Shown here in pieces: positions 1 to 64,000 of a DNA stretch of 64,000 bases. The stretch is taken from NCBI GenBank assembly GCA_021793395.1, contig JAJYSU010000005.1:1-64000 (forward strand), read 5' to 3'. Source of the DNA: Actinomycetes bacterium. Lineage in GTDB: Bacteria > Actinomycetota > Acidimicrobiia > Acidimicrobiales > RAAP-2. Under the pieces are notes generated by a model. The model had not been told where the DNA came from and did not search any database. It was given only the letters and a program-made list of their open reading frames with translations. The first letter of the stretch is position 1; each line of letters starts with the position of its first letter. Position numbers and translations under genes: made by a program.

Positions 1-1
1 G

Positions 2-301
2 GCAGCCGTTGTGGATGAACGAGGCAAGATCCTCGACACGGCGTCTTTTGAGGTCAACGCCAAGGGCTACGCGGCGCTGACGCGCTAGTTGGAAGATTTC
101 GGCACCCTCGTGAAGGTCGGTGTCGAGAGCACCGGTTCCTACCGCGCCGGGCTCGCCCGTCACCTCCAGGAGAGCGGCGTCGAGGTCGTGGAGGTGAACC
201 GCCCGAACCGCCAGCTACGTCGTCAACGGGGCAAGTCCGACACGGTCGACGCCGAGTCGGCGGCGAGGTCGGCTCTGAACGGAGGCCACGGTCGTGCCTA
301 A
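2..301 (+). pseudogene. IS110-family transposase, N-terminal remnant
   Basis: The frame reads AAVVDERGKILDT, then an amber codon at 86-88, then continues through GVESTGSYRAGLARHL, VVEVNRPNRQ and GKSDTVDAESAARSAL. This is the N-terminal DEDD/RuvC-like part of an IS110 transposase, the DNA-strand-transfer enzyme of that IS group. The amber replaces what is usually a Trp or Leu in an 'LLAWL.. FG' stretch. The homology ends at about base 298, so the C-terminal serine-containing domain is absent. The 5' end lies outside the window. The copy is dead through both the internal stop and the truncation. It abuts another truncated gene at its right end. Confidence 0.85.
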
Positions 302-1238
302 GGACAATGACGGCCCAGGTAGCGGTCAGGAGGCCCCCCGAACGCGACCCGTCCATGCCCGGCGAGCAGTACTTTCCGCCCGACCAGTCGCTCTGGTAGA
401 AGTACTGCGCGTTGCGCAGAGCCCGATCCGCGACGCAGAGCACGCTCGTACCCTTGAGTGCGTAGCCGTACTTGTGGGTGTCGGCGGAGATCGAGGTCAC
501 CCCGGGAACGCGTAGGTCGAAGGGCGCGATGTCGTAGCCGAGTTCGCGGCCGAAGGGCAGGATGAAGCCGCCCAGGCAGGCGTCGACGTGCAGGCCGATA
601 CCGTGGTCGAGCGCCAGGGCTCCGAGTTCGCCGATCGGGTCTATCGTGCCGTAGCCGTAGTTGGTCGCCGATCCGATCAGTGCGACGGTGTCGGCGTCGA
701 TGTGCGCCGCGACCCAGTCGAGGTCTACCTGAGTGGTGACCGGATCGACCGGCGCGACGCGCATCGTGACGCCGAAGAGGTGACCAGCCTTGGAGAAGGC
801 CGGGTGGGCCGTCTCTGGCTTGATCATGACGGGATGGGCGACGTCGGGGTGGGACTCACGATAGGCGAGCACCGCGTGGGCGATCGAGGCGGAGCCGCCC
901 GACGTGACGAGCCCGGCGGGACGCGTGTCGGGGCCCGGGGTCCCGCCCAGAAGGTCGAGCGTCATCGCGATGATCTCCGCCTCGAACTTGGTGGCGCTGG
1001 GGCACATGTCGCGCTGGAGGGCGTTGACGTGAGAAAAGTACGAGAACGCCTTGTTTACGAAGTCGTAGTGATCGTGGTCACCGCAGTACATCGTCCCCGA
1101 GCACTGTCCGGACTCCCAGACCGGATCTTCCGCGCGCGCCATCAGGGTCAACGCGTCATGGACGCTCTCTCGATCGAGCCCCGACTCGGGTAGCTGGTAG
1201 TGGATGGCCAGACGGTCGGCGTAGGGAAAGTCGCTCAT
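300..1238 (-). pseudogene. PLP-dependent decarboxylase (sphingosine-phosphate lyase/glutamate decarboxylase family), 3' truncated
   Basis: The start is ATG at 1238 (MSDFPYADRL), preceded by a GAGG Shine-Dalgarno; an in-frame upstream extension is not needed. The protein follows the group II PLP decarboxylase/SPL pattern: YFSHVNALQRDMCPSATKFE near residue 75, GLVTSGGSASIAHAVLAYR near 115, LHVDACLGGFILPF near 220 and the PLP lysine in SADTHKYGY (K256). Homology stops at about residue 313 (GGLLTATWAVIVL), just where the IS110 fragment begins, so roughly the last quarter to third is missing. The open frame beyond that is IS sequence read backwards. Substrate cannot be told; members act on amino acids or long-chain base phosphates. 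Probably inactive. Confidence 0.8.
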
Positions 1239-1293
1239 GGCACCTCGCTCTCGTGTCACGACAGTACGACACCACGGCGCGGCGCCGCCAGGA

Positions 1294-1896
1294 TTAGGGG
1301 GCGAAGCGGATGGGCACACTCGGAGCCCAGTGCGCGGACTCGAAGCGGGCGATCTCGTTGTCGTGGCGAAGGGTCAGCCCGATCGTGTCCCATCCGTGCA
1401 GGAGTCGCTCGCGGGTGAGCGCGTTGAGTGAAAAGGCGTGCTGCCACGCGGCGTCGGGCACCTCGACGAGGAGCCGTTCGACGTCGACGACGACCAGCCT
1501 CGACGGATCCGCCTTCACGAGTTGGGTCAACTCTTCGAGGGCGTCGGGGGGAAGGGTCACGGTCACCAGGCCCTGCGAGGCGGCGTTGTTGGCGAAGATG
1601 TCACCGAAGGAGGACGCCACGACGGCGGCGAAGCCGTAGTCCATCAGCGCCCAGACGGCGTGTTCGCGCGACGAACCCGTGCCGAAGCGAGCCTGGGCCA
1701 CCAAAATCGTGGCGCCGGCGTAGGCGGGCTGGTTGAGGACGAACGCGGGGTCGTCGCGCCACTCGCTGAAGAGTCCTCGCCCGAAGCCGGTGCGCTCCAC
1801 CCGCTTCAACCACTCCGAGGGAATGATCTGATCAGTGTCGACGTCGGATCGCTCCAGGGGAACTGCTCGACCTTCGACCACGTGCACGGGCTTCAC
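1294..1896 (-). CDS. leuD: 3-isopropylmalate dehydratase small subunit
   Basis: LeuD carries the swivelling domain of isopropylmalate isomerase, which with LeuC interconverts 2- and 3-isopropylmalate in leucine synthesis. The 200-aa length is normal. Visible family blocks are [16 protein letters not shown] near residue 17, [19 protein letters not shown] near 72 and [16 protein letters not shown] near 95. The GTG start overlaps the leuC stop by 4 bases, which indicates translational coupling. It is the last gene of a greA-leuC-leuD run on the minus strand. Confidence 0.96.
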
Positions 1897-3299
1897 GCGC
1901 TCACCTCCGCGGGTGAGGCGAAGCGGCCCATCAGGGCGGTCGCGGCGGCGACGGCGGGCGAGACCAGATGGGTGCGTCCGCCGCGTCCCTGGCGCCCCTC
2001 GAAGTTGCGGTTAGAGGTCGACGCGCTGCGCTGGCCGGGCCGCAACTGGTCCGGGTTCATCCCTAGGCACATCGAGCAGCCCGGCTCGCGCCACTCGAAG
2101 CCCGCGTCGAGGAAGACGCGGTCGAGCCCTTCGGCCTCGGCGTGCCGCTTGACGGCGTGCGACCCGGGTACGACGAGGGCGCGCACGCCCTCGGCGACCC
2201 GCCGGCCGCGGACCACCTCGGCGGCCGCCCTCAGATCCTCTAGTCGGGAGTTGGTGCACGAGCCGATGAACACCACGTCGACCGCGACGTCGCGAATCGG
2301 CGTACCCGGTTCCAGCCCCATGTAGGCGAGAGCTCGGGCCGCCGCCTCGGCCTGGGCGGGGTCCCGCTCGTCGTGCGGCGAGGGGACGACACCGTCGAGG
2401 GCGACGACCTGAGCCGGATTCGTTCCCCAGGTGACCGAGGGGACGAGGTCGTCGGCGCGCAGGATCACTTCACTATCGAACGTCGCGTCGTCGTCGCTGA
2501 CGTACGTTCGCCAGCGCGCGGCGAGGCGGGCGAACTCGTCGTCGTCGACGATCACGTGGTCGCGGAGGTAGTCGATCGTCGTGTCGTCCACCCCGATGAG
2601 TCCGGCGCGGGCCCCCGCTTCGATACTCATGTTGCAGATGGTCATGCGACCCTCCATCGAGAGGTCGCGGATGGCCTGGCCGCGGTACTCGATGACGTGC
2701 CCGGCACCACCCCCCGTACCCAGGCGTGCCACGATCGCCAGCACTATGTCCTTGGCGCTCACTCCGGGAGGAACCTGTCCCTCAAGGGTCACCGCCATCG
2801 TTCGCGCGCGCTGGTGAGGCAGCGTCTGGGTTGCCAGGACGTGCTCCACCTCGCTGGTGCCAATGCCGAAGGCCAGCGCGCCGAAGGCCCCGTGGGTGGA
2901 GGTGTGTGAGTCGCCGCACACGATCGTCATGCCCGGTTGGGTGGCGCCCAATTCGGGGCCGATGACGTGGACGATTCCCTGGTGCTCGTTGCCGCGTGGG
3001 AACAGGGTGATGCCGAACTCGCGACAGTTCTCGTCCAGGGCTTCGAGCTGGCGGCGCGAGACCGGGTCGCTCACCGGGGTCGACGGTGGGTCGGTGGGGA
3101 CGTTGTGATCGGCGGTAGCCAACGTGCGCTCGGGGCGCCGCACGCGCCGCGACGCGAGACGCAGCCCGTCGAAGGCCTGAGGACTCGTGACCTCGTGAAT
3201 CAGGTGCAGGTCGATGTAGAGCAGGGGCGCCTCGTCGGGCGGCGACGCGACGAGGTGCTCGTCGACCAGCTTCTCGTACAGGGTGCGCGCCACTCTCAA
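1893..3299 (-). CDS. leuC: 3-isopropylmalate dehydratase large subunit
   Basis: Aconitase-superfamily subunit that binds the catalytic [4Fe-4S] cluster of isopropylmalate isomerase. The three cluster cysteines are visible: C348 in FIGSCTNSR, and C408 and C411 in [14 protein letters not shown]. The N-terminal block [12 protein letters not shown] and the [26 protein letters not shown] motif are typical. Length of about 468 aa is normal. The annotated frame opens with TTG at 3299, giving a 4-base TTGA overlap with the greA stop. A GTG two codons later (3293) is an equally plausible start. The enzyme depends on an iron-sulfur assembly system, which is encoded further along this window. Confidence 0.96.
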
Positions 3300-3772
3300 C
3301 GCAACCCGACGATCGTCACGCGCAGCGTGCCCGAGGGGGCGTCGTACTCGACGACGTCACCTACCGCTCGGTCGAGAAGGGCGGCGCCGAGTGGTGAGGT
3401 GGGCGAGGCCACCAGAACGCCCTCGGGCTTTTCCTCGATTGATCCCACGAAGAACTCCTGGACGTCGTCGTCGGGGTCTCCTTCGTAGACGACTTGCACG
3501 ATGGACGCGTGGTGCACGACCCCGGTGTTCACGTCACGCTCGACCAGTTCGTGGTTGCGCAGCACGTGATCGATCTGTCGGATGCGCGACTCCATCTTTC
3601 CCTGCTCGTCCTTCGCGGCGTGGTAGTCGCCGTTCTCCGAGAGGTCGCCGAGGAGTCGCGCGGCTTCGATAGTGCGAGCGATCTCCGTGCGTCCCACGGT
3701 GGTGAGGTAGTCGTATTCCTCGCGCAACTTCTCGAGGGTCTCCCTGGTGATGCGATGAATTTCGCCGGCCAT
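3296..3772 (-). CDS. greA: Transcription elongation factor GreA
   Basis: GreA rescues backtracked RNA polymerase by stimulating transcript cleavage through the secondary channel. The 158-aa protein has the N-terminal coiled coil ([15 protein letters not shown]) with the acidic tip [15 protein letters not shown] near residues 43-57, and the C-terminal FKBP-like domain ([21 protein letters not shown]). ATG start with GAGG 7 bases upstream. A TACACT -10-like hexamer lies at 3807-3812 on this strand. Leading an operon with leuC and leuD is unusual, since greA normally stands alone. Confidence 0.95.
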
Positions 3773-3806
3773 GCCGCAACCTCGTGTACGAAGTGGTGAA
3801 GTTCTG

Positions 3807-3816
3807 AGTGTACAGT
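3807..3816. promoter_or_regulatory. Candidate overlapping divergent -10 elements for greA and leuB
   Basis: The sequence agtgtacagt reads TACACT on the minus strand (3807-3812, towards greA) and TACAGT on the plus strand (3811-3816, towards leuB). Both fit the TAnnnT -10 pattern seen before many genes here. No convincing -35 element is visible. The assignment is inferred from position in the 142-base divergent gap. Confidence 0.35.
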
Positions 3817-3914
3817 GCGAAGTCGTCGGCGCGTGGTTGTTCGAGATGCGCGACGCCGGGCAGACTGGTCGGGGGCTGAAGATACCAGGGCCCGCGTGGC
3901 CGCGAGGAGGACGG

Positions 3915-4931
3915 GTGCAGCACGGTTATCGGGTAGCGGTCATCGGAGGGGACGGCATCGGTCCCGAAGTGAGTGCCGCCGCTCTGCAGATCGCGGCGGC
4001 GGCGGGGGTGGCCCTGGACGTCACCAGTTTCGATCTCGGCGCCCAGCGCTATTTGCGCGACGGAACGGTGCTCGACGACGCGACGCTGGATGAACTACGC
4101 GGATTCGAGGCAATCCTGTTGGGGGCGGTCGGTCCGGCGATTGGCGACACGCGCATCCCGGGCGGAGTTCTGGAGCGGGGATTGCTGCTGCGCCTACGCT
4201 TCTCGCTGGACCTGTACGTGAACTACCGGCCGTTTCACGCGAGATCCGGTTCGATTGCTCAGGGGAGTTCCTTCGCTATCGTGCGCGAGAATACGGAGGG
4301 TCCCTACGTCGGCGAGGGTGGGGTACTGCGCCGAGCGACGCCGCAGGAAGTCGCGACTCAGGGGTCCGTGAATACGCGTTTTGGCGTCGAGCGCTGCGTG
4401 CGCTACGCCTTTGAACGGGCCGCCGAACTCGATCGGCCCCGACTCACGCTCGTCCACAAGACCAACGTGCTGACTTTCGCGGGCGACCTCTGGTCGCGAA
4501 CCACGGCCGAGGTGGGTCGGGAGTACCCCGGCGTCGCGGTGGACTATCAGCACGTCGACGCGGCCTGCATCTACTTGGTTGAGGATCCGCGGCGCTACGG
4601 CGTCATCGTCACCGACAACCTCTTCGGCGACATTTTGTCCGATCTCGCGGGCGCCGTGACCGGTGGTATTGGCTACGCGGCTAGCGCTAACCTCAACCCC
4701 GCTCGAACGGGACCGTCACTCTTCGAGCCGGTACACGGGGCCGCACACGACATTGCCGGAACCGGGCGGGCGAACCCGTTGGCGGCGATTTCCTCGATCG
4801 CGCTGCTGGTCGACTTCCTCGGTGAACACGCCGCCGCCGCACGTATCGCCCGTGTCGTGCAAGACTTCGACGGAGACGTCTCCACCATGGGGACGGCCGA
4901 GATTACTGAAGCCGTGCGAGAGAGGTTGTAA
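3915..4931 (+). CDS. leuB: 3-isopropylmalate dehydrogenase
   Basis: Oxidatively decarboxylates 3-isopropylmalate with NAD to 2-oxoisocaproate, the third leucine-specific step. GTG at 3915 follows a strong GAGGAGG (3904-3910) and gives a 338-aa protein; the upstream extension lacks homology. Motifs: [12 protein letters not shown] at the N terminus, [59 protein letters not shown] and [13 protein letters not shown]. This short form with the ENTEGPY segment is the actinobacterial LeuB type. Its stop codon overlaps the ilvE start by one base. Confidence 0.95.
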
Positions 4932-5857
4932 TGCCCATTACCCCCACCAAGAAGATATGGATGGACGGCGTCCTGGTCGACTGGGACCAGGCGCGCCTAC
5001 ACGTGCTGAGTCACGGGTTGCACTACGGTACGGGAGTCTTCGAGGGTATTCGGGCCTACCCGACACCGTCGGGTGTCGCCATCTTTCGCTTGCGTGAGCA
5101 CATGGAGCGCCTGGTGCGTAGCTGTCGAATCCTCATGATGGACATTCCCTACAACGTCGACCAGCTGTGCGATGCGGCGCTCGAGGTCGTGCGAGTCAAC
5201 GAGTTGCACGAGGGCTGCTACCTTCGTCCGCTGGTCTACCTCGGCTACGGCGAAATGGGGGTCAACCCTCTTATGGCGCCGGTGAACGTGGCGATGGCCG
5301 CCTGGCCGTGGGGCGCGTACCTGGGTGACGAGGGCGTTGCCCACGGTGTGCGTATGAAGATCTCGTCGTGGCGCCGCCACGATCCCAACGCCATGCCGAC
5401 CGCCGCCAAGGGGACCGGGATGTACGTGAATTCGGCGCTGGCCAAAGTGGAGGCCGTGAAGGCCGGATACGACGAGGCAATTTTGCTGGGCCCGGATGGT
5501 CGAGTCTCCGAGTGCACCGGCGAGAACATCTTCGTCGTGCGTGACGGGGTCGTGCTTACCCCGCCGCCCTCCGAGGCCGGCGCGCTGGCCGGTATCACGC
5601 AGGCGACCGTGGTCCAGATCGCGCGCGACCTGGGTTACGAGGTGCGTTTCGAGGCGCTGGTGCGCACCGATCTGTACCTGGCCGACGAGGCCTTCCTGAC
5701 GGGGACCGCCGCCGAAGTAGTGCCCATCGCCTCGGTCGACGACCGCGTGGTGGGCACCGCGACGCCGGGACCGGTGACCTCGGCCCTGCAATCGACCTAC
5801 CACCAGGCGGTGCGCGGGGAGATGCCCCGCTACGAGGAGTGGCTCGCCAGGGTGTGA
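4931..5857 (+). CDS. ilvE: Branched-chain amino acid aminotransferase
   Basis: Class IV (fold type IV) PLP aminotransferase that makes Leu, Ile and Val from their 2-oxo acids with glutamate as donor. Length 308 aa, as in the bacterial IlvE group. Seen: KKIWMDGVLVDWDQARLHV, HGLHYGTGVFEGIRAY, the PLP lysine in PTAAKGTGMYVNS near residue 159, and RVSECTGENIFVVRDG. ATG shares a base with the leuB stop, so the two are cotranscribed and probably coupled. It completes the leucine branch together with leuBCD. Confidence 0.95.
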   Translation: MPITPTKKIWMDGVLVDWDQARLHVLSHGLHYGTGVFEGIRAYPTPSGVAIFRLREHMERLVRSCRILMMDIPYNVDQLCDAALEVVRVNELHEGCYLRPLVYLGYGEMGVNPLMAPVNVAMAAWPWGAYLGDEGVAHGVRMKISSWRRHDPNAMPTAAKGTGMYVNSALAKVEAVKAGYDEAILLGPDGRVSECTGENIFVVRDGVVLTPPPSEAGALAGITQATVVQIARDLGYEVRFEALVRTDLYLADEAFLTGTAAEVVPIASVDDRVVGTATPGPVTSALQSTYHQAVRGEMPRYEEWLARV

Positions 5858-5868
5858 GTACGCGGCAG

Positions 5869-5874
5869 TAAGGT
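5869..5874 (+). promoter_or_regulatory. -10 element (TAAGGT) of a leaderless start
   Basis: TAAGGT ends 6 bases before the GTG at 5881, with no Shine-Dalgarno between. Confidence 0.5.
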
Positions 5875-5880
5875 CGACGT

Positions 5881-6372
5881 GTGACTCAACCAACCTTTCA
5901 ACCCGTGCCGATGGCGGGCGTCGTACGCCCGGCGATGACCACGCACACCCCCGAACTCGGCCGTCCGGCGAAGCCCGGGCTACAGCGTTCACCCCATCGC
6001 GCGGTCGCCGCCAACCGTGGGACCCCCGCGCCGGATGAGGGGTACGCCCTCACGCTGGCGCACGCCGAGGTCGCCACGCGGACCTTCGAACACGATCACG
6101 ATCGCCATGACGTCGAACTGGGCGTGGGGCTCGTGGCGGCGAAGCGAGCGAGTCTTATCGGCCGCGGACCCACCCTCGGCGACGTCCGCGTCGCGATGTC
6201 GGTGCTCGGGCTGGATCGTGGCGACGTCGTTGACGCGCGGGCGGCCGCACCCTTCGCGGGTCTGGCGCACAGCTACGTCGCCCAGCGTCGCTTCGTCGAT
6301 AGCGTGGCGGACGACCAGCTGGTGGCCGAATCTCTCGCGGCGAGCACGCCGTCAGGGGCGGTCGGGCGATGA
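5881..6372 (+). CDS. Conserved-looking protein of unknown function
   Basis: A 163-aa soluble protein that I do not recognise. The first 50 residues are Pro/Arg-rich and look disordered. The rest is alpha-helical in character (LAHAEVATRTFEHDHDRHDVELG, then GPTLGDVRVAMSVLGLDRGDVVDARAAAPFAGLAHSYV, written here in overlapping pieces). It ends 4 bases inside the following acyl-CoA dehydrogenase (ATGA overlap), so they are translated together. No membrane segment or signal peptide is visible. Coding bias matches the neighbours, so the gene is probably real. Confidence 0.6.
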   Translation: MTQPTFQPVPMAGVVRPAMTTHTPELGRPAKPGLQRSPHRAVAANRGTPAPDEGYALTLAHAEVATRTFEHDHDRHDVELGVGLVAAKRASLIGRGPTLGDVRVAMSVLGLDRGDVVDARAAAPFAGLAHSYVAQRRFVDSVADDQLVAESLAASTPSGAVGR

Positions 6373-7514
6373 CGTACCAGTTGAGTGATGAGCAGCGTGC
6401 GTTTCGTGACGTGTTGCGCGGCTTCGTCGACGAACGAATCGCCCCACTCGCCGCGCAGTACGACCGCGATCAGGTGTTCCCTCAGGAGAGCTTTGACGCG
6501 TGCGTGGAGATGGAATTGCCCGCTCTGTGGGTGCCCACCGAGTACGGCGGGGCCGGGGCGGATATGGTGACCCAGGCCATTATGGCCGAGGAGATCGCTC
6601 GAGGTTGCGCTTCGACGTCGGTGACCATGCTGATCTCGAAGCTCGGCATGCTTCCGATAATGAATTTCGCCTCCGAGGAGATCAAGCGGGCGTACCTGCC
6701 GCGAATCGCGACGGGGGAGATCCAGGCTAGTTATTGCCTGTCCGAGGCGGACGCGGGATCCGACGTCGCGTCGATGCGCACGAGGGCCGTGCGCGACGGT
6801 GACGAGTACGTGCTGAACGGTTCGAAGTACTGGATCACTAACGCGGGCGTTTCTCAGACCTACACGGTCTTCGCGAGTACGGATCCGTCGAAGCGGAGCC
6901 ACGGAATCTCGTGCTTCCTGGTGGAGAAGGATTGGCCGGGCGTGTCGTTCCCCAAGCATGAGGACAAGTTGGGGCTGCGTGCGTCACCGACCGGTGAGGT
7001 GGTGTTGAGCGACGTGCGTGTTCCCGCGAGTCACCGTATCGGTGCCGAGGGGGAGGGCTTTAAGATCGCCATGCATACGCTGGACCGCTCGCGCCCCACT
7101 ATCGGCGCGCAGGCCGTCGGCATCGCTCAAGGGGCGATTGACTACGCCGGAAACTACATGCGGGGCCGTCAAGCTTTCGGTGCACCGATCAGCAACCTTC
7201 AGGGCCTGCGCTTCATGCTCGCCGACATGGCCATTCGAACCGAGGCGGCGCGCGCACTCGTCTACCACGCGTGCTCGACCATTGACGCCGGTGACCCCGA
7301 TCACAACCTGAGTTACCTGGGGGCCGCCGCTAAGTCGTTCGCCTCGGACACCGCGATGAGTGTCACGGTGGACGCGGTGCAACTTCTCGGTGGCTACGGG
7401 TTTACGAAGGACTTTCCGGTGGAGCGATTCATGCGTGACGCCAAGATCACCCAGATCTACGAGGGAACCAATCAGGTCCAGCGTGTCGTCGTGGCCAAGC
7501 ACCTGCTGAAGTAG
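6369..7514 (+). CDS. Acyl-CoA dehydrogenase (short-chain/butyryl type)
   Basis: FAD enzyme that introduces an alpha,beta double bond into acyl-CoA and passes electrons to ETF. The 381-aa length and motifs are classical: YCLSEADAGSDVASM near residue 118, WITNAGVSQTYTVFA, GIAQGAIDYAGNYMRGRQAFG and LLGGYGFTKDFPVERFMRD. The catalytic base is E365 in QIYEGTNQVQR. The last 60 bases match, at about 81% by my count, a sequence at 10.2 kb on the far side of an integrase-bearing island, so the 3' end may have been contributed by that element. Coupled to the upstream small gene by a 4-base overlap. Confidence 0.93.
   Translation: MTYQLSDEQRAFRDVLRGFVDERIAPLAAQYDRDQVFPQESFDACVEMELPALWVPTEYGGAGADMVTQAIMAEEIARGCASTSVTMLISKLGMLPIMNFASEEIKRAYLPRIATGEIQASYCLSEADAGSDVASMRTRAVRDGDEYVLNGSKYWITNAGVSQTYTVFASTDPSKRSHGISCFLVEKDWPGVSFPKHEDKLGLRASPTGEVVLSDVRVPASHRIGAEGEGFKIAMHTLDRSRPTIGAQAVGIAQGAIDYAGNYMRGRQAFGAPISNLQGLRFMLADMAIRTEAARALVYHACSTIDAGDPDHNLSYLGAAAKSFASDTAMSVTVDAVQLLGGYGFTKDFPVERFMRDAKITQIYEGTNQVQRVVVAKHLLK
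7449..7511 (+). repeat. Left copy of imperfect direct repeat (candidate attL), inside the acyl-CoA dehydrogenase 3' end
   Basis: Aligns to 10198-10260 with 51 of 63 positions identical by my count. It contains the longest exact block, agatctacgaggg, at 7453-7465. Position at the extreme 3' end of a gene and next to an integrase-bearing island fits an integration target. Confidence 0.5.
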
Positions 7515-7845
7515 GTCAAAACCCGACAATAATTGAGTCAAGCTTCTTCGCGAGGTCGTGGACCGCCGGAGCCTTCCGCTCGTCGAGAGGTTAAGGGAGG
7601 TGTCTGACGTGGTGGTGGCGTCGGAGTAATCGGGGGTAACGCGCACGCCTTGTCACTGGCCGTACGGCGTGCGGGTAGGTCCGCCAGAGACGACCGTCGT
7701 GACTTTATTAAACCCATTTCTAAGCGCAATTCATAATGAAGATTACTTCCTCTTGACCAGGAAGTATACGAGTATAGTGTTTGAAGATACTGACAAGAGT
7801 GTGGCTTTCTACATCGACTCACAGACTCAACACAGACACTCTACA
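7515..7845. other. Non-coding, AT-rich region upstream of the secreted-protein gene
   Basis: About 330 bases without a supported gene. From about 7690 onward the base composition becomes clearly AT-rich compared with the flanks, suggesting foreign origin. An open frame from 7669 runs into the secreted protein but its upstream part has no coding character. The region holds the palindrome at 7744-7766 and leads into the consensus promoter at 7846. Confidence 0.6.
7744..7766. promoter_or_regulatory. Perfect 8-bp inverted repeat, candidate operator
   Basis: tacttcct (7744-7751) and aggaagta (7759-7766) are exact reverse complements separated by 7 bases that include a TTGACC -35-like hexamer (7753-7758). 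A TATAGT follows at a short 14-base spacing. This could be a repressor site over a second promoter. No regulator gene is adjacent except the excisionase-like protein. Confidence 0.4.
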
Positions 7846-7874
7846 TTGACAACGAGTGAAGGTGAACCTATGGT
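7846..7874 (+). promoter_or_regulatory. Consensus sigma-70-type promoter for the secreted-protein gene
   Basis: TTGACA (7846-7851), a 17-base spacer and TATGGT (7869-7874) form the best housekeeping-type promoter in the window. It would start a transcript near 7881, with a leader of about 50 bases that ends in an AAAGGAGG ribosome-binding site before the ATG at 7930. Confidence 0.65.
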
Positions 7875-7929
7875 CAGAGCGGCAAGGGCACTGAACCAAC
7901 CTCATCATAAGGGTGCAAAAGGAGGCAGT

Positions 7930-8682
7930 ATGAAGAGCACAGTGCTCAAGATGTTGGCGGGCGTGAGCCTGTTATTGGTAACAGGTCTTGGAGCGGCGAC
8001 GGCCAGTGCCTCGTCGTTGACAACGATCACGGGTGGCAACCCTTCACAACTGGAGCCGGGAACGATCGACATGTATCAGAATTTCGTCATCGTCGACGGC
8101 AACAACCCGATCGATGCGTCTGGTTTACTAACCAGTTGGTCCTACTACGCGCAATACCAAGCACCCCGTCCGAAAACTCCCTACGGCTCCTTACCTGCCA
8201 ACAACACGGGACAAGTGGAGTTGGTAGTCGTGCAGCCCGGTGCGACGTTGGCAACTGGCGCAGTGGTTACCTACGTCAGCGCCCCATCAACGCCATTCAT
8301 TTCCTCACCCGTCAGTTCATCGTCGGACAGGGTAGTGACTGTGCCTCTACCCGGCGGAGTCTGGGTGCAGAAGGGTGACGAGATCGGGCTTTACTTCATC
8401 GGGCCGTCCGTCGTTCCCTTCACTGGTGTGCCCAGTGGGGGAACTTCCGGATCGGTTCTCTACACCTCAAACGGCTATGGAGCAAATAACTCAATATCGA
8501 TGAGTGGCAGTCTCGCATTCCAGGGAGCTACTTCTCGGACGTACGCCGTTTCCGTGAGCGGTGTCACGGGAGCTGGTTGCAAAGACGGCGGCTATGCGAC
8601 GCTTGGCTTCTCGAACCAGGGTGCGTGTGTGAGCGCTTTCGCGACCCATGGTGACGTGCCAATTGGCGCGCCGGGACACTGA
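7930..8682 (+). CDS. Secreted protein of unknown function with a Cys-paired C-terminal motif
   Basis: ATG at 7930 sits 4 bases after a perfect AAAGGAGG. The 250-aa product has a clear Sec signal peptide: MKSTVLKML, a hydrophobic core (AGVSLLLVTGLGAATA) and cleavage near ASA/SS. The mature part is Ser/Thr/Gly/Asn-rich and beta-like, with no charged catalytic motif I recognise. Near the C terminus, GCKDGGYATLGFSNQGACV matches the 'CK.GGW..F.NQG.CV' cysteine motif found in many secreted actinobacterial proteins, probably a disulfide. Codon use is less GC-rich than that of neighbours. It lies inside an integrase-bearing island with its own promoter and terminator, so it is likely horizontally acquired cargo. 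Confidence 0.75.
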   Translation: MKSTVLKMLAGVSLLLVTGLGAATASASSLTTITGGNPSQLEPGTIDMYQNFVIVDGNNPIDASGLLTSWSYYAQYQAPRPKTPYGSLPANNTGQVELVVVQPGATLATGAVVTYVSAPSTPFISSPVSSSSDRVVTVPLPGGVWVQKGDEIGLYFIGPSVVPFTGVPSGGTSGSVLYTSNGYGANNSISMSGSLAFQGATSRTYAVSVSGVTGAGCKDGGYATLGFSNQGACVSAFATHGDVPIGAPGH

Positions 8683-9678
8683 CCTTTGCGGTGAGTCCTG
8701 CCGTGACGAGCGGGTAGGAGCCCGATTGAGAGTTCGCTCGGGGTGCGAGATAGTGCCCCGAGCGAGTTCCTTTTGTCGTGACTTGCCGCACGCGGCGAGT
8801 TCGATGCGGCTCGTGTCGAGGCCAAGCGTTTCGTTAAGGCGCAGTCCGGTCGCGACGTCGAACATCGGCTGATGTGACGTCTGCCACGCGGCGTCTGGAC
8901 TCAGCGCCTTGTTGTACAGGACGATCAAAGCGGTGCGGCGGCTCTCGATGATACGGTTCGCCGGGCCGAGTTGGCTGACCACGTCGAGGGTCGGGACGTC
9001 GTCGAGTCCGATACCCGTGTCGTCGTCATCGTCGGGGGAGTAACTCTCCTGGTTGACACGGGTGAGGGCCCTGACGCGCAGTTTTGCCTTCTTCGCGAAC
9101 CGGCCCTCGTTCGTCTCCGCCGCGAGGAAGAGGAACGGGTTCTGGTCGAGGTAGCCATTTCTTTGAAGCCACATCCCGAAGTTGTTGATCGACACCTTCT
9201 CTTTGCGCAGCGTGTTCGCGGCCTTGGGTGCCCCACCGTGCCCATTTCCCCTGGCTAATTGCGCGACGACGGATCGCGCGGCGTCGCCTTCTAGGTCGCG
9301 GACCCGGAACTCTCGTTTGTCGCACAGTGTGCGGAGTCCTCGAGACACGTCGGAGATACGCGCCTTGCCCGTGCCGTCGGGAATCATCCTTGAGGCCATA
9401 CCGTCTCGAAGTTCACGAACGTATCGGGCCAGCGCATGGGAGAGGGGCGCGTCAGCGTTGTTGGCCCCGGGAGCGTACGCGTTGCGTCGCTCGATGAGTG
9501 ATCGACGTAGCACGGCCGCGGCCCTCTGCGCCGCGGCCTTCGAATCGTGGCTGATGGGATGTTCCGTACGATCCTTTGGATCCGTGATGAAGCCCGTGGG
9601 GTAGTAGCGCACTCGCCAAATGTTTCTCTTGCGAAAGACCGACACGGGGTCGCCGAATGGGTTCTTCGTCCTAGCCAC
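8491..9678 (-). CDS. Tyrosine recombinase (phage-type integrase), catalytic C terminus missing
   Basis: The N terminus has an arm-binding-like stretch (VSVFRKRNIWRVRYYP), then a SAM-like core-binding region (SHALARYVRELRDGM). The first part of the catalytic domain is present, including the box I arginine in FDVATGLRLNETLGLD. After about residue 300 (near base 8776) family resemblance ends: the downstream HxxR block and the nucleophilic tyrosine block are absent. The remaining codons run backwards through the terminator and 3' end of the secreted-protein gene. The 395-aa open frame is therefore a truncated, probably inactive integrase. It overlaps the excisionase-like gene by 8 bases, the usual xis-int arrangement. 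Confidence 0.75.
   Translation of the reverse strand: MARTKNPFGDPVSVFRKRNIWRVRYYPTGFITDPKDRTEHPISHDSKAAAQRAAAVLRRSLIERRNAYAPGANNADAPLSHALARYVRELRDGMASRMIPDGTGKARISDVSRGLRTLCDKREFRVRDLEGDAARSVVAQLARGNGHGGAPKAANTLRKEKVSINNFGMWLQRNGYLDQNPFLFLAAETNEGRFAKKAKLRVRALTRVNQESYSPDDDDDTGIGLDDVPTLDVVSQLGPANRIIESRRTALIVLYNKALSPDAAWQTSHQPMFDVATGLRLNETLGLDTSRIELAACGKSRQKELARGTISHPERTLNRAPTRSSRQDSPQRSVSRRANWHVTMGRESAHTRTLVREAKRRIAAVFATSSRDTAHGNGVRPRSSSLECETATHRY
8734..8774 (+). terminator. Intrinsic terminator of the secreted-protein gene
   Basis: Perfect 10-bp stem tcgctcgggg (8734-8743) and ccccgagcga (8756-8765) with a 12-base loop, followed by a T-rich run (gttccttttg). It lies 50 bases after the stop at 8682. 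It is the only convincing rho-independent terminator I see in the window. Confidence 0.75.
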
Positions 9679-10012
9679 GGCGGGCCTCCTCTAGTTGTTC
9701 GGCGATTGTCGAAGGGTCGAACGTGGGCACGTGCGTGACGGCGCTCGGTGCCTTGGCCGGCGTGACGCTGGTCGACCTACGCCGTGGCGCTGTAGCGGTA
9801 CGGGGCGTCGGTGCGCGCAGCTGGTCGATCCAGGCGATGACGTCGCGGGGCCGCCACCGGCGTCCCTGCAGGCCGAGCGGGACGGGAGCGGGGAAGTCCG
9901 GGTGTCGGGCGATCAACTCATCGATCGATCGGAACCCGACGTAGGCGGCGACGTCGTCGTCCCCCCCAGAGTCGACTGGTCGGTGGGTCGCCGTGTCGTT
10001 GGTAGCTGTCAT
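9671..10012 (-). CDS. AlpA/MerR-type helix-turn-helix protein, likely excisionase
   Basis: A 113-aa protein. Residues 20-66 fit the small winged-helix excisionase/AlpA fold: VAAYVGFRSIDELIARHPDF, then PAPVPLGLQGRRW and RPRDVIAWIDQL. The tail is Pro/Arg/Thr-rich. Such proteins bend DNA at att sites or switch integrase expression. The 8-base overlap with the integrase downstream supports that role. ATG at 10012 has no strong ribosome-binding site. Confidence 0.7.
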   Translation of the reverse strand: MTATNDTATHRPVDSGGDDDVAAYVGFRSIDELIARHPDFPAPVPLGLQGRRWRPRDVIAWIDQLRAPTPRTATAPRRRSTSVTPAKAPSAVTHVPTFDPSTIAEQLEEARRG

Positions 10013-10197
10013 CCCACATACCGCTCGACCGTGCGGCGTCGTGAGCGGGGCGCAGTGGGCACCAGTAGTGCTCGTCGTTGCGTGGAGCGCCTTCGATCAC
10101 TGGTGGTGGGTTCGTGGGGCGAGAGCCAGAATTCGTGGTGTCGGACGGGTCGCACGTGGCCAGAACTCCCTGGCTTCAGGCCCGTTCATATGCGCCA
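10013..10197. other. Non-coding right end of the island
   Basis: I see no supported gene. A short hairpin (gccag / ctggc around a 6-base loop) occurs within ggccagaactccctggc just left of the repeat. This would be the att-proximal, arm-binding side of the element next to xis-int. Confidence 0.4.
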
Positions 10198-10260
10198 CCG
10201 AGATCTACGAGGGCGCCAACCAGGTTCAGCGCGTGGTGATCGCCAAGAACCTACTGAAGA
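10198..10260 (+). pseudogene. Displaced acyl-CoA dehydrogenase 3'-end fragment (candidate attR)
   Basis: Reads TEIYEGANQVQRVVIAKNLLK, the C-terminal tail of an acyl-CoA dehydrogenase including the catalytic Glu. It has no gene upstream: the preceding codons (SGPFICA) are unrelated. It mirrors 7449-7511. One extra base after ctgaag, relative to the intact gene, puts the TAG out of frame. It is best read as the original 3' end of the gene at 6369, cut off by integration of the 2.7-kb island. Confidence 0.65.
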
Positions 10261-10369
10261 TAGGTGCTACGTCGTTGGTGTTATCCATCGTCGAGGGGCT
10301 TGACGTGGTCCACGGCACATCCCTCGTTTCGGGCGGGGGTGCGGTGTCACGCTCACCGTCGTCGTCGCC

Positions 10370-11563
10370 CTACAACGCCGCGTGGGCGAGTCGTTCGATG
10401 GCCTCGGTGAGGATCTCCTCACTCGTCGCGAAGTTCAGGCGTACGTGACCATCTCCGCCCGACCCGAAGGCGGCTCCGTCGCTCAGTGCCACGCGCGCGT
10501 GCTCGAGGAAGTGTGACGCCGGGCCCGAGAGCGACGCCATGCGGCCACGCTCACCTCCCGAGGAGTGGGAGTACCCCAGATCACGCAGATCCAGCCAGGC
10601 GAGGTACGTCGCCTCGCCCGGAAGGTAACGAGCCGAGGGGAGGTGCGCGTCGAGCAGGGCGATGAGAAGTTTCTGGCGCGCGACCAGATCATCGAGCAGT
10701 GCGCTCAGCCAGTCGTCACCCTCGCGCAGAGCGGCACCCTGGGAGAGCACGCCGAGTTGGCTCGGACCGGGGACGACTCGGTGTTCGAGGGTGGCGAGGA
10801 CGTCGCGCGCATCCTCGCCGACCACCAGGGCCGCGGCGGGTGCGCCGGCGAGGTTGAAGGCCTTGGACGCCGATAGCACGCTCACGGAGCTCTCGGCGCC
10901 GGGCAGGCTCAGCAGCGGGGTGAAAGACCCGTGCAACACGAGTGGCGCGTGAATCTCGTCGGCGATGACGCGCAGGCCGTGTGCGTGGGCGAGCGCGAGC
11001 GCCTGAGAGAGCTCGTCGGGCCGGTGCAGTGTGCCCGTGGGATTGTGCGGATTACTGAGCAGGTAGGCCGGCCGGCGCGACGCGGCGCGGGCGCGAGCGA
11101 AGGCGCGGTCCAGCTCATCCAGGTCGAGACGTCCGTCGGCGCCGAGCGGTGCCTCTTCGACGACGCGTCCGCTGTTCTCGGTGTAGGAGTAGAAGGGTGC
11201 GTAGACGGGGCAGTTCACCACGACGCGGTCGCCGGGTTCGGTCAGGGCCGTGATGGCGGCCGCCACGCCACTCATCACGTTGGCGACGGCACGACTGCGA
11301 TCAGCCGTGACGCCGCCCCACTCCCAGTGGCGCCGGGCGAAGTCCCCCAGAGCGTCGAGGTAGGTGGACGCGATCGCGTAGCCGAGGTCGCCGTTTCGTG
11401 CCGCCGCGACCAGTGCTCGCTCGACGGGTTCGGCGAGTGGCACGTCCATCTCGGCGACCCATAGTGGCAGGACGTCGTCGGGGTAGTGGCGCCACTTTTC
11501 GCTCGTGCGCTGACGCAAGTCCTGCAGACTGATGTTCGCGAGGGGGTGGTCACGGAGTGTCAT
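10370..11563 (-). CDS. MalY/PatB-family C-S lyase (cystathionine beta-lyase type aminotransferase)
   Basis: Fold type I PLP enzyme of 397 aa. Motifs: LPLWVAEMDVPLAEPV near residue 32 (MalY/PatB signature), YLLSNPHNPTGTLHRPDEL near 168, VIADEIHAPLVLHG near 199 and the PLP lysine in SVLSASKAFNLAGAPAA near 235. Family members cleave cystathionine or other cysteine S-conjugates to a thiol, pyruvate and ammonia. Probable role is methionine/sulfur metabolism. ATG is preceded by GAGGAACG. A TAGTTT hexamer (11573-11578) lies 9 bases upstream of the start. It stands alone, divergent from the MFS gene. Confidence 0.87.
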   Translation of the reverse strand: MTLRDHPLANISLQDLRQRTSEKWRHYPDDVLPLWVAEMDVPLAEPVERALVAAARNGDLGYAIASTYLDALGDFARRHWEWGGVTADRSRAVANVMSGVAAAITALTEPGDRVVVNCPVYAPFYSYTENSGRVVEEAPLGADGRLDLDELDRAFARARAASRRPAYLLSNPHNPTGTLHRPDELSQALALAHAHGLRVIADEIHAPLVLHGSFTPLLSLPGAESSVSVLSASKAFNLAGAPAAALVVGEDARDVLATLEHRVVPGPSQLGVLSQGAALREGDDWLSALLDDLVARQKLLIALLDAHLPSARYLPGEATYLAWLDLRDLGYSHSSGGERGRMASLSGPASHFLEHARVALSDGAAFGSGGDGHVRLNFATSEEILTEAIERLAHAAL

Positions 11564-11723
11564 CGTTCCTCGAAACTACTTCCCGGTGCCGCCGTGCGTG
11601 GAGGTGGCGATTCTCGCACAGGGGTAGTGCTCGGCCGCGTGATGGGGTGCGCACGACCGTGACACCGCTCACGGTGCGTGAGGTTGTGTCGTGGGGACCG
11701 GTGAGGGGCGGGTAGTAGGTTCG

Positions 11724-11868
11724 TATGGTGCGAGTAGTCATCCGCGCCTCGATCGGAGGCGATGTCCGTTGGTTCGCGCCGCGAGTACCGACAGGTGGCG
11801 CGTGCGTCGAGATGGGTGGGACGGCGTTCGACGGGGCCGCCATCGCGTGTCACGCAGGTGAGGAGTGA
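11724..11868 (+). CDS. Possible 47-aa small ORF coupled to the MFS gene
   Basis: ATG at 11724 opens a 47-codon frame (MVRVVIRASIGGDVRWF...) that ends with TGA overlapping a GTG by 4 bases at 11865. No known family and only a weak ribosome-binding site. It could be a short leader peptide for the exporter or simply chance. The rest of the 11564-11870 gap shows no other gene. Confidence 0.25.
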
Positions 11869-11870
11869 AC

Positions 11871-13118
11871 GTGACTGACGTCGCGGTGAGTGCGGCGGGT
11901 CCGTCGCGGGTACGTGTTCTCGTGGTGACGTCGCTGGCGCACTTTATGAACGACGGGATGGTTTTCTTCATCCCGGTGGTGGCCGCGCTCCTGGCGGCTG
12001 GTCACTCGGTGTCGCCGGTGGTGATTACCGCGATGCTCACGGTGTTCTACCTGGCGTCGGCCGGCTTCGGAGTGGTGGTGGGGCTCGTGGCGGCGTCGGG
12101 CCCGCGGCGCGGCCGAGTGATGGCCCTCGGCTTGTTCATCGTGGCACTGGGACTGTGGGGATTCGCCGTCGCTCTCCACACTGCTCCCGGGACGGGACGC
12201 GACACGCTGGCGATCGCGTCGGCCATCGTCGCGGGTGTGGGGAGTGCCGTGTACCACCCGGTGGGAGGATCCATTCTCCAGTCAACCTTTGGCGCGTCGG
12301 CGGGCCGAGCCCTGGGCATCAACGGCTCGTTCGGCAGCCTGGGCCGGGCACTGTACCCGACGCTGTTCGTGGCCACGACGGCTCTCGCCGTGAGCCACGA
12401 CGGTGCCGTGGCCCTCTTCGCCGGCGTGGGCACACTCAGCGCCGTGGTGATCGTGCTGGCTCTGGGACGCCTACCGGGTGTGGCGGGGAAGGCGCACGAG
12501 TCGTCCTCGCTCGCTCGTCCCACGATGCGTGCGCTGTTCACGCGCAGCGTCGTCGCGTTGATGGTCATCGCCTTCCTCCGGTCGGCTGCCTTCATCGGGA
12601 TTGTCTCGTGGATGCCGATCTATCTCACGTCTCACCGACACTTGGGCGTCTCGAGTTTGGGTCTGACCGTGACGATTATGTACGTGGGGGGAATCGTCGG
12701 CCAGCCGACATTCGGGCTGCTCGCCGACCGATTCGACAAGCGCTGGATGTTGGCGCTGGACAGTGTCGGTTCGGCGCTCGTCACTATCGCGTACGTGGCG
12801 TCGTCGGGCGCCTGGGCCACGGTCTTTCTCCTCCTCTTCGGCTTCTTCACCTTCAGTGGCTTCCCGCTCCTGTTGTCACTGGTGCCCGACTACGTGGCGC
12901 CCGAATCGCACGTCATGGGTAACGCTCTGGTGTGGGGGGTGGGTTCCACGGGTGGCCAGGCACTAGGTCCGTTGGTGGTCACCCTGCTCACGGGCGGTTC
13001 CTACGCCCACCTCGGCTTCGCGTTCACGGTTCTCGCCGTGGTGGCCGCGCTGACCGCGGTCGGCACACCGCTGCTGGCGAAGGTGCCCCGTCGAGCGCGC
13101 GTCGCGCTCTTCGGCTAA
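11871..13118 (+). CDS. MFS transporter, fosmidomycin-resistance (Fsr)-like
   Basis: About 415 aa with some 12 hydrophobic segments. Opening SLAHFMNDGMVFFIPVVAALL resembles the Fsr-type N terminus (THF.ND...P). GVGSAVYHPVGGSILQSTFG near residue 125 is the 'HP' motif of that subfamily. GLLADRFDKRWMLALDSVG near 285 is the MFS loop motif in the second half. Predicted proton-coupled drug or metabolite export at the inner membrane; substrate unknown. AGGTGAGGAG precedes, favouring GTG at 11871 over GTG at 11865, which overlaps that ribosome-binding site. Confidence 0.83.
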   Translation: MTDVAVSAAGPSRVRVLVVTSLAHFMNDGMVFFIPVVAALLAAGHSVSPVVITAMLTVFYLASAGFGVVVGLVAASGPRRGRVMALGLFIVALGLWGFAVALHTAPGTGRDTLAIASAIVAGVGSAVYHPVGGSILQSTFGASAGRALGINGSFGSLGRALYPTLFVATTALAVSHDGAVALFAGVGTLSAVVIVLALGRLPGVAGKAHESSSLARPTMRALFTRSVVALMVIAFLRSAAFIGIVSWMPIYLTSHRHLGVSSLGLTVTIMYVGGIVGQPTFGLLADRFDKRWMLALDSVGSALVTIAYVASSGAWATVFLLLFGFFTFSGFPLLLSLVPDYVAPESHVMGNALVWGVGSTGGQALGPLVVTLLTGGSYAHLGFAFTVLAVVAALTAVGTPLLAKVPRRARVALFG

Positions 13119-13133
13119 CGCCACGTCGGCTGT

Positions 13134-13139
13134 TAGCAT
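13134..13139 (+). promoter_or_regulatory. -10 element (TAGCAT) before a leaderless start
   Basis: TAGCAT ends 8 bases before the ATG at 13148; no Shine-Dalgarno is present. Confidence 0.4.
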
Positions 13140-13147
13140 CGCGCTAC

Positions 13148-13729
13148 ATGTCGTCGAACACCGCGAGCACTTCGGAGATCATTCGTCGCACCGTCCTCTC
13201 ACTCGACCCCGTGGCGGTACTGGAGGTGGTCGACGCACTCGACCTACGACCGAGCACCAAAATCACCGCGGTGATGGGCGTGCCCCTGCGTTCGCTTCAG
13301 GAGCGCCGTGACGTGGCCACCTTCGCGGCGGGAGCTCCGCTGCCGGCGGTGGCCGCGTTGCTGGAGGTGATTGCTGCTGCTCCCCTCGAGCGGGTGATCG
13401 CGGCGTTGGGCGAGCACGCGGAAGCACCCGACTTCGACCAGTTGAGCGCCGCGGTGGACCAGGTAGCCGACGAGGGAGTGACTCGCGACGAGCTCGTCGC
13501 CGTTCTGGGTCACGCCGCGGGCGAGGGGTTCCCGGCGGCACCCCACTGTCGGCGACTACTGGACGAGCGGGCGGAGTTCGCCCTGGCCGAGCTGCCGAGT
13601 GTGAGTGTGCCGCCGCGCCCGTTGGGTCGCGAAGTGGATCCCGCGCAGCGCGAGCGTCGTCGCGCCCGTCGGGCCCAGCGGCGTCGGCCCACGACGGCGC
13701 CCCCACGCCGCCCGCGCCGCGCCAAGTAA
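13148..13729 (+). CDS. Helical protein with a basic Arg-rich tail, unknown function
   Basis: A 193-aa protein without a family I recognise. Residues 1-150 are Ala/Val/Leu/Glu-rich and helical (VAALLEVIAAAPLERVIAAL, DQLSAAVDQVADEG), perhaps repeats of a short helical hairpin. The last 30 residues are strongly basic (RERRRARRAQRRR, PPRRPRRAK), which suggests nucleic-acid binding or polyphosphate contact. The start was chosen at ATG 13148; a longer open frame upstream overlaps the MFS gene and is not credible. Confidence 0.6.
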   Translation: MSSNTASTSEIIRRTVLSLDPVAVLEVVDALDLRPSTKITAVMGVPLRSLQERRDVATFAAGAPLPAVAALLEVIAAAPLERVIAALGEHAEAPDFDQLSAAVDQVADEGVTRDELVAVLGHAAGEGFPAAPHCRRLLDERAEFALAELPSVSVPPRPLGREVDPAQRERRRARRAQRRRPTTAPPRRPRRAK

Positions 13730-13771
13730 TCGGGGAGTCGCTCGACGCCGAGCGGGGCAACGTCGCACCGA

Positions 13772-13777
13772 TACCAT
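13772..13777 (+). promoter_or_regulatory. -10 element (TACCAT) of a leaderless start
   Basis: TACCAT ends 6 bases before the ATG at 13784; no Shine-Dalgarno. Confidence 0.5.
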
Positions 13778-13783
13778 CGAGAG

Positions 13784-15163
13784 ATGAGCGACGACTTTCA
13801 CACCATCATTGAGCCTTTTCGCATTCACTCGGTCGAGCCGCTGCGAATGACCACGAAGGAGCAACGAGAGAGCGCGATCCAGGCGGCCGGGTACAACCTC
13901 TTCAATCTTCACGCCCAGGACGTGCTGATAGATCTGCTCACCGACTCCGGGACGGGCGCGATGTCGCGTGACCAGTGGGCGGCCATCCAACACGGCGACG
14001 AGAGCTACGCCGGGTCTCCGTCGTGGTTCCGATTCGAGGCCGCCGTCAAGGAACTCTTTCCGTTTCGCCACGTCATCCCCACTCACCAGGGTCGCGCCGC
14101 GGAGAAGATCCTCTTTAGCGTGCTGGGTGGTCCGGGAAAGGTCGTGGCGAACAACACCCACTTCGATACCACTCGCGCCAACGTTGAGGCCACGGGCGCC
14201 GAGGCGCGCGACCTGCTCATCGCCGAGGGGCACGATCCCGCGGTCCTCCACCCCTTTAAGGGAAACATGGACCTGGAGTCGCTCGAGGAACTGTTGTCCG
14301 AGCGACGCGCCGACGTGCCGGTGGTGTTTCTCACGATCACCAATAACTCGGGCGGGGGTCAGCCAGTGTCTCTGGCCAACATGCGCGCGGTGAGCGAGAT
14401 CTGTCACCGTTACGGCGTGCCCTTCTTTCTTGACGCCTGTCGCTTCGCCGAGAACGCGTGGTTCATCCACGAGCGAGAAGCGGGACAGTCGGCGCGCGAG
14501 ATTCCCGACATCGTGCGCGAGATGGCGTCGCTGGCTGACGGCATGACCATGAGCGCGAAGAAGGACCCCTTCGGCAACATCGGCGGCTGGCTCGCGCTCA
14601 ACGATGACGCCCTGGCCGAGCAGTGTCGTAACCTGCTCATCCTGACCGAGGGTTTCCCGACCTACGGGGGACTCGCCGGTCGCGACCTCGAGGCGCTGGC
14701 GCAGGGTCTGTCCGAGGCGGTGCACCCCGACTACCTGCGCTACCGCATCCGCTCGACCGCCTACGTCGGTGAGGCTCTGGATCGGGCGGGGGTACCCGTG
14801 GTCAAGCCGATCGGGGGTCACGCGGTCTACCTCGACGCGCGCGCGTTGCTCAGTCACCTGCCGGCACTGGCGTACCCGGGCCAGTCACTCGCGGTCGCGC
14901 TCTACCAGGCCGGTGGCGTGCGCAGCGTCGAGATCGGCACCGTGATGTTTGGACGTCAGCCCGACGGCCGTGAGGTTCCGGCGGCGATGGAACTGGTTCG
15001 CCTGGCCATTCCTCGGCGCACCTATACCCAGAGCCACATGGACTACGTCATCGAGGTCGTTACGGACGTCGCGTCGCGGGCGTCGTCACTGCCGGGCTAC
15101 GCGATGGTCTACGAGCCCCCCGCCCTACGCCACTTCACGGCTCGCTTTGAACCGGTGGCGTAG
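13784..15163 (+). CDS. tnaA: Tryptophanase-like beta-eliminating lyase
   Basis: PLP beta-eliminating lyase of 459 aa that matches TnaA/tyrosine phenol-lyase end to end: EPFRIHSVEPLRMTTKEQRE, DVLIDLLTDSGTGAMS, GDESYAGSPSW, IPTHQGRAAEKI, TNNSGGGQPVSLANMR, DACRFAENAWFI, the PLP lysine in MTMSAKKDPF near residue 263, and HFTARFEPV at the end. The segment GVRSVEIGTVMFGR carries Ile where tyrosine phenol-lyase has its substrate-binding Arg (MERG), so tryptophanase is the better call. Expected products are indole, pyruvate and ammonia. Monocistronic; no TnaC-like leader or TnaB permease is adjacent. Confidence 0.85.
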   Translation: MSDDFHTIIEPFRIHSVEPLRMTTKEQRESAIQAAGYNLFNLHAQDVLIDLLTDSGTGAMSRDQWAAIQHGDESYAGSPSWFRFEAAVKELFPFRHVIPTHQGRAAEKILFSVLGGPGKVVANNTHFDTTRANVEATGAEARDLLIAEGHDPAVLHPFKGNMDLESLEELLSERRADVPVVFLTITNNSGGGQPVSLANMRAVSEICHRYGVPFFLDACRFAENAWFIHEREAGQSAREIPDIVREMASLADGMTMSAKKDPFGNIGGWLALNDDALAEQCRNLLILTEGFPTYGGLAGRDLEALAQGLSEAVHPDYLRYRIRSTAYVGEALDRAGVPVVKPIGGHAVYLDARALLSHLPALAYPGQSLAVALYQAGGVRSVEIGTVMFGRQPDGREVPAAMELVRLAIPRRTYTQSHMDYVIEVVTDVASRASSLPGYAMVYEPPALRHFTARFEPVA

Positions 15164-15970
15164 CTAGGGCGAATGGATCGTCGTGGTCGCGCCGTCGGGG
15201 GCGTTCTCGCCGCGGGCGCGACGGCGCCGGCCCTGGTGGACCCAGAGAATGACGCCGCCGAGTGACAGGACGAGGCCGGCGAGCTGGACGCCGATCGAGC
15301 CGCTATGGGACTGCTGTCCGAGGAGGAGATGCTCGTCGACGGTCCGTTCGATGCCCCAGGCGATCATGGCGATCGCGGTGAGCACGCCGGCGGTGCGAAC
15401 GATACGTCGACGCTCGAGCCCGAGTAGTACCAGCCAGAGCGTGCCGTCTTCGGCACCCTGGATGAGGGGGACCGGCACGCGCTTGCCGACCTGTCCCACG
15501 TAGTGCAGCCCGAACCACTGGTGCGTCAGGTGTCCGCCACCTTGGACCATGAACTGAGGGCCCAGGACGCGGCCGAGCGCCCAGCCAGCGACGAGGGCGG
15601 GCACCACGGAATCGGCGAAGCGGGCGAGCGACGTGTCGGGCCACCACCGGTGGTGGAGGTAGAGCGCCACGGGCAGCGCGAAGCCGATGCCCCCGAAGCT
15701 GGAGATACCACCCTGCCAGAAGGCCAGCCACCGTCCCGGGTGCCCGGAGTAGTAACCCCAGTTGGTCACCACGTTGGCGGCGCGCGCGCCGATCAGGCTC
15801 GCGATGATGATCGCGACGGTCCAGCGCGTCAGCGGAGCGGTCGAGAGTGCGTGGCGGCGTAGGCGACGCTCAATGTAGAGGTAGGTGACGTAGGCGGCGA
15901 TCGCGAGACCAAAGCCGTAGAGGTGGAAGACCAGGGGTCCGACGTGGAAGGAGGTGGGGACGCTGCTCAT
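15164..15970 (-). CDS. lgt: Prolipoprotein diacylglyceryl transferase-like protein, atypical
   Basis: Membrane protein of 268 aa with about seven hydrophobic segments. The N terminus (HLYGFGLAIAAYVTYLYIERR) and FWQGGISSFGGIGFAL match Lgt, which transfers diacylglycerol from phosphatidylglycerol to lipobox cysteines. The Lgt signature after the conserved Arg, normally GR.GNF.N.E..G, reads GRVLGPQFMVQGGG, so the signature Asn and Glu are lost. The 'H-G-G' histidine position is Phe. It may be a diverged paralogue rather than the housekeeping enzyme. The start is one base after the NlpC/P60 stop, so the two form an operon. Confidence 0.7.
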   Translation of the reverse strand: MSSVPTSFHVGPLVFHLYGFGLAIAAYVTYLYIERRLRRHALSTAPLTRWTVAIIIASLIGARAANVVTNWGYYSGHPGRWLAFWQGGISSFGGIGFALPVALYLHHRWWPDTSLARFADSVVPALVAGWALGRVLGPQFMVQGGGHLTHQWFGLHYVGQVGKRVPVPLIQGAEDGTLWLVLLGLERRRIVRTAGVLTAIAMIAWGIERTVDEHLLLGQQSHSGSIGVQLAGLVLSLGGVILWVHQGRRRRARGENAPDGATTTIHSP

Positions 15971-15971
15971 G

Positions 15972-17078
15972 TCACGCGCGGGGGCGCCCCGCGCCCGCGA
16001 AACCGTAGCCGAGGCGTACGGGGGTGATGTGCACGACGGCGCCGGTGTAGGGAGCCTCGATCATCTCGCCGCGACCGAGGTACATCGCGACGTGTTCGTC
16101 ACCGTTGTACCCGTAGAAGAGGAGGTCGCCCGGCTGCAGGTCGTAGAGCGGTACTCGCACCGTGTCGGCGAACTGGGCGCCGGAGTAGTGGGGTAGGTAG
16201 ATGCCGGCGGCGTCGTACGCGAGCATCACCAGACCGGAGCAGTCGACGCCCGCGCGCGAGGCGCCTCCCCACACGTAGGGAACGCCGAGAAAGCTGAGGG
16301 CCGTGCGGATCGCGATGGCCGCTCGGGGATTAGGCGGTGGTGCGGGAAAGCCGACGACGGGCGCGGCGTGGGTGAGCGTCGCACGCGACGCGGCGGCCGC
16401 GGCGGCTTCCTGCTCGCTAATGAGGGTGGCGATCTGTCCCTTGACCTGGCGTAGGGACCGTTGGAGCGACGCCTGGAGGCCTTGCGCTTCGTGGAACGAC
16501 TGAGCCGCGGCCCGCTCGACCGCGCCCGCCTCGCGATCCTGGTTGGTCAGGATCGAGCGCTCCTGGGTCAACTCGAGTCGGTAGTTGGCCAAGTTCGCGA
16601 GCGTGGTGGCGATGTCACCTTGAGCGAGCTTGCTGTACACGTTGAGCGCACCCAGATTGGTCGACGGGCTGGCGAAGAGTGGATTTCCTGATGCCGCCGC
16701 GCCATTGGTGACGTAGACGAACACGGCGTCGGCGCGCAACGCGGCGCTGCCGCGAGAGACCCGACGTTGGATGGAGGCGACGACGGTCTTGGTGTTCACG
16801 ATCAGGTTGTTGAGTCGCTCTAATTTGACGTGCGCCTCGTCGTAGCGCTGGCCGAGGACCCCCACCCGTGCGGTGATGGTCTGGATCTGGTGGTAGAGGA
16901 TGCGGGCCGAGGTTCGCTCGTTGCTGACGGGTGAGGCCCCCGCGCGCGATGTCGTCATCGCCACCGCGACGGGTGCGACGGTGGTGAGCGCCACCATCGC
17001 GGCGACCGCGCCCCTACGGGCGCGCCAAAACCACCGACGCGGCGCCGAGAGGCGCCCGGGGCGCACGGCGTGCAACAC
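15972..17078 (-). CDS. Secreted NlpC/P60 peptidoglycan endopeptidase
   Basis: Cell-wall hydrolase of the RipA/CwlO type. From GTG 17078 the protein is about 368 aa: a long basic n-region (PRRWFWRARRG), a hydrophobic signal segment ending near AGAS, a coiled-coil region of about 180 residues (RYDEAHVKLERLNNL, QRSLRQVKGQIATL), then the C-terminal NlpC/P60 domain. The catalytic Cys is in GVDCSGLVMLAYDAAG and the His in DEHVAMYLG; APYTGAVVHITPV follows. The open frame extends to GTG 17183, but TAGGGT (17086-17091) ends 7 bases before GTG 17078, which fits a leaderless start and a better signal peptide. Cotranscribed with the Lgt-like gene. Confidence 0.87.
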   Translation of the reverse strand: MLHAVRPGRLSAPRRWFWRARRGAVAAMVALTTVAPVAVAMTTSRAGASPVSNERTSARILYHQIQTITARVGVLGQRYDEAHVKLERLNNLIVNTKTVVASIQRRVSRGSAALRADAVFVYVTNGAAASGNPLFASPSTNLGALNVYSKLAQGDIATTLANLANYRLELTQERSILTNQDREAGAVERAAAQSFHEAQGLQASLQRSLRQVKGQIATLISEQEAAAAAASRATLTHAAPVVGFPAPPPNPRAAIAIRTALSFLGVPYVWGGASRAGVDCSGLVMLAYDAAGIYLPHYSGAQFADTVRVPLYDLQPGDLLFYGYNGDEHVAMYLGRGEMIEAPYTGAVVHITPVRLGYGFAGAGRPRA

Positions 17079-17085
17079 GGGTTCC

Positions 17086-17091
17086 ACCCTA
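17086..17091 (-). promoter_or_regulatory. -10 element (TAGGGT) deciding the NlpC/P60 start
   Basis: On the minus strand TAGGGT is followed after 7 bases by GTG at 17078. It lies inside the longer open frame, arguing against the 17183 start. Confidence 0.45.
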
Positions 17092-17248
17092 CTGGCTGGG
17101 GGGTCTCGCACCGCCTCCGCGAGGGGTCGTGCGTCGGGAAATACCTGATCAAAGCGGTGGCGTAACTCACCGCACCTCGCCACGGGGGATACCGACTCGC
17201 GCGCGAGTGACGAGTAAGTACCCTGAGGTTCTACCGAGCGGAGGCACG

Positions 17249-18154
17249 ATGATGACGAACGCGCAGGGACGCGACGCGGGGGAACGAGTGGGTTTCGTCG
17301 GACTCGGCGTGATGGGCGCGCCGATGGCGCAGAACCTCGTGACGGCCGGCTTCGACGTCACGGTGTGGAATCGTACGGCGGCGCGTATGGCCGCGGTGGT
17401 TGATCACGGCGCGCGCGCCGCGGGGTCGCTCGGGGAGCTCGCGCGACGGTGCGACGTGGTGGTGCTCTGCGTGTCGGATTCGCCCGACGTTGAGTCGGTC
17501 CTCTTCGCCGACGACGGTCTCGCGGCCGGGTTGGCACGCGGGTCGCTGGTCGTCGACTGCTCCACGATCAGTCCCGAGCGAACGCGCGAGTTCGCCGACC
17601 GTCTCGACTCGCGAGGGGTGGGGTGGGTGGACGCGCCCGTCTCGGGCGGTAGCGAGGGCGCGTCGCGGGCCACTCTGAGCATCATGGTGGGCGGCAGTGA
17701 TCGTGACGTCGCGCGCGCGGAGCCGATGCTACGAGCCATGGGGTCAACCGTGACGCACCTGGGCCCGGTGGGGTCGGGCCAGTGGGCCAAGGTGCTCAAT
17801 CAGGTCATCCTGGCGGGGGTGTACCTGGCCGTCGCCGAGGGCGTCACCCTCGGGATGAAGGCGGGGATTGACGTGGCGGGCTCGCTGGAGGCTCTGCGTG
17901 CGGGCGCGGCGGGCTCGTGGGTTCTGTCGAATCGGTCCCAGCGCATGATCGACAACGAGTACCCGCTCGGCTTCAAGTTGCGCCTGCACCGTAAGGACCT
18001 GGCCATTGCCCTCGAGCTGGCCCGCGCGGTGGGAGCAGCGCTTCCGGTCTCCTCGCTGGCGGCCACGTTGGAGGACGGCCTCATCGGGGAGGGCTACGGC
18101 GACGAGGACAACGCGGCGCTGGCGCGTGCGGTGCGCCGTCTCGCGGGGCTGTAG
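17249..18154 (+). CDS. 3-hydroxyisobutyrate dehydrogenase / tartronate semialdehyde reductase family protein
   Basis: Beta-hydroxyacid dehydrogenase of 301 aa. Rossmann motif GFVGLGVMGAPMAQNL near residue 16, substrate loop WVDAPVSGGSEGASRATLS near 128, the catalytic Lys region GSGQWAKVLNQV near 177, and KLRLHRKDLAIALELA near 245. Members oxidise 3-hydroxyisobutyrate or interconvert tartronate semialdehyde and glycerate with NAD(P). Next to a malyl-CoA lyase-like gene that can release glyoxylate, a glyoxylate/tartronate role is plausible but unproven. GAGG precedes two tandem ATGs (17249, 17252); either could be used. Confidence 0.82.
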   Translation: MMTNAQGRDAGERVGFVGLGVMGAPMAQNLVTAGFDVTVWNRTAARMAAVVDHGARAAGSLGELARRCDVVVLCVSDSPDVESVLFADDGLAAGLARGSLVVDCSTISPERTREFADRLDSRGVGWVDAPVSGGSEGASRATLSIMVGGSDRDVARAEPMLRAMGSTVTHLGPVGSGQWAKVLNQVILAGVYLAVAEGVTLGMKAGIDVAGSLEALRAGAAGSWVLSNRSQRMIDNEYPLGFKLRLHRKDLAIALELARAVGAALPVSSLAATLEDGLIGEGYGDEDNAALARAVRRLAGL

Positions 18155-18182
18155 GTCCACGGACGGCGGCCCCGGAGGCGAA

Positions 18183-18188
18183 TAGGCT
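18183..18188 (+). promoter_or_regulatory. -10 element (TAGGCT) of a leaderless start
   Basis: TAGGCT ends 7 bases before the ATG at 18196; no Shine-Dalgarno. Confidence 0.5.
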
Positions 18189-18195
18189 CGACTCC

Positions 18196-19134
18196 ATGTC
18201 TGCTCGTTCTCGCTCACTGCCTCGACGCTCGTGCCTGTCTACGCCGGGATCCTCGGACCGCTTCTTGGCTAAAGCTCCTACGGCCGTCGCCGACATGACC
18301 TTTCTCGATCTGGAGGATTCGGTCGCCCCCGCCGAGAAGGTGCAGGCGCGCGAGAAGGTGGTCAACGCCATTCGAACCCAGGACTGGGGAGATCGCGTGC
18401 TCTGTGTGCGGATCAACGCCTGGGACAGTGCCTGGACGTACGGTGACGTGATTGACGTGGTGGGACGAGCCGGCGAGCGCCTCGACGAGGTCATGTTGCC
18501 CAAGGTTCAGTCGGCGGCCGAAGTCGTCGCGCTCGACCTCCTGCTGACTCAGGTGGAGCGTCAAGTCGGGCTGCCCGTTGGCCACGTCGGTATCGAGGCC
18601 CAGATCGAGACCGCGCGAGGACTCATCAACGTTGACGAGATCTGCGCGGCGTCGCCGCGACTGGAGACCATCATCTTCGGCCCCGCCGACTTCGCCGCGT
18701 CGCTGGAGATGCCGGTGCTGACGGGGGGCGTGGCTATTCCCGAGTACCCGGGCGATCACTTCAACTACGTCTTTTCGCGCATTCTCGTGGCCGGGCGCGC
18801 GAACGGCCTTCAGGTGATCGACGGTCCGTTTCTCAAGGTCCGCGAACTCGACGAACTACGGTCGTTCGCGCAGCGTACTCGCGTGCTCGGCTACGACGGG
18901 AAGTGGGCGCTGACCCCCGATCAGGCGTTGGTACTTAACGAGATCTACTCACCGACCCAGGAGCAGTTCGACCGCGCGTGGGACATCCTCGAGGCCTACC
19001 GCGTGGCCACCGAGGAACGCGGTACCGGAGCGGTGATGTTCGGTGACGAGATGATCGACGAGGCGAGCCGGAAGATGGCCATGAAGTTCGTTACCCGAGG
19101 GGAGCGCGCCGGACGACGTCGTTCGCCGCGCTGA
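18196..19134 (+). CDS. CoA-ester lyase, malyl-CoA/beta-methylmalyl-CoA lyase type (HpcH/HpaI, CitE-like)
   Basis: TIM-barrel lyase of 312 aa. Motifs: RRSCLSTPGSSDRFLAKA at the N terminus, FLDLEDSVAPAEK near residue 36, MLPKVQSAAEVVALDLLL near 99, GIEAQIETARGL near 130 (acidic metal ligand) and ETIIFGPADFAASLEMP near 155. The extended form with LGYDGKWALTP and GDEMIDEASRKMAMK matches the actinobacterial enzyme that sits in ethylmalonyl-CoA clusters, where it cleaves beta-methylmalyl-CoA to glyoxylate and propionyl-CoA. The neighbouring methylsuccinyl-CoA dehydrogenase and MaoC hydratase support that reading over a citrate lyase subunit. Confidence 0.85.
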   Translation: MSARSRSLPRRSCLSTPGSSDRFLAKAPTAVADMTFLDLEDSVAPAEKVQAREKVVNAIRTQDWGDRVLCVRINAWDSAWTYGDVIDVVGRAGERLDEVMLPKVQSAAEVVALDLLLTQVERQVGLPVGHVGIEAQIETARGLINVDEICAASPRLETIIFGPADFAASLEMPVLTGGVAIPEYPGDHFNYVFSRILVAGRANGLQVIDGPFLKVRELDELRSFAQRTRVLGYDGKWALTPDQALVLNEIYSPTQEQFDRAWDILEAYRVATEERGTGAVMFGDEMIDEASRKMAMKFVTRGERAGRRRSPR

Positions 19135-19145
19135 CGTCTGAGTGG

Positions 19146-20747
19146 TCAGGCGTCCTCGACGAGGCGTCGGGCGATCACCTTCACGCTGAGCGTTTCGTCG
19201 GCCCCTTCGAAGATCGAGAGAACTCGCGCGTCGACGAAGTAGCGACTGACGGGGTATTCCTCGGCGTAGCCCATGCCACCGTGAATCTGCAGGGCCTCGC
19301 GCGTGACCCATTCGGCGGCGCGACACACGTAGGCCTTGGCCATCGAGGCCTCGAGCGTGCCGGTGCCGCGGGCCATGAGTCGCGCGACCTCGAGGGCGAA
19401 CTGGCGCGAGTTTTGGATGATCACGGCCATCGTGCCCAGAGTGACGCGAGTCAGCTCGTAGTCGATGAGGGGCCGTGCGAAGACCACGCGGGAGCGGGCG
19501 TAGTCCAGTGCCGCGTCGTAGGCGGCCTGCATCACGCCGATCGCCCGAGCGGCCGTCTGGAGACGTCCGTTCTCGAAGCCCGCCATCTGGTAGTAGAAGC
19601 CCTTCCCGAGACCCTCCTCCTCGCCGATCAGGTGATCATCGGGGACGAACCAGTTGTCGACGCTCAGCTCGTAGGAGTGCATACCCCGATAGCCGATGGT
19701 GTCGATGGGGCGCCCCTCGAGACGGCCCTCGCCCGAGGACGGGTCGTCGGGCCGCGCGTCCTGGTGGAGCACGAAGCCTCGTCCGTCGCCCTGCTCCTTT
19801 TCCACGAGGAACAGCGAGAGTCCCCGGTGGGCCCGTGAGCGGTCGGGGTCGGTGCGCGCCAGGAGGACCAGGACGTCGGCTCGGGCCGCGAAGGTGCACC
19901 AGGTCTTGGTGCCGTGCAGTCGCCAACCACCCGGGACACGGGTCGCCGAGGTGGTGATACCGGCCACGTCGCTGCCGAAGTCGGGTTCGGTGACCGCGAT
20001 GGCGGCCAGGGACGTACCGGCGGCCAGGCGCGGTAACCAGTAGGCGCGCTGGGCGGGGGTCCCACCGCTCAGCAGGGCGCGCGTCATGATCTCGGGGCGA
20101 GTGATGAGCGAGCCTCCGATACCGAGGCTGCCCCAGGACAACTCTTCGGTGGCCACCACCATCGCGAGGTAGTCGGACTCGGCCCCGGTGGCGAAGCCGC
20201 CGAACTCGTCGGGAACCGAGAGTCCGAAGCCGCCGAGCTCGCGCAGCCCGTCGATAATGGACTCGGGGATGTCGGCGTTGGCGCGGTGAACGTGTTCGGC
20301 GTGGGGCCGCACTCGCTCGAGTGCGAAGCGGTGGAACGTGGCGGCGGCCATGTCGAACTCCGGATCCAGGTGTCGCGGTCCCGGCGTGTCGGCCAGGGCG
20401 GCGAGTCTCGCCGGGTGGCGCTCGTGCGCCACGAACTCCCTGAAGTGGTCGAACCAGTCGGGGGCGACGCCCCACAGGTCCTCGCGACCGAGGACGTGGG
20501 CGGCGAGGTCACTGAGGGCGAGACCGAGGAAGGCGTCAGCCAGTGCCGTCTCGAGTGCGCCGCGCGCCGCGTAGGCCCTGGTCGCTCGCGCCGTCGCGAT
20601 CGCGCTGGCACCGTGGGCGAGGTCGTAGGCGAAGCTCTCGTGCGCGTCGACGCCACCGAGTCGACGTAGCGACCGTGCCGCGCCGTCCACGACGGCCTGG
20701 GCGCGTTCGATGAGTTCGAGAGGGTCCGGGTGAGTGGTCGGGGCCAT
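19146..20747 (-). CDS. mcd: (2S)-methylsuccinyl-CoA dehydrogenase
   Basis: FAD acyl-CoA dehydrogenase of 533 aa with an N-terminal extension of about 140 residues (DAHESFAYDLAHGASAI, VLGREDLWGVAPDWF), not found in ordinary acyl-CoA dehydrogenases but typical of ethylmalonyl-CoA pathway Mcd. It is followed by PGPRHLDPEFD, ADIPESIIDGLRELGGFGLS, TEELSWGSLGIGGSLITRPE, AVTEPDFGSDVAGI and LQIHGGMGYAEEYPVSRYF. The catalytic Glu is in SIFEGADETL (E514). It would oxidise methylsuccinyl-CoA to mesaconyl-CoA. It is convergent with the lyase gene; the -10 TAGTTT (20754-20759) ends 6 bases before its ATG. Confidence 0.87.
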   Translation of the reverse strand: MAPTTHPDPLELIERAQAVVDGAARSLRRLGGVDAHESFAYDLAHGASAIATARATRAYAARGALETALADAFLGLALSDLAAHVLGREDLWGVAPDWFDHFREFVAHERHPARLAALADTPGPRHLDPEFDMAAATFHRFALERVRPHAEHVHRANADIPESIIDGLRELGGFGLSVPDEFGGFATGAESDYLAMVVATEELSWGSLGIGGSLITRPEIMTRALLSGGTPAQRAYWLPRLAAGTSLAAIAVTEPDFGSDVAGITTSATRVPGGWRLHGTKTWCTFAARADVLVLLARTDPDRSRAHRGLSLFLVEKEQGDGRGFVLHQDARPDDPSSGEGRLEGRPIDTIGYRGMHSYELSVDNWFVPDDHLIGEEEGLGKGFYYQMAGFENGRLQTAARAIGVMQAAYDAALDYARSRVVFARPLIDYELTRVTLGTMAVIIQNSRQFALEVARLMARGTGTLEASMAKAYVCRAAEWVTREALQIHGGMGYAEEYPVSRYFVDARVLSIFEGADETLSVKVIARRLVEDA

Positions 20748-20753
20748 GGTGAG

Positions 20754-20759
20754 AAACTA
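20754..20759 (-). promoter_or_regulatory. -10 element (TAGTTT) of mcd, leaderless
   Basis: On the minus strand TAGTTT, then 6 bases, then the ATG at 20747. The divergent gene at 20802 has its own TAGGCT only 30 bases away. Confidence 0.5.
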
Positions 20760-20789
20760 CCGGCTTTCGCGAGGGGGACGCGGCCCGCG

Positions 20790-20795
20790 TAGGCT
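20790..20795 (+). promoter_or_regulatory. -10 element (TAGGCT) of a leaderless start
   Basis: TAGGCT ends 6 bases before GTG at 20802; no Shine-Dalgarno. Confidence 0.5.
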
Positions 20796-20801
20796 ACGGA
20801 C

Positions 20802-21239
20802 GTGAACGTGACGATGCTCCTGGCGGACGCGGCCCAGGTGGCCGACGGCAAACTCTACATCCTGGGCGGCGGCTGGTCGATCACCGGTCCCGAACCCGTG
20901 CCGTCGGCGGTGGCGATCAAGGTCGGAGTCGACTGGCACGAATTTGACGCGCAGCACCACTGGGAGTTGTTTCTCGAGGACGCGGACGGCAACCTGGTCA
21001 CCTTTGATACCCCCGAGGGCGCGCAGAGCATCGAGGTGCGCGGTGACTTCTCCGCGAGTGAGCCCGTCGGGGTGCCGGTGGGGACTCCGGTGGACGTCCC
21101 GATCGCGGTGAACTTCGGTCCGATTCCGCTCGGCCCCGCCTCGCGCTACACCTGGCGCCTGGTGATCGACGGTGAGACCCTCGAGGGAGCCGACGTGTCC
21201 TTCACCACGCGCCCGATAGCGGAGCAGCCGGACGACTAG
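20802..21239 (+). CDS. Small beta-rich conserved protein, unknown function
   Basis: A 145-aa protein opening MNVTMLLADAAQVADGKLYI, then LGGGWSITGPEP. The body is beta-strand-like with an Ig-type feel (HHWELFLEDADGNLVTF, RYTWRLVIDGETLEGADV). The opening resembles a domain of unknown function common in actinobacteria, but I cannot name it securely. No signal peptide and no catalytic motif. It lies between mcd and the MaoC hydratase without a clear link to that pathway. Confidence 0.65.
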   Translation: MNVTMLLADAAQVADGKLYILGGGWSITGPEPVPSAVAIKVGVDWHEFDAQHHWELFLEDADGNLVTFDTPEGAQSIEVRGDFSASEPVGVPVGTPVDVPIAVNFGPIPLGPASRYTWRLVIDGETLEGADVSFTTRPIAEQPDD

Positions 21240-21278
21240 CGACGAGCGACGCGGGTCGACTCGACCCGTGGGTGGTGA

Positions 21279-21284
21279 CAGACT
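21279..21284 (+). promoter_or_regulatory. -10-like element (CAGACT) before the MaoC start
   Basis: CAGACT ends 6 bases before GTG at 21291, the same spacing as the TAnnnT sites. Confidence 0.35.
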
Positions 21285-21290
21285 GGGGTC

Positions 21291-21803
21291 GTGAGCAGCC
21301 ACGAACGTCCCTTCGGCCGCTACCTCGAGGATTTCGTCGTCGGCGACGTGTATCGTCACTGGCCCGGCAAGACCATCACCGAGGCTGACGACCACCTCTT
21401 CTGCATGATCACGATGAACCATCATCCCCTGCATACCGACTCGTGGTTCGCCGAGCACGAGAGCGTGCACGGGCGAAACGTGGTGGTCGGCAATCTGGTG
21501 TACTCCTTGGTTTTGGGTATGAGCGTGCCCGACGTGTCCGGCTCGGCCATCGCGAACCTGGAGGTGGAGTCGCTCATCCATCGTCACCCCACTTTTCACG
21601 GGGACACGATCTACGCCGAGACGCGCGTGGTCGCGGTGACGCCGTCCGCCTCCAAGTCCGACCGGGGGATCGTGACGGTCGAGACGAAGGGTTTCAACCA
21701 GGACGGACGCGAAGTGTGCTACTTCCGTCGCAAGGTGATGGTGTGGCGCCGTGCCGGCGCGCCGGCGCGCCAACGACCCTACGGTGACGACGTCTGGGAG
21801 TGA
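21291..21803 (+). CDS. MaoC-family hydratase, probable mesaconyl-CoA hydratase
   Basis: A 170-aa single hot-dog-fold protein: YLEDFVVGDVYRHWPGKTIT, ADDHLFCMITMNHHPLHTD (the catalytic Asp/His region), NVVVGNLVYSLVLGMSVPDV and THFHGDTIYAETRV-like PTFHGDTIYAET. This sequence pattern is that of the MaoC protein next to the CoA-ester lyase and methylsuccinyl-CoA dehydrogenase in actinobacterial ethylmalonyl-CoA clusters, where it is taken to hydrate mesaconyl-CoA. The match is from memory of that family; the context agrees. The next gene overlaps its 3' end. Confidence 0.82.
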   Translation: MSSHERPFGRYLEDFVVGDVYRHWPGKTITEADDHLFCMITMNHHPLHTDSWFAEHESVHGRNVVVGNLVYSLVLGMSVPDVSGSAIANLEVESLIHRHPTFHGDTIYAETRVVAVTPSASKSDRGIVTVETKGFNQDGREVCYFRRKVMVWRRAGAPARQRPYGDDVWE

Positions 21804-22683
21804 CGCGGCCGCGGACTTTCGACGCGCCCTGCGCCGAGGAGCACCGCGCGTGCGGCGAGACCTGCCGTGGATCAACCACCCTGATCCGTGGGCGGTTCTC
21901 GTCAGTGAGGTGATGCTGCAGCAGACACCCACCTCCCGGGTGGTCGAACCCTGGCGTCGCTTCCTTGAGCGCTTCTCGAGCCCGGCGGCGTTGGCGGACG
22001 CGTCGCTCGCCGAGGCTCTGGCCCGTTGGGAGGGCTTGGGCTATCACCGACGCGCGCGGAACCTCCACGCCGCCGCGGGGCAGATCGTCGACCGTTTCGC
22101 GGGCGTGGTGCCGTCGACGCTCGAGGACCTTCGTTCCTTGCCGGGCGTCGGTGTCTACACGGCGTCGGCCGTGGCCTCGTTTGCCTTCCACGCTCCGGTG
22201 GCCGTGGTGGACACCAACGTGGGTCGGATCCTGGCTCGGGCGTGGGCTAATCGGACTCTGGGCCACGCGGAGGCGACGCGCGAGAGTGCGCGGCTTATGG
22301 GTCGCGCGCCGAGTGCGCCCTTTAACCAGGCCATGCTGGACGTGGGAGCGCGCTACTGCCGCTCGCGCGCGCTGTGCGAGGGTTGTCCCCTCACGCGGGT
22401 GTGCCGTTGGCACCGCGAGGGTGGTACGGATCCCGCGCCGACCAGCGCCGGGGTGTCACGTCGCCAAGCGCCGTTCGACGGCTCGCGACGACAGGTGCGC
22501 GGGGCGCTGCTGCGTGAGACGCGTGCGGGACCGCGCTCGCTCGCCGTGCTGCGCCGTGACCTGGCGCCGCTGACGGTGGACCGTCTCGACGAAGCACTGG
22601 CGTCACTGGTTCGAGACGGACTCGTCGAGTGTGACGCGGGCGTGGTTCGTCTGGCGGGCTGGCGCACGGGGCGGGGCCGGTAG
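21784..22683 (+). CDS. mutY: A/G-specific adenine glycosylase
   Basis: Removes adenine mispaired with 8-oxoguanine. Seen: the catalytic Glu in LVSEVMLQQTPTSRV, EALARWEGLGYHRRARNLH, the helix-hairpin-helix LPGVGVYTASAVASFAF with the catalytic Asp in VVDTNVGRIL, and the iron-sulfur loop YCRSRALCEGCPLTRVC. The first cysteine spacing is C-x5-C rather than the usual C-x6-C. The protein ends soon after, so the MutT-like 8-oxoG recognition domain is absent, as in many actinobacterial forms. The start is uncertain: GTG 21751 and GTG 21784 both overlap the MaoC gene. I prefer the shorter. Confidence 0.88.
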   Translation: MTTSGSDAAADFRRALRRGAPRVRRDLPWINHPDPWAVLVSEVMLQQTPTSRVVEPWRRFLERFSSPAALADASLAEALARWEGLGYHRRARNLHAAAGQIVDRFAGVVPSTLEDLRSLPGVGVYTASAVASFAFHAPVAVVDTNVGRILARAWANRTLGHAEATRESARLMGRAPSAPFNQAMLDVGARYCRSRALCEGCPLTRVCRWHREGGTDPAPTSAGVSRRQAPFDGSRRQVRGALLRETRAGPRSLAVLRRDLAPLTVDRLDEALASLVRDGLVECDAGVVRLAGWRTGRGR

Positions 22684-22686
22684 GGT
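22681..22686 (+). promoter_or_regulatory. -10 element (TAGGGT) that includes the mutY stop codon
   Basis: TAGGGT starts with the mutY TAG stop and ends 6 bases before GTG at 22693, so the next gene can be transcribed independently as a leaderless mRNA. Confidence 0.5.
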
Positions 22687-22692
22687 CGACGC

Positions 22693-23163
22693 GTGTCGCT
22701 GACCGAGAGCCAGTTCAAGGACGTCGTGAGCCACGTGGCGAGCGGCGTGGTCGTCGTGGCGGGTCTCGCGCACGACGGCCCGGTGGGCTTCACCTGCCAG
22801 ACCTTCGCGTCGCTGTCGCTTCGCCCGACCCTCGCGTCCTTCGCCGCGGGCAATACGGGTCAGTCGTGGCCGCGCGTGCGCGACGTCAATATCGTCGGCG
22901 TCAGCGTTCTCACCGATGAGCAGAGTGATCTGGCTCGTCTCTTCGCGACGTCGGGCGTGGACAAGTTCGCCCACGCGCCCTGGACGTCGGCGCCGGGAGG
23001 ATCGCCGTGGCTCGACGGAGCCCTGGCCCACTTTGAAGGTCGTATCGTCGCGTTGACGACTCACGGCGACCACGACATCGTGGTGGTCGCCGTGGAGCAC
23101 GCGGTGGCGGGGTCCGGGCGCCCTCTTCTCTACTTCCGTGGTCAGTACGGGAGCCTCGCCTGA
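22693..23163 (+). CDS. Flavin reductase family protein (FMN-binding split barrel)
   Basis: A 156-aa protein with the HpaC/flavin-reductase layout: FKDVVSHVASGVVVVAGL near residue 8, PVGFTCQTFASLSLRPTLAS (flavin-phosphate loop) near 32, LTDEQSDLARLFA, and HDIVVVAVEHA with PLLYFRGQYGSL at the end. Members reduce FMN or FAD with NAD(P)H for a partner monooxygenase, or are themselves flavoproteins. No monooxygenase is adjacent, so the partner is unknown. Confidence 0.82.
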   Translation: MSLTESQFKDVVSHVASGVVVVAGLAHDGPVGFTCQTFASLSLRPTLASFAAGNTGQSWPRVRDVNIVGVSVLTDEQSDLARLFATSGVDKFAHAPWTSAPGGSPWLDGALAHFEGRIVALTTHGDHDIVVVAVEHAVAGSGRPLLYFRGQYGSLA

Positions 23164-23177
23164 GCCTCTCGACTCAC

Positions 23178-23183
23178 TACGCT
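23178..23183 (+). promoter_or_regulatory. -10 element (TACGCT) before 23191
   Basis: TACGCT ends 7 bases before GTG at 23191 and 4 before GTG at 23188, favouring the second. Confidence 0.4.
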
Positions 23184-23190
23184 TCGAGTG

Positions 23191-23742
23191 GTGCGAATGA
23201 TGTGGGCCGCGTGGGCATTGGTGCTAGTGGGTGTCGGCTCGTCGACGTGGGTGTCCGTGATCGTCGTCGTGGCGCTGGTGGCCATCGCCGTCGTGGCGGG
23301 CGTGACGTGGTGGTCGCGGCGCGGCCGCACCCCCACGGAGGTGAAGGAGGGGCCGCCGTCGCCGCCGTCGTCGCCCTACGCGAGGGCCCGAGGCGTACGC
23401 GTGCTGGGCGACGAATCTCCGTCGTCGCCGCCGCCGGCTGAGCCGCCGCGACCGCGTTTGGACCCGGACCGCGAGTACGTCTTTGGCGACGCGCCGCCGT
23501 CCTCGGACGAGGTGGTACCGGTCACGACGCATCGCGGACACGACGAGCAGTGGGCGCTCGAACGATCACTGCATCACCGCCGACGCCGGTGGCGTCGGGC
23601 CGTGCTGCTCGCGGGCGCGGTGCTCGTGGTAGTGATCGTCGTGGTGTATCTGGTGGCGGGCCATCACGGCGCGACGGCGACGCCCGGCGCTCTGGCCCCA
23701 CTCGCGGCGGCGGTTCGCGTCGTCGCGCCCGCGCTCTCGTGA
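23191..23742 (+). CDS. Membrane protein with two transmembrane segments, unknown function
   Basis: About 183 aa. A first hydrophobic segment (WVSVIVVVALVAIAVVAGVTWW) near residues 20-42, then a Pro/Ser-rich, Arg-rich linker (PPSPPSSPYARARG, DESPSSPPPAEPPRP), then a second segment (AVLLAGAVLVVVIVVVYLVA) near 140. The linker would face the cytoplasm or cell wall depending on topology. No enzyme motif. Ends two bases before the convergent oligopeptidase gene. Confidence 0.55.
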   Translation: MRMMWAAWALVLVGVGSSTWVSVIVVVALVAIAVVAGVTWWSRRGRTPTEVKEGPPSPPSSPYARARGVRVLGDESPSSPPPAEPPRPRLDPDREYVFGDAPPSSDEVVPVTTHRGHDEQWALERSLHHRRRRWRRAVLLAGAVLVVVIVVVYLVAGHHGATATPGALAPLAAAVRVVAPALS

Positions 23743-23743
23743 G

Positions 23744-25918
23744 CTACGAGGCCGAGCGGGCGACGGGCGGCGCGAGGGCGTCAAGGAGGAAGGCGATGAT
23801 CTGCGCCTCGTCACGCCACGAGTCGTAGCGCCCCGAGGGCCCTCCGTGTCCGGCGCCCATGTCGGTCTTGAGCAGGGCGACGTTGTCGGGATTAGCGTCG
23901 CGCAGCGCCAGAACCCACTTCGCGGGCTCCCAGTAGCCGACGCGCGAGTCGTGCAGGCCTCCCGTGGCGAGGAGGCGAGGGTAGCGTCGTGACGATCCGT
24001 CGTCGTTGGTCGCGCGAACGTTGTCGTAGGGGGAGTAGGACCGCATGGTGCGGTAGGTCGTGGCGCTCGACGCCGGGTCTCCCCACTCCTCCCACTCGCC
24101 GATAGTCAGCGGCAGCGACGAGTCCAGCATCGTCGTGAGCGCGTCCACGAAGGGGACCTCCGCGATGACGGCGCGCCAGAGATCGGGATCGAGGTTCATG
24201 GCCGCGCCCATGAGCAGACCGCCCGCGGAGGCACCTCGGGCGGCGAGACGTGCGGGAGTCGTCCAGCCCTGCTCGACGAGTGCGCGACCCACTCGCACGA
24301 AGTCGCTAAAGGTGGTGGGCTTTTGCGACAGGCGCCCCATCTCGTACCACGCGCGGCCTTTTTCGCCTCCTCCGCGTACGTGGGCGATCGCGTAGGTCAC
24401 CCCACGCTCGAGGAGCGAGAGGCGTGGCGACGAGAAACTCGGGTCGATCGCGATCTCGTAACTGCCGTAGCCGTACAGGAGAAGGGGGGCGTCTCGGGTG
24501 GGGACGAGCTCGCCGCGTTCGTTGAGGGTGGCCTGGTCGGCACGGGTGACGAGCGACACCGGGATGAGTTCGCCGTCACTGGCGCGGATCCACAGCCGTC
24601 CGGTCACGTAACGGTCTCGGTCGTAGCCGTGTACGCGCAGTTGGTGGCGTACCAGTACCTCGCCGGTGCTGACGCGTACGTCAGCGCTCTGACGGGGAGT
24701 GACGAGGGAGGTCAGGGAGATTCGCAGGTAGTCGGTGGCGTACTCGAGGTTGGTCGACAAGGTCACTGTCGAGGGTGCGGCGTCGCCGTCGACGAGGTAG
24801 GAGCGCGCGAGGAGGTCCTCGTCGAACGCGAGGTCGCCGTCGGGCAGGGGTATGACGCGCAGCGCGGCGCTCGCGTCGTGACGCTCGCTCAGCGCGAGGA
24901 AACCTTCGAAGGCGTCCACGCTATCGAGTCGATTTCCCGGTCGCTCGCCAATCAACTCACGCCAGGTCGTCTCGTGGATGCGCCGTGCGAGGAGGCGAAA
25001 GTCGGTGGCGTTCTCGTTGGTGACGGTCAGCCACCACTCGTGTCCTGACGGGTCTCGATAGTGCTCGACGCCGTAGTCGATCCCGTGGCGGCGTCGTTCG
25101 AGCACGCGCGGCGCCGCGGTCGCGTCGTTCGCGGGGACGAACCACCATTCGCTTGTCGTCGACGAGCTGACGTGCATCATGATGACGTCACCGTCGCGGC
25201 TGCGAGCGACCGAGACGGTGAACTGAGCGTCGTCTTCCTGGTAGACGAGAACGTCGTGCTCGGGCGGTGTCGAGATCGCGTGGCGCCAGACCTGCCACGG
25301 TCGCATCGAATCGTCGACGCGCGTGTACCAGACGTGGCGTGCGTCGTTAGCCCACGCGAACCCGTAGTAGACGTCGTGAATCTCGTCGGTGAGCGGTGTC
25401 TGGCCGGCGAGGGGGCGAAAGGTGAGGGTGTGGCGCTCGTCGCCCTCAACGTCGACGCCGACCGCGACCCAGCGGTCGTCGGGACTCACCTCGAAGACGC
25501 CGACCGAGAAAAAGTCGTGTCCGCGTGCGTCGTCGTTCTCGTCCAGTACGACCTGTTCGTCGGGCGCGGGACTCGTCGGATCCACCACGGGGGGCGTCGG
25601 GTCGTCGCCGCGGGCCGCGAGGCGACAGGTGATGGCGTAGTCCAGACCCTCGCGCGTGCGTTCGAAGTACCACCAGTCGCCGTGGCGGACGGGCACGGTG
25701 TAGTCGGTCTCGTCCACCCGAGCGCGAATTTCGTCGTAGAGCGTCCCGGCGAGTGGCGCGAGCGGGGCGAGGACCTCGTGCAGGTAGGCGTTCTCGGCCT
25801 CCAGGTGTTCGAGGACGTCGGGATCGGTCTCGCCGAGCCAGTAGTACGGGTCCACGCGCCGGTGGCCGTGATGGACGAGGTCGTGAGGGCGCTGGGGTGG
25901 TCGGGGGGGTACAGGCAT
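23744..25918 (-). CDS. ptrB: Oligopeptidase B (S9 prolyl oligopeptidase family)
   Basis: Serine peptidase of 724 aa that cleaves short peptides after basic residues. N-terminal opening RRVDPYYWLGETDPDVLEHLEAEN is typical, followed by the beta-propeller region (residues 80-400). The C-terminal hydrolase domain holds SYEIAIDPSFSSPRLSLLERG, AHVRGGGEKGRAWYEMG, the nucleophile in RGASAGGLLMGAAMN near residue 560, an Asp-containing block LLATGGLHDSRVGYWEPAKW and the His in GAGHGGPSGRYD. A CAGAGT hexamer ends 6 bases before the ATG. Probably cytoplasmic; no signal peptide. Confidence 0.93.
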   Translation of the reverse strand: MPVPPRPPQRPHDLVHHGHRRVDPYYWLGETDPDVLEHLEAENAYLHEVLAPLAPLAGTLYDEIRARVDETDYTVPVRHGDWWYFERTREGLDYAITCRLAARGDDPTPPVVDPTSPAPDEQVVLDENDDARGHDFFSVGVFEVSPDDRWVAVGVDVEGDERHTLTFRPLAGQTPLTDEIHDVYYGFAWANDARHVWYTRVDDSMRPWQVWRHAISTPPEHDVLVYQEDDAQFTVSVARSRDGDVIMMHVSSSTTSEWWFVPANDATAAPRVLERRRHGIDYGVEHYRDPSGHEWWLTVTNENATDFRLLARRIHETTWRELIGERPGNRLDSVDAFEGFLALSERHDASAALRVIPLPDGDLAFDEDLLARSYLVDGDAAPSTVTLSTNLEYATDYLRISLTSLVTPRQSADVRVSTGEVLVRHQLRVHGYDRDRYVTGRLWIRASDGELIPVSLVTRADQATLNERGELVPTRDAPLLLYGYGSYEIAIDPSFSSPRLSLLERGVTYAIAHVRGGGEKGRAWYEMGRLSQKPTTFSDFVRVGRALVEQGWTTPARLAARGASAGGLLMGAAMNLDPDLWRAVIAEVPFVDALTTMLDSSLPLTIGEWEEWGDPASSATTYRTMRSYSPYDNVRATNDDGSSRRYPRLLATGGLHDSRVGYWEPAKWVLALRDANPDNVALLKTDMGAGHGGPSGRYDSWRDEAQIIAFLLDALAPPVARSAS

Positions 25919-26064
25919 CGACCTACTCTGCCACCGAATCGCTCGCGCGGGTGACGTCCGGTCCCTGCGTGGCGAGGAGCCGTTGTTGTCGCGATGACGG
26001 TCGAACCGTGACGGGTACGCTGGTTCGCGGCGTCCGGCGTGACGTTGATCGGCACGGTCGGTGG

Positions 26065-26098
26065 CCTAGTTACTACTATGACCGTAGGGGTAATTAGG
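26065..26098. promoter_or_regulatory. Inverted repeat over the sufB promoter, candidate operator
   Basis: cctagttac (26065-26073) and gtaattagg (26090-26098) pair as reverse complements at 8 of 9 positions. Between them lies TACTAT (26074-26079), a good -10 hexamer. The second arm leads directly into the GGGAGGA ribosome-binding site of sufB. A dyad flanking the -10 of an iron-sulfur operon suggests a SufR- or Rrf2-type repressor site. An Rrf2 gene lies at 36.4 kb, but the link is inference. Confidence 0.45.
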
Positions 26099-26106
26099 GA
26101 GGAACT

Positions 26107-27507
26107 ATGACGGTCGAAAGTTTGGACTTCAGTCGCTACCAGTTGGGGTGGTCCGACGACCAGATTCCTGTCTTCAAGCCGCGCAAGGGGGTCAACGAGG
26201 CCATCGTGCGTGAGATGTCGGCAATGAAGAATGAGGAGAAGTGGATGCTGGACTTCCGCCTCCACGCGCTGGCGCGCTTCGAGAAGAAGCCGATGCTCCC
26301 GTGGTTCGCGACGCGCATGCCCGACCTCGACTTCAACGATATCTACTACTACATCAAGCCCACCGAGAATCAGGTCAACCGGTGGGAAGACCTCCCCGAC
26401 GCCATCAAGAGCACCTACGAGCGTCTCGGGATTCCCGAGGCTGAGCGCAAGTACCTGGCGGGAGTCACCGCGCAGTACGAGTCGGAAGTGGTTTTTCACC
26501 GGAACCGTGAGGACCTCGAACGCCTCGGCGTGCTGTTTTGTGACATGGACACCGCCGTGCGCGACTATCCGGATCTGGTACGGCGCTACTTCGGTACGGT
26601 CATCCCCCCCAACGACAACAAGTTCGCGGCCCTGAACTCGGCGGTGTGGAGCGGAGGATCCTTCATCTACGTGCCCCCGGGCGTGAAGGTCGACCAACCT
26701 CTCCAGGCGTACTTCCGTATTAATACCGAGAACATGGGACAGTTTGAGCGAACCCTGATCATCGCCGACGAGGGGTCCCAGGTGCACTACGTCGAAGGGT
26801 GTTCGGCGCCGGTCTACTCGAGCGACTCGCTGCACTCGGCGGTCGTGGAACTCGTGGCCCTGCCAGGGTCACGTATCACCTACACCACGATCCAGAACTG
26901 GTCCAACAACGTGTACAACCTGGTGACCAAGCGCGCGCGGGCCGAGGCCGAGGCGCACGTCGAGTGGGTCGACGGCAACATCGGCTCGCGTCTGACGATG
27001 AAGTACCCGTCGGTGTACCTGATGGGACCCAAGGCCTCCGGTGAAGTCCTGTCCGTCGCCTACGCCGGCCCGGGTCAGGTGCAGGACGCGGGGGCCAAGA
27101 TGGTTCACGTGGCGCCCGAAACGACCTCGACGATCATCTCCAAGTCGATCTCCAAGGACGGTGGGGTGACCGCGTACCGCGGTCTGGTCAAAGTGGAGGA
27201 GGGGGCTATCGGCGCCAAGAGTTTCGTGCGGTGCGACGCGTTGATACTCGACGAGCAGTCCATCTCCGAGACGCGGCCCTACATGGAGGTAGGCGAGCGC
27301 GACGCGTCCATCGGCCACGAGGCCACCGTCTCCAAGATCGGTGATGATCAGTTGTTCTACCTCATGAGTCGGGGTCTGTCCGAGAGCCAGGCCATGGGCA
27401 TGATCGTGAACGGATTCATTGAGCCGGTGACGCGCATCCTACCCATGGAGTACGCGGTTGAGTGGTCGCGACTCATCGAGCTGCAGATGGAGGGGTCCGT
27501 CGGCTAG
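26107..27507 (+). CDS. sufB: Fe-S cluster assembly scaffold SufB
   Basis: Core of the SufBCD scaffold that builds [4Fe-4S] clusters. Length 466 aa. Motifs: MLDFRLHALARFEKKPMPW-type opening (EKWMLDFRLHALARFEKKPM), VVFHRNREDLERLGVLFCDMD, NSAVWSGGSFIYVPPGVKVD, QVHYVEGCSAPVYSSDSLHS (cysteine region), TSTIISKSISKDGG, and RCDALILDEQSISETRPYME near residue 385, the SufB-specific end block. ATG follows GGGAGGAACT. It starts the plus-strand half of the SUF locus. Confidence 0.96.
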   Translation: MTVESLDFSRYQLGWSDDQIPVFKPRKGVNEAIVREMSAMKNEEKWMLDFRLHALARFEKKPMLPWFATRMPDLDFNDIYYYIKPTENQVNRWEDLPDAIKSTYERLGIPEAERKYLAGVTAQYESEVVFHRNREDLERLGVLFCDMDTAVRDYPDLVRRYFGTVIPPNDNKFAALNSAVWSGGSFIYVPPGVKVDQPLQAYFRINTENMGQFERTLIIADEGSQVHYVEGCSAPVYSSDSLHSAVVELVALPGSRITYTTIQNWSNNVYNLVTKRARAEAEAHVEWVDGNIGSRLTMKYPSVYLMGPKASGEVLSVAYAGPGQVQDAGAKMVHVAPETTSTIISKSISKDGGVTAYRGLVKVEEGAIGAKSFVRCDALILDEQSISETRPYMEVGERDASIGHEATVSKIGDDQLFYLMSRGLSESQAMGMIVNGFIEPVTRILPMEYAVEWSRLIELQMEGSVG

Positions 27508-27544
27508 ACGTGGCGGGCCACACGGCGAGTGCCAGACTAGAACG

Positions 27545-27898
27545 ATGGCTATGCGCGAGGAGTGCAAACACTTCCAGAGTCGTACGTACTCCACGGGGGA
27601 CGTCGCGAGGTTCTGCGTTCTCGGTAACGCTCCTGATCAGCCCTGGTCGTGCCCCGCGGACTGCCCCACCTACGAGCGACGCTTCGCCGACGTTGGCTGG
27701 TCGCACGGATCGCTGGTGGAGCCCCCGGCCGAGGTCGTGCCCGCGACGGACGTGCCGATTGAGGATCGACGCGACCTGCTCGAGGCCGCCGACGAGATCG
27801 TGAACGCCGTGGCCCCCGACTTGATTCGCGAACGCCGCCGCGAACTCGGCGAGCGTGACGCGCGCCCGTCGCGTGGCTGGAAGTTCTGGCGTCGCTAG
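27545..27898 (+). CDS. Small Cys-rich protein inside the SUF locus, unknown function
   Basis: About 117 aa with four cysteines in the first 40 residues: C7, C24, C36 and C40 (REECKHF, RFCVLGN, WSCPADCPTYERR). This spacing could ligate Zn or an iron-sulfur cluster. The remainder is acidic and helical, then ends with a basic tail (RGWKFWRR). I do not recognise a family. It lies between sufB and sufD, so a role as cluster carrier or accessory factor is possible. CAGACT ends 6 bases before ATG 27545; a second ATG lies at 27551. Confidence 0.65.
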   Translation: MAMREECKHFQSRTYSTGDVARFCVLGNAPDQPWSCPADCPTYERRFADVGWSHGSLVEPPAEVVPATDVPIEDRRDLLEAADEIVNAVAPDLIRERRRELGERDARPSRGWKFWRR

Positions 27899-27908
27899 GT
27901 TCGCACGG

Positions 27909-28736
27909 CTAGTCGCCGCGGAACGTCGGCGCCCGGTGCTCGAGGAAGGCGTTGATGGCTTCGCCGAGATCGTTGGATCGTAGGTACATCGTGTTCCAGC
28001 GGGCCACGAAGTCCAGGCCGTCGGCGATGCGACGCTCGTCGTGGTGGCGAAGAACCGCCTTGGTACCGCGCACGGCCCACGGGGAGTTGGCCGCGATGAC
28101 GCGGGCGAGTTCGTAGGCCGCGCCGAGCACGTCGGCCCCGCTAGCCCCGTGCACGTCGTTCACCAAACCGATTCGTCGCGCTCGGTCGGCATCGATGTCC
28201 TCACCGGTCAACGCGAGTTGCGCCAGGTGACCCGCGCCGATGATGCCGGGCAGGCGCTGCAGTGATCCGAGATCGGCCACGATCGCGACCTTGGCCTCTC
28301 GCAGGGAGAAGATTGCGTCGCCGGCGGCGAGGCGGATGTCGCAGGCGCTAATCAGGTCGACACCGCCACCGATGCACCAGCCGTGTACCGCGGCGATGAC
28401 CGGTACGCGCAGGTCGGCGAGCGCCTGGAGTGAACTCTGCATGGTGCGTACGGCACGGTAGGTGTTCTCACTCGCGTGCGCCGGCGACGTCGAGGTCTCG
28501 CTGCCGACGAGGTCGCCTCCCATCTCCTTGAGGTCGAGCCCCACACTGAAGTGGTCTCCGCGCGCGGCCACCACGACCGCACGAACGTCCGTGTCGTCGT
28601 GCAGAGCGGCGCAGGCGAGCGGGAGATCGTTCCAGAAGGCGCGACCCATCGCGTTGCGCGCGTCGGGACGGTCGAGCCACAGGGTCGCGACGTGTCCGTC
28701 GCGTTCGAGGGATAGGACGTCAGAGTGAAGTTCCAC
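27909..28736 (-). CDS. Enoyl-CoA hydratase/isomerase, dienoyl-CoA isomerase-like
   Basis: Crotonase-fold protein of 275 aa. GTG at 28736 follows AAGGAGA; the longer frame upstream has no homology. Oxyanion-hole blocks: ARGDHFSVGLDLKEMGG near residue 60 and VHGWCIGGGVDLISACDIRLA near 117. SLREAKVAIVADLGSLQRLPGIIG near 147 carries the Glu and Asp that characterise delta3,5-delta2,4-dienoyl-CoA isomerases (the 'ADLG.LQRLP' signature). So it probably shifts double bonds in unsaturated fatty acyl-CoAs. It sits backwards in the middle of the SUF locus, unrelated to it by function. Confidence 0.83.
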   Translation of the reverse strand: MELHSDVLSLERDGHVATLWLDRPDARNAMGRAFWNDLPLACAALHDDTDVRAVVVAARGDHFSVGLDLKEMGGDLVGSETSTSPAHASENTYRAVRTMQSSLQALADLRVPVIAAVHGWCIGGGVDLISACDIRLAAGDAIFSLREAKVAIVADLGSLQRLPGIIGAGHLAQLALTGEDIDADRARRIGLVNDVHGASGADVLGAAYELARVIAANSPWAVRGTKAVLRHHDERRIADGLDFVARWNTMYLRSNDLGEAINAFLEHRAPTFRGD

Positions 28737-28815
28737 GGTCTCTCCTTGGCTCGTGGGCAGCCTAGGTCGTGTCGCAGGATGGGTGTCGACCGTTACACTG
28801 ACAACGCCCCCTCCT

Positions 28816-30048
28816 ATGACAACCTTCGCCGACGCCGCTACCTCCTTCATTGAACGTCAACCCAATGCCCACGATCGTCGGCGAGCGTGGGCGGCGTTCG
28901 AGGCCCTCGGTCTGCCGACGACGACCGACGAGGTGTGGCGTTACGCCCCCTTGAGTGAGCTGTCGCTCGACCGTTTCGCGTCGACGACGTCGAGTGCGGC
29001 GCGAGCCGACAGCGCCATCGTCGACGGTTTGGTGGCGCACGCCGGACTCGTCGTGCGCGTGGTTGACGGAGTGGTCACGTCGACGGGTACCGCGCTCGAG
29101 GGCGTGAGTGTCACCGCCGAGGCGACGGTCTCTGACGAGGCCCTCGCGCAGCGCTACGCCGACGACGCGTTCGCGCAGTTGAACGCGGCCCTGGCCCCCA
29201 CCACGATCACGGTGCGAGTGGCGCGTGGCGTGCGCGTGGCTCGTCCCGTCGTGATTGTGCACCGCACGGAGGGGTCCGTATCGTTTCCCCGCACCGTCGT
29301 GGCCCTCGAGGAGGGCGCGGACGCGACCCTGGTCGAGTACTACGAGGGGGGCAAGGACGCGCTCGTGGTACCGATGAGTGAGTACCACGTGGGTGAGAAC
29401 GCCGAGTTGCGCCTGGTGACCTACCAGCGTCTCGACCCGAGTGCGTGGCACGTCGCGCGCTCGACGGGCGTCATCGCCCGTGACGGGCGTCTTCTTCAGG
29501 CGGTCATCGGCCTGGGTGGTTACTACGACCGGTCGCGCAACGACGCGGTGCTGGCCGGTGCGGGCTCGCACAACGAACTGCGAACCACGTTTTTGGGTGC
29601 GCAGAGCCAGGTTCACGACTTTCGCACGCATCAGCTTCACCTGGGGGCCCATAGTTCCTCGGTGCTGCTCTCCAAGGGGGCGGTCACGGACGAGTCGCGC
29701 TCGATCTACACCGGACTCATTGAGATCGAACACGGCGCTCGGCGTACCGACGCCCGCCAGACCAATCACAACCTGCTGCTGTCGCCGCGTGCGCACGCCG
29801 ACAGCGTTCCCAATCTCGACATCCGTGAGAACGACGTGCGCTGCGCCCACGCGTCGTCGGTCGGACCGCTGGACGAACTGCAGCGCTGGTATCTCGAATC
29901 GCGAGGCGTGACACCAAGTGACGCGCAGCGACTGATGATTCGTGGTTTCTACAACGAGATGCTGGTGGCGCTGCCGGCGCAACTGGCCCACCTGGTCGAG
30001 AACGACGTCACCGCGGTACTGGAATCGGTGACGGCGGTCGCGTCGTGA
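28816..30048 (+). CDS. sufD: Fe-S cluster assembly protein SufD
   Basis: SufB paralogue and partner in SufBC2D. 410 aa. N-terminal helical region (RRRAWAAFEALGLPTTTDEV) with EVWRYAPLSEL, the standard 'E.W.Y..L' of SufD. The beta-helix core includes GAGSHNELRTTFLGAQSQVHDF, SSVLLSKGAVTDESRSIYTG, ARRTDARQTNHNLLLSPRA and ENDVRCAHASSVGPLDELQRWYLESRG (in pieces), then RGFYNEML. The C-terminal cysteine and histidine of CAHAS are the cluster-relevant SufD residues. TACACT (28794-28799) is a candidate -10. Its stop overlaps the Rieske gene by 4 bases. Confidence 0.94.
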   Translation: MTTFADAATSFIERQPNAHDRRRAWAAFEALGLPTTTDEVWRYAPLSELSLDRFASTTSSAARADSAIVDGLVAHAGLVVRVVDGVVTSTGTALEGVSVTAEATVSDEALAQRYADDAFAQLNAALAPTTITVRVARGVRVARPVVIVHRTEGSVSFPRTVVALEEGADATLVEYYEGGKDALVVPMSEYHVGENAELRLVTYQRLDPSAWHVARSTGVIARDGRLLQAVIGLGGYYDRSRNDAVLAGAGSHNELRTTFLGAQSQVHDFRTHQLHLGAHSSSVLLSKGAVTDESRSIYTGLIEIEHGARRTDARQTNHNLLLSPRAHADSVPNLDIRENDVRCAHASSVGPLDELQRWYLESRGVTPSDAQRLMIRGFYNEMLVALPAQLAHLVENDVTAVLESVTAVAS

Positions 30049-30371
30049 CGACGCTCGGACCCGCGGTCGATCTCGGCGCGCTGGACGACTTCACCTCGGG
30101 TGAGGCGCGTCAGTTGCGTGTGGAGGACCGAGTGCTCGTGGTGGTACGAATCGACCAGGACGTCTACGTGCTCGACGATCGCTGTAGCCACGAGGACTTC
30201 AGCCTCGCCCAGGGAGAGGTGGACGTGGAGACCTGCGAGATCGAGTGCGCGCGCCACGGGGCGATGTTCGATCTGCACGACGGCGCGCCGACCTCACTGC
30301 CCGCGACACGTCCCGTGGCTCGCTACGACGCGCGGGTTCGCGACGGCCGAGTGGAGGTGGTGCTCTCGTGA
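30045..30371 (+). CDS. Rieske-type [2Fe-2S] protein of the SUF operon
   Basis: A 108-aa single-domain Rieske ferredoxin. Cluster ligands C47 and H49 (DDRCSHEDFSL) and C68 and H71 (IECARHGAMFDL) are in place. It resembles ferredoxin components of non-haem dioxygenases and NirD-like proteins, but in actinobacterial suf operons such a gene commonly lies between sufD and sufC, where it may donate electrons to cluster assembly. It overlaps sufD upstream and sufC downstream by 4 bases each. Confidence 0.9.
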   Translation: MTTLGPAVDLGALDDFTSGEARQLRVEDRVLVVVRIDQDVYVLDDRCSHEDFSLAQGEVDVETCEIECARHGAMFDLHDGAPTSLPATRPVARYDARVRDGRVEVVLS

Positions 30372-31105
30372 GTTCGCAGTTGGTGATTGAGGACCTGCAC
30401 GTCGAGGTTGGCGGCGTGCTCGTACTGAAGGGTTTCGACCTGTCGATGGGCTCGGGCGAGGTGCACGTCATCATGGGTCCCAACGGATCGGGAAAGTCCA
30501 CGCTGGCCCACGCTCTGGCGGGTCGTCCCGGTTACCGGGTGGTGTCGGGCACGGTGAGTCTGGACGGAGCGGACGTGCTCGCCCTTTCGCCGACCGAGCG
30601 TGCGCGGGCGGGACTTATGGTGGCCCTGCAGCAGCCCCTTGAGGTTCCGGGCGTGCGTCCCTACGACGTGCTCGTCGCGGCCGGGGCGGACCCGTCGGGA
30701 CTTCGCGGGCGCATGGGCGATGAAGCGCGTCGCGTCGAGTTGAACCCCGACGTGCTGGACCGCTTCATGAATGTGGACCTGTCGGGTGGTGAGCGCAAGC
30801 GTGCGGAAATGGTTCAGATCGGTGTGCTGCGCCCCCGCTACGCCGTGCTGGACGAGATCGATTCCGGGCTCGACGTCGACGCCCTAGGGGCTGTCGCCCG
30901 CCGGCTGTCGGCCGCGGCGGGAGAGTGGGGCTGCGGAATTCTGGCGATCACTCACTTCCGCCGCCTGCTGAGTGAGTTAGTGCCCACGCGCATTCACGTG
31001 ATGAGCGACGGGCGCGTCGTGGCGACCGGCGGACCCGAGCTCGCGGAGGTTCTCGAACGCGACGGCTACGAACCCTTCCGCGCGAGAGCCGCCGAATCCG
31101 CGTAA
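30368..31105 (+). CDS. sufC: SufC-type ATPase, divergent copy
   Basis: ABC ATPase of 245 aa that drives SufBD. GTG at 30368 overlaps the Rieske stop. Walker A GPNGSGKSTLAHAL near residue 35, Q-loop MVALQQPLEVPGV, signature LSGGERKRAEMVQ near 140, Walker B RYAVLDEIDSGLDVDAL and the H-loop ITHFRR. Compared with the second SufC at 32.8 kb, the helical region after the Q-loop is shorter and lacks the FLR block, so this copy is the less typical. It ends the plus-strand suf run and faces sufU tail to tail. Confidence 0.85.
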   Translation: MSSQLVIEDLHVEVGGVLVLKGFDLSMGSGEVHVIMGPNGSGKSTLAHALAGRPGYRVVSGTVSLDGADVLALSPTERARAGLMVALQQPLEVPGVRPYDVLVAAGADPSGLRGRMGDEARRVELNPDVLDRFMNVDLSGGERKRAEMVQIGVLRPRYAVLDEIDSGLDVDALGAVARRLSAAAGEWGCGILAITHFRRLLSELVPTRIHVMSDGRVVATGGPELAEVLERDGYEPFRARAAESA

Positions 31106-31145
31106 CCCGCGATCGCGCCGGCGGGATCACCGAGGCGCGCGACGT

Positions 31146-31610
31146 CTAGGACGGCTCGGCGAGTGCCTGCTCGAGCGTGTTCCACGCGAGGGTGGCGCAC
31201 TTGATGCGTACCGGAAACTTCACGACTCCCGCGAGGGCGTTGATCTCCTTCATCGAGCGCAGGTCACTGGCGTCGTCGTCGTCGGGCCGGCCCTCACTGA
31301 GGGAGGCCTCGCGCAGTCCCATCATGGTCTTGAACGACTCAATGGTCGCGTGCACCTCGTCGAGGGGTCGACCCTTGACGGCCGCGCTCATCAAGGAGGA
31401 TGACGCCTGGGATATTGAACAGCCGTGTCCGGTCATCTTGATGTCGACCAGAACGCCGTCGCGCACGTCAACGTAGAGGACCAGTTCGTCACCGCACAGG
31501 GGATTGAATCCCTCGACGCGCCGCGCGGGGGGCGGCAGCTCGCCGCGGTTTCGCGGGGAGCGGTAGTGGTCCAGGATGATGTCGCGGTAGAGGTCGTCGA
31601 GGTTGGCCAT
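31146..31610 (-). CDS. sufU: SufU, sulfur-accepting Zn/Fe-S assembly protein
   Basis: 154 aa, IscU-like fold. Ligand cysteines in NPLCGDELVL (C39), GHGCSISQASSSLM (C64) and RIKCATLAWNTLEQAL (near 137), with the conserved Asp in CGDE. The insertion between the second and third cysteines (SEGRPDDDDASDLRSM) marks it as SufU rather than IscU. It takes persulfide sulfur from SufS. The ATG is 3 bases from the sufS stop. Confidence 0.95.
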   Translation of the reverse strand: MANLDDLYRDIILDHYRSPRNRGELPPPARRVEGFNPLCGDELVLYVDVRDGVLVDIKMTGHGCSISQASSSLMSAAVKGRPLDEVHATIESFKTMMGLREASLSEGRPDDDDASDLRSMKEINALAGVVKFPVRIKCATLAWNTLEQALAEPS

Positions 31611-31612
31611 GG

Positions 31613-32848
31613 CTACGAGAAAAGGGTTAGGGCGTGGCCGAGCGCGTCGATCAGGGCGTCGGTGTCACGAGTGAGCGAGTAGGGGCCGAAGGAGGCACGG
31701 GCGGTGGCGGCGAGGCCGAAGCGTCGCATCAGCGGCTTCGCGCAGTGGTGACCGGGTCGCACGCAGACACCGTACTGGTCGAGTACCTGCGCGACGTCGT
31801 GGGGGTGCACGCCCTCGACGTCCAGGCTGATGACGCCCCCTCGGTCGACCGTGTCGAGCGGTCCGATGATGCGTACCCGACCGGCGAACTCGCCGTGTAG
31901 TCGCGCCAGGGCGTCGGCGGTCAGTGCCCGTTCGTGGGCGACGATGGCGGCGGGACCCAGATTCTCCAGGTAGCGCAGCGCGGCGGCGAGGCCCGCGGCC
32001 TCGGCGATGGGCGGGGTTCCGGCCTCGAAGCGCGCGGGACCGTCGGCGGGAACGTACCCGTCGAGGCGAACATCGGCGATCATCCCCCCACCCCCGAGGA
32101 AGGGGGGCATGGCCTCGAGGAGCGCCGTGCGTGTCCAGAAGACTCCGATGCCGGTGGGCCCGAGCATCTTGTGTCCGGAGAAGGCGAGGAAGTCGATATC
32201 GGCGGCGACGACATCGGTGACGCCGTGGGCGACCCATTGGGCGCCGTCCACCGCCATGAGGGCCCCGTGTTCGTGCGCGACGCGCGCGAGGTCCCCAATG
32301 GGGTTGATGGTTCCCAGGACGTTGGACATGCCGGTGAGCGAGACCAGCTTCACGCCACGCATCAGGGACTCGAGGTTACTCAGGTCGAGGCGGAAGTCGT
32401 CACCCACCGGGATAAAACGCACCTCAATACCGACGCGATCGCGCAGGTGGAACCACGGCACGATGTTGGCGTGGTGCTCCATCTCGCTGATGAGCACGAC
32501 GTCGCCGGCTCGCAGGTTGGCGACTCCCCACGAGTTGGCGAGAAGGTTGAACGCCTCGGTGGTGTTCTTCGTGAATACGATCTCGTCGGCCCCGCCCGGG
32601 GCGTTGATATAGCGTGCGGCGGCGGCGCGGGCCCCCTCGTAGATTTCGGTCGCCTCGTTAGCGGTTTGGAAGACGCCACGATGGACGTTGGCGTGGTGCA
32701 GCTCGTAGTAGCGGCTGACCGCCTCGATCACGGTGCGCGGCGGTAGTGACGAGGACGCCGAGTCGAGGTAGGCGATGGGGTGGCCGTTGATGACGCGCTC
32801 CAGGACGGGAGTATCGATCCGTACGCGCCGGGGGTCGTAGCTGGTCAC
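31613..32848 (-). CDS. sufS: Cysteine desulfurase SufS
   Basis: Class V PLP enzyme that strips sulfur from cysteine. Motifs: YLDSASSSLPPRTVIEAV, HRGVFQTANEATEIYEGAR, EMEHHANIVPW, DGAQWVAHGVTDV, the PLP lysine in FSGHKMLGPTGIGVFW near residue 220, FEAGTPPIAEAAGL, and the active-site cysteine in CVRPGHHCAKPLMRR near 358. GTG at 32848 overlaps the sufC2 stop by 4 bases and follows GAGGTG; an upstream GTG (32866) would overlap by 22. The end ATARASFGPYSLTRD is a slight departure from the usual 'ASFY.YNT'. Confidence 0.95.
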   Translation of the reverse strand: MTSYDPRRVRIDTPVLERVINGHPIAYLDSASSSLPPRTVIEAVSRYYELHHANVHRGVFQTANEATEIYEGARAAAARYINAPGGADEIVFTKNTTEAFNLLANSWGVANLRAGDVVLISEMEHHANIVPWFHLRDRVGIEVRFIPVGDDFRLDLSNLESLMRGVKLVSLTGMSNVLGTINPIGDLARVAHEHGALMAVDGAQWVAHGVTDVVAADIDFLAFSGHKMLGPTGIGVFWTRTALLEAMPPFLGGGGMIADVRLDGYVPADGPARFEAGTPPIAEAAGLAAALRYLENLGPAAIVAHERALTADALARLHGEFAGRVRIIGPLDTVDRGGVISLDVEGVHPHDVAQVLDQYGVCVRPGHHCAKPLMRRFGLAATARASFGPYSLTRDTDALIDALGHALTLFS

Positions 32849-33603
32849 GCGTGCACCTCGCGCCACGAGTCGTAACCCTCGCGATCGATCGTGGTGGCCA
32901 ACTCTTCGCCTCCGGACTCCACGATGCGCCCGTTGACGAGAATGTGGACGTGATCGGGGTGCAGTTCGTTGAGCAGGGTGACGTAGTGGGTCACGACGAG
33001 TGCTCCCATCGTCGGGTTCGCGTCGCGCACCGAGCGAACACCGCGGGCGACGACGCGCAGCGCGTCGATGTCGAGTCCCGAGTCCGTTTCGTCGAGCAGG
33101 GCGATGTCGGGCCGCAGCAGCGCCATTTGGAGGACTTCGTTACGTTTGCGCTCACCGCCCGAGAACCCTTCGTTGAGGTGTCGCTCGGCGAAGGCCGGTT
33201 CCATGCCCAGGCGGTCCATCCACTCCGCGAGTTCGAGACGAACCTCCAGGACGCTGAGCTCGCTGAGCGCCCGTCGCGCGGCGATGGCCTGGCGCAGGAA
33301 TTGGACGACCGAGACGCCACTGATGGCCTCGGGGTACTGAAAGGCGAGGAATATCCCCGCGCGCGCACGGTGGTCCGGGGTCCAGGAACTGATGTCCTCG
33401 CCCCTCAGGGTGATACGTCCGGCACTGACGTGGTAGCCCGGGTGTCCCATGATCACGCTGGCGAGGGTCGACTTCCCGGCGCCGTTGGGGCCCATGAGTG
33501 CGTGCACCTCGCCGTCGTTGACGCTCAGGCTGACGCCGCGCAGGATGGGCACGCCGTCGGCGTCGGCGTAGACGTCACGTAGTTCGAGAAGTGGTTCGCT
33601 CAC
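32845..33603 (-). CDS. sufC: Fe-S cluster assembly ATPase SufC, canonical copy
   Basis: 252 aa. Walker A GPNGAGKSTLASVIMGHPGY near residue 38, Q-loop FLAFQYPEAISGVSVVQFLRQAI, signature FSGGERKRNEVLQMALLRPD near 145, Walker B LLDETDSGLDIDALRVVA and VTHYVTLLNELHPDHVHI. This is close to the textbook SufC, including GHPGYHVSAG. It heads the minus-strand sufC-sufS-sufU operon. Two SufC proteins in one SUF locus is unusual. Confidence 0.93.
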   Translation of the reverse strand: MSEPLLELRDVYADADGVPILRGVSLSVNDGEVHALMGPNGAGKSTLASVIMGHPGYHVSAGRITLRGEDISSWTPDHRARAGIFLAFQYPEAISGVSVVQFLRQAIAARRALSELSVLEVRLELAEWMDRLGMEPAFAERHLNEGFSGGERKRNEVLQMALLRPDIALLDETDSGLDIDALRVVARGVRSVRDANPTMGALVVTHYVTLLNELHPDHVHILVNGRIVESGGEELATTIDREGYDSWREVHA

Positions 33604-33609
33604 GAGTGG

Positions 33610-33615
33610 AGCCTA
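33610..33615 (-). promoter_or_regulatory. -10 element (TAGGCT) of the sufC2-sufS-sufU operon
   Basis: On the minus strand TAGGCT ends 6 bases before the GTG at 33603; a leaderless start. Confidence 0.5.
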
Positions 33616-33638
33616 CCGGGACGTTCGCGCCCGTTGAC

Positions 33639-34256
33639 CTACCAGCCTCGAGCCACCCACTCGTCCAGGTGGGGTCGCTCGCGTCCGAGTCGCGTCGGGG
33701 CGCCGTGTCCCGGCCACACCAGCGTGGAGTCATCGAAGCCTCGCCAGATTCGCTCGGTCAGCGAATGCACCAACGTCGCGAAGTCACCACCCACGCCCCG
33801 CGCGTTGCCCGGTCCTCCCGGAAAGAGCGTGTCGCCGGTGAACAGCACGGGGGACCCCTCCAGGGTGAAGCAGGTCGACCCCGGCGTGTGTCCGGGCGTG
33901 TGGAGCACTCGCAGGCGAAGGTCCCCGACGACCAGGACCGAGTCGTCGACGAGCGGACGATCGAACTCGTCGAAGAGCGAGGCGTCGTCGGGGTGCGCCC
34001 ACACGGGAATGCCACCGGCTCGTAACGCGGGAGCCGCCGCCACGTGGTCGGCGTGGCCGTGGGTCGTGAGCACGCTGCGCACGCCGAGGTCGGCGGCCAC
34101 GCGGGTCAGCCGGGCGGCGTCGTCGGCCGCGTCGATCAGTGCGGACGTTCCCGAGCGGCGACAGCGCACGACGTAGACGTTGTTGGCGAGGGGCCCCACC
34201 ACGAGGCGATGCACCGTCGCCGCCGCGTCAGACCAGATGACCTGCACGTCATTCAC
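33639..34256 (-). CDS. Metallo-beta-lactamase-fold hydrolase (glyoxalase II-like)
   Basis: 205 aa from GTG 34256 (CAGGCT ends 6 bases upstream); the longer frame has no homology. Metal-binding motifs in order: TTHGHADHVAAAPAL near residue 62, HTPGHTPGSTCFTLEG near 113, FTGDTLFPGGPGN near 135 and VWPGHGAPTRLGRERPHLDEW near the end. These fit small single-domain MBL hydrolases such as glyoxalase II-type thioesterases. Substrate unknown. It lies divergent from an acyl-CoA dehydrogenase. Confidence 0.87.
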   Translation of the reverse strand: MNDVQVIWSDAAATVHRLVVGPLANNVYVVRCRRSGTSALIDAADDAARLTRVAADLGVRSVLTTHGHADHVAAAPALRAGGIPVWAHPDDASLFDEFDRPLVDDSVLVVGDLRLRVLHTPGHTPGSTCFTLEGSPVLFTGDTLFPGGPGNARGVGGDFATLVHSLTERIWRGFDDSTLVWPGHGAPTRLGRERPHLDEWVARGW

Positions 34257-34347
34257 GACTCCAGCCTGCCACGCCAAACGGCACCGTGAACTTTCGATAG
34301 TCTCGCTGGTGCGCGAGTGTGTACCACCCAGTAAGGACGGGTTCACC

Positions 34348-35463
34348 ATGAACTTTGGATTTAGTGCCGAGCAGGATGAACTGCGAGCGATGGTTCGTCG
34401 CTTCTTGGAGGACAAGTCTCCCGAGAGCGAGGTGCGTCGTCTCATGGCCACCACGGAGGGCTACGACCCGGCCGTCTGGTCGCAGATGGCTCAGGAGTTG
34501 GCTCTTCAGGGACTGGCTATCCCCGAGGAGTTCGGGGGTCAGGGCTTCGGTCCGGTGGAGCTGTACGTGGTCTTCGAGGAGATGGGTTCCGCGCTGTACT
34601 GCGGCCCGTACTTCTCCACGGTCGCCCTGGCAGCGACCGCGCTGGTGAATTCCGGCGACGAGTCCGCGCAACGGGCTTTCCTTCCCGGAGTCGCCGACGG
34701 GACCACTATCGCCACCGTGGCCCTGACCGACGAGTCGGGGAACTGGGACCTCGCCGCCACCTCGACGATGGCCGTGCGACGTGGTGCTACCTGGTCGCTG
34801 CGCGGCGTGCGTAGCTACGTCACCGACGGAGCGATCGCGAACCTCATCCTGGTGCCCGCCATGACCGAGTCGGGCCTGTCGCTGTTCGCGGTCGCGGGCG
34901 ACGCACCGGGGCTGGTGCGCGAGTCCCTGGACACCATGGACCAGACGCGCAAGCAGAGCCGTCTCACCCTGAACGACGTGCCGGGCACGTTGGTGGGTGA
35001 GGAGGGTCACGCCACGGCGGGGCTCGAGGCCACGCTGCACACGGCGGCGGCGATGCTGGCGGCCGAACAGGTGGGCGGGGCGCAGCGAGTGCTGGACCGG
35101 GCCGTAGAGTACGCGAAGTCGCGGGTCCAGTTTGGACGACCCATCGGCTCGTTTCAGGCAATCAAGCACAAGTGCGCCGACATGCTGCTCGACGTGGAGT
35201 CGGCGAAGTCGGCCGCGTACTACGCGGCGTGGGCGGCTCAGGAGAAAAACGACGAGTTGCCGATTGCGGCGAGTCTCGCCAAGTCGTTCTGTTCCGAGGC
35301 GTACTTCCACTGCGCCGCCGAGAACATTCAGATCCACGGGGGCATTGGCTTCACCTGGGAGCACCACGCGCACCTGTACTTCAAGCGGGCCAAGAGTTCC
35401 GAGCTCTTTCTCGGTGACCCGGCCTACCACCGCGAGTTGCTGGCCCAGCGACTGGGCATCTAG
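34348..35463 (+). CDS. Acyl-CoA dehydrogenase family protein (FadE type)
   Basis: 371 aa from ATG 34348. N-terminal MNFGFSAEQDELRAMVRRFL, GLAIPEEFGGQGFGPVELYVV near residue 55, VALTDESGNWDLA and AVEYAKSRVQFGRPIGSFQAIKH near 250. The end IHGGIGFTWEHHAHLYFKRA lacks the YEGT catalytic block of classical enzymes. That places it with FadE-type proteins that often act as heteromeric partners in steroid or branched acyl-CoA oxidation, so it may need another subunit. TAGTCT near 34296 and an AAGGA ribosome-binding site precede it. Confidence 0.85.
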   Translation: MNFGFSAEQDELRAMVRRFLEDKSPESEVRRLMATTEGYDPAVWSQMAQELALQGLAIPEEFGGQGFGPVELYVVFEEMGSALYCGPYFSTVALAATALVNSGDESAQRAFLPGVADGTTIATVALTDESGNWDLAATSTMAVRRGATWSLRGVRSYVTDGAIANLILVPAMTESGLSLFAVAGDAPGLVRESLDTMDQTRKQSRLTLNDVPGTLVGEEGHATAGLEATLHTAAAMLAAEQVGGAQRVLDRAVEYAKSRVQFGRPIGSFQAIKHKCADMLLDVESAKSAAYYAAWAAQEKNDELPIAASLAKSFCSEAYFHCAAENIQIHGGIGFTWEHHAHLYFKRAKSSELFLGDPAYHRELLAQRLGI

Positions 35464-35468
35464 GCCGC

Positions 35469-36215
35469 GTGCTGGCTCACGAGCAGCTCGATAGCGACAC
35501 GTCGCGCCTCGACCTGCGCGTCGCCTCGCCCGCGAGTCGGCCCGTGTCGGGCCACGTTCTGATTCTCGTGCACGGCCTGCCGCGCGCGGTGGGCATGGGG
35601 CGTCAGGCGGCGGGCCTGCTACCCGAGTTGGCCGAGCACCTCGCCAACGAGTCGGGGTGGGTGGTGGCCTCGGGCACCCTCTCCGGAGTGGGCACGAGTA
35701 CCGGGGCCTTTTCGGCGACGCAGTGGCGACGTGATCTCGCTCGCGTCATCGACCATCTGGGGGGCGAGGATCGGCGCCTGTCCCTCGCCGGTTTTGGCTT
35801 CGGTGGCGCTCTCGCCCTGGCGGTCGCGGCGCAGGACGAACGCATTCGCGGGGTGGCCACCTTCGCGGCGCCCGCGCACCTCGAGCCCTGGTGCGGCAGC
35901 GCGGACGAGTTGCGTCGCGCCGTGGTGGCCGCGGGAGTGGCGCGCGACGAGGCTGATCTTCTGGACGCGGTGGCGTTGCGCGAGGACGTGCTGAGCGTGG
36001 ATCCGTGTGGGGCCATCTCTCGCATTCCCCCGCGGCGACTGCTGGTCGGACACGGAACCGAGGATCTCGAGGTGCCCGTCGGTGACGCGCGTGACCTCGT
36101 GGCCGCCGCGAACGGGCGCGCGGAACTACGACTCATACAGGGTGCGGGCCACCAGTTACGCGCGGATCCGCGAATGGTGGCCACGCTGCTCGGCTGGCTC
36201 GACCGTCATCGCTAG
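35469..36215 (+). CDS. Alpha/beta-hydrolase-fold protein lacking the nucleophile serine
   Basis: 248 aa. Strand-turn ILVHGLPRAVGMGRQAAG near residue 32 (HG oxyanion motif), ASGTLSGVGTSTGAFSATQW near 75, then the nucleophile elbow reads SLAGFGFGGALALAVA, i.e. G-F-G-F-G where G-x-S-x-G is expected. Later RRLLVGHGTEDLEVPVGDA carries the acid-loop Asp and GAGHQLRADPRMVATLL the His. So fold, acid and His are there but Ser is Gly. It may be non-catalytic or use another chemistry. Five bases after the acyl-CoA dehydrogenase, hence likely cotranscribed. Confidence 0.75.
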   Translation: MLAHEQLDSDTSRLDLRVASPASRPVSGHVLILVHGLPRAVGMGRQAAGLLPELAEHLANESGWVVASGTLSGVGTSTGAFSATQWRRDLARVIDHLGGEDRRLSLAGFGFGGALALAVAAQDERIRGVATFAAPAHLEPWCGSADELRRAVVAAGVARDEADLLDAVALREDVLSVDPCGAISRIPPRRLLVGHGTEDLEVPVGDARDLVAAANGRAELRLIQGAGHQLRADPRMVATLLGWLDRHR

Positions 36216-36347
36216 ATCCACCACGCGTCGTCTCCTCGTGAGCGGGCCGTGACACCCCCGACCGCGCCGACGGGTCAGTCGGGCGTCCGCGGCGGATCGC
36301 GCCGCGGTCCTGGCTCGCGGGATCCCGGGGTGGCGAGCGTTCTGGGG

Positions 36348-36353
36348 CACAAT
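36348..36353 (+). promoter_or_regulatory. -10-like element (CACAAT) of the Rrf2 gene
   Basis: CACAAT ends 6 bases before GTG at 36360, with ggggga between. Confidence 0.4.
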
Positions 36354-36359
36354 GGGGGA

Positions 36360-36818
36360 GTGCAGATCCCCGCGAAGGCTGACTACGCACTGCGCGCCTT
36401 GCTCACGCTCGCGGCCAGCGACTCCTCCGTCAGTACCGAGGAGTTGGCGCGCCAGCAGTCCCTTCCGGCCAAGTTTCTCGGCGCCATCCTCTCGGATCTT
36501 CGTCGCGGAGGTTTGGTGACGAGCCAGCGAGGACCCGAAGGGGGGTTTCGTCTCGCGCGAGACCCCGATCAGATCGTGGTGGCGGACGTCCTGCGCGTGG
36601 TGAGCGGTCCCATGGCCGGCGTACGCGGGATGCGACCCGAGACGGTGGTGTACGTGGGCGAGGCGACGCACCTGCGCGACGTGTGGGTCGCGGTGCGCGC
36701 GGCGTTGCGCGAAGTACTCGAACACGTGACCTTGGGCCAAGTGCTACGCGGTGAGTTGCCGACGTCGGTCACGCGATTCACCGCGGACCCCGATGCGTGG
36801 ATCACCCGCCACCCGTGA
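36360..36818 (+). CDS. Rrf2-family transcriptional regulator
   Basis: 152 aa from GTG 36360. The N-terminal winged helix is clear: IPAKADYALRALLTLA, STEELARQQSLPAKFLGAIL, DLRRGGLVTSQRGPEGGFRL. The Rrf2 region that in IscR/NsrR carries three cysteines (residues 85-110) here reads VRGMRPETVVYVGEATHLRD with no cysteine at all. So it cannot bind an iron-sulfur cluster through that loop and may sense something else, as CymR does. It lies 2.7 kb from the SUF operons and overlaps rnhA by 4 bases. Confidence 0.87.
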   Translation: MQIPAKADYALRALLTLAASDSSVSTEELARQQSLPAKFLGAILSDLRRGGLVTSQRGPEGGFRLARDPDQIVVADVLRVVSGPMAGVRGMRPETVVYVGEATHLRDVWVAVRAALREVLEHVTLGQVLRGELPTSVTRFTADPDAWITRHP

Positions 36819-37264
36819 CCACCATTCACACCGACGGAGCGTGCCGTGGCAACCCGGGTCCCGGGGGGTGGGCGTGGGCGAGCGACGACGGGGACTTCGC
36901 GAGTGGTTGCGACGCTCACACCACGAATCAGCGCATGGAGGTGCGCGCCGTGATCGAGGCACTGCGCGAGTATCCCGAGGGACCGCTGATCATCGTGAGC
37001 GACTCCTCGTACGTGGTGAAGTGCTTTACGGACCGCTGGTACGTCGGGTGGCGGCGTCGTGGATGGCGCAACTCCCAGGGTCAGCCGGTCGCTAACCGGG
37101 ATCTGTGGGAGGAGTTATTCGCGCTGACCCTGGACGTGGAGCGCCCGGTGACCTTCACCTGGGTGAAGGGTCACTCCGGGGATCCCATGAACGATCTCGT
37201 CGACCGGTTGGCCACCCGTGCGGCCGACGAGCAGCACGGCGAGCGCTCGCGTCACGCGCCGTAA
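36815..37264 (+). CDS. rnhA: Ribonuclease HI
   Basis: 149 aa. Cleaves RNA in RNA-DNA hybrids. The four acidic residues are visible: the Asp in IHTDGACRGNPGPGGWA, the Glu in TNQRMEVRAVIEAL, the Asp in VSDSSYVVKCFTDRWYVGW and the Asp in DPMNDLVDRLA, plus the catalytic His in KGHSGD. GTG start overlaps the Rrf2 stop (GTGA). Confidence 0.95.
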   Translation: MTTIHTDGACRGNPGPGGWAWASDDGDFASGCDAHTTNQRMEVRAVIEALREYPEGPLIIVSDSSYVVKCFTDRWYVGWRRRGWRNSQGQPVANRDLWEELFALTLDVERPVTFTWVKGHSGDPMNDLVDRLATRAADEQHGERSRHAP

Positions 37265-37323
37265 TCGTCGCGAGCCGAGAAGATTAGGCTTTCTGACGTT
37301 CGCCGTCGAGAAAAGGGGTTGTC

Positions 37324-38739
37324 GTGTCCTCAGAGGTCCAGCACTTTGATCTGGTGATTGTCGGCGGCGGACCTGGGGGGTACGCGGCCGCGCTCTACGG
37401 TGCGGCCGCCGGTTTGTCTATCGCTCTCATTGAGCGTGACAAGGTAGGAGGGACGTGCCTTCACCGTGGCTGCGTGCCGGCTAAGGAGTTTCTCGAGACC
37501 GCGCACGTGCGCCGCACGCTCGAGCACGCGGACGCGTTCGGCATCACGGCGAGTGGGGTTACGGTTGATTTCGCCGTCAGCCAGAAGCGCAAGAACGACG
37601 TGGTCGGACGCCTGCACAAGGGGTTGACGGGACTGCTGAAGGGTCGCAAGGTCACGATCTTCGAGGGTACGGGCCGCTTGGACGCGGACCAGACCGTGAC
37701 GATCGTGGACGGTGCCGACGCCGGCGTGATCGCCCAGGGCACCAACGTCATCCTGGCGGCGGGTTCGGTCGTGCGGTCCCTGCCAGGCTTCGACGTCGAC
37801 GGGACCACCGTGGTGACCTCTGACGAGTTCCTGGACCTCTCCTCACTGCCCGCGAGCGCGGCGGTCATTGGCGGAGGGGCGATCGGGTGCGAGTTCGCGT
37901 CCATGCTCGCCGACATGGGCACGTCAGTGACGATCCTCGAGTTTCTGCCCACGATTCTCGCGGGCTGCGACGCGGAAGTGGTAAGCGTCGTGCAGCGCTC
38001 CTTCAAGAAGCGGGGTATCGACGTACGCACCGGTGTTCGCGTGACGGGCCACACGCCGGGTGGTACCACGACGACGGTCGCCGTTGAGGGAGGGGATCCT
38101 CTCGAGGTGGAGATGGTCGTGATGTCGGTGGGCCGTCGACCGCGCACGGAGGGTCTGCTCGGTGAGGGCACGGACGTGGCGCTCGACGAGCGCGGCTTCG
38201 TGGTGGCCGACCGGTACCAGCGCACCGCCAACCCCCACGTCTACGCCGTGGGCGACGTCGTGGCCGACTCGCCCCAGCTCGCTCACGTCGGATTCGCCGA
38301 GGCGATCGTGGCGATCAAGACCATCCTCGGCGAGGCGGTAGTCCCGGTGGACTACGAGCGCGTTCCCTGGGCGATCTACTCCAACCCCGAGGTTGCCTTC
38401 TGCGGTCTCACCGAGGCCGCGGCCAAGGAGAAGGGCTACGAGGTGGTCACGAAGAAGGATCCCTTCGGTGGCAACAGCCGCGCGCAGATCATCGGCGACA
38501 CCGACGGTGTGGTCAAGATCATCGCCGAGCGTCGCGCGGACGGCTCCGCCGGCCAAATTCTGGGTGTGCATATGGCGGGACCGTGGGTCACCGAACAACT
38601 CGGTGCGGGCTACTTCGCCGTGAACTGGGAAGCCACCGCCGAGGAGGCCGCGGCGCTTATTCAGCCGCACCCGTCACTGTCGGAGACCTTCGGCGAGACG
38701 CTGTTGGCTCTAGCCGGACGGGGGCTCCACGTTGGTTGA
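37324..38739 (+). CDS. lpdA: Dihydrolipoyl dehydrogenase (E3)
   Basis: FAD disulfide reductase of 471 aa that reoxidises dihydrolipoyl-E2. FAD motif DLVIVGGGPGGYAAALYGAA at the N terminus, redox pair C45/C50 in GGTCLHRGCVPAKEFL (the common form is CLN.GCIPSK), NAD motif AAVIGGGAIGCEFASMLADMG near residue 180, the second FAD motif NPHVYAVGDVV, and the catalytic His-Glu in LIQPHPSLSETFGE at the end. GTG follows AAAAGGGG; TAGGCT at 37285-37290 is a candidate -10. The E2 start overlaps its stop by 8 bases. Confidence 0.95.
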   Translation: MSSEVQHFDLVIVGGGPGGYAAALYGAAAGLSIALIERDKVGGTCLHRGCVPAKEFLETAHVRRTLEHADAFGITASGVTVDFAVSQKRKNDVVGRLHKGLTGLLKGRKVTIFEGTGRLDADQTVTIVDGADAGVIAQGTNVILAAGSVVRSLPGFDVDGTTVVTSDEFLDLSSLPASAAVIGGGAIGCEFASMLADMGTSVTILEFLPTILAGCDAEVVSVVQRSFKKRGIDVRTGVRVTGHTPGGTTTTVAVEGGDPLEVEMVVMSVGRRPRTEGLLGEGTDVALDERGFVVADRYQRTANPHVYAVGDVVADSPQLAHVGFAEAIVAIKTILGEAVVPVDYERVPWAIYSNPEVAFCGLTEAAAKEKGYEVVTKKDPFGGNSRAQIIGDTDGVVKIIAERRADGSAGQILGVHMAGPWVTEQLGAGYFAVNWEATAEEAAALIQPHPSLSETFGETLLALAGRGLHVG

Positions 38740-40045
38740 CGTTACGCTCCCGTCACTCGGCGAGTCGGTCACCGAGGGAATTATTACCCAGTGGTTCAAG
38801 CACGTCGGTGACAGTGTCGCGCGTGACGAGCCGTTGTTCGAGGTCTCCACGGACAAGGTCGACTCGGAGATGCCCTCGCCCGCCGCGGGCATCCTGACCG
38901 AGATTCTGGCCGCGGAGGGCGACACCGTTGAGACCGGTGCTCGCGTGGCGGTCATCGACGATACCGCGTCCGCCCCCACGGCCCCCGCTCCGGCTCGGGA
39001 CGCAACTCCCCGCGTCGAGGCCCCCGTGGCCCCCGTGGCGGGCGGGTCCGCGTCTCCGGCGCCGGCGACTCGTTTCGCTCCGACTCCGACCCCTGCGTCA
39101 CCGACTCCGACCCCTGCGTCACCGACTCCGGCCCCTGCGTCACCGACTCCGGCCCCTGCGTCACCGACTCCTGCGCCGGCGGCCCCTGCGTCGTCGAGTG
39201 AGGCGGGCGCCGGGCTGGTTCTTTCGCCGGTTGTTCGTCGCATCCTCGCGGATGGAGGGGTTGACGCCGCCGTGATTCAGGGCACTGGTCCGGGGGGGTC
39301 GATCACCCGGCGCGACGCCGAGCGCGCGGTCGCGAACGGACCCACGGACGACGTCGTGGTGCCACTGAGCAACGGCCGTCGTCGCATGGGCCACCACATG
39401 AGCGAGTCGAGTCGCGAGGCGCCGCACGGCTTCGTCGCGGTCGAGGTGGACGGATCCGTGTTCGCCGACCTCGAGGAGCTCGGACGCGTCACGCGTGACG
39501 GTATCGCGGTGAGCGACGAAATAGTGGTGGGCCTCGCGGCGGTGCGCGCGCTGGGTGAGTTTGACTTTCTGAACGCGACGTTCGCGGGCGATGAGTTGGT
39601 GGTGCACCGCACGGTCAACCTTGGCTTCGTGCGCGCCGCCGCCGCCGACGGCATGCTGATTCCGGTCGTGCACGCGGCCGCCGGCTTGACGTTGCGCGCG
39701 CTCGCCCGTCGAGTGGTGGAATTGGGCGAGCGGATGGCGTCGCGACAGCTCACTGCCGACGACCTGATGGGCGGTACCTTCACCATCGTGGGGGCGCCGA
39801 GCGCGCATACCCTCTTTACTGAGCCCATCATCATTCAGCCGCAAGTCGCCGTCCTCTCGGTGGGCGCGGTGCGTGAGGTGCCAGTGATCGCCCACGACGA
39901 CCAAGGTGCGCGAGTCGTACCCGGCCGTCGGCTGGTTCTGGGGCTGTCGTTCGATCATCGGGTGTGCGAGCCGGTGACGGCGGTCGCTTATCTGGAGCGG
40001 GTTGGTGAACTTCTCGCGGGTATGGATCTGGCGAGCGAGCACTAG
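38732..40045 (+). CDS. 2-oxoacid dehydrogenase E2 component (dihydrolipoamide acyltransferase)
   Basis: 437 aa. N-terminal lipoyl domain with lipoyl-lysine K42 in STDKVDSEMPSP, a Pro/Thr/Ala linker with 7-residue repeats (residues 117-144), a peripheral subunit-binding domain (LSPVVRRILADGGVDAAVI, GPGGSITRRDAERAV) near 166-195 and a catalytic domain. The terminal active-site block reads LSFDHRVCEPVTAVAYL, so His409 is kept but the usual D-G after it is E413-P414. TTG start overlapping lpdA. Whether it serves pyruvate, 2-oxoglutarate or branched-chain oxoacids cannot be told; no E1 is adjacent. Confidence 0.88.
   Translation: MVDVTLPSLGESVTEGIITQWFKHVGDSVARDEPLFEVSTDKVDSEMPSPAAGILTEILAAEGDTVETGARVAVIDDTASAPTAPAPARDATPRVEAPVAPVAGGSASPAPATRFAPTPTPASPTPTPASPTPAPASPTPAPASPTPAPAAPASSSEAGAGLVLSPVVRRILADGGVDAAVIQGTGPGGSITRRDAERAVANGPTDDVVVPLSNGRRRMGHHMSESSREAPHGFVAVEVDGSVFADLEELGRVTRDGIAVSDEIVVGLAAVRALGEFDFLNATFAGDELVVHRTVNLGFVRAAAADGMLIPVVHAAAGLTLRALARRVVELGERMASRQLTADDLMGGTFTIVGAPSAHTLFTEPIIIQPQVAVLSVGAVREVPVIAHDDQGARVVPGRRLVLGLSFDHRVCEPVTAVAYLERVGELLAGMDLASEH
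39080..39163 (+). repeat. Four 21-bp tandem repeats encoding the E2 Pro-Thr-Ala-Ser linker
   Basis: Four in-frame copies of ccgactccgacccctgcgtc+a (copies 3 and 4 have g for a at one position), plus a decayed fifth. They encode PTPTPAS/PTPAPAS. Such linkers give the swinging lipoyl arm its reach; copy number is likely to vary between strains. Confidence 0.85.
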
Positions 40046-41674
40046 ATGCTGCGTCGGCGACACCTCGGCCGCGTCTCTTTCGAGGAGGCGAACGATCTCC
40101 AGCGTGCGTTGCTGGACGCGCGGGATGACTACCTGCTGGTGTTCGAGCATCCGCCGACCTACACCCGTGGCGTGCGCGCGCGCGAGGAGCACTTTCTCGT
40201 CCCCCCGGAGTCACTGGACGCGGTGGTGATCGACGCGGATCGTGGGGGGGACGTGACCTACCACGGACCCGGTCAGGTCGTCGCGTGGGCCATCGTGACG
40301 GTACCCGACGACCCCGGGGCCGGTCGCGCGCACGTCGCTCGCCTCGAGGACGCCGTGATCGCCACCGTGGGTTCCTTCGATCCCGACGGGCGGCTGGGTC
40401 AGGTGGGTCGCCTCGAGGGCTATCCGGGAGTCTGGGTGCACCTCGAGGACCGTCCGGCCAAGATCGCGGCGGTGGGCGTGCGCACCGAACGTGACGCCAG
40501 TGGACGGCGCCGCACGCTGCACGGCGTCGCGCTCAACGTGACGGTCGACTTGGGAGCATTCGCGGCCATCGTGCCGTGCGGTATCCCCGATAAGCCCGTG
40601 GTGTCAATGGCCTCGTTGGGTCTAGCGGTGCAACCGGCTGAGGTGGAGGAGCGTCTGGGCATCGAGTTGGGTTCGCGTCTGGGTGGAGTCGAGCACGTCG
40701 CGCGCGTTGACGTGGCGCACACGGGACCGAACACCAGTACCGAACGACCGCCACTGCGCCGACTGCGTCAGGCCGGGGTCGACCCGGAGGCCGGTATCTC
40801 GCTGCGAGTTCGTAAGCCCGAGTGGTTGCGGGTCGAAGCGTCGATGGGACGTGAGTATCAGTCCCTGCGCACTCTCACCGATGATCTGCGCCTGGTGACG
40901 GTCTGTGAGGAGGCCGGGTGCCCCAACATCTTCGAGTGCTGGTCGTCGGGGACCGCCACCTTTATGGTCAACGGCGAGCGGTGCACGCGCAACTGCGCGT
41001 TCTGTCTCATCGACACGCGCAAGCCGCTCGCGCTCGATCCCAGCGAGCCGTCACGAGTCGCGCAAGCAGTCGTGCGTCTGGGTCTCAGTCACGCCGTCGT
41101 GACGTGCGTGGCGCGTGACGACCTCGCCGACGGTGGGGCGGGCGCGATCGCGGCGACCGTGCGCGCGATTCGCGACACGTCGCCGACAACCAGCGTGGAG
41201 GTTCTCATCAGCGACTTTCAGGGACGGGCGGCGTCGCTCGACCTGGTGATCGACGCGGCACCCGACGTCGTGAATCACAACATCGAGACGGTGGCGCGTC
41301 TGCAGCGTGCGGCTCGACCGAGCGCGGGGTACCTGCGCTCGCTCACGGTGCTCGCGCGCGCGGCACGCGCCGGCATGACCACCAAGTCGGGCATGATGGT
41401 GGGCCTGGGGGAGACGGTCGACGAGGTTGAGGAGACGATGGCCGACTTGGCCGCGGTGGGGGTGTCGATCGTGACCATCGGCCAGTACCTGCGCCCCACC
41501 GAACGTCACCTGCCCGTGTCGAGGTGGTGGACGCCCGAGGAGTTCGAGGACCTCGCCGCGCGCGGCCAGCGTCTCGGCCTGGACCACGTGCAAGCCTCGC
41601 CCCTGACGCGCTCGAGTTATCACGCTCGAGAGGCGCTGGCGAGCGCGACGCCCGTGCGACTCGGACGCTCCTAG
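40046..41674 (+). CDS. Fused octanoyltransferase-lipoyl synthase (LipB-LipA)
   Basis: One 542-codon frame encodes both lipoate enzymes. Residues 1 to about 220 are LipB: FEHPPTYTRGVRAREEHF, DRGGDVTYHGPGQVVAWAI, the catalytic lysine K139 in PAKIAAVGVR, LHGVALNVTVDLGAF and nucleophile C178 in IVPCGIPD. After a linker (to about 255), residues 256-542 are a complete LipA: auxiliary-cluster cysteines C287, C292 and C298 (CEEAGCPNIFEC), radical-SAM cysteines C313, C317 and C320 (CTRNCAFC), LGLGETVDEVEETM-type GLGETVDEVEETM, YLRPTERHLPVSRWW and the C-terminal RSSYHA serine. ATG begins right after the E2 stop. It would transfer octanoyl from ACP and insert both sulfurs. Confidence 0.93.
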   Translation: MLRRRHLGRVSFEEANDLQRALLDARDDYLLVFEHPPTYTRGVRAREEHFLVPPESLDAVVIDADRGGDVTYHGPGQVVAWAIVTVPDDPGAGRAHVARLEDAVIATVGSFDPDGRLGQVGRLEGYPGVWVHLEDRPAKIAAVGVRTERDASGRRRTLHGVALNVTVDLGAFAAIVPCGIPDKPVVSMASLGLAVQPAEVEERLGIELGSRLGGVEHVARVDVAHTGPNTSTERPPLRRLRQAGVDPEAGISLRVRKPEWLRVEASMGREYQSLRTLTDDLRLVTVCEEAGCPNIFECWSSGTATFMVNGERCTRNCAFCLIDTRKPLALDPSEPSRVAQAVVRLGLSHAVVTCVARDDLADGGAGAIAATVRAIRDTSPTTSVEVLISDFQGRAASLDLVIDAAPDVVNHNIETVARLQRAARPSAGYLRSLTVLARAARAGMTTKSGMMVGLGETVDEVEETMADLAAVGVSIVTIGQYLRPTERHLPVSRWWTPEEFEDLAARGQRLGLDHVQASPLTRSSYHAREALASATPVRLGRS

Positions 41675-41707
41675 TAGCCGAGTTCGCGCGAGCGGCGACG
41701 AGTTCGC

Positions 41708-45220
<3,513 letters not shown>

Positions 45221-45253
45221 GGTGATCTGAGGCTACCGGGACAATTCGCTCAC

Positions 45254-45259
45254 TACGCT
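45254..45259 (+). promoter_or_regulatory. -10 element (TACGCT) of the adenosyltransferase gene, leaderless
   Basis: TACGCT ends 7 bases before GTG at 45267. The divergent metH element lies about 20 bases away. Confidence 0.5.
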
Positions 45260-45266
45260 GGGGGTC

Positions 45267-45821
45267 GTGAGGATCTACACGCGCAGCGGCGACGACGGAA
45301 CCACCGGACTCTACTTTGGGGGTCGGGTCGCCAAGAGCGACGAGGTGATGTGGGTCAACGGCACCGTCGACGAGGCGCAGGCCGCGCTGGGTTTGGCGCG
45401 CGCCTTCTGCGACGCGGCATCCCCCCTGCACGAGATTCTTCTGGGGTTGCAGCGCGACCTGTGGATTTTGATGGCCGAGGTGGCGACCAGTGAGGCGAAC
45501 CGGGTGAAACTGCGCCCCGGTGAGACGATGGTCACCGCCGCGATGGTCATCCGCCTCGAGGAGATGATCGACACTCTCACCGCGCAGGTCGTGATGCCGA
45601 AGGAGTTCGTGCTGCCGGGTGAGAATCCGTTGGCGGCCGCCCTCGACGTGGCTCGCACGGTGGTGCGTCGTGCCGAGCGCTTGGCGGTGCAGAGTTCGCC
45701 CGCGGAATCGGTCGTCGTGGCGTACCTCAACCGGCTGAGCGACCTGGTGTGGACAATGGCCCGCTGGGCCGAGGGTGAGGGTGCGCGACGAGTTCGCGGC
45801 GTCGGCGGGGTCGTCGCGTGA
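45267..45821 (+). CDS. Cob(I)alamin adenosyltransferase, PduO/MMAB type
   Basis: 184 aa. Makes adenosylcobalamin from cob(I)alamin and ATP. ATP loop RIYTRSGDDGTTGLYFGGRV at the N terminus, VNGTVDEAQAALGLARAF, then LDVARTVVRRAERLAV near residue 128 and YLNRLSDLVWTMARW near 152, the PduO-type signatures. Adenosylcobalamin is the cofactor of the mutase encoded at 49.8 kb. It overlaps pepA by 4 bases. Confidence 0.93.
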   Translation: MRIYTRSGDDGTTGLYFGGRVAKSDEVMWVNGTVDEAQAALGLARAFCDAASPLHEILLGLQRDLWILMAEVATSEANRVKLRPGETMVTAAMVIRLEEMIDTLTAQVVMPKEFVLPGENPLAAALDVARTVVRRAERLAVQSSPAESVVVAYLNRLSDLVWTMARWAEGEGARRVRGVGGVVA

Positions 45822-47320
45822 TGCGCCGCGCCCGCGTCGTCACTCTCCGCGAAGGTGTCGCGCGCGCCACGTTGGTCGTGCCCGTGATCGTCGACGCCGG
45901 CGAGGCGTTCGTGGACCACGATGTGCCCGACGAGCTCGGTGACCAGGTCCTGCCCCGGCACTTCGACGCCGCGTGGTGTCGCGCGCAGCGGATGAGCGAC
46001 CAACCGGGGTCCTCGGTGACCCTGGTCGCGTCGACGGGTCGGCGGATTGTTCTGGTAGTGGTGGGCTCTACTCTGTGCGACCTCGAGCACTACCGTCTGG
46101 CGGGGGCGACGGCGGTGCGCGAGGCGCGCGACGGCGACGTGGCCTTTTTTCTACCCACCGGAGGACTGGAACAGCCGGGCGACGTTGCTCAGGCGATCGT
46201 CGAGGGGGCTCTGCTGGCGTCGTACCGCTATAAGGAGTCGTCGGACGAGGCGACCGTCGATCTCGTTCCCTTGGGGTCACCACTACCGACCGTGGCGGTG
46301 CACGACGAGGTGAGCGAGGGTGTGCGTCGTGGCACCATCGTGGCCGACGCGGTCAATTGGGCGAAGCGGCTTATCGACACGCCCGCCGGTGCGCTGACGC
46401 CGCGTGACTTCGCGAACGAAGCGCTGGCGCGGCTCGACCGATCGCCCCACGTCACGGTCGAGGCCTGGAATGAGTCGCGCAGCCAGCGCGAGGGCCTCGG
46501 CGGCCTGCTCGGCGTGGGTCAGGGCTCGGCGCAACCCACGCGGTTGGTGTACGCGACCTACGAGCCACCGGGGACCGCCCTAGCGCACGTGGCGCTCGTG
46601 GGCAAGGGCGTGACCTTCGACTCGGGCGGACTCAGCCTCAAGCCACCCACCGCGATGACCACGATGAAAACGGACATGACCGGAGCCGCGGTCGTGCTGG
46701 CGGTGCTCGACGCCGTGAGCGCGATGGGCGTGGCGGTGCGCGTGAGCGTCATCGCTCCCATGGTGGAGAATCTGCCGGGCGGTCGCGCCCTGAAGCCGGG
46801 TGACGTCATCACGGTGCGCGACACGACGACCGTGGAGGTTCTCAACACCGACGCCGAGGGCCGCCTCATACTGGCCGACGGGTTGGCACTGGCGGCGGAG
46901 GTGAATCCCGACGCCATCATCGACGTGGCCACGTTGACCGGGGCGCAGCGGGTCGCGCTGGGCGACCGGGTGGGCGCCTACTTCGCGTCGACCGACGACA
47001 TCGCCGAGAGTGTGGAGCGCGCCAGCGCGCGCAGCGGTGAGTTGTTATGGCGTCTTCCTCTGGTCGACGCGTACGAGTCCGATCTGGACTCCGACGTGGC
47101 GGACCTGGCGAACATCGGCAAGCCCGGCAAGGCGGGGACGATCGTGGCGGCGCTATTTCTGCGCCGCTTCGTGGGCGATCGTCCGTGGGTGCACCTGGAC
47201 ATCGCCGGGCCCGGTCGGGCCGAGTCCGAGTACGGGTACGTGACGCGTGGCGGCACCGCCTTCAGTGCACGCACCCTCATCGAGTTCGTACGCGGTGTCG
47301 AGGCGGGATCGCCGGGCTGA
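45818..47320 (+). CDS. pepA: Leucyl aminopeptidase (M17)
   Basis: 500 aa, two-domain M17 enzyme that removes N-terminal residues. Catalytic domain: VNWAKRLIDTPAGALTPRDF, VGKGVTFDSGGLSLKPPTAM near residue 262 (metal-binding Lys and Asp), TDMTGAAVVLAVLD, and NTDAEGRLILADGLALAAEV near 343 (metal-binding Asp-Glu plus the Arg). Metal-dependent (Zn/Mn), cytoplasmic, usually hexameric. GTG start shares 4 bases with the preceding stop; GTG is followed directly by ATG. Confidence 0.93.
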   Translation: MMRRARVVTLREGVARATLVVPVIVDAGEAFVDHDVPDELGDQVLPRHFDAAWCRAQRMSDQPGSSVTLVASTGRRIVLVVVGSTLCDLEHYRLAGATAVREARDGDVAFFLPTGGLEQPGDVAQAIVEGALLASYRYKESSDEATVDLVPLGSPLPTVAVHDEVSEGVRRGTIVADAVNWAKRLIDTPAGALTPRDFANEALARLDRSPHVTVEAWNESRSQREGLGGLLGVGQGSAQPTRLVYATYEPPGTALAHVALVGKGVTFDSGGLSLKPPTAMTTMKTDMTGAAVVLAVLDAVSAMGVAVRVSVIAPMVENLPGGRALKPGDVITVRDTTTVEVLNTDAEGRLILADGLALAAEVNPDAIIDVATLTGAQRVALGDRVGAYFASTDDIAESVERASARSGELLWRLPLVDAYESDLDSDVADLANIGKPGKAGTIVAALFLRRFVGDRPWVHLDIAGPGRAESEYGYVTRGGTAFSARTLIEFVRGVEAGSPG

Positions 47321-47917
47321 TTACGGCACGCGGCGTACTCGCTCGCGGCGTGAGGGGACGTGACGTTGCAGGGACCGCGAGGGCGTGTCGCGGCCATCCG
47401 CGCGGCCGATGAGTACCGAGGCGAAGAGTTCCTCGTCCGCGGCGATACCGGCCCATCGCAGGATGTCGGTCGCGTGGCGAAAACTACCCCAGATCGTCGA
47501 CTGCCATCCCGCGTCCTCCACCAGCAACAACAGCGCCATGGTGGCCATGGCGGCGTCGGCGTGCCAGTAGGGCACGGGCCAACTCTCGCGCTCGTCCAGG
47601 CCCGCGCGGACCTTGTCCGCCTCGGCGTAGCGCGCCAGATAGTCCCCGGGACGCGAGGTGACCAGGACCACGCCACCGGCTCGGGCGAGTCCGGCCGCAC
47701 GCGGCGAGGTCTCGCGCCACGTCGCGTCGGTGGCGACGCGTAGGTACTCGCTCACGTGGGTCGCGCCGACGCTGTAGAGGCGCACCCCCGCACTGTGGCC
47801 CGCGGTAGGGGCGCGCAGCGCCTCGGCGCAGCACTCGTCGAGCCAGTCCTGGTCGACGGGCGTCGCGTCGAAGGAGCGCGTCATGCGTCGTCGCGCCAGT
47901 ACGTCGCGTAGCTCCAT
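47321..47917 (-). CDS. Nitroreductase family protein
   Basis: 198 aa FMN-dependent oxidoreductase fold. MELRDVLARRRMTRSFDATPV at the N terminus carries the basic FMN-phosphate contact (RRRMTRSF). APTAGHSAGVRLYSV near residue 36, YWHADAAMATMALLLLVEDAGW near 112 and LIGRADGRDTPSRSL near the end follow. Similar proteins reduce nitro compounds, quinones or coenzyme-like substrates; the natural substrate is unknown. Convergent with pepA, ending one base after its stop. Confidence 0.83.
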   Translation of the reverse strand: MELRDVLARRRMTRSFDATPVDQDWLDECCAEALRAPTAGHSAGVRLYSVGATHVSEYLRVATDATWRETSPRAAGLARAGGVVLVTSRPGDYLARYAEADKVRAGLDERESWPVPYWHADAAMATMALLLLVEDAGWQSTIWGSFRHATDILRWAGIAADEELFASVLIGRADGRDTPSRSLQRHVPSRRERVRRVP

Positions 47918-47993
47918 GGGACGGGTCTAGCAGCCTGGCGGTTGCGAAAGTCCCCTCGACCGGTAGGATTTACGCACCGAGAAGGAGTGTTAG

Positions 47994-49160
47994 GTGCCTA
48001 CAACACGAGAACTGCTTCAGGCCGCGAGAACCGAGGTGCGTGAGATCGAGCCTCACGAGGTGGCGGCGCGCCTCGACCACTACCGACTCCTGGACGTGCG
48101 CGAACCCGACGAGTACACCCAGGGCGCCCTTCCGGGCGCCGTCCACCTGCCGCGGGGCAATCTTGAGTTCTCGGTGGAGGGCCGCCTGCCCGACAAGGAC
48201 ACGCCGATCGCGGTCTACTGTGCCGGAGGATATCGATCGATTTTTGCGGCCAAGACGCTGCAGGATCTCGGCTATCGCGAGGTGGTCTCGGTCATCGGGG
48301 GCTTCAACCGGTGGAAGGACGAGGGGCTCATCTGGTCGACGCCGCGTACTCTTTCTTCCGATCAGCGCAATCGCTATCAGCGTCACCTTCTGCTGCCCGA
48401 GGTGGGCGAGGAGGGTCAGATCAAACTGCTCGATTCCAAGGTGCTCCTCCTCGGTGCGGGAGGTCTGGGCTCGCCGGCGGGCCTCTACCTCGCGGCGGCC
48501 GGCGTCGGCACGATCGGGATTATCGACATGGACGTCGTGGACGAGTCCAACCTGCAGCGTCAGGTGCTGCACAACACCGAGCGGGTGGGTATGCGCAAGG
48601 TTGACAGCGCTCGCCAGACGCTCAGCGCGCTCAACCCGGACCTGGTGGTCACGACCTACGACGTGCGACTGGGCGCGGACAACGTGCTGGACATCATCGA
48701 CGGTTACGACGTGATCGTCGACGGGACGGATAATTTCCCGACTCGTTACCTGGTCAACGACGCGGCGTTGCTGCGGGGTATTCCGGTGGTGCACGGCTCG
48801 ATCTTCCGCTTCGAGGGCCAGGTCACCGTCTTCGACCCCTACGTCGGACCCTGCTACCGCTGCATGATCCCCGAGCCTCCGCCCGCCGAACTCGCTCCCA
48901 GTTGCGCGGAGGCGGGCGTCCTGGGGGTTCTTCCGGGCATCGTGGGATCCCTCCAGGCGATCGAGGCCATCAAGATCCTCCTCTCCCTGGGCGAGACGTT
49001 GAGTGGACGGCTGTTGACCTACGACTCGATGGATCAGAGCTTTCGCACGTTCAAGGTGCGTCGCGACCCCACCTGCCCGGCCTGCGGGGAGAACGCGGGG
49101 CCCATCGTGATCGCCGAGTACGACGATCTGTGCATGCCTCACGTGGCGGTGAGCGTCTAG
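47994..49160 (+). CDS. Rhodanese-ThiF/MoeB sulfur-carrier adenylyltransferase
   Basis: 388 aa, with the rhodanese domain at the N terminus (residues 12-110: LLDVREPDEYTQGALPGAVH, active-site Cys in AVYCAGGYRSIFAAKTL). The E1-like adenylyltransferase domain follows: RYQRHLLLPEVGEEGQ, GAGGLGSPAGLYLAAAGVG, DMDVVDESNLQRQVLHNTE, VDGTDNFPTRYLVNDA, and Zn cysteines in CYRCMIPEPP and CPACGE. It activates the C terminus of MoaD/ThiS/CysO-like sulfur carriers. Mycobacterial MoeZ has the opposite domain order. GTG follows GAAGGAG. Confidence 0.87.
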   Translation: MPTTRELLQAARTEVREIEPHEVAARLDHYRLLDVREPDEYTQGALPGAVHLPRGNLEFSVEGRLPDKDTPIAVYCAGGYRSIFAAKTLQDLGYREVVSVIGGFNRWKDEGLIWSTPRTLSSDQRNRYQRHLLLPEVGEEGQIKLLDSKVLLLGAGGLGSPAGLYLAAAGVGTIGIIDMDVVDESNLQRQVLHNTERVGMRKVDSARQTLSALNPDLVVTTYDVRLGADNVLDIIDGYDVIVDGTDNFPTRYLVNDAALLRGIPVVHGSIFRFEGQVTVFDPYVGPCYRCMIPEPPPAELAPSCAEAGVLGVLPGIVGSLQAIEAIKILLSLGETLSGRLLTYDSMDQSFRTFKVRRDPTCPACGENAGPIVIAEYDDLCMPHVAVSV

Positions 49161-49168
49161 GTCGGGCG

Positions 49169-49726
49169 CTAGACCCGTTCGACCAGGGTGCGAGCGAAGC
49201 GGTCGTGCAGCGTCTGCTTGCGCGCGTTGAACAGTGGGAAGAGACAGTCGGCCAGGCCGACGAGGGACATCACGGCCGCGAGGCCGCCGGCCGCGCCGAG
49301 CGCGTGGGCGTGGGTGGTGCCGCCCTGACTGAACACCTCGAGCAGGCTGTACACCGCGATGAACCCCCACCGCTTGAGGGCCTGAGATCGCGAGAGGGTG
49401 GCACCGGACATCTCGTCGCGCACGCGGGTTCCGACGACGCGATTGCCGATGGTCTGTCCGCGCGGCGAGGCCAGCAGTTCGACCATGTAGACGCCCTGAG
49501 CCGCGACGCCGGCGAGCTCACCAATCGTCGTGCCGGCGAACTGAGCGATCACGACCGCGACGATGGTGGTGGGGATCACCAGGATCAGGCTGTCCACGAT
49601 CGTCGCGCCGACGCGGCGCCACCAGCCCGAGAGATCGGTGTGTGACGTCGGAGGCTGCCCGCTGAACGTGCCGCAGGTTGAACAGTAGGAGCCGTGAAGC
49701 TCCGCGCCGCAAGTCGTGCATTTCAT
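49169..49726 (-). CDS. RDD-family membrane protein with N-terminal zinc ribbon
   Basis: 185 aa from ATG 49726 ([19 protein letters not shown], a four-cysteine zinc ribbon). An RDD domain follows: [20 protein letters not shown] with the R..D pattern, [17 protein letters not shown] with the second conserved block, three hydrophobic segments, and [16 protein letters not shown] at the end. Some RDD proteins are Na+/H+ antiporters; most are uncharacterised. Convergent with the MoeB-like gene. Confidence 0.8.
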
Positions 49727-49801
49727 CACTTCATCTTGGTACACGCGAGGGTGGTCGGGGGGTGAGCCCGGCGCGGGTTTCCGAGTCGGGCGCGCGCGAC
49801 G

Positions 49802-49807
49802 TAGTCT
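49802..49807 (+). promoter_or_regulatory. -10 element (TAGTCT) of the mutase gene
   Basis: TAGTCT ends 5 bases before GTG at 49813 and supports that start over the longer open frame. Confidence 0.45.
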
Positions 49808-49812
49808 GGGTC

Positions 49813-51393
49813 GTGGACTCCGACGAGCGCACGACCGATTCGGGTATCGAGATTCGCGCGTTCTACGACGACGGCGACCTCGATGGCCCGGAGTTGTCGT
49901 CGCGGCTCGGACGTCCCGGCGAGTTTCCCTACACGCGTGGGGTGCACCCCACGATGTATCGGGGACGGCTGTGGACGATGCGTCAGTACGCCGGCTTCGG
50001 GACGGCCGAGGCCACCAATCAACGCTTCAAGTTCCTGCTGGACGCGGGCCAGACGGGATTGTCGTGCGCGTTCGACCTGCCCACCCAGATGGGTTTGGAC
50101 GCCGATCATCCCCGCGCCGAAGGCGAGGTAGGCAAGGTCGGCGTGGCGATCTCCTCACTCGACGATATGCGTCTGTTGCTGGCGGACCTGCCTCTCGGTG
50201 AGGTCACGACCTCCATGACGATCAACGCCACGGCGTCCACGCTGCTCCTGCTGTATCAGTTGGTCGCCGAGGAGCAGGGTGTGGCGGGTGATCAGTTGCG
50301 CGGCACTATCCAGAATGACATCTTGAAGGAGTACGTCGCGCGCGGTACCTACATCTACCCGCCCCGGCCCTCCATGCGTCTGGTTGTCGATACGTTCGCC
50401 TACTGCGCGCAGCAGATACCGCGGTGGAACACCATCTCCATCTCCGGTTATCACATCCGCGAGGCCGGGTCGACCGCGGTGCAGGAGATTGCGTTCACGC
50501 TGGCCAACGCGATCGCGTACGTGGAGGCCGCGCTCGCCGCCGGCCTCGCCCTCGACGACTTCGCGCCACGACTCAGCTTCTTCTTCAACGCGCACAACAA
50601 CCTCTTCGAGGAGGTGGCCAAGTATCGTGCGGCACGGCGGATCTGGGCACGCATCATGCGCGACCGTTTCGCCGCGCGTGACCCGCGTTCGATGATGCTG
50701 CGCTTTCACACCCAGACGGGAGGCTCCACCCTGACCGCCCAGCAGCCCGAGAACAACATCGTGCGCGTGACCCTCCAGGCGCTCGCCGCGACGCTGGGGG
50801 GTACGCAGAGCCTGCACACCAATGGCTTCGATGAGGCGCTGGGACTTCCGACCGAGCGCGCGGCGAAGGTGGCGCTGCGCACGCAACAGATCGTGGGCTA
50901 CGAGTCAGGTATCACCGACACGGCGGATCCGTTGGCCGGGTCGTACTTCGTGGAGTCCTTGACCGACGAGGTGGAGAGTCGGGCACTCGCCTACATGACG
51001 GCGATCGACGAGATGGGTGGTGCCGTGGCCGCCATCGAGCAAGGCTACCTGCAGGACGAGATCGAGTCGGCCGCGTACGACTTCGCGCGGCGGGTGGATC
51101 GCGGCGAGAAGGTCGTGGTGGGGGTCAACCGCTTCGTCGACGCCTCGCCGACGACGGCCGAGGTCTTCCCGGTCGACGCGGCCCAGCAGCGGGCCCAGGT
51201 GGAGCGGGTGCGCCTCTTCAAGTCGAACCGCGACTCGGACGCCGTGCGTCACGCGCTCGACGACCTGGCGAGCGCGGCGCGCGGCTCGTCGAACGTGCTC
51301 TACCCGATGAAGACGGCGTTGGCACGCCACGCCACGCTGGGCGAGGTTGCCGACGTCCTACGCGGCGAGTTTGGCGTGCACCACCCTCGTTAG
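49813..51393 (+). CDS. Methylmalonyl-CoA mutase, catalytic (alpha) chain without B12 domain
   Basis: 526 aa from GTG 49813. TIM-barrel substrate domain: [114 protein letters not shown] and [19 protein letters not shown]. The Tyr of RQYAGF is the residue kept by true methylmalonyl-CoA mutases; 2-hydroxyisobutyryl- and isobutyryl-CoA mutases differ there. The protein ends at the barrel and has no DxHxxG cobalamin domain, so it needs a separate small B12-binding subunit that is not in this window. Alternative starts (GTG 49762) exist. Confidence 0.87.
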
Positions 51394-51683
51394 CGCGCCA
51401 GCGGCTCGTCGTAGTGGCGCACGTCGGGGGGTTCGACGTAGAAGGGGTGGGTGAGCGAGCGCCACTGCTCGAACTGAGCGCTCGCGCGGAAGTCGCCGTG
51501 AGCGCTCAGCGACTCCCACCGCACCAGCAGCAGGTAGTTCGAGGGATCCTCGAGTTGAGCTCGCACCTCGGCCCCGTGACAGCCGGGGGCGGACTCGAGA
51601 GTGACCAGCGCGCGCACCACTGCCGACTCGAAGTCGCGCTCTCGTCCGGGCGTGACGCGCAGAGCCGCGTGTTCCATGATCAT
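51390..51683 (-). CDS. Antibiotic biosynthesis monooxygenase (ABM)-domain protein
   Basis: 97-aa single dimeric alpha/beta-barrel protein: [60 protein letters not shown]. This fits the ABM/HmoA-like small monooxygenases, which include quinol and haem monooxygenases; without a partner gene the substrate is open. It overlaps the M20 amidohydrolase stop by 4 bases and closes the accA-M20-ABM operon. Confidence 0.8.
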
Positions 51684-52864
51684 GATCGCTCCATCAGTCG
51701 GTGTCGTAACGCGTCGTCGCGGGCCACGCCCACGGCGGTGAGGGCCAGCGCCACGGCGCCGTCGATCACCGCGCGGTCGGCGTCGGGCGTGATGCAGGCC
51801 GCGGTGAAGGCGGGCTGGTGGTTGACCGCTCCGCCGGTCTCCAGGCCCAAGAGTGGGTGAATTGATGGCACGACCAGTGAGACGTTGGCCATATCGGTGG
51901 ACAGGGTGGGCGCCGGTACTCCGTGATCGTCGCGATCGAAGCGCCGTCCCCGGCTCTCGGCGACGCGCCGGTAGTGGGCGAGGATCTCGCGATCACTCGT
52001 CATGTGCGAGAAGGTGTGACCCAACTCCTCGGTGTGCCAACTCGCTCCGGTGGCGCGCGCCCCGGCGTCGAAGCAGGCGTGGACCCGCTCGCGAAGGTGG
52101 GTGAGTCCTTCGGCGGTCGTCGACCGGCACATGTAGCGCGCGACGACGTGTGCCGGAATGATGTTGGCCGCCGATCCTCCTTCCACAACGATGCCGTGGA
52201 TCTGGTCGCCCGGACGGAGGTGCTGACGCAAGAGTCCGAGGGCCACCTGGGCTATCGTCAGGGCGTCGAGGGCGTTGATGCCCTCCCAGGGTGCCGCCGA
52301 GGCGTGAGCCTCGTGGCCGATGAAGGTGACGTCGAAGTGGTCGACGGCGAGGCACGTCGCCTCGAGACGGTCCTCGGGCCAGGGGTGCACCATCATGGCC
52401 GCGTGGACGTCGTCGAAGTACCCGGCGTTGAGGAGGTCGATCTTCCCGCCGCCGCCCTCCTCGGAGGGGGTGCCGAGCAGCACGACGCTGAGGTCGAGGT
52501 CGTCGGCCACGTCCGCGAGACCGAGGGCTGCGCCGAGCGACGAGGCGGCGATGATGTTGTGGCCGCACGCGTGACCGACGTCGGGGAGCGCGTCGTACTC
52601 CGCACAGTAGGCCAGACGTAGTCGACCGTGCCCCGCCGTGGCGCGAAAGGCCGTCGGCCGCGACGCGACGCCTCTCTCGACCGTGAAGCCGTGACGCTCG
52701 GCCGCCGCCGCGACCGCTTCGGCGCTGGCGAACTCCTCGTAGCCGAGTTCGGGAGTGGCGTGGATGGTGTGGCTCAGTTCGATCAACTCGTCGCGCACCC
52801 GGTCGATGGCGTCGCGCACGCGGTCGTCGAGCGTGTCGTGGAGGGTGTCGTCGGGTGTGGTCAT
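51680..52864 (-). CDS. M20-family amidohydrolase/peptidase
   Basis: 394 aa. Metal ligands in GHACGHNIIAASSLGAALGL near residue 100 and LLGTPSEEGGGGKIDLLNAG near 133. The dimerisation lid includes FIGHEAHASAAPWEGINALDA near 183. VPAPTLSTDMANVSLVVPSIH and AVNHQPAFTAACITPDAD near the end match the M20D AbgB/peptidase M20D2 group, which hydrolyses amide bonds in p-aminobenzoyl-glutamate, beta-alanyl dipeptides or N-acyl amino acids. ATG overlaps the biotin carboxylase stop by 4 bases; a functional link is not obvious. Confidence 0.87.
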   Translation of the reverse strand: MTTPDDTLHDTLDDRVRDAIDRVRDELIELSHTIHATPELGYEEFASAEAVAAAAERHGFTVERGVASRPTAFRATAGHGRLRLAYCAEYDALPDVGHACGHNIIAASSLGAALGLADVADDLDLSVVLLGTPSEEGGGGKIDLLNAGYFDDVHAAMMVHPWPEDRLEATCLAVDHFDVTFIGHEAHASAAPWEGINALDALTIAQVALGLLRQHLRPGDQIHGIVVEGGSAANIIPAHVVARYMCRSTTAEGLTHLRERVHACFDAGARATGASWHTEELGHTFSHMTSDREILAHYRRVAESRGRRFDRDDHGVPAPTLSTDMANVSLVVPSIHPLLGLETGGAVNHQPAFTAACITPDADRAVIDGAVALALTAVGVARDDALRHRLMERS

Positions 52865-54609
52865 TCGATCACCACCACGACGTCACCGGTACTCACCGAG
52901 TCACCGGGGGCGACGCGGATGGCCGTGACGACTCCGGAGCGCTCGGCGTGTACCGCGTTCTCCATCTTCATGGCCTCAAGAATGAGCACCGGCTCACCGG
53001 CCTCGACCATTTGGCCGACCTCGACCATCACTTTGACAATGGTGCCCTGCATCGGCACGGTGACGTTGGCCGCCCCGCTCCCGACGACGCCGGGATGGTG
53101 CTGACGCCGGGGGCGTGCGGCGGTGCTGGCCGCGCGCGGGAGTCCGCCCGAGTCGGGCACGAAGAGGGTGACGGCGATTCGACGGCCGTCCACTTCGGCG
53201 GTGAGGTCGTGACGTTCGACGAGGGCGGCGTCGGGCGACTCGTCGGCGACGCGTGCCGTGAGCGGGGTGAAGTCGAGGGTCTCCTCGACCCACTTGGTCG
53301 AGTGCGTGCCGCGTGCGAAGTCGTCGCTGGAGAGGATGATGGTGTCCGCGGCGAGGGTGGTGGCGACACCCTCAATCCGCGTCTCGTCGATGGCGCGTAG
53401 CATCCGGCGCCGCGCTCGTTCGCGGTCCGGAGCCCATACCACGAGCTTGGCGATCAGGTTGTCGTAGTACTGGGAGATCGTGTCACCGACCTCGTAGCCG
53501 GCGTCGAGGCGCACCCCGGGCCCGGCGGGCTGATCGAAGCGACTGAGGGTGCCGGGCGACGGGATGAAGCGTCCCTGCGCGGGGTCCTCGGCGTTGACGC
53601 GGATTTCAATGGCGTGGCCCCGCGCGGCGATGTCGTCCTGGGTGAAGTCCAGCTCCTCACCGGCCGCGATGCGTAGCTGCCACTCCACCAGGTCCAGACC
53701 GGTGACCAACTCCGTCACCGGATGCTCGACCTGGAGCCGTGTGTTCATCTCCAGGAAGAAGAACTCCCCGTCCTGGTAGAGGAACTCGACGGTGCCGGCG
53801 TTGACGTACCCGCACGCGCGTGAGACCTTGACCGCGGCCTCGCCCATGGCGCGACGCACGTCGTCGGGGAAGTTCGCCGCGGGTGACTCCTCCACCAGCT
53901 TCTGGTGGCGGCGCTGGGCCGAGCAGTCACGTTCACCGAGCCACAGGGTGTGGCCGTGGGCGTCGGCGAGGATCTGCATCTCGATGTGACGGGGCCAGGC
54001 CAGGTAGCGCTCGACGTAGCATTCGTCGCGGCCGAAGTAGCTGAGGGCTTCGCGTCGGGCACTCTCCCACGCGGCGGAGGCCTCGCCGGCGTCTCGCACG
54101 ACCTTCATGCCGCGCCCGCCACCGCCGTAGGCGGCCTTGATGGCGACCGGCCAGCCGAACTCCTCGCCGAAGTCCACGACGTCGTCGGCGCTCGTCAGCG
54201 TCGTGCTACGCCCGGGAACGCCGGCCACGCCGACGCGTTCGGCGGCCAGTCGCGAGGAGATCTTGTCACCCATGACCTCAATCGCCTCGGGGGGCGGACC
54301 GATGAAGGTGACGCCGCGCGACGTGATGGCCCGAGCGAAGTCGGTGTTCTCGGAGAAGAACCCGTAACCGGGATGCACCGCGTCGGCACCGCTGCGCTCG
54401 AGGATGTCGAGAATGGCGGCGGTGTTGAGGTAGCTCTCGGCCGCGCTCGCGCCACCGAGCGCGTAGGCCTCGTCGGCCAGGCGCACGTGCAGAGCGTCGC
54501 GGTCGAGGTCGGAGTAGATCGCCACCGTGGCGACGCCCATTTCGCGACACGTACGCGCCACGCGCACCGCGATCTCTCCGCGGTTGGCAATTAGGACCTT
54601 CCGTAACAC
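52861..54609 (-). CDS. Acyl-CoA carboxylase alpha subunit (biotin carboxylase + BCCP)
   Basis: 582 aa. Biotin carboxylase: KVLIANRGEIAVRVARTCRE at the N terminus, AVHPGYGFFSENTDFARAI, ATP-grasp GGGGRGMKVVRDAGEASAAW near residue 160, RDCSAQRRHQKLVEESPA, FFFLEMNTRLQVEHPVTELV near 275. The C-terminal carrier domain ends with biotinyl-lysine motif LILEAMKMENAVHA near 548. This fused form (AccA3/PccA-like) pairs with a separate carboxyltransferase beta subunit to carboxylate acetyl- or propionyl-CoA. GTG follows GGGGAGG. Its divergent neighbour is birA, which attaches the biotin. Confidence 0.95.
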   Translation of the reverse strand: MLRKVLIANRGEIAVRVARTCREMGVATVAIYSDLDRDALHVRLADEAYALGGASAAESYLNTAAILDILERSGADAVHPGYGFFSENTDFARAITSRGVTFIGPPPEAIEVMGDKISSRLAAERVGVAGVPGRSTTLTSADDVVDFGEEFGWPVAIKAAYGGGGRGMKVVRDAGEASAAWESARREALSYFGRDECYVERYLAWPRHIEMQILADAHGHTLWLGERDCSAQRRHQKLVEESPAANFPDDVRRAMGEAAVKVSRACGYVNAGTVEFLYQDGEFFFLEMNTRLQVEHPVTELVTGLDLVEWQLRIAAGEELDFTQDDIAARGHAIEIRVNAEDPAQGRFIPSPGTLSRFDQPAGPGVRLDAGYEVGDTISQYYDNLIAKLVVWAPDRERARRRMLRAIDETRIEGVATTLAADTIILSSDDFARGTHSTKWVEETLDFTPLTARVADESPDAALVERHDLTAEVDGRRIAVTLFVPDSGGLPRAASTAARPRRQHHPGVVGSGAANVTVPMQGTIVKVMVEVGQMVEAGEPVLILEAMKMENAVHAERSGVVTAIRVAPGDSVSTGDVVVVIE

Positions 54610-54653
54610 GTGTACCTCCCCTCGGCCGGTCTGCCGGCGCGTCCCCTAAACCC

Positions 54654-54659
54654 TAATGT
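54654..54659 (+). promoter_or_regulatory. -10 element (TAATGT) of birA, leaderless
   Basis: TAATGT ends 6 bases before GTG at 54666; it selects that codon over TTG at 54660. Confidence 0.5.
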
Positions 54660-54665
54660 TTGGGG

Positions 54666-55403
54666 GTGGAAGCTTTGGACTGGCGCGTGACGCACCTGGC
54701 GGAGGTGGCCTCGACCAACGAGTGGCTGGCCGAGAGGGCCGACGCACCCGAGGGCCTGGTCGTCTACGCCGATTACCAGTCGGCGGGACGGGGCCGCCGC
54801 AATCGCACCTGGTCGGCCCCCGTAGGGTCGTCCCTGCTGTGCTCGGTACTGCTGCGAGCGCCGGCGAGTGATGCGCAGTGGGTCGTCGCGGCGTTGGCCC
54901 TCAGCGCGCGCGCGGCGCTGGCCGACCGGGCGGGGCTGGCGGTCTCGCTCAAGTGGCCCAACGACCTACTCGTCGGCGACGCGAAGCTGGCGGGCGTGCT
55001 GGCCCAGGCCTCGACGCACGGTCCGGTCGCGACCGTTGTGGCCGGGCTGGGCGTCAACCTCACGGCGCACCCGGCGGACGTGGACGCGACTGACGTGCGC
55101 GAGGCGTCGGGCGTGGTCGTCGATCCGGGGGATCTGCTGAGCGCGACGCTCGACCACCTCGCCGTGCGCCACGCCGCCCTCGTGCACGACGAGGGGCGTG
55201 ACAACCTGCGCCGCGAGTACCTCGCCGCTCTGGCGACGCTCGGGCGACGCGTTCGCGTGGAGCGAGGGCCCGACGTGCTGGAGGGCGTGGCCCGCGACGT
55301 GGACGCGACCGGGGCCCTCGTGCTCGACGTGGACGGCGCGCGGCTCACGGTCAGTGCCGGCGACGTCGTGCACCTGCGAACGGTGGCGGGAGCAGCCTCG
55401 TGA
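54666..55403 (+). CDS. birA: Biotin-[acetyl-CoA-carboxylase] ligase
   Basis: About 245 aa. Biotin protein ligase without an N-terminal DNA-binding domain, so it is an enzyme only, not a repressor. Motifs: VASTNEWLAERADAPEG, SAGRGRRNRTWSAPVGSSLL (biotinyl-AMP loop) near residue 36, VSLKWPNDLLVGDAKLAGVL near 94, GLGVNLTAH, and a small C-terminal SH3-like domain. Divergent from the biotin carboxylase/BCCP gene, its protein substrate. Overlaps rfbD by 4 bases. Confidence 0.93.
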   Translation: MEALDWRVTHLAEVASTNEWLAERADAPEGLVVYADYQSAGRGRRNRTWSAPVGSSLLCSVLLRAPASDAQWVVAALALSARAALADRAGLAVSLKWPNDLLVGDAKLAGVLAQASTHGPVATVVAGLGVNLTAHPADVDATDVREASGVVVDPGDLLSATLDHLAVRHAALVHDEGRDNLRREYLAALATLGRRVRVERGPDVLEGVARDVDATGALVLDVDGARLTVSAGDVVHLRTVAGAAS

Positions 55404-56326
55404 GTCGCCCCGTGCGCGTCCTCGTCACCGGGGCGGGGGGACAGGTGGGTCGCGACCTCGTCGACACCCTCCAGGGGATAGCGGTCCCCGGAGCGGACCC
55501 GGAGTTTTGGCCCGACGACCACCCGGTCGAGCGGGACGAGTTCGAGGTGGTGGGGCTCACGCGTCACGAGTTGGACGTCACCGATCGCGGCGACGTCGTG
55601 CGCGCGATGACGGTGGTGCGCCCCGACGTCATTGTTCACCTGGCGGCCTACACGGCGGTGGACCGCGCCGAGACCGACGCGGACACGTGCTACGCCGTGA
55701 ACGCGCGAGGAACCGAGACGATGGTCCTGGGCGCGCGCGCGAGTGGCGCTCACCTGGTCGCGGTCTCGACGGACTACGTCTTCGACGGCGAGAAGGGTGC
55801 GCCCTACGTCGAAGACGACCTCGCTAAACCCCTGAGCGTGTACGGCGCGTCGAAGTGGGCGGGCGAACAGTACTGCGGACCGGAGGACAGCGTGGTACGC
55901 ACGTCGTGGGTCATGGGCGTTCGAGGGCGCAACGTCGCGCACGTCATCGCGGAGCGCGCCGACCAGGGTGCGACGGTACGTTTCGTGGACGACCAGGTGG
56001 GGACCGTGACCGTGGCGGCGGATCTGGCACGGGCGCTGGTCACCCTGGTGCGTGCGCGGCCCGGGGGGGTCTGGCACGTGGCCAACTCCGGCGAAGCGAC
56101 CTGGTTCGAGGTGGCGCGCCACGTGGGCGAGTGTCGAGGTCGTCACGACGGGTTCGCCACGGCGATTCGGACCGATCAATTAGACCCCGCCCCCCTGGCG
56201 CGGCGCCCACGGCGTAGCGACCTCGCGACGGATCGGTGGCGCGAGCGGGGGTGGGCGGCCCTACCCCCGTGGCGTGAGGGCGTCGCTCGCCTGGTTGCCG
56301 ATCGTTCTCGCGGGAGCGTCGCGTGA
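55400..56326 (+). CDS. rfbD: dTDP-4-dehydrorhamnose reductase
   Basis: 308 aa extended SDR. VLVTGAGGQVGRDLVDTLQG at the N terminus binds NADPH. DVTDRGDVVRAMTVVRPDVI, HLAAYTAVDRAETDADTCYA, STDYVFDGEKGAPYVEDD and YGASKWAGEQYC (catalytic Tyr-Lys) follow. It makes dTDP-L-rhamnose for cell-wall glycan; in actinobacteria rhamnose links arabinogalactan or other polymers to peptidoglycan. The next gene is a glycosyltransferase overlapping by 4 bases. Confidence 0.93.
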   Translation: MSRPVRVLVTGAGGQVGRDLVDTLQGIAVPGADPEFWPDDHPVERDEFEVVGLTRHELDVTDRGDVVRAMTVVRPDVIVHLAAYTAVDRAETDADTCYAVNARGTETMVLGARASGAHLVAVSTDYVFDGEKGAPYVEDDLAKPLSVYGASKWAGEQYCGPEDSVVRTSWVMGVRGRNVAHVIAERADQGATVRFVDDQVGTVTVAADLARALVTLVRARPGGVWHVANSGEATWFEVARHVGECRGRHDGFATAIRTDQLDPAPLARRPRRSDLATDRWRERGWAALPPWREGVARLVADRSRGSVA

Positions 56327-57165
56327 GTGGCGCGTTACCGACACTGAGCGCGGTGGTCGTCGACTACCACGCGGGACCGGCCCTCGAGGACTGTGTCGCC
56401 TCTCTGGGGGCGAACGGAGTCCGTGAGGTGGTGGTGGTGGACAACGCGACGCCGGGCACGGCTCGCTCGATCCTGGCGCGACGTCCGGTCACCGTGGTAG
56501 AGACCGGGCGCAACCTCGGCTACGGCCGGGGCGTGAATCGTGGCGCGGCGGTGGCGGCGCCCTCACGGTACCTGCTCGTGACCAATCCCGACGTCGTGGT
56601 GCACGACGGCGCGGTGGATGCACTGGTGGCCTTTCTCGAGCAACGCGACGACGTGGCCCTCGTCGGTCCGCTGATCGTGCGCCCGGACGGATCCCTCTAC
56701 CCGTCCCAGCGCGTCTTTCCCAACGTGTGGCTGGCCGCGACTCACGCGTTGATCGCGCCGTGGTGGCCGACCAACCCCGCGACGCGTCGCTATCGCTCGC
56801 CGCGGCCGGACGGCACGGTGGACTGGGTCTCGGGGGCGTGTTTCGTGATACGCCGTGAGGTCTTCGAAGCCGTGGGGGGGTTCGACGAGCGCTACTTCAT
56901 GTTCGCCGAGGACATGGACCTCTGCTGGCGGGTACGCGAGCGCGGACTCGCCGTGGCCGCGGTGAGTACGGCGGTGGTGACCCACGTCGAGGGGGTGTCG
57001 CGCCGGGGCGTGTCGCGCGCGATGGTGGTCGCTCACCACGTCAGCGCCCTGCGCTTCGAGGCGCAGACCTCGCGGGGTTGGCGTCGTGCTCTGCTGCCCC
57101 TGGCGGCACTGGTGCTGGGGCTGCGCCTCAGCGTCCTGTCGCTGCGTGCGGGCCGAGGAACGTAG
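56323..57165 (+). CDS. Family 2 glycosyltransferase, rhamnosyltransferase-like
   Basis: 280 aa GT-A fold enzyme. LSAVVVDYHAGPALEDCVAS and VVVVDNATPGTARSIL at the N terminus, NLGYGRGVNRGAAVAAPSRY, LLVTNPDVVVHDGAVDAL (the D.D metal motif region), VSGACFVIRREVFEAVGGFD and FMFAEDMDLCWRVRERGL. This is the WbbL/rhamnosyl and related group. With rfbD it probably transfers rhamnose onto a lipid-linked cell-wall precursor. A hydrophobic stretch near the C terminus (LLPLAALVLGLRLSVLSL) could anchor it to the membrane. Confidence 0.87.
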   Translation: MSGALPTLSAVVVDYHAGPALEDCVASLGANGVREVVVVDNATPGTARSILARRPVTVVETGRNLGYGRGVNRGAAVAAPSRYLLVTNPDVVVHDGAVDALVAFLEQRDDVALVGPLIVRPDGSLYPSQRVFPNVWLAATHALIAPWWPTNPATRRYRSPRPDGTVDWVSGACFVIRREVFEAVGGFDERYFMFAEDMDLCWRVRERGLAVAAVSTAVVTHVEGVSRRGVSRAMVVAHHVSALRFEAQTSRGWRRALLPLAALVLGLRLSVLSLRAGRGT

Positions 57166-57427
57166 ACTGAGGGAGGCTGCGGGCGGGTCTGTGGTTGAAA
57201 GTCGATGCCAGCCGCGGGCGAAACGACCCACGTAAGGCGTCTCGCGACGCTGATCATGGCGCGGTTTAGAGGTAAGTCCCGCCTCGTGGTGGTCACCGTG
57301 GCCATCACGGGAGTCGGTGGAACGACGTACGTGCGTTCCGCCTGTGGGCGAGTGTGGGGTCAAAGACCAGGTCAGACGCCCGTAGCCCCACGGTGGCGCG
57401 CGTCCGACCGGTAGGGTGAAACACGAC
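57166..57427 (+). other. Gap before secA with a possible small membrane ORF
   Basis: A frame from ATG 57205 (69 codons) or ATG 57256 (52 codons; MARFRGKSRLVVVTVAI...) ends with TAG at 57412-57414. It holds one hydrophobic stretch (LVVVTVAITGVGG) after basic residues. No ribosome-binding site and no family. TAGACT at 57163-57168, overlapping the glycosyltransferase stop, could be a -10 for this region. The TAG at 57412 is also the start of the TAGGGT before secA. Confidence 0.3.
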
Positions 57428-60100
57428 ATGAGTGTATTTAGCAAGATTCTGAGGGCCGGAGAAGGCAAGCGCGTGCGCCAGCTCGCGGAGCTGGTGGGTC
57501 CGATCAATGACGCGGCCGGAGAGGTGGCGGGCTTGACCGACGCCGAGTTGCGGGGCCGCACGGACGCGTTTCGTGATCGCCTCGCCGACGGCGAGACGTT
57601 GGATGATCTGCTGATCGACGCCTTCGCCGTGGTTCGCGAGGCCGCGACGCGCGTACTCGGGCAGCGCCACTACGACGAGCAGCTGATGGGTGGCATGGCC
57701 CTGCACTTCGGGTGGATCGCGGAGATGAAGACCGGTGAGGGCAAGACGCTGGTGTCGACCCTGCCGGTGTACCTGAACGCGCTGAGCGGTCGCGGCGTGC
57801 ACGTGGTGACCGTCAATGACTATCTGGCGACGCGTGACGCCAACTGGATGGGCGAACTGCACCGTTTCCTGGGTTTGACGGTCGGTCGCGTCGGCCCCGA
57901 CCTCGAGGACTTCGAGGACAAGCGCGCCGCCTACCAGTGCGACGTCACCTACGGTACGAACACCGAGTTTGGGTTCGACTACCTGCGCGACAACATGGCG
58001 CGGCGCCGCGAGCACATGGTTCAGCGCGGTCACCACTACGCGATCGTCGACGAGGTGGACTCGATCTTGATCGACGAGGCCCGTACACCACTGATCATCT
58101 CCGGACCCGCGTCGGACGTGACGAAGCTCTACTACCAGTTCGCCTCGATCGTGCGCACCCTGGTGCGCGACGTCGACTACGAGGTTGACGAAGAGAAGAA
58201 GACGGTCATGCCAACCGAGTCGGGCATCGAGAAGGTGGAGCGTCAGCTCGGCGTCACGAACCTCTACGACGCGGTCGCGACGAACTACGTGCACCAGTTG
58301 GGTCAGGCGCTGCGGGCTAAGGAGTTGTTCCACCGCGACAAGGACTACCTGGTCGACGGGGGCGAAGTGAAGATCGTCGACGAGTTCACCGGGCGCACGC
58401 TCGAGGGACGGCGGTGGTCGGACGGACTGCATCAGGCGGTGGAGGCGAAGGAGCGGGTGCGCATCCAGGAGGAGAACCACACCTGGGCGACGGTCACGCT
58501 GCAGAACTACTTCCGCCTGTACGAGAAGTTGGCGGGCATGACGGGCACGGCCGAGACCGAGGCCAGCGAGTTCTCCAGTACCTACGGCCTCGCGGTCGTG
58601 CCGATTCCCACCCATCGCCCGCTCGTGCGCGTCGACCAGCCGGACCTGATTTTCAAGACCGAAGAGGCCAAGTTCGCCGCCATCGTCGAGGACGTCGCCG
58701 AACGAAGTGGTCGGGGACAGCCGATTCTGCTCGGTACCGCGTCAGTGGAGAAGTCGGAACTGCTCTCTCGCGCCCTGTCCCAGGCGGGTATTTCTCACGA
58801 GGTGCTCAACGCCAAGCAGCACTTTCGCGAAGCGGAGATCGTGACGCAGGCGGGGCGACTGCACGCGGTGACCGTGGCGACCAACATGGCCGGTCGAGGC
58901 GTCGACATCATTCTGGGAGGTAATCCCGAAGGGTTGGCCGCTCGAGAGGCGATCGCTCGCGGTCTGGCGCCGGGCAGTGACGAGTACGAGGTGGTCTACC
59001 GCCAGGAGCTGGCGCGCCTGCGCCCCCTCTGCGAGGCGGAGGGTGACGAGGTTCGGGCACTGGGCGGACTCTACGTTCTCGGCACCGAGCGTCACGACTC
59101 GAGGCGTATCGATAACCAGTTACGCGGTCGATCCGGTCGTCAGGGCGACCCCGGCGAGAGTCGCTTCTATCTCTCGCTCGAGGACGAGTTGATGCGTCTG
59201 TTCGCCACCGGGGCGGTGTCGTGGGTGATGGACCGCACGATGCCCGAGAGCGAGGCGATCGAGGCGAAGATGGTGTCGCGGGCCATCGAGCGGGCGCAGA
59301 ATACGGTCGAGAGCCGCAACGCCGAGATTCGCAAGGACGTGCTGAAGTACGACGAAGTGATGAACGAGCAGCGCAAGGTGATCTACGAGCGCCGCCAGCA
59401 GGTCATCGACGGTGACGATATCCACGACGTGACCCTCGCCATGATTGAGGAGGAGCTGTCTCGCGCGGTACTCGGTCAACTCGGTAGCGAGTACGCCGAG
59501 GAGTGGGATCTGAACGCGCTCCTCATGGAGCTGCAGTCGTTCTACCCCTCGTTGCTCACTCTGGAGTCACTGGGCACCTACGACGACCGCGACGAGGTCG
59601 TGGCGCTCGTGGTCGAGGACGCGGTGGGACTCTACGAGCGCAAGTGCGCCGAGTATCCGGGAGGCCTAGAGACGGCGAAGGAGATCGAGCGCGACGTCAT
59701 GCTGCAGATCCTCGACCAGCGCTGGCGCGATCATCTGGCGGACATGGATTACCTGCGCGACGGCATTCACTTGCGTCAGGTGGCCCAGCAGGACCCGCTG
59801 ACCGCGTGGCAAAAGGAGGGTTATCTCATGTTCGAGCACCTCCTCGAGGCCGTGAACGCGGACTACGTGCGTTACATCACCCACGTCGAGGCGACGCCGA
59901 CCGAGGAGGAGTCGTTCGAGTCGGACGAGGACTTGGAGCGGGCGGTAACCAACGTGGCCGAGGTCGCGCCGGGGGCGCTGGAGCCGCCGCGTCACGACCC
60001 CGCCCCGACGACGAAGAAGCAGGGGGACAAGATCGGCCGTAACGAGCCCTGCTGGTGCGGGTCGGGTCGCAAGTACAAGCAGTGCCATGGCCGACCCTAA
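57428..60100 (+). CDS. secA: Preprotein translocase ATPase SecA
   Basis: About 890 aa. Motor of Sec export. Walker A MKTGEGKTLVSTLPVYLNAL near residue 100, YGTNTEFGFDYLRDNM, Walker B VDEVDSILIDEARTPLIISG near 207, the helical scaffold AGMTGTAETEASEF, ATNMAGRGVDIILGGNPEGLA near 480, GRSGRQGDPGESRFYLSLED near 555, and the C-terminal zinc motif PCWCGSGRKYKQCHGRP. The longer frame starts with GTG at 57416. ATG 57428 is 10 bases after TAGGGT (57412-57417). The stop overlaps prfB by 14 bases. Confidence 0.96.
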   Translation: MSVFSKILRAGEGKRVRQLAELVGPINDAAGEVAGLTDAELRGRTDAFRDRLADGETLDDLLIDAFAVVREAATRVLGQRHYDEQLMGGMALHFGWIAEMKTGEGKTLVSTLPVYLNALSGRGVHVVTVNDYLATRDANWMGELHRFLGLTVGRVGPDLEDFEDKRAAYQCDVTYGTNTEFGFDYLRDNMARRREHMVQRGHHYAIVDEVDSILIDEARTPLIISGPASDVTKLYYQFASIVRTLVRDVDYEVDEEKKTVMPTESGIEKVERQLGVTNLYDAVATNYVHQLGQALRAKELFHRDKDYLVDGGEVKIVDEFTGRTLEGRRWSDGLHQAVEAKERVRIQEENHTWATVTLQNYFRLYEKLAGMTGTAETEASEFSSTYGLAVVPIPTHRPLVRVDQPDLIFKTEEAKFAAIVEDVAERSGRGQPILLGTASVEKSELLSRALSQAGISHEVLNAKQHFREAEIVTQAGRLHAVTVATNMAGRGVDIILGGNPEGLAAREAIARGLAPGSDEYEVVYRQELARLRPLCEAEGDEVRALGGLYVLGTERHDSRRIDNQLRGRSGRQGDPGESRFYLSLEDELMRLFATGAVSWVMDRTMPESEAIEAKMVSRAIERAQNTVESRNAEIRKDVLKYDEVMNEQRKVIYERRQQVIDGDDIHDVTLAMIEEELSRAVLGQLGSEYAEEWDLNALLMELQSFYPSLLTLESLGTYDDRDEVVALVVEDAVGLYERKCAEYPGGLETAKEIERDVMLQILDQRWRDHLADMDYLRDGIHLRQVAQQDPLTAWQKEGYLMFEHLLEAVNADYVRYITHVEATPTEEESFESDEDLERAVTNVAEVAPGALEPPRHDPAPTTKKQGDKIGRNEPCWCGSGRKYKQCHGRP

Positions 60101-61235
60101 GGCCGAAAATGCCCTGCGCGACGACCTGGCCACGCTCGCGCAGTACGAGGAGCGCTGGCGCGCGGCGGGCGAGTACCTCTCCATCGCCGAGGCGCGGGCG
60201 CGCCACGAGGCCCTGGCCGGCGAGGTGGAAGCGCCGGACCTGTGGGACGATCAGGATCACGCGCGCCACGTGACCACCGAGTTGGGACGTCTGGGCAACG
60301 ACCTGGACCGTTACGACGCGCTGGGTCGCTCGATCGATGACTGTACCGTGCTGGCGGAGTTCGCGCGCGAGTCGCTGGGAGGTGACGAGCCCGACTGGTC
60401 GTCGCTGGGAGAGCTCACCACGGAGTTGGAGTCGTTGGGTCGCGCCCTCGACGCGCTGGAGACCGAGAGCCTGTTTCGTGGGCCCTACGACCAGAACGAC
60501 GCCATCGTGGAACTGCACGCCGGGGCGGGCGGGACCGACGCTCAGGACTGGACCGAGATGCTGGTGCGGATGTACTCGCGTTGGGCCGAGCGGCGCGGTT
60601 TCGTCGTGGAAGTGGATGAGGCGACCGAGGGCCAGGAAGCGGGGCTGCTGTCGGCGACGTTCATCGTCAAGGGACGTTATGCGTACGGCTGGCTCTCCAG
60701 TGAGCGCGGCGTGCACCGGTTGGTTCGCATCAGCCCGTTCGACTCCCAGGCGCGTCGTCAGACCAGTTTCGCGTCGCTCGACGTGACGCCGCTGCTCGAG
60801 GGTGACGCGTCGGAGGTTGAGATCGACGAGAAGGAGCTGCGCATCGACACCTATCGATCGTCCGGGGCGGGCGGCCAGCACGTGAACAAGACGGACTCGG
60901 CGATTCGTATCACTCACCTGCCGACGGGTGTCGTGGTGAGCTGTCAGAACGAGCGCTCCCAGCACCAGAACCGCGCGCGGGCGATGCAGATCCTGGAAGC
61001 CAAGTTGGCCGAGCGCGCCAGGGCGCAGCGACAGGCCGAAATGGACGCCCTAAGCGGCACGCGCGCCGACAACGCCTGGGGCTCGCAGATTCGTAGCTAC
61101 GTCCAGGCTCCCTACCAACTGGTCAAGGACCACCGCACCGACGTCGAGACGGGCAACGTCGAGGCGGTGCTGGACGGCGATCTGGACGCGTTCATGGAGG
61201 CGGAACTGCGCCGCCAGCGTACCGGGCGCTCTTGA
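60087..61235 (+). CDS. prfB: Peptide chain release factor 2
   Basis: 382 aa. Terminates translation at UGA/UAA. The codon-recognition tripeptide SPF is in RLVRISPFDSQARRQTSF near residue 222, and the peptidyl-hydrolysis motif GGQ is in SGAGGQHVNKTDSAIRI near 262. The frame is continuous from ATG 60087: there is no in-frame UGA and no need for the +1 programmed frameshift that controls prfB in many bacteria. It begins inside the secA tail, so translation is probably coupled. Confidence 0.95.
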   Translation: MADPKAENALRDDLATLAQYEERWRAAGEYLSIAEARARHEALAGEVEAPDLWDDQDHARHVTTELGRLGNDLDRYDALGRSIDDCTVLAEFARESLGGDEPDWSSLGELTTELESLGRALDALETESLFRGPYDQNDAIVELHAGAGGTDAQDWTEMLVRMYSRWAERRGFVVEVDEATEGQEAGLLSATFIVKGRYAYGWLSSERGVHRLVRISPFDSQARRQTSFASLDVTPLLEGDASEVEIDEKELRIDTYRSSGAGGQHVNKTDSAIRITHLPTGVVVSCQNERSQHQNRARAMQILEAKLAERARAQRQAEMDALSGTRADNAWGSQIRSYVQAPYQLVKDHRTDVETGNVEAVLDGDLDAFMEAELRRQRTGRS

Positions 61236-61268
61236 GTCGCGTGGCGTCGCGCCGCCGTCGTGGCCACG

Positions 61269-61274
61269 TACAAT
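61269..61274 (+). promoter_or_regulatory. -10 element (TACAAT) upstream of ftsEX
   Basis: TACAAT gives a leader of about 55 bases to the ftsE GTG at 61336, which has a GGAGGG ribosome-binding site. So ftsE uses a conventional leader. Confidence 0.45.
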
Positions 61275-61335
61275 GGAGCATCGTGTACGTAGGCGCCGTC
61301 GGGCCAGTCAGTAGTCCATCCTGGAGGGTGCGAGC

Positions 61336-62037
61336 GTGATTCGTTTTGACCACGTGTCGAAGACGTATAAGAACGGCACGCCCGCGCTGAAGGACATCTC
61401 GCTCAATATCGACAAGGGCGAGTTCGTCTTTCTCGTCGGGGCGTCGGGTTCGGGCAAGACGACGTTCCTGCGGCTCCTGCTACGCGAGGAGTTGCCCGAC
61501 CAGGGTCGCATCCTCGAGGCGGGCCGCGACATCGGTCACCTCTCGTCGTGGCGCGTGCCCTATCTGCGTCGCAATATCGGCTGCGTGTTCCAAGACTTTC
61601 GCCTTCTCCCCAACAAGACCGTGTTCGAGAACGTGGCCTTCGCCCTCGAAGTGATTGGGCGACCCCGCTCGACGGTGGAGTCGCAGGTGCCTCAGATCCT
61701 GGACCTGGTGGGTCTTGCCAGTAAGGAGAAGAATTTGCCCGGGGAACTTTCCGGTGGAGAGCAGCAGCGCGTCGCGGTGGCCCGCGCGTTCGTGAATCGA
61801 CCGCTGATCCTTCTGGCCGACGAGCCGACCGGCAATCTTGACCCTACTAACTCGGAGTCGATCATGGCGCTGCTGGAGCGGATTAACCGCACGGGAACGA
61901 CGGTGGTGATGGCCACGCACGACAAGGTTCTGGTGGACCGGATGCGCCGGCGGGTTATCGAACTGGACCGGGGCGAAATGATACGTGACCAGGTTCGTGG
62001 CGTGTACGGCATCGACGAGACTCCCGTGAGTTTGTAG
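61336..62037 (+). CDS. ftsE: Cell-division ATP-binding protein FtsE
   Basis: 233 aa. Cytoplasmic ATPase of FtsEX, which activates cell-wall hydrolases at division. Opening [20 protein letters not shown] is typical. Walker [16 protein letters not shown] near residue 35, Q-loop [20 protein letters not shown], signature [19 protein letters not shown] near 137, Walker [13 protein letters not shown] and H-loop [18 protein letters not shown]. Stop is directly followed by the ftsX GTG. Confidence 0.95.
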
Positions 62038-62892
62038 GTGCGCGTCTACCTGCGCTACGCGCTACGTGAGACCCTGGGAAACCTGTGGCGAAATCGGATG
62101 ATGACCATTGCCGCGGTCTTGACGGTTGCGGTGTCGCTGTCGCTGGTCGGAGCCGCCCTGCTCTTGAAGCAGAGCGCCGCGCAGGCGTCGGCTCAGTGGC
62201 AGCAGGGGACTCGCGTGACGGTGTGGATGCAGCCGACCGCGTCATCGAGCGAACTTGCCAACGTGCGCTCCCAGTTGGCCAACCTGCCCATCGTGAAGAA
62301 CTGCGTCTTCTACTCCCAGGCGCAGGACTACCGCGAGGCCGTGAAGATTCTTCCGACTAACGAGTCGAGTGTGTTGCGCGTCGCGGACATGCCGACCTCG
62401 TTTCGCTGCGTGCCGACGGTTCCCTCGGACGCGGCGGTGGTGGCGTCGACGTTCGCCCACCAGCCGGGGGTGTACCAGATCACCGCGCCCGAGCAGCAGA
62501 TTCGCGAGATGAATCGCGCCATCCGCATCCTGCAGATCGTGTTCCTCGCGCTCGCCGCGGTTCTGCTGCTGTCCGCGACCGTGCTCATCCTGAATACGAT
62601 CCGCATGGCCATCTTCTCGCGGCGCCGCGAAGTGTCGGTGATGAAGTTGGTCGGCGCGACGAACTGGTTCATCCGGATCCCCTACATCACCGAGGGGTTC
62701 ATCCAGGGATTGATCGGGTCCGCCGTGGCGATACTGGCCGTGACGGCACTGCATACGTGGTACCCGCTGCACAACGAGTTTCAACTCGACACGCGTGCCC
62801 TGTGGGGCACGAACGTGGTGGTGCTCGTGGTGGGCGTCGTCATTGGCTCCGTCGGCTCGGGAATCGCTATCCGTCGCTTCCTCGACGTCTAG
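62038..62892 (+). CDS. ftsX: Cell-division protein FtsX
   Basis: 284 aa permease-like partner of FtsE. RYALRETLGNLWRNRMMTIA begins the first membrane segment; a periplasmic domain of about 130 residues (WMQPTASSSELANVRSQLAN, FRCVPTVPSDAAVVASTFAH) follows; then three more segments (IVFLALAAVLLLSATVLIL, GFIQGLIGSAVAILAVTAL, VVVLVVGVVIGSVGSGIAI). The periplasmic part contains two cysteines. In related actinobacteria FtsEX regulates an NlpC/P60 protein (RipC); a secreted NlpC/P60 gene lies at 16-17 kb. Confidence 0.95.
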   Translation: MRVYLRYALRETLGNLWRNRMMTIAAVLTVAVSLSLVGAALLLKQSAAQASAQWQQGTRVTVWMQPTASSSELANVRSQLANLPIVKNCVFYSQAQDYREAVKILPTNESSVLRVADMPTSFRCVPTVPSDAAVVASTFAHQPGVYQITAPEQQIREMNRAIRILQIVFLALAAVLLLSATVLILNTIRMAIFSRRREVSVMKLVGATNWFIRIPYITEGFIQGLIGSAVAILAVTALHTWYPLHNEFQLDTRALWGTNVVVLVVGVVIGSVGSGIAIRRFLDV

Positions 62893-62900
62893 CCGCGTCG

Positions 62901-63299
62901 CTACTCCTCGATGGGATCGAACTCCAGGGCGAGCGAGTTGACGCAGTAGCGCAGTCCGGTCGGAGTGGGGCCGTCGTTAAAGACGTGGCCGAGGTGTCCA
63001 CCGCAGCGCGCGCACAGGATTTCGGTGCGGCTGCGCAGGAGAGAGTGGTCCGGTCGCTCGATGATGGTGCCGGGCTCGCAGGCGTCGAAACTCGGCCACC
63101 CGCACTCCGAATCGAACTTCTGATCCGTGGTGAACAGCTCCTGGCCGCACCCGGCGCAGGAGAAGACGCCACGGTGATCCACGTGCAGTAGTGAGCCGGT
63201 AAAGGGGGGTTCGGTCGCCGCGCCGCGCAGCACCGCGTAGCGGTCGCCCGGCAGATCGGCGCGCCACTGTTCGTCACTCTTTACCACCTCGTAGTCCAT
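62901..63299 (-). CDS. msrB: Peptide-methionine (R)-S-oxide reductase
   Basis: 132 aa. Repairs methionine-R-sulfoxide. Two zinc CxxC pairs: SCAGCGQELF and LCARCGGHLGHVF. The substrate block KFDSECGWPSFDAC and the catalytic Cys in TGLRYCVNSLALEF near residue 119 are canonical. TACGAT (63306-63311, minus strand) ends 6 bases before the ATG. Confidence 0.95.
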   Translation of the reverse strand: MDYEVVKSDEQWRADLPGDRYAVLRGAATEPPFTGSLLHVDHRGVFSCAGCGQELFTTDQKFDSECGWPSFDACEPGTIIERPDHSLLRSRTEILCARCGGHLGHVFNDGPTPTGLRYCVNSLALEFDPIEE

Positions 63300-63305
63300 G
63301 GACGC

Positions 63306-63311
63306 ATCGTA
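63306..63311 (-). promoter_or_regulatory. -10 element (TACGAT) of msrB, leaderless
   Basis: On the minus strand TACGAT, 6 bases, then the ATG at 63299. Confidence 0.5.
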
Positions 63312-63325
63312 CCGGCGTTCGTCGC

Positions 63326-64000
63326 TCAGTGTCCCTCCAGGGTGACGGTGGCGGTGGCGCCATCGTCGGCGGGAGTGAAGCCGATGACCTGGCCGTAGAA
63401 GGAGAGTTCGGACTCGAGGGCGCGACGCACCGAGGCGGGACGGCGCAGGCCGTGCCCCTCCCCGTCCAAGAGCACGAGGGCGAAGGGCACGTGGCGCGCT
63501 CGCAGCGACGCGGCCATCGTCTCCACCTGCGACACGGGTACGACGGGGTCAGCGGTTCCCTGGATCAGCAGCAGGGGCGTCGTCATTTCATCGGTGTGGT
63601 GGGCGGGAGAGCGGGCGTCGTAGAGGTCCTGGCGAGCCGGCCACTCGCCGACGAGGCCGTCGAGGTAGTGAGCCTCGAATTTGTGCGTGTCGCGCGCCAG
63701 TGTGGAGAGCTCGGCGACGCCGTAGTAGCTCGTCGCGCCGGCGAAGTCGTGGTGGAAGGTCGCGGCGCACAGGGCCGTGAATCCCCCGGCGCTCTTTCCT
63801 CGAATGACGAGCGCCGAGGCGTCGGCCAGACCACGGCGAACCGCGTCGCGCGCGGCGTCGACGCAGTCGTTGACGTCGAGGATGCCCCACTGACCGCGTA
63901 GTCGGTCACGGTAGCGGCGTCCGTACCCGGACGAGCCTCGATAGTCGACGCGCAGGAAGCCCATGCCGCGACTGGTCCAGTACGCGATCTCGTAGTCCAC
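63326..64000 (-). CDS. S9-family prolyl oligopeptidase, C-terminal part (runs off the window)
   Basis: The 5' end lies beyond base 64000; 224 residues of the alpha/beta-hydrolase domain are visible. FLRVDYRGSSGYGRRYRDRL precedes the nucleophile in VIRGKSAGGFTALCAATF. The acid is in LIQGTADPVVPVSQVETM and the His in LLDGEGHGLRRPASVRRAL. The pattern is of the S9C acyl-aminoacyl peptidase/dipeptidyl peptidase group, distinct from the oligopeptidase B at 24 kb. The true start and any propeller domain cannot be seen; the apparent ATG near 64000 is internal. Confidence 0.88.
   Translation of the reverse strand: MDYEIAYWTSRGMGFLRVDYRGSSGYGRRYRDRLRGQWGILDVNDCVDAARDAVRRGLADASALVIRGKSAGGFTALCAATFHHDFAGATSYYGVAELSTLARDTHKFEAHYLDGLVGEWPARQDLYDARSPAHHTDEMTTPLLLIQGTADPVVPVSQVETMAASLRARHVPFALVLLDGEGHGLRRPASVRRALESELSFYGQVIGFTPADDGATATVTLEGH

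Follow-up and report, generated by a model that had tools for sequence, protein, structure and literature searches.

The window, a stretch of 64,000 nt from an Actinomycetes bacterium of the class Acidimicrobiia, contains one open reading frame (ORF) that encodes an octanoyltransferase (LipB) and a lipoyl synthase (LipA) in a single polypeptide. This LipB-LipA fusion is real and old, and it is the usual arrangement in its class, whose members are mostly uncultured, as far as the class was sampled; because the joined form is found across the class, it is not a one-off oddity. Since both domains are complete, their catalytic residues are intact, one frame is kept across the class and the trees are consistent with a single origin, we consider the fusion to be probably a bifunctional lipoyl-assembly enzyme in one polypeptide, with a probability of roughly 0.85 as judged from sequence. 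The gene, its parts and its upstream neighbors are as follows:

37324..38739, + strand: E3 dihydrolipoyl dehydrogenase, first gene of the E3-E2-lipBA run (TIGR01350, 455.9 bits; cut-off 408.8)
38732..40045, + strand: E2 acyltransferase with one lipoyl domain, the likely substrate and the upstream gene of the presumed operon (Pfam Biotin_lipoyl, E3_binding, 2-oxoacid_dh)
40046..41674, + strand: LipB-LipA fusion gene, 542 aa (single ORF; NCBIfam and Pfam matches to both families)
40046..40699, + strand: LipB (octanoyltransferase) domain, residues 1 to ~218, with the K139/C178 dyad (TIGR00214, PF21948, Foldseek 1w66)
40700..40804, + strand: linker, residues ~219-253, with a predicted helix at 235-242 (column conservation, pN/pS, AF2 model)
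40805..41674, + strand: LipA (lipoyl synthase) domain, residues 254-542 (TIGR00510, invariant cysteines, Foldseek 5exk)

One frame for LipB and LipA

The ORF starts with an ATG that is immediately preceded by the TAG stop codon of the E2 gene, and it continues without an internal stop or frame change through the LipB domain, the linker and the LipA domain, as read from the ORF and from the hmmscan matches. In the N-terminal half, TIGR00214 matches residues 26-190 with 111.6 bits, above its cut-off of 83.55, and the LipB-domain model PF21948 matches above its cut-off with 85.4 bits. Four other LipB equivalog models score under their own cut-offs (145.7/155, 125.6/298, 124.4/230 and 107.3/235 bits), the first of which, PRK14345, covers residues 4-223. 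The C-terminal half is matched by TIGR00510 at residues 254-534 with 337 bits (cut-off 310.25). The Pfam domains LplA-B_cat, LIAS_N and Radical_SAM are all found above cut-off in the same protein, and a phmmer search against solved structures placed residues 5-225 on LipB 1w66 and residues 255-530 on the M. tuberculosis lipoyl synthase 5exi.

The residues expected of both enzymes are present. For residue and context counts, we used 99 fused loci, which encode 95 unique proteins. The Lys/Cys dyad of LipB, K139 and C178, is invariant in all 99 loci, and so are the six cluster cysteines of LipA, which form the auxiliary motif CX4CX5C (C287/C292/C298) and the radical-SAM motif CX3CX2C (C313/C317/C320). 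The RSSY serines near the C-terminus (S523 and S524) are kept in 98 of the 99 loci, the remaining locus having a gap there. The earlier note, made from the letters of the window, had described a single-frame fusion directly behind E3 and E2 that carries K139, C178, both cysteine triads and the C-terminal Ser; the profile matches, the residue check and the E2-fusion junction bear out this description in full.

The AF2 model of the window protein, built with 34 relatives, has a mean pLDDT of 88.9 and a pTM of 0.90, with a helix at residues 235-242 and low confidence at 224-228 and 534-542. A distant member of the fused set (L100, 28 rows) gave a pLDDT of 87.0 and a pTM of 0.88, with a low-confidence linker at 219-251. 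In Foldseek searches, the two halves found separate matches: the LipA half matched the M. tuberculosis lipoyl synthase 5exk as its top match (TM by target 0.91), and the LipB half matched 1w66 (TM by target 0.83). The high pTM of these two-domain chains, taken from two distant members with no unfused control, hints that the domains favour a certain position relative to each other.

Distribution and origin of the fusion

Among 37 genomes of the same genus, including that of the window, 34 contain a full-length match in one frame. Another (G022) has a partial match with one frame across the linker, and in G003 the gene is split over contig ends, one piece of which (residues 1-277) spans the linker; G004 has no match. 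The class was sampled with 148 genomes; a match was obtained in 141, and both domains lie in one frame in 138 of these 141. The 138 comprise 94 genomes with single matches spanning both domains, picked by eye from the match table, 31 (L038, L040, L044, L133-L159 and L161) and a further 10 (L197-L206) that were read as DNA and show one frame without a stop, and three partial loci (L170-L172) read in the same way with the same result. The other three consist of a LipA-only match at a contig start (G159, L160), a contig-end fragment (G197) and a genome (G149) whose match row is not among the matches listed. We checked that these groups sum to 148 genomes without overlap. Separate lipB and lipA genes were not seen in any of the 138 class genomes that could be read.

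The earlier note had held that LipB and LipA are nearly always separate proteins. In this class, the fusion is the rule rather than a rarity. Seven of the 148 class genomes gave no match at all; as the listed completeness of four of them (G156, G117, G121 and G200) is 93-96%, the gene may truly have been lost or replaced in a few members of the class. Of the 51 named loci (L051-L101), 27 carry Acidimicrobi- in their titles, and it is from these names that we take the class to be Acidimicrobiia; the others read Actinomycetes, Actinobacteria or similar, with one Candidatus Microthrix. The title of L068, which names an Acidobacteria MAG, looks wrong, as this fused locus clusters in the LipA tree with three rows from the genus of the window.

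Where fused loci were read as DNA, ~99 to 576 nt lie between the two domain matches, and no stop occurs there. The longest gap, 576 nt, is in frame and was seen in L161 (G178:C138:40000-44500). Stops had been reported inside 8 of the 94 full-length matches (L045, L162-L168); we rejected them as inter-domain breaks, as the DNA is free of stops over the whole span from the first base of the LipB match to the last base of the LipA match. One class genome (G111:C83:2400-3245) contains, in addition to the fusion, a second, stand-alone LipA-like match with 54% identity in an open frame of 326 aa.

Outside the class, neighboring lipB and lipA were parted by stops or frame changes, and no fusion was found among the loci inspected, namely 20 chosen for long open frames (L173-L192), L049 and 28 of L102-L130. 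The phylum sample of 246 genomes contains 207 with a match, 22 in the class and 185 outside it. Within the 20 loci with long open frames, five keep both domains in one frame but have 1 or 2 stops between them, nine have different frames and six have LipA only. The loci L102-L130 (Mycobacterium, Nocardia, Streptomyces, Cellulomonas and others) show 1 to 3 stops between the domains in 28 of 29; they belong to the best 80 matches, a ranking that favours loci with both domains close together. The exception, L124, has LipA only (63% identity) with a match near the end of its contig stretch; it may be a truncated class member and was left out of the trees. A search of plasmids returned 214 records, eight of which have at least 80% query coverage in one place; among the 30 matches listed, there are two such records and each is a two-piece match, one from Providencia with separately annotated lipA and lipB and one from Nonomuraea without annotation under the match.

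In a LipA tree of 82 rows, all fused rows lie on one side of one branch with an SH-aLRT support of 100, and in the LipB tree they likewise lie on one side of one branch with a support of 79. The trees, which are unrooted, were built by a quick method from 53 of the 99 fused loci and 29 unfused ones; as far as sequence can indicate, they are consistent with a single fusion origin. A locus from another class of the phylum (L049, G359:C83:26500-40500) has the order E3, E2, lipB, lipA, and its lipB and lipA share one frame with two stops between them. This arrangement is possibly a picture of the state before the fusion. Upstream of other unfused loci, E2 lies within the fetched stretch in some cases, not all, and further away. 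The simplest story, whose direction we infer, would be a single fusion in the class ancestor: in an E3-E2-lipB-lipA run like that of L049, the stop that parted lipB from the adjoining lipA behind E2 would have been lost.

Possible coupling, linker and lipoyl clients

From what is known of the two families, the N-terminal LipB half would transfer octanoate from acyl carrier protein, via a thioester on C178, to the lysine of a lipoyl domain, and the C-terminal LipA half would insert sulfur at C6 and C8 using two 4Fe-4S clusters. LipB uses octanoyl-ACP, not ATP. The fusion would keep both active sites together in equal amounts, such that an octanoylated lipoyl domain would soon meet the LipA half; the possible gain is local capture of the carrier domain. 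The earlier note had suggested that octanoyl-E2 may be channelled to sulfur insertion. Because the intermediate remains attached to a folded carrier domain, a tunnel of the classical kind is unlikely. Judged by motifs and profiles, both activities, and with them bifunctionality, are very likely, and a hand-over between the LipB and LipA sites is plausible.

How closely the two halves work together bears on the main alternative. There is about an even chance that the protein is bifunctional and yet consists of two independent enzymes tied together, the join having been fixed when a stop was lost in the class ancestor, with equal expression and no kinetic coupling. This alternative shares the bifunctional core with our best explanation and denies the coupling alone. 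Adjacent lipB and lipA genes on the same strand, found in many loci outside the class, would supply the starting point for it, and a survey of metabolic gene fusions notes that channelling was not promoted by the mere joining of genes (PMC4921024). The linker also speaks for this alternative. It is variable in length, with 48 to 107 residues (median 57) between the fixed columns 200 and 257 in the 95 unique proteins, and in 30 same-genus loci it evolves faster than the domains (pN/pS 0.41 for residues 201-256, against 0.27 for LipB and 0.20 for LipA). This wide variation in length, together with the 576-nt gap, argues against a strictly built hand-over device. Against two merely tied enzymes stand the lack of separate genes in the 138 class genomes read, the high AF2 pTM and a short conserved segment in the linker that is predicted to be helical in the window protein.

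This segment is confined to one part of the linker, which spans about 30 to 50 residues depending on where the LipB end and the LipA start are placed, so that the earlier estimate of about 30 stands at the lower end of the range. In the fused proteins, column conservation is 0.69-0.70 at residues 235-246, compared with 0.39-0.55 at 217-234 and 0.53 at 247-252, and pN/pS in the same-genus loci is 0.47 for residues 201-234 and 0.32 for 235-256. The segment may derive from the former N-terminus of LipA, given that, by eye, a similar arginine-rich stretch precedes RKPEW in LipA proteins that stand alone. A more ambitious version of the bifunctional reading would make the fusion a built relay, in which the halves are packed in a fixed arrangement and braced by the conserved linker segment, and a lipoyl domain, once docked, receives its octanoyl group from LipB and moves on directly to the LipA site while still on the enzyme. 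We regard this version as rather unlikely; if true, it would provide a natural one-chain lipoyl-assembly machine made from LipB and LipA.

That an internal start yields free LipA as well, giving the cell both fused and separate forms, is very unlikely. At least one in-frame ATG, GTG or TTG occurs between columns 200 and 257 in 92 of the 95 unique proteins, and start-like codons with a Shine-Dalgarno-like hexamer are slightly commoner in the linker (16/338) than elsewhere in the gene (76/3139), a weak test given that just 11 of 98 chosen gene starts pass it. Start-like codons as such are, however, no commoner in the linker (0.055 per codon) than elsewhere (0.068), and we looked for a conserved in-frame start codon there and found none, the best column being shared by 24 of the 95 proteins. 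The ATG at residue 267, present in 68 of the 95, lies inside the LipA domain and downstream of RKPEW, and a Met at the equivalent position is also found in many separate LipA proteins. The internal start that the earlier note had left open is judged unlikely, because no linker start codon is conserved and ATG267 sits within the LipA domain. The fusion protein may also be processed into two proteins.

In most loci the fusion lies next to E2. The E3 ORF overlaps the listed E2 ORF by 8 nt. E3 similarity is found upstream of the fusion in 88 of the 99 fused loci, and E2 similarity ends at most 100 nt upstream of it in 87. In two further loci the E2 match is 141 and 169 nt from the fusion (L069 and L093), in four the best E2 match ends 0.9-1.3 kb upstream (L032, L041, L072 and L101), and in four others there is no E2 match and the E3 match ends 47-117 nt upstream (L031, L090, L094 and L098); L078 and L083 have too little upstream sequence for a call. 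Further upstream (36249-37264), the window contains an RNase HI-like gene and a gene for an Rrf2-type regulator. Their order upstream of E3-E2-lipBA recurs in many close relatives with enough flank (L052-L068). Fe-S status, which LipA relies on, might be the signal to which the regulator responds. Downstream of the fusion, the opposite strand carries a gene with the domains of cobalamin-dependent methionine synthase. The promoter scan returned one site, on the other strand, and three terminator-like sites were found compared with 1.9 in shuffles. Within the E2 gene, a 21-bp unit is repeated 4.4 times with a 98% match (39080-39171) and encodes part of a Pro/Thr/Ala-rich stretch between the lipoyl and E3-binding domains.

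The close association with E2 in 87 loci would fit an enzyme dedicated to the adjacent E2, with the other lipoyl proteins served elsewhere, and a second enzyme could be missing from the draft genome, which is 91.87% complete. Yet the same genome encodes further clients. Contig C47 carries genes for pyruvate dehydrogenase (PDH) E1-alpha (above cut-off), E1-beta (above a subfamily model's cut-off) and an E2 that is matched best by the PDH acetyltransferase model (388 bits, below the cut-off of 445). A third E2, which has lipoyl, E3-binding and catalytic domains, is encoded on C23, and GcvH is encoded on C29. A search of the draft genome for a second LipB-family protein or a second LipA found neither, returning one PF21948 (LplA/LipB-family) protein and one LipA. 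We therefore rejected service to the adjacent E2 alone, which we consider improbable; given the two more E2 proteins and GcvH and no second LipB-family protein, the fusion enzyme most likely acts on every lipoyl protein in the cell, the neighboring E2 being one of them. Finally, an assembly, sequencing or frame artefact, for which one could cite single rows only, such as L070, which looks frame-shifted and was rejected as a real frameshift on account of a run of N inside LipB, has a negligible probability and is ruled out by the same frame across the same-genus genomes and 138 of the 141 matching class genomes.

The joint action of LipB and LipA is hard to test with two soluble enzymes. A natural fusion that is kept through the class and adjoins E2 in most loci offers a one-chain system for measuring the hand-over of the octanoyl-protein directly in comparison with the split enzymes. 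The fusion may also serve as a marker that members of the class share a common ancestor. It carries a warning as well, since a gene of this kind, if annotated from a single domain, would receive the name of just one of the two enzymes.

Comparison with known systems

Descriptions of a LipB-LipA fusion were looked for in the open-access literature and none was found. The passages seen of PMC10332631 concern fusions of LplB with LplA or a LipB-type unit, not of LipB with LipA; the main text of PMC4921024 contains none of the terms lipo-, octanoyl-, LipA or LipB; and in PMC4398509, 'LipBA' denotes an operon in Shewanella. The main text of PMC6067878, a paper with Acidimicrob- terms, has no passage on a LipB-LipA fusion, and the passages seen of PMC3904984, PMC12246082, PMC3917532, PMC8639206 and PMC9307952 contain none.

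Automatic names for such fused proteins may be carried by UniProt.

The closest relatives of the fusion in function are the separate enzymes of the LipB and LipA pathway, as in E. coli (b0630 and b0628) and M. tuberculosis (1w66 and 5exk), which belong to the same two families and have the same folds and expected reactions. In E. coli K-12, lipB and lipA are two genes with ybeF between them, whereas the fusion here is one polypeptide. In gene order, the closest is the unfused E3-E2-lipB-lipA cluster of L049, which has the same order and the same frame and differs by the two stops between lipB and lipA. In architecture, it is the NCBIfam family NF053790 (LplA_LipA_fuse, bifunctional lipoate--protein ligase/lipoyl synthase), which by its name joins an attachment enzyme to LipA and in whose profile LipA comes second. 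The window protein scores 356.7 bits against this model, well below the cut-off of 800, and the aligned profile positions 330-605 correspond to the LipA part only; membership in NF053790 was therefore rejected. The two kinds of fusion differ in the first partner, which is LipB in the window protein and a lipoate--protein ligase in NF053790. The joining of an attachment enzyme to lipoyl synthase is thus known already, and what is new here is LipB as the partner.
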